Source: an uncultured Alphaproteobacteria bacterium (GTDB taxonomy: Bacteria > Pseudomonadota > Alphaproteobacteria > Rs-D84). Taken from it: a DNA stretch of 11,100 bases. The stretch spans positions 1-11,100 of the forward strand of contig CAMHKP010000005.1 in the NCBI GenBank assembly GCA_946185785.1, written 5' to 3'. Made by a program: the position numbers and the translations under genes. Numbering within the stretch: position 1 is the first letter of the stretch; each line of letters starts with the position of its first letter. Positions 1-11,100 of the stretch are shown here, piece by piece. Under the pieces are notes generated by a model. It searched no databases, was not told the DNA's origin, and worked only from the letters and a program-made list of their open reading frames with translations.

Positions 1-1315
1 AGGTATATTTGATACAGTCACAGGGCGATTCTTTACCAACAGCAATGCCAACAGCGCAAGTGGATTTACGTATGGTGGTGATTTAAGTGATAATTGCGTT
101 GATTCTGGTGTTGGGCATTATGTGGGACAATCTGTGACTAATTTTGGTAATGTTGGTGAACGTATTCCATGTCCTGTTGGTACATATTCCAACAGTCCGC
201 GTGGTGCCAGCATTGCGGTATGTCAAGATTGTTCGGGCGCAACATACAATGATGTCACAGGTGCGTCTGAGTGTACCGCATGCCCAATCGGGTATACCGA
301 TAATATTGATTCTGGTAAAACATCAAAAAGACAATGTCAAACCACATGTCCAGGCGGAACATATATGTCGTCTGATACGATTAATGGATATACAAAATTA
401 GACTATATCGAAGCAACCGGTAAACAATGGATAAATACTGGTATTTTTGCATCATCTTTGGTAAATCCAATTATGAAATTGACAACGCAATACACCACCG
501 TTGAAAAAGGGAAACAAACTGGTGCCAAGAAAAACAATCTTGATTTCAAAGTTGGCATTTCTAATGCTAATGTGTTCTTGTGCCAGGCTGGTGGATCAAA
601 TACAGAAACTAAATTTGGTGCTGCTGATACTGCAAAACATACTTTTGTTTTGGATGCTGGTGCGCAGACATGTACACTGGACGGTGAAACAAAAACATTG
701 GCTGTTGGTAATTTAACGGACGGTCCAATTTCAATTGGAACGGTGAATAATCAGTCTGGTAATGCCGGAAAACAAAAAATCTTTGCTTTTACTTTGATAA
801 GCAACGGTATAAAATTATTGGATATGATACCTGTGCGTGATGCCAATGGGGTCGCAGGAATGTATGATGTGGAACACGAGCAGTTTTATCAAAGTGCTGG
901 AACGCTGCCTTTTATTGAGGGACCGATGACAAGTTCCGGTGGCTGTATAGATGTTGAACCGGGGTATTGGGCACCAGAAACAGTATTGGGTTATGGTGAA
1001 ACAAGCAATCGTAATGAATGTCCAATGGGTACAACAACGGTTGGGTATGGACATGGGGCAGATGAATCGTCCGATTGTGCACGTGAATTGCGTCTTGGTA
1101 ATACAATCATTTATTCCAAAAAAAACAAAACAACAACACCGGCGCTAAATATCATGACATCTTCTGGGGATATGTTTTACATTGGTCTTAGCAATACCAA
1201 TCACACACTGTCTAATTTACATCTTTCTGATGGTGTTGTTCAATATACTGCCTATGATGACAGTTTGATAAATGGTGAACGCAATTTTACAACTGGTGAA
1301 CGCATACAACAGTAA
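1..1315 (+). CDS. Cysteine-rich surface protein with lectin-like domain, C-terminal part (partial, 5' end outside window)
   Basis: The reading frame is open from base 2, so the gene begins upstream of the window; the GTG at 122 is internal. About 437 residues are visible, ending at TAA 1313-1315. The first part (to about base 380) is cysteine-rich with repeated Cys-Pro-x-Gly-Thr-Tyr units, for example CPVGTYS and CPGGTYM, resembling ephrin-receptor/TNFR-like cysteine modules. From about 386 to 928 follows a beta-rich segment starting YTKLDYIEATGKQWINTG, the pattern of concanavalin/LamG-type lectin domains. A second cysteine-containing stretch and a glycine/asparagine-rich end (LHLSDGVVQYT, GERNFTTGERIQQ) follow. 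No LPXTG anchor or C-terminal membrane helix is visible. I infer a secreted or surface protein related to the gene at 10016. Binding target and anchoring are unknown. Confidence 0.75.
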   Translation, partial: GIFDTVTGRFFTNSNANSASGFTYGGDLSDNCVDSGVGHYVGQSVTNFGNVGERIPCPVGTYSNSPRGASIAVCQDCSGATYNDVTGASECTACPIGYTDNIDSGKTSKRQCQTTCPGGTYMSSDTINGYTKLDYIEATGKQWINTGIFASSLVNPIMKLTTQYTTVEKGKQTGAKKNNLDFKVGISNANVFLCQAGGSNTETKFGAADTAKHTFVLDAGAQTCTLDGETKTLAVGNLTDGPISIGTVNNQSGNAGKQKIFAFTLISNGIKLLDMIPVRDANGVAGMYDVEHEQFYQSAGTLPFIEGPMTSSGGCIDVEPGYWAPETVLGYGETSNRNECPMGTTTVGYGHGADESSDCARELRLGNTIIYSKKNKTTTPALNIMTSSGDMFYIGLSNTNHTLSNLHLSDGVVQYTAYDDSLINGERNFTTGERIQQ

Positions 1316-1335
1316 TGGAAAATATATATTTTTTT

Positions 1336-2415
1336 CTATTCTGTTGCGTAATTATCAAAATAGCCCTGGATATAAACAATTGGTGTGCCTTTGTCGCCAC
1401 TGCCACTAACCAGATCGCACAGACTGCCCAATAAATCTGTTATGCGACGTGGGGTGGTTCCCTGGGAAACCATATTGCCTTTTAATGAAGAATCTTTGGC
1501 GCGTATGTCGTCTTTTATCGCAGATTGTAACGCATCACCACTTAAATCATTAAACTTATTGTCGGCCAGATATTTCAATTTTAATTCGTTTGGTGTGCCT
1601 TCCAGTCCCGATGTGTATGCAGGACTTACCACAGGGTCGGCAAATTCCCAAATGCCACCAACTGGGTCTTTGAAGCATCCATCGCCATAAACCATAACTT
1701 CAATATGCTTGCCTGTTTTTTCAAGAATATTATGCTGAATTTTTTCAATGATTGGTATGCAATATGCGCGTGTTGGGAATAATTTTACCTTTTCTTCGGT
1801 TGCCTTGTTAGACCCCAACAAACCATATTCACTTCTGTCATGTAATATATCGGTTAAATCGATGACATTGTTAGATATCTGCTGTAATTTTGCACGTGTA
1901 ATATCTTTGGTATGTATATCTGCTGCGATAAAGGCATCAATCCCCATGCCTTTTAATACATTTACATCGTTGTCAATATAAACTTCTGCCTGAGTACCTT
2001 CTTCGGCAATGACAGATTTGTAATATTCATCATAATTCATTCCAGTAAAAGGGTGGTTTTTACACACATTGCCAACTTCGTCAGTTGGTGTAGATAACAA
2101 CAATATGATTTTGTCAGTGGCACGTGCCATCCCACGCAACAAAATTGCAAAACGATTACGGCTGTAAATAGGAAACACAACAGCAATAGATTTAGCATTG
2201 TTGGTTAATCTTTTTATGTCGTTCGCGATTTCATCAACGGTTGCATAATTACCCATGGTGCGTCCCATGACAGCTTCGGTTATTGCGACAACATCCCTGT
2301 CTTTGATTTCAATGCCAGAATTTAATACAATATCAGTGACAATTGTTGCCACGTCATCACCTTGTTTGAAAATTGGTGCACGTAAACCAAATGCAGATGT
2401 GCCGATTGTTCTCAT
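1336..2415 (-). CDS. F420-0:L-glutamate ligase (CofE-like) family protein
   Basis: The 359-residue product matches the family annotated as coenzyme F420-0:gamma-glutamyl ligase (COG1478). Motifs I recognise are DRDVVAITEAVMGR (39-52), FPIYSRNRFA (81-90), YGLLGSN (197-203), YGDGCFKDPVGGIWEFADP (243-261), an SPAYTSGLEGTPNELKLKYLAD region (264-285), and SGSGDKGTP with IQGYFDNY near the end. True CofE adds glutamates to F420-0 with GTP. This longer subfamily occurs in many anaerobes that do not make F420, so the actual substrate is probably different and unknown. The length is full. AAAGGGG lies 7 nt upstream of ATG on the minus strand. The gene stands alone, convergent with the surface gene (20 bp gap) and divergent from GMP reductase. 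Family assignment is firm; function is not. Confidence 0.85.
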   Translation of the reverse strand: MRTIGTSAFGLRAPIFKQGDDVATIVTDIVLNSGIEIKDRDVVAITEAVMGRTMGNYATVDEIANDIKRLTNNAKSIAVVFPIYSRNRFAILLRGMARATDKIILLLSTPTDEVGNVCKNHPFTGMNYDEYYKSVIAEEGTQAEVYIDNDVNVLKGMGIDAFIAADIHTKDITRAKLQQISNNVIDLTDILHDRSEYGLLGSNKATEEKVKLFPTRAYCIPIIEKIQHNILEKTGKHIEVMVYGDGCFKDPVGGIWEFADPVVSPAYTSGLEGTPNELKLKYLADNKFNDLSGDALQSAIKDDIRAKDSSLKGNMVSQGTTPRRITDLLGSLCDLVSGSGDKGTPIVYIQGYFDNYATE

Positions 2416-2450
2416 TAGTGTCCCCTTTCTTTATATTTTTTCCGGCACCT

Positions 2451-2479
2451 ATTAAACCCAATTTCTTAATTAAATTCAA
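2451..2479 (-). promoter_or_regulatory. Candidate sigma70 promoter for the CofE-like gene
   Basis: On the minus strand, TTGAAT (2479-2474) is followed by a 17-bp spacer and TTTAAT (2456-2451). This puts the start point about 30 bases before the ATG at 2415. Two hexamer mismatches in AT-rich DNA make it moderate evidence. It lies back to back with the stronger rightward promoter. Confidence 0.4.
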
Positions 2480-2491
2480 GTAATTATTATA

Positions 2492-2521
2492 TTGAAATTG
2501 TATCGCCAGCTTGTGTATAAT
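2492..2521 (+). promoter_or_regulatory. Sigma70-type promoter for GMP reductase
   Basis: TTGAAA (2492-2497), an 18-bp spacer and a perfect TATAAT (2516-2521) lie just upstream of the gene. Transcription would start near 2528, giving a leader of about 17 nt that begins just before the ribosome binding site AAAGGAG (2533-2539). So short a leader leaves no room for a riboswitch. Confidence 0.75.
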
Positions 2522-2544
2522 CGCAAGGTTGCAAAGGAGTTTTT

Positions 2545-3654
2545 ATGACACAGATATTATCAGAAGTTTACCTTGATTATTCCGACATTTTAATTCGTCC
2601 AAAAATGGGTATAAATTTAAATTCACGCAAGGAAGTTAATCTGCAACGGTTATTCAAATTCAAACATGGACAAACACGTACTGGTCTGGGGGTGTTTAAT
2701 GCGAATATGGCAACGGTTGGTAATTTTGACGTTGCCAAGAAATTGTTGGCCAAGGGCATGTTTGCAACCCTGCATAAACATTACAGTTTGGATGAAATAG
2801 GGGAATTTTTAATATCTTGTCGTAATGAAAATATTCCGCTTGATAATCTGTTTATCACAATCGGTCTTAAAAATATAGACGATGAAATCCAGAAATTGAA
2901 AGATTTGGAATCTAAATACCAATGGGTGTCGCCACGCAATATATGTATAGATGCACCGAATTTTTATATTCAACGTGCGCTGGATATTTTGGCGCGTGTG
3001 CGTAATGAATTTAGTGATGCTGTAATTATGGCCGGAAATATCGCCAGTGGTGATATTTGCCTGAAATTGCTTGATTACGCAGATATTATCAAATGCGGCA
3101 TCGGCAGTGGTTCGGCTTGTCTGACCCGCAAACAGACAGGTTGTGGTACACCAATGGTGTCGCTGGTTGTGGAATGCGCAGACATTGCCCATTCTGTTGG
3201 TGGACATATTTGCGCAGATGGCGGCATTGTTGATGTTGGCGACATCTGCAAGGCATTTTGTTTGAATTCAGATTTTGTCATGGCCGGCGGAATGTTTGCT
3301 GGCACCGATGAAGCGGCTGGCGATATTATTGAAAAGCATTTTGAAACACGGGAAATTGTTGACGGCAAACACGTGATTGAAACCAAGTATTTCAAGGCTT
3401 ATTATGGAATGTCGTCTGAATATGCGAATAACAAATTTGCGGGCGGAATGTCAAATTATAAAACGTCCGAAGGACGCGAATTGATGATACCGTATACCGG
3501 TTCAATCGACAAGATTTTACAGGATATCAACGGCGGAATCGCATCTTGTTGTACGTATATTGGGGCAGTGACGGTCAAACACATGTCTAAATGTGCCACA
3601 ATAATTCAGGTTCATAACCAATTAAATCGGGTTTTTGAAAAATACTCGGTTTAA
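2545..3654 (+). CDS. guaC: GMP reductase
   Basis: The enzyme reduces GMP to IMP and ammonia with NADPH, returning guanine nucleotides to the IMP pool. The 369-residue product is an IMPDH/GMPR-type TIM barrel without CBS domains. Visible signatures are YSDILIRPKMG at the N terminus, NANMATVG, the substrate loop GIGSGSACLTRKQTG with catalytic Cys192, the phosphate-binding ADGG and AGGMFAG segments, YGMSS, and the C-terminal SEGRE glutamate region. The order matches E. coli GuaC (347 residues as I recall it). The absence of CBS domains and of an IMPDH-type Arg-Tyr flap favours GMP reductase over IMP dehydrogenase. Compared with E. coli there is extra sequence before YGMSS (around ETREIVDGKHVIETKYF). 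AAAGGAG sits 5 nt before ATG. It appears monocistronic from its own promoter. Confidence 0.9.
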   Translation: MTQILSEVYLDYSDILIRPKMGINLNSRKEVNLQRLFKFKHGQTRTGLGVFNANMATVGNFDVAKKLLAKGMFATLHKHYSLDEIGEFLISCRNENIPLDNLFITIGLKNIDDEIQKLKDLESKYQWVSPRNICIDAPNFYIQRALDILARVRNEFSDAVIMAGNIASGDICLKLLDYADIIKCGIGSGSACLTRKQTGCGTPMVSLVVECADIAHSVGGHICADGGIVDVGDICKAFCLNSDFVMAGGMFAGTDEAAGDIIEKHFETREIVDGKHVIETKYFKAYYGMSSEYANNKFAGGMSNYKTSEGRELMIPYTGSIDKILQDINGGIASCCTYIGAVTVKHMSKCATIIQVHNQLNRVFEKYSV

Positions 3655-3785
3655 CGCAGAAAAGGTTTGATTTTATAAATTGGATAGTATAGTATATGTT
3701 CGGCAAAAGAAGATAAGTTGAAGAAAATGAAAAAAATTATGAAAAAATCTTTAATATAATTGATGCGACCATCAAATAAAAATTG

Positions 3786-3816
3786 ACGGACGCATCTAGG
3801 GGGCGTCCGTTTTTTT
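3786..3816 (+). terminator. Intrinsic terminator / possible attenuator upstream of lysS
   Basis: ACGGACGC (3786-3793) pairs perfectly with GCGTCCGT (3803-3810) across a 9-nt loop and is followed by a run of T. It lies 130 nt after the guaC stop and only about 30 nt before the lysS start. It could end guaC transcripts, or act as a leader attenuator for lysS, because the only good -10-like TATAAT (3755-3760) lies upstream of it. Confidence 0.8.
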
Positions 3817-3845
3817 ATAAACACAGGAACACAAGGGAAAAACAA

Positions 3846-5312
3846 ATGTCAGAAAACACAACAATATCAACCAACGAATTAGAAGCACGCTTGCAAAAGG
3901 CTGAAAATATTCGCGCACGTGACGGCGTTGTCTGGAAAGACACTTTTGATCGCAGCCATAAAATTTGCGAAGCACGTGAATTGCCAGACGGATCTGCTGT
4001 TAAATTGTGTGGCCGTGTTACCGCATTGCGTTGGTTGGGCAAACTGATGTTTGGTCGCATTTATGATATCGAAGGCGAAATTCAATTTTCTATGTCGCGT
4101 GAAGAAATTGGCGAAGAAGATTACAAGTTTATGAAAGCAAATGTCGATATGGGCGACTTTATCGGCATTACTGGTGAATTATATCACACAACGGCGGGCG
4201 AATTGACGGTACGTGTTTCACACTATGACATTCTGTCCAAGGCGTTGCGTCCGTTGCCGGAAAAGTTCCATGGCTTGACTGATACCGAAGCGCGCTATCG
4301 TCAACGTTATTTGGATGTTATTTCCAATCCAGAATCACGCAGCGTATTGTTGGGGCGTTTCAAAATGACGCAAGAATGGCGCAAGTTTATGATAGATAAT
4401 GGATTTTTGGAAATTGAAACACCAGTGTTGCAAAATGTTGCGTCTGGTGCAGCGGCAAAACCATTTACAACACATCACAATGCGTTGGATGCGGATTTTC
4501 AATTGCGTATTTCCCCAGAATTATTCTTGAAAATGGCAATTGGTGCGGGATTTGATCGTGTATTCGAAGTGGCCAAGGATTTCCGTAACGAAGGTATGGA
4601 TGCAATGCATCTGCAAGAATTCACAATGGTTGAATGGTATGCGGCATACTGGGATTACAAAAAGAATATCGATTTCACATGGCGTCTGATTCAGCATTTG
4701 ATTAAATCTATGCGTGGTACATTACAGATTTCATATCAAGGTACCGAATTAGATTTTTCTAAATACGAAATGATGGATTACACAGCCAAAATGAACGAAT
4801 TGTTTGGTTGCAATATTTTGGACTTTGATGATTTAGATGCATTAAAGAAACGTCTGGTGGATTCCAAAATGTTCCCAGCCGAAGATTTAGAAGAATTGAA
4901 TTCAATTCCAACATTGGTTGATTGGGTATATAAGCGCAAGATTCGTGAAAACATTATTAAGCCAACATTCCTGTACAACTATCCAACATATATGGTACCA
5001 TTGGCACGTCACAGCGATGCCGATGACAGATGTTTGGATATGTATCAATTGTTGGTATGTGGTGCCGAATTGTGCAAGGGGTATTCAGAATTGGTAAACC
5101 CAATACAACAATTAAAGGCATTCGAAGAACAGGCGAAAAATATCGCGAACGGTGACGAAGAAGCATTTAACCCAGATAATGACTTCGTTCGTGCGATGGA
5201 ACACGGTTTCCCACCGATTTCTGGTGTGGGTCTGGGCGTTGACAGATTGGCAAATATCATATTTGATCAACCGACATTGCGTGACGTTATCTTGTTCCCA
5301 ATGATGAAATAG
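3846..5312 (+). CDS. lysS: Lysyl-tRNA synthetase, class II
   Basis: The enzyme charges tRNA-Lys with lysine using ATP in the cytoplasm. An N-terminal OB-fold anticodon-binding domain (about residues 50-130, starting AVKLCGRV) is followed by the class II catalytic core: motif 1 around GFLEIETPVLQ, motif 2 from Phe246 (FRNEGMDAMHLQEFTMVEWY), and motif 3 from Gly460 (GVGLGVDRLANIIF, Arg467), ending RDVILFP. The motif 2 form with HLQEFT, rather than HNPEFT, marks a non-E. coli branch. I chose ATG 3846 (488 residues, MSENTTIS) over the in-frame ATG at 3783. The upstream start would run translation through the terminator hairpin, and AAGGGAAAA lies just before 3846. The gene is followed at 10 nt by the next CDS, so the two are probably cotranscribed. 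Confidence 0.93.
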   Translation: MSENTTISTNELEARLQKAENIRARDGVVWKDTFDRSHKICEARELPDGSAVKLCGRVTALRWLGKLMFGRIYDIEGEIQFSMSREEIGEEDYKFMKANVDMGDFIGITGELYHTTAGELTVRVSHYDILSKALRPLPEKFHGLTDTEARYRQRYLDVISNPESRSVLLGRFKMTQEWRKFMIDNGFLEIETPVLQNVASGAAAKPFTTHHNALDADFQLRISPELFLKMAIGAGFDRVFEVAKDFRNEGMDAMHLQEFTMVEWYAAYWDYKKNIDFTWRLIQHLIKSMRGTLQISYQGTELDFSKYEMMDYTAKMNELFGCNILDFDDLDALKKRLVDSKMFPAEDLEELNSIPTLVDWVYKRKIRENIIKPTFLYNYPTYMVPLARHSDADDRCLDMYQLLVCGAELCKGYSELVNPIQQLKAFEEQAKNIANGDEEAFNPDNDFVRAMEHGFPPISGVGLGVDRLANIIFDQPTLRDVILFPMMK

Positions 5313-5322
5313 GGTACCCACG

Positions 5323-6720
5323 ATGATAGCAAAAACCGATACTTTTGCAGCGGATATGACCGCTGATCATGACCGGAAAAACCTTGCCGATATAGAGCGG
5401 GCATTAACTGAACATCGCATAAATGACGAAGCCGCGGAATATCTGCGGACGTTGTATAGCGATGGTATGGATTGGTTCCGCGAAGTGTTCCACGTTTTGG
5501 GCAAATGTCTTGGTGCGCCTAAGGCTCCGGTTGTTCGTTATGATTATGACAACGATTGTGGAATAGACGAAAAAATAAAAATTTCTGATATTAACCCATT
5601 GTCGCCATATTTGGTTCAACATCGTCTTGATATGGACCCGATGCGTAATCAGTTCTTTACCATCAGTGCCGGACACCAAGTTGACTTGTCGGTGTCTTCA
5701 ATCGTGACAGTTATTGTTGCGGCACAAAAACAAACATCGCGTGCGCTGGATAAGATAACCGGAAAATATTATCGTGAATTTATTGACGATGTTGCGACAA
5801 CGGCTGAACGTGTTATTTCATCACACGAACGTGCGGCATCTGGTCGTGCAATTGCCGACAAAATTCGTGAAGAATTTTCAAATAAATTTATTACTGCGGC
5901 ATCAGAAACAGTGTTGCGTATTATTGGACGGGGACATGAAGAAATTGCGGTGGAATTGGTTCGTGAACTAGACAAGATTCGCAAACCACATTTGCGCTTG
6001 CAAGATGTATGGCGTGTAAAGTGCTTGTTTGATTTGGTACCCCAGGCTCGTACATTCATTGAACGCATTCGTGAAACAATGCCAGAACGTATTATTTCAA
6101 TGCGTGATAAGTTTTATGATGTTGACAACCCACGTAATTATCGTGACGCCAAAATTATTTTGAACATCGGTCATGATGCGGAACATGTTGTTCCAATGGA
6201 AATTATTTGTCAGGTTCGTACATTCTTTGAATTTGAACGTTTGACACACACGCAATATGAACGTGCGCGCAAACGCAAAAATGCCGCCAGTGATGATATC
6301 GAACGCAAATTGGCGGACTATATGGAAGATGGTATTAAGCAATACAATCTTATGATTTGTGATTGTGTCGAAGATTTATTTGATCGTGTCGGTTGGAATA
6401 TATTGTATGAACGCGGTTTGGGGATGTCGTTGTTTGATGGATTCCCAAAGAATTGTACATTGTATTATCCACAAAAAATGTTGGACATTATTACAGATAA
6501 ATTGGACAACGCAATTGAAAATGAAGTGTTTCATTTGACCAATTCGCCAGCAAAATTGACCCAGACTCAAATGAGTGAAATCTTTCACTTTATGGCGCGG
6601 TTCATTTTGGTTGCGGCAATGCCATACCGTAAAAACGCGTGGTCTGCACCGACAAATACAACAGCGGGCAAATTGTTCAATTTTGTTATGAAGGAAGTGC
6701 AACGTTATTATAAACAATAA
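5323..6720 (+). CDS. Uncharacterised protein with a possible diverged RelA/SpoT-like nucleotidyltransferase domain
   Basis: The 465-residue protein is largely helical by eye, with no signal peptide or membrane segment, so it is probably cytoplasmic. I do not recognise it as a named family. Residues about 215-310 follow the layout of a RelA/SpoT synthetase domain: a basic stretch (KIRKPH), then LQDVWRVKCLF with Asp228 where the family has its metal-binding Asp (D-x-x-x-x-R), then NYRDAKIIL (Tyr273) where the family has G-Y-x-S/D, then EIICQVRTF (Gln297, Arg299) where the family has E-x-Q-I-R-T, then THTQYERARKRK. The Glu is shifted to position 293, two residues further from Gln than usual, so catalysis is doubtful. 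The flanking 150-residue ends are unassigned. It starts 10 nt after lysS with a weak AGGG site, suggesting cotranscription and coupling, and ends at the terminator after 6746. Confidence 0.75.
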   Translation: MIAKTDTFAADMTADHDRKNLADIERALTEHRINDEAAEYLRTLYSDGMDWFREVFHVLGKCLGAPKAPVVRYDYDNDCGIDEKIKISDINPLSPYLVQHRLDMDPMRNQFFTISAGHQVDLSVSSIVTVIVAAQKQTSRALDKITGKYYREFIDDVATTAERVISSHERAASGRAIADKIREEFSNKFITAASETVLRIIGRGHEEIAVELVRELDKIRKPHLRLQDVWRVKCLFDLVPQARTFIERIRETMPERIISMRDKFYDVDNPRNYRDAKIILNIGHDAEHVVPMEIICQVRTFFEFERLTHTQYERARKRKNAASDDIERKLADYMEDGIKQYNLMICDCVEDLFDRVGWNILYERGLGMSLFDGFPKNCTLYYPQKMLDIITDKLDNAIENEVFHLTNSPAKLTQTQMSEIFHFMARFILVAAMPYRKNAWSAPTNTTAGKLFNFVMKEVQRYYKQ

Positions 6721-6745
6721 TATGTTGAAATTACGACAAAATTAT

Positions 6746-6787
6746 ATCGCCCCGTGGGAAATAATACGCCATAGGGCGATTTGTTTT
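6746..6787 (+). terminator. Intrinsic terminator after the lysS operon
   Basis: ATCGCCC (6746-6752) pairs with GGGCGAT (6774-6780), followed by TTGTTTTTT. The 21-nt loop is long, but the stem is perfect and the position fits, 26 nt after the stop codon. Confidence 0.7.
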
Positions 6788-6828
6788 TTACTTGTAATAC
6801 TTTTCTAATTGCGCCACAATTATATCAG

Positions 6829-6850
6829 GTTCATAGATTAACTTTGAACC
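6829..6850. repeat. Short inverted repeat in the cold-shock gene leader region
   Basis: GGTTCA (6829-6834) and TGAACC (6845-6850) form a perfect 6-bp inverted repeat with a 10-nt gap, ending 14 nt before the AAAGGA ribosome binding site. It could be an operator or an RNA hairpin in the leader. No convincing promoter could be fixed next to it. Confidence 0.35.
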
Positions 6851-6877
6851 ATAACAAGCATAGCAAAGGACTAAGAT

Positions 6878-7219
6878 ATGCGGAAAGGAAAAGTGAAATG
6901 GTATAACGGCAAAAAATGTTTTGGGTTTATTACACCTGACGAGCCAAATGAAAACGGAAACACAGATGATGTATTTGTTCATTCCAGTGCATTAAAAGAA
7001 GCGGGCATACGTTTTTTAAATGAAAATGATATTGTTGAATTCGAAGAAGAAACCCGCAATGACAAATTGTCGGTGACGACATTGAAATTGATTCAGCGTG
7101 ACGAAGAATCAGCACGTTTGTTCCATGAACGTCGTGCAGAACGTCGTCGTGCTGCCGAAGAACGCAAACAACGCGAAGAAAAATCAAGCAGACGCGGATT
7201 TGCATTCTGGAAAAAATAA
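6878..7219 (+). CDS. Cold-shock-domain protein with charged C-terminal tail
   Basis: This small single-stranded nucleic-acid-binding protein probably acts as an RNA chaperone. Residues 1-70 form a CspA-type cold-shock domain: GKVKWYNGKKCFGFI contains an RNP1-like KCFGFI (13-18; the usual form is KGFGFI) and DVFVHSSAL (31-39) is RNP2. The 113-residue length exceeds the usual 65-75. The extra part, residues 74-113, is a highly charged Arg/Glu/Lys tail (ERRAERRRAAEERKQREEK) likely to be helical or disordered, ending in RRGFAFWKK. AAAGGA (6865-6870) lies 7 nt before ATG. The gene has terminators on both sides, so it is transcribed alone. I do not assign a csp letter. Confidence 0.88.
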   Translation: MRKGKVKWYNGKKCFGFITPDEPNENGNTDDVFVHSSALKEAGIRFLNENDIVEFEEETRNDKLSVTTLKLIQRDEESARLFHERRAERRRAAEERKQREEKSSRRGFAFWKK

Positions 7220-7220
7220 T

Positions 7221-7244
7221 AAAAACGCCCGAACGGGCGTTTTT
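7221..7244. terminator. Intrinsic terminator after the cold-shock gene
   Basis: AAAAACGCCCG (7221-7231) and CGGGCGTTTTT (7234-7244) form a near-continuous hairpin starting one base after the stop codon. A-tract and T-tract flank it symmetrically, so it could work in both directions. Confidence 0.9.
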
Positions 7245-7246
7245 AA

Positions 7247-7275
7247 TTGAAAACGTCGCACCGTTGAATTATAAT
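7247..7275 (+). promoter_or_regulatory. Sigma70-type promoter for the lemA-PHP operon
   Basis: TTGAAA (7247-7252), a 17-bp spacer and a perfect TATAAT (7270-7275) are followed by a leader of about 60 nt to the ATG at 7344, with AAAGGGG (7331-7337) as ribosome binding site. The promoter starts three bases after the preceding terminator. Confidence 0.8.
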
Positions 7276-7343
7276 AAAAACAAGCAAAAGATAAATGATA
7301 ATAAAAGATATTGATGAATAATTTTTAACAAAAGGGGTTTGAT

Positions 7344-7886
7344 ATGTGGACAGCAATTGCGATTGTTGCAGTGTTTTTATTATATTTTATTGCGGTTTAT
7401 AATGGGCTGGTTGCGCGCCGGAATCAGGTACGCGAAGCGTGGGCAACAATAGATACACAATTGAAACGCAGATATGATTTAATTCCTAATTTAATGGAAA
7501 CGGTCAAGGGTGCGGCAAAACACGAAAAAGAAACATTAGACGCGGTGATTTCTGCACGTAATTCTGCGATGGCAGCGCACGGTGCCGATGCACGTGGCGC
7601 AGCGGAAAAAACGCTTTCTGGTGCATTGAAAAATATTTTTGCATTGGCGGAAAGCTATCCAAACTTGAAAGCTAACGAAAACTTCTTGGAATTGCAACGC
7701 GAATTGGGTGATACAGAAACCAAGATTCAGGCGGCACGTCAGTTTTATAACACCGTTGTAATGGGCTTGAACAATGCGGTGGAACAATTCCCGTCAAACA
7801 TCGTTGCACGCATGTTTGGTATTGGCCCTGAAAAGTTATTTGAAGCAGATTCCACAGAACGCAAGGCACCAAGTGTAAAGTTCTAA
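7344..7886 (+). CDS. lemA: LemA family membrane-anchored protein
   Basis: The 180-residue product has one N-terminal membrane helix (about residues 2-20, WTAIAIVAVFLLYFIAVY), followed directly by the family hallmark YNGLVARRNQVREAWATID and LKRRYDLIPNLMETVKG. The remainder is predicted helical with the typical ARQFYNTVVMGLNNAVEQFPSN segment near the end. By family topology most of the protein lies outside the cytoplasmic membrane. LemA function is poorly defined, and the protein is often found next to TPM-domain or M48 peptidase genes. Here the partner is instead a PHP-domain protein whose ATG overlaps the lemA stop (TAATG), so the two are cotranscribed and probably translationally coupled. 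Confidence 0.92.
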   Translation: MWTAIAIVAVFLLYFIAVYNGLVARRNQVREAWATIDTQLKRRYDLIPNLMETVKGAAKHEKETLDAVISARNSAMAAHGADARGAAEKTLSGALKNIFALAESYPNLKANENFLELQRELGDTETKIQAARQFYNTVVMGLNNAVEQFPSNIVARMFGIGPEKLFEADSTERKAPSVKF

Positions 7887-8740
7887 TGAAAAAACCAATT
7901 CAAGATTTTTCGCTGCATACTCATACAATCGGCTTTGATGGTCGCAATACACCGATTAAGATGGTGCTGCATGCACGCGAACTAGGTATGAAAAGTCTGG
8001 GGATATCAAATCATTTTATTGTGCATCCAAATATAGCAAAATCAAAATTCTATCCATATGCGGTGCGTGGTGGATATTCAGCAATCTATTCAACGTCGTT
8101 TGACGAAGCCGTTAAACGTTTTAAACCTCATTTCGAAGAATTGAAACATTTGTCGGGTTTGTGTGGGGTAAAACTTTATCGTGGGATGGAAGTGGACTTT
8201 TTTGACTACCCCGAATGGCGCAGTGGTTTTGACCGCGCAATGAAAGTATTAAAGCCAGATTATATTATTTGTGCATCGCACTTTGTTGAATATGATGGGC
8301 AATTGTACAATGTTCATGATATGGCAAATGCAGATGAAAAAACGCGCGATAAAATGGTTAAAATGTATTGGGATAAATTAGGGCGCGCTGCGGAAACTGG
8401 TATGTTTAATTGGATGGCGCATCTTGATTTACCAAAAAAAACCGGTTGTGGTCGTGATGCAATCTGGGGTGATACAGAAAAGCGTGCTGTGGAATCTATT
8501 GCGCAATCTAAAACCCCAATTGAAATAAATACTGGGCTTTATCGTGATTATTGTGATGAACCATATCCGTCGCCACGAATTCTGCGTATGGCGGCAGATG
8601 CGCATATCCCTGTGCTGTTAAGCGATGACGCACATGCAGCGGAACAAATGGGGCGTAATTTTGATCGTGCGTATGAATTGGCGCGGTCTTGTGGTATAAA
8701 CAAATTTTTGACGGCTGATGCAGCGGTCAAATCGCGATAA
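7886..8740 (+). CDS. PHP-domain phosphoesterase (histidinol-phosphatase-like)
   Basis: The 284-residue product carries the PHP metal-binding set: His11 and His13 (LHTHT), Asp19, His43 (SNHF), Glu102 (RGMEVDFF), His132 (ASHFVE), His179 with Asp181 (AHLDLPK), and Asp248 with His250 (SDDAH). Such proteins hydrolyse phosphoesters at a trinuclear metal centre. Length and layout fit the HisK-type histidinol-phosphatase branch (histidinol phosphate to histidinol), but no other histidine-biosynthesis gene is nearby and PHP proteins act on varied substrates, so specificity is open. There is no signal peptide, so it should be cytoplasmic. The start codon overlaps the lemA stop by one base and has no strong ribosome binding site of its own, consistent with translational coupling. 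Confidence 0.85.
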   Translation: MKKPIQDFSLHTHTIGFDGRNTPIKMVLHARELGMKSLGISNHFIVHPNIAKSKFYPYAVRGGYSAIYSTSFDEAVKRFKPHFEELKHLSGLCGVKLYRGMEVDFFDYPEWRSGFDRAMKVLKPDYIICASHFVEYDGQLYNVHDMANADEKTRDKMVKMYWDKLGRAAETGMFNWMAHLDLPKKTGCGRDAIWGDTEKRAVESIAQSKTPIEINTGLYRDYCDEPYPSPRILRMAADAHIPVLLSDDAHAAEQMGRNFDRAYELARSCGINKFLTADAAVKSR

Positions 8741-8761
8741 TAAAAAAATCGCAGATTTTCC

Positions 8762-8902
8762 TTGCGTTTCTAATAAAAACAGTATAAACTAAGCCACGCT
8801 GGATAACCAGAACTGATTAAGTCATGGTGTCTTTTGGTCCCATGTATGATAAGGATTCTGTTAAATATCTGGCACCGAAAAACCAAAAAAAAGGATAAAA
8901 TT
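8762..8902 (+). promoter_or_regulatory. Possible rpsD promoter and structured leader
   Basis: A weak promoter candidate is TTGCGT (8762-8767) with TATAAA (8783-8788), spacer 15. The following leader of about 105 nt has small hairpins: CTGG-ATAA-CCAG (8799-8810) and CATGG/CCATG (8823-8827 with 8840-8844). GGTGTC (8826-8831) could instead pair with GGCACC (8871-8876) with one G-T pair. S4 is known to repress its own mRNA in other bacteria, so a leader target is plausible but unproven here. AAGGA lies 7 nt before ATG 8903. Confidence 0.35.
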
Positions 8903-9535
8903 ATGGCAAGACAAGGCGCAAAACGTAATACGCGCAAATTGAAAATTGGCCGCGCACTCGGTGTTAACCTGTGGGGCCAAGCAAAATCACCATTTAACAA
9001 ACGTAAATATAAACCAGGTCAGCACGGTCCAACATCTCGTGGTGGTAATTCATCTGATTACGCAAAACAGATGCGTGCAAAACAGACTTTGAAGGGTTAT
9101 TATGGCAACATCGGTGAAAAGAAGTTCCATGCATACTATGCCGAAGCAGACAATATGCGTGGTGACACCCCAGATAACTTGATTGGTTTGCTGGAACGTC
9201 GTTTGGACGCAGTTGTATATCGTGCAAAATTGGCACCAACAGTATTCTCTTCACGTCAGTTGGTTAGCCATGGTCACATTATGGTCAACGGCAAACGCGT
9301 TAAAATTGCTTCTTATCAAGTAAAACCAGGCGATGTCATCACCGTTAGTGAAAAAGCAAAACAAATGCCATTGGTCGTATTGGCATTGGAAGCAGGCGAT
9401 CGTGAAACACCAGATTACATCAATGTTGACAGTGCAAACTTCACAGCAACATATGTTCGTGTTCCATCGTTTGCAGATGTTCCATATCCAGTTCAAATGT
9501 TCCCAGAACTGGTCGTCGAATTCTATTCTCGTTAA
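8903..9535 (+). CDS. rpsD: 30S ribosomal protein S4
   Basis: S4 is a primary 16S rRNA-binding protein that starts assembly of the 30S body. The 210-residue product contains the N-terminal region with [21 protein letters not shown] (22-42), [10 protein letters not shown] (66-75), [14 protein letters not shown] (96-109), and the S4 RNA-binding fold with [17 protein letters not shown] (117-133) and VKPGDVI. It ends [18 protein letters not shown], the alphaproteobacterial form. I chose ATG 8903 rather than the in-frame ATG at 8834: S4 homologues begin at MARQGAKR or its equivalent, the size is then normal, and an AAGGA site precedes it. The gene stands alone, unlike the alpha-operon position in E. 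coli. No zinc-binding cysteines are present. Confidence 0.97.
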
Positions 9536-9555
9536 TAGACGGGGAGAAGAAAACG

Positions 9556-9581
9556 AAAACCGCCCATTTGGGCGGTTTTTT
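9556..9581. terminator. Intrinsic terminator after rpsD
   Basis: AAAACCGCCCA (9556-9566) and TGGGCGGTTTT (9569-9579) form a long stem with a two-base gap, followed by more T, 20 nt after the stop codon. The A-tract on the left makes it potentially bidirectional. Confidence 0.92.
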
Positions 9582-9636
9582 ATATGCCAGTAAGATAATT
9601 TGGCCGTTTGCAATATGATTTTGCGATAAAATCCCA

Positions 9637-9775
9637 TTTGTCATCCCGGCCACCGAGCCGGGACCCAGGTAAATATGTCGCGCCGTTGGCGCGTGCTTTG
9701 TTATATACCTAGATCCCGGGTCAGCATCACCCGCGCAACAGGGTTGCGCGGGGCCCGATTGCCCGGGATGACAAA
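9637..9775. repeat. 139-bp GC-rich palindromic intergenic element (MITE-like)
   Basis: Perfect 13-bp terminal inverted repeats, TTTGTCATCCCGG (9637-9649) and CCGGGATGACAAA (9763-9775), bound the element. Inside are nested hairpins: CCCGGC/GCCGGG (9645-9650 with 9657-9662); GGGACCCAGGTA (from 9661) with TACCTAGATCCC (to 9717), which encloses CGCGCC/GGCGCG (9679-9684 with 9688-9693); and CCCGCGCAA/TTGCGCGGG (9730-9738 with 9744-9752). It is far richer in G and C than its surroundings and encodes no transposase. Palindromes opening GTCATCCCGG and closing CCGGGATGAC are familiar between genes in several Alphaproteobacteria. I infer a non-autonomous repeat that exists in more copies elsewhere in the genome. 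Confidence 0.8.
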
Positions 9776-9860
9776 ACCCATAAACCCACATTTTTTCATA
9801 AAAAATCACAACAAAAAACCACTAAAAACAAAGGAATAAAATAAAAAACCACCCAAAATA

Positions 9861-9960
9861 AAAAACGGTGGTCTAGATTCGGTGTTTTTTCGATTGACTA
9901 CCCCGCGGAAATACGGGTAAAATATGTACAGAAAAACACCGAATTTAAACCACCGTTTTT
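9861..9960. repeat. Inverted-repeat box enclosing a promoter (candidate invertible promoter)
   Basis: The left arm 9861-9891 and right arm 9931-9960 are reverse complements except for two substitutions (CTAG against TTAA) and one extra T in the left arm. The outer 12 bp (AAAAACGGTGGT / ACCACCGTTTTT) are identical. The 39-bp interior contains a rightward promoter. The arms flank the promoter on both sides, so this is not a simple terminator; that layout is typical of invertible promoters. It could also be a large operator or a bidirectional terminator with a promoter in its loop. No recombinase gene is visible in the window. Confidence 0.75.
9894..9923 (+). promoter_or_regulatory. Sigma70-type promoter inside the inverted-repeat box
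   Basis: TTGACT (9894-9899), an 18-bp spacer and TAAAAT (9918-9923) point at the gene starting at 10016; the start point would be near 9930, at the edge of the right arm. The spacer itself contains an inverted repeat TACCC/GGGTA (9899-9903 with 9915-9919), a possible repressor site. The 5' leader would then carry the whole right arm. Confidence 0.7.
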
Positions 9961-10015
9961 GATGGTGTGGTGCGGAAATGCTGGCGTTATGCCCTTGGGA
10001 AAAGGGGAAAGGAAC

Positions 10016-11100
10016 ATGTTCAAAAAATTATTTTTATCAGCAATGTTATTTACACTGTTTTTATTACAGTCTTCATATTCTAGTGTAAATTGTTTAAACG
10101 ACTGTGGCGCAAAAATTAATGGGTCGTGGACAACATCTTTTCCCCCCGGACAGCGCGCAACTGCGTATGCGGCGTTAGCTGGCACACAAGCGGGTTGCGA
10201 TGCTTGTTATTCAAGCACATCTTCAACCATATACACATGTAAGGGTACGGGTCATCTTATAAGTTATAGCGGATCTCTTTCGCCAACCATGTTCAAATGC
10301 AGTGGTTATAAGTGTCATGGGTATATCACATCGTCGCCATCATATGTTTTATGTAGTTTTTGTCCGGTTGGTTCGTACAATCCCACAGATTATGGTATGC
10401 GCTACTGTCTGGCGTGTCCAGCCGGTTATACAACATCGGGAACCGGTGCCAGTTCATGTTCTGTAAAATGTCCGGGATATGATTACACCGCAACATGGGA
10501 AACATCTTCTTGTACCGCTGGCAGTAGTTGTACAAATGTTTGTACCCCCAAAACATGTAAGGGTGGTGCAAAAATAATAGACGGAGTTTGCAAAGAATAT
10601 GGAGAAACATTTAATAATAATGGTGTGTATGTTACAAATGACACCGGTAGTGTATGTTTAGTGTGCAATGGCATGTATGATGATACATCATCTAATGACC
10701 AGTATATCTATTCTGGTTCACATGCACCTGGGCTTGTAGGAACAACTTTGTGTAATACTGTAAGAAATTACAATATCAACGAAACATATGGTTCGCGCAC
10801 ATGTACAAGTTCTGGATGGGACATGACTGGTGCAACATATCGTCAGTATTATTGGAAAACATACACCGGTAATATTCAGGTAATGTATTACAAAGATTAT
10901 ACCAACGGCACCGCCGGCACGGAAACGCGTTTGGGGGTTGGAGGCAGCGCGTACAATTCTAATGGTTGGTTGGTGCGGTGCAAGCCGGGGTATAAACTTA
11001 GCATAACCACCAGTGGCGCAAATTATGTGACGCGTCAAACGGATACCGTAAAAGAAGTATGGTCAAAAAGCACACCATCGACATCATATATTACATGTAC
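10016..11100 (+). CDS. Secreted cysteine-rich surface protein (partial, 3' end outside window)
   Basis: Translation from ATG 10016 stays open to the right edge (361 codons). The N terminus, MFKKLFLSAMLFTLFLLQSSYS, is a clear signal peptide (two lysines, then a hydrophobic core), with likely cleavage near residue 22, so the protein is exported. The mature part is rich in Cys, Ser, Thr, Gly and Tyr, with roughly two dozen cysteines. These include repeated modules CPVGSYNPTDYGMRYCLACPAGYTTSG and CPGYDYT that resemble the Cys-Pro-x-Gly-Tyr modules of the gene at the left edge, so the two belong to one family. Disulfide-bonded surface or extracellular repeats are likely; the ligand is unknown. AAGGGG (10002-10007) is the likely ribosome binding site. 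Expression should depend on the boxed promoter at 9894-9923. Confidence 0.85.
   Translation, partial: MFKKLFLSAMLFTLFLLQSSYSSVNCLNDCGAKINGSWTTSFPPGQRATAYAALAGTQAGCDACYSSTSSTIYTCKGTGHLISYSGSLSPTMFKCSGYKCHGYITSSPSYVLCSFCPVGSYNPTDYGMRYCLACPAGYTTSGTGASSCSVKCPGYDYTATWETSSCTAGSSCTNVCTPKTCKGGAKIIDGVCKEYGETFNNNGVYVTNDTGSVCLVCNGMYDDTSSNDQYIYSGSHAPGLVGTTLCNTVRNYNINETYGSRTCTSSGWDMTGATYRQYYWKTYTGNIQVMYYKDYTNGTAGTETRLGVGGSAYNSNGWLVRCKPGYKLSITTSGANYVTRQTDTVKEVWSKSTPSTSYITC

Follow-up and report, generated by a model that had tools for sequence, protein, structure and literature searches.

The window, by which we mean the whole stretch of 11,100 nucleotides analysed here, is contig C5 of the genome assembly (G000; 555,902 bases in 105 contigs, 70.5% complete) of an uncultured alphaproteobacterium. 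Near its right-hand end, rpsD is followed on the same strand by an ORF that continues past the window end (Table 1) and encodes 361 residues, 24 of them cysteines, up to that point. The N-terminus of the predicted protein, MFKKLFLSAMLFTLFLLQSSYS, is signal-like by a simple hydrophobicity rule, and the protein matches the Ephrin_rec_like family PF07699 with 26.1 bits against a cut-off of 23.1. Elsewhere in the window are a second cysteine-rich protein (2-1315, + strand), whose Ephrin_rec_like score of 22.3 bits lies below the 23.1 cut-off, an F420-0:gamma-glutamyl ligase family protein (PF01996; 1336-2415, - strand) and a 465-aa ORF without a Pfam match (5323-6720, + strand). No Rfam family matched the window at gathering score.

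Table 1. Features of the element and its neighbours, in window coordinates
Feature	Position	Strand	Basis or remark
rpsD, upstream neighbour	8903..9535	+	PF00163 and PF01479
Predicted leftward terminator (hairpin 9846-9874, T tract 9845-9838)	9838..9874	-	Faced by the promoter once inverted
Left inverted-repeat arm, distal to the surface gene	9858..9889	+	
Left core, ACGGTGGT	9865..9872	+	Exact core pairs in 35/156 same-genus genomes
Putative inverting segment, core centre to core centre, 84 bp	9869..9952	.	Reversed interiors between kept flanks in relatives
Promoter TTGACT-18-TAAAAT, aimed at the surface gene (ON)	9894..9923	+	
Right inverted-repeat arm, proximal to the surface gene	9932..9963	+	
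Right core, ACCACCGT	9949..9956	+	Exact-core scans
Putatively controlled gene, secreted Cys-rich protein	10016..11098	+	Continues past window end; PF07699 match

A sequence-only reading of this DNA had described inverted repeats enclosing a promoter aimed at a secreted cysteine-rich protein, and that description holds with the arms and promoter of Table 1. The arms are 32 nt each, 91% complementary, and separated by 42 nt. Ten of the 12 promoter bases match; because promoter-like matches are common by chance (two in 601 bases, with 1.3 expected from shuffles), the support for the promoter lies in its conservation in relatives. The RNA fold of the 120-nt region is strong (-47.2 kcal/mol versus a shuffle mean of -24.7; z -6.9), and none of 200 shuffles equalled it. 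The earlier reading had also remarked that the ends look terminator-like, which fits the prediction of a leftward-reading terminator; with the promoter turned around, this structure would shield rpsD. Its predicted energy is -10.0 kcal/mol in the inverted form of the window and -9.7 at both copies of the element in a related genome, G135; a comparable leftward terminator is predicted in four of the six copies of another, G020, as found. No terminator is predicted in the leader of the window's present form. Between rpsD and the element, at 9640-9773, lies a GTCATCCCGG-type palindromic repeat, and a similar one is found beside L111, one of the G135 copies.

Within the G000 assembly this was the one element found. 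A 146-base query matched only itself and arm against arm (E 1.6e-6), and a search for further copies of the arms, which the sequence-only reading had proposed, returned just the two in the window. A pattern of half-arm plus core with up to three mismatches likewise found the two window sites, and its backwards control also gave two matches. Among 59 same-genus genomes, a 251-base query around the element matched 15, G000 included, several over short stretches only; G020 gave five matches, mostly spanning the whole element.

The family was delimited by scanning 156 same-genus genomes for exact cores in inverted pairs. Inward pairs (ACGGTGGT...ACCACCGT) numbered 43 in 18 genomes and outward pairs 57 in 21, which makes 100 pairs in 35 genomes; a reversed-pattern control also gave single matches in 6 and 4 genomes, so a few single pairs could be chance. 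The count is one in G000, six in G020, nine in G047 and 18 in G077, and five of the last were left out of the 95 elements analysed below. Over 190 sites the consensus is tgccgaa...AAACCACCGTTT...tt.Ggca, where capitals stand for at least 80% and small letters for at least 55%, and where the core is fixed by the search itself. The arm sequences vary between genomes and are palindromic, with 7.8 of 12 flanking bases matching versus 3.7 when shuffled.

The spacing of core centres is 82-86 bp in 88 of the 95 pairs, 94-96 bp in six and 74 bp in one. A wider gap search added three pairs at 108-110 bp, outside the usual spacing (in G068, G057 and G041), those of G057 and G041 using a tandem extra core. 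A 10-base version of the core recovered 33 stretches from species-representative genomes, 25 of them from MAGs of uncultured Alphaproteobacteria, whose titles often name rumen, colon or rectum as the sample. The centres of these 25 are 83-86 bp apart, once 94, but the stretches come largely from the genomes of the exact-core scan, so that the two results are not independent. Many pairs are paralogues. The other eight, in unrelated taxa, have scattered spacings of 64-87 bp and serve as a chance control. The sequence-only reading had the 39 bp between the arms flipping, which is too narrow, since the conserved cores and the relatives give about 84 bp. Its caveat that the interior is short for recombinase looping is partly answered, in that members of the family generally have interiors as short as this one. 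The spacing is near eight helical turns, a description only; a periodicity measure did not prefer 10.5 bp over 9.5 or 11.5 bp, and could not discriminate because nearly all pairs fall in one cluster.

Assemblies display one state per locus, and the evidence for inversion comes from paralogues. Loci were oriented by their gene, and distal flank, interior and proximal flank were compared separately in 58 pairs from five hand-picked groups, covering 25 of the 95 elements (background identity of shuffled sequence: mean 56%, maximum 66). In 28 of the 58 pairs the interior matches better reversed. The clearest cases are L111/L112 in G135 (flanks 89% and 81%; interior 100% reversed versus 71% same-way), L027/L092 in G020 (80% and 93%; 97% versus 67%) and L132/L135 in G077 (96 and 99%; 95% versus 66%). 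Reversed interiors were absent from the six pairs compared in G068, and in G028, where flank identity is close to background, the interiors alone are informative. The opposite interiors between homologous flanks in G135, G020 and G077 support the idea of a phase-variable switch put forward in the sequence-only reading. In L111/L112, moreover, a mismatch in the arms, six bases inside the core, moves together with the interior and the outer flank keeps its place, so that exchange would take place in or next to the core.

These pairs also bear on whether the element might be a miniature transposable element or a plain transcription terminator rather than a switch. The strong fold, the A/T tracts at the ends, the predicted leftward terminator and the dispersed copies would all suit such an origin. 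Neither, however, explains paralogues that keep homologous flanks on both sides and have the interior alone reversed, and a 42-nt loop is long for a terminator; we regard the idea as very improbable. A mobile or transposed repeat in unrelated flanks was rejected on the same comparison, the pairs of G135, G077 and G020 having homologous flanks on both sides; those of G028 are near background.

Both orientations thus occur among paralogues of relatives (G135 and G020). The window interior matches that of L111 at 79% same-way and 68% reversed, and that of L112 at 79% reversed; because it agrees with L111, which is ON, the window is assigned the ON form. The surface-protein gene offered no orthologous locus for comparison: it matched in seven of 156 genomes, G000 itself among them, and the other six matches were weak and partial.

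On these grounds we consider it probable that the segment 9869-9952 is an invertible promoter flipped by an Mpi-family serine recombinase encoded elsewhere in the genome. At the level of sequence comparison, the paralogues in both orientations, the shared cores and spacing, and the association with Mpi described below are established. We infer which enzyme acts, exactly where exchange occurs, what each state expresses and what the terminator does. In this scheme a small Mpi-family serine recombinase would pair the two inversely oriented sites, with strand exchange in the cores. In the orientation found, the promoter would drive the secreted cysteine-rich protein (ON); once inverted, it would point toward rpsD and leave the surface gene without a promoter (OFF), and the leftward transcript would meet the predicted terminator, formed by core and distal flank, so that rpsD would be shielded.

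An Mpi-family serine invertase is the likely enzyme. The NCBIfam model of the master DNA invertase Mpi family, NF009949, is matched by recombinases encoded close to some of the elements, with 278 bits in G082 and 299 in G135 (cut-off 272); the one in G057 scores 256, below the cut-off, and is similar as well to DNA invertases of solved structure and to gamma-delta resolvase. In G135 the Mpi gene lies about 2.3 kb from the L111 element. Across the genus, 60 of 156 genomes have a match above the cut-off, and these comprise 32 of the 35 element-bearing genomes versus 28 of the 121 others (Fisher p 1.7e-13, shared ancestry ignored). The 28 may carry diverged cores, as two of them (G031 and G035) hold copies, L029 and L033, whose cores look altered by eye. 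The sequence-only reading was correct that the window contains no recombinase, and neither an Mpi nor any other PF00239 gene was found in the 70.5%-complete G000; across the genus, however, Mpi-family invertases track the elements.

The same invertible promoter could be flipped by a different enzyme, such as XerC/XerD or another serine or tyrosine recombinase. Every one of the 156 genomes has tyrosine recombinases, 29 of 30 chosen genomes have PF00239 proteins, and three element-bearing genomes (G000, G022 and G025) lack an Mpi gene over the cut-off. Such ubiquity made tyrosine recombinases uninformative and PF00239 too broad as markers; the Mpi-specific model, in contrast, separates element-bearing genomes from the others in the proportions given above, and G020, with six elements, has just two genes of PF00589, and its single PF00239 gene is the Mpi gene. 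We therefore think a different enzyme unlikely, and retain the Mpi-family invertase as the candidate. Two further approaches were set aside. An approximate core pair occurred at 3 of 30 PF00239 loci versus 1 of 28 PF00589 loci, too weak a difference to mark recombinase loci as carriers of elements, and motif conservation across 18 recombinases was circular, the set having been chosen by such motifs. At two Mpi loci (L288 in G135, 908-3417; L289 in G020, 5027-7595), the gene abuts a convergent protein of 621 or 625 aa, and an element with a surface gene lies near it.

Another possibility is that a former switch is now locked ON in the window's species, which would account for the single element and the lack of a detected recombinase in G000. 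The window's outer half-arms are in addition degenerate, fitting each other's consensus poorly. On the other hand, both cores are intact, the near relative G135 combines similar outer arms with both orientations and an Mpi gene, and G000 is just 70% complete. We hold a locked state to be quite unlikely, and a working promoter switch the better account.

The window belongs to one of several kinds of element. The 95 sort into 30 with a promoter inside the segment, 30 with a resolved translation-start module, four with starts toward both sides and 31 others. In the promoter class, 16 are OFF, eight ON, five have genes on both sides and one has no gene in view; the promoter thus faces away from the gene in 16 of the 24 loci with one clear gene side. 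This sorting uses a ribosome-site rule and is uninformative without it, and at L086, one of the 16 OFF loci, a frame with a TTG start lies on the promoter side. By the simple hydrophobicity rule, 20 of the 24 encode a signal-like protein, mostly cysteine-rich.

In the start-module class, a ribosome site and an ATG lie inside the segment, and only in one orientation does reading from that ATG cross the core and continue in a long frame; a signal-like N-terminus is found in 23 of 30 loci. The G028 version reads MQKSGIFTKIKTAIINGG or MQNSGIFTKIKTAIINGG, its core encoding NGG. Nine modules are ON as found and 21 OFF. Of the OFF leaders, 27 are predicted to form a terminator-like hairpin with a T tract, versus two of the ON leaders, although several of the predictions are weak and many come from paralogues. 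Start modules occur at L034, L147, L148 and L156 (G028), L132-L143 (G077) and L080-L097 (G047 and G082); some paralogues are ON and others OFF, with core pairs and spacing as elsewhere in the family.

The remaining 31 elements include 25 outward pairs with neither promoter nor start inside, 17 of which have one clear gene side. A terminator-like hairpin is predicted in exactly one orientation for 11 of the 17 (nine as found, two flipped) and in neither for six; 14 of the 17 have a promoter-like match scoring at least 9 just upstream of the distal core, such matches being common. Probable terminator modules, with a promoter-like match fixed upstream and the gene start outside the segment, include L056, L125, L126, L128, L153, L159 and L160. 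As modelled here, terminator modules are probably a class of the family, the least certain of the three.

Taken as a family, these elements lead us to favour, with some reserve, a view in which one Mpi-family invertase clade runs tiny modular invertons, with one site type and a fixed length of about 84 bp. The three interchangeable cargoes would be a promoter (as in the window), a terminator, or a start module of ribosome site, ATG and first signal-peptide codons, in which the core itself is read as codons, e.g., Asn-Gly-Gly. Flipping the start module would act as a double lock, removing the start codon and creating a terminator.

In Mycoplasma, the vsa and Vpma systems use inversion to decide which surface-protein gene joins an expression signal; they shuffle among genes and over longer distances, whereas each tiny cassette here acts on a single gene. 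Intragenic invertons were reportedly described by Chanin et al. in 2024, and like them the start-module segment reaches into coding sequence; it differs in supplying the ribosome site, the ATG and the first codons. Mpi-controlled invertible capsule promoters of Bacteroides fragilis are said to go back to Coyne et al. in 2003.

Invertible promoters under a global invertase are already known from Bacteroides, and the window is a member of the promoter class. PMC12632263 describes several such promoters under one global invertase, with Mpi control of capsule loci in Bacteroides fragilis. The likenesses are inverted repeats on either side of a sigma-70-type promoter that serves surface structures and, in relatives of the window's genome, several loci per genome and recombinases matching NF009949. 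The differences are the host, here a genus of gut Alphaproteobacteria, the targets, mostly secreted cysteine-rich proteins, the spacing fixed near 84 bp, and sites that also frame start-codon and terminator cargoes. For cwpV of Clostridioides difficile, PMC2784873 gives a promoter outside the inverting segment, an OFF-orientation leader predicted to form a terminator, 195 bp between the repeats and no start codon inside the segment. On that account, the start-module and probable terminator-module classes resemble cwpV in their external promoter and OFF-leader terminator, and we rejected a cwpV-type terminator switch for the window, whose promoter lies inside the segment (8-base cores, about 84 bp); other family members fit that type better. 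What appears to be new is the host group, the fixed 84-bp format and the one site type framing three cargoes, and a search of open-licence PMC literature found no report of these or of this inversion system in Alphaproteobacteria.

If correct, this view takes Bacteroides-like surface variation driven by an invertase into a small-genome genus of gut Alphaproteobacteria, lets one recombination site carry three different regulatory cargoes at one spacing, and makes the flipping of a start-codon module a compact joint switch of translation and transcription. The start-codon and terminator cassettes would escape surveys restricted to promoters between repeats. The short fixed spacing also raises a testable question, namely how sites 84 bp from each other are brought together by a serine recombinase.

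Finally, we note two further observations. In G047, two contigs start 117 bp beyond an element (L078, C5:118-209; L085, C15:118-209), with near-identical coding sequence, one ON and the other OFF; elements of this kind may break assemblies. In G057 (L101, C6:902-1601) and G041 (C3:84670-85397), a second clade of Mpi-like recombinase directly adjoins a core pair whose arms differ and which has an additional core in tandem, beside a protein of 322 or 336 aa.
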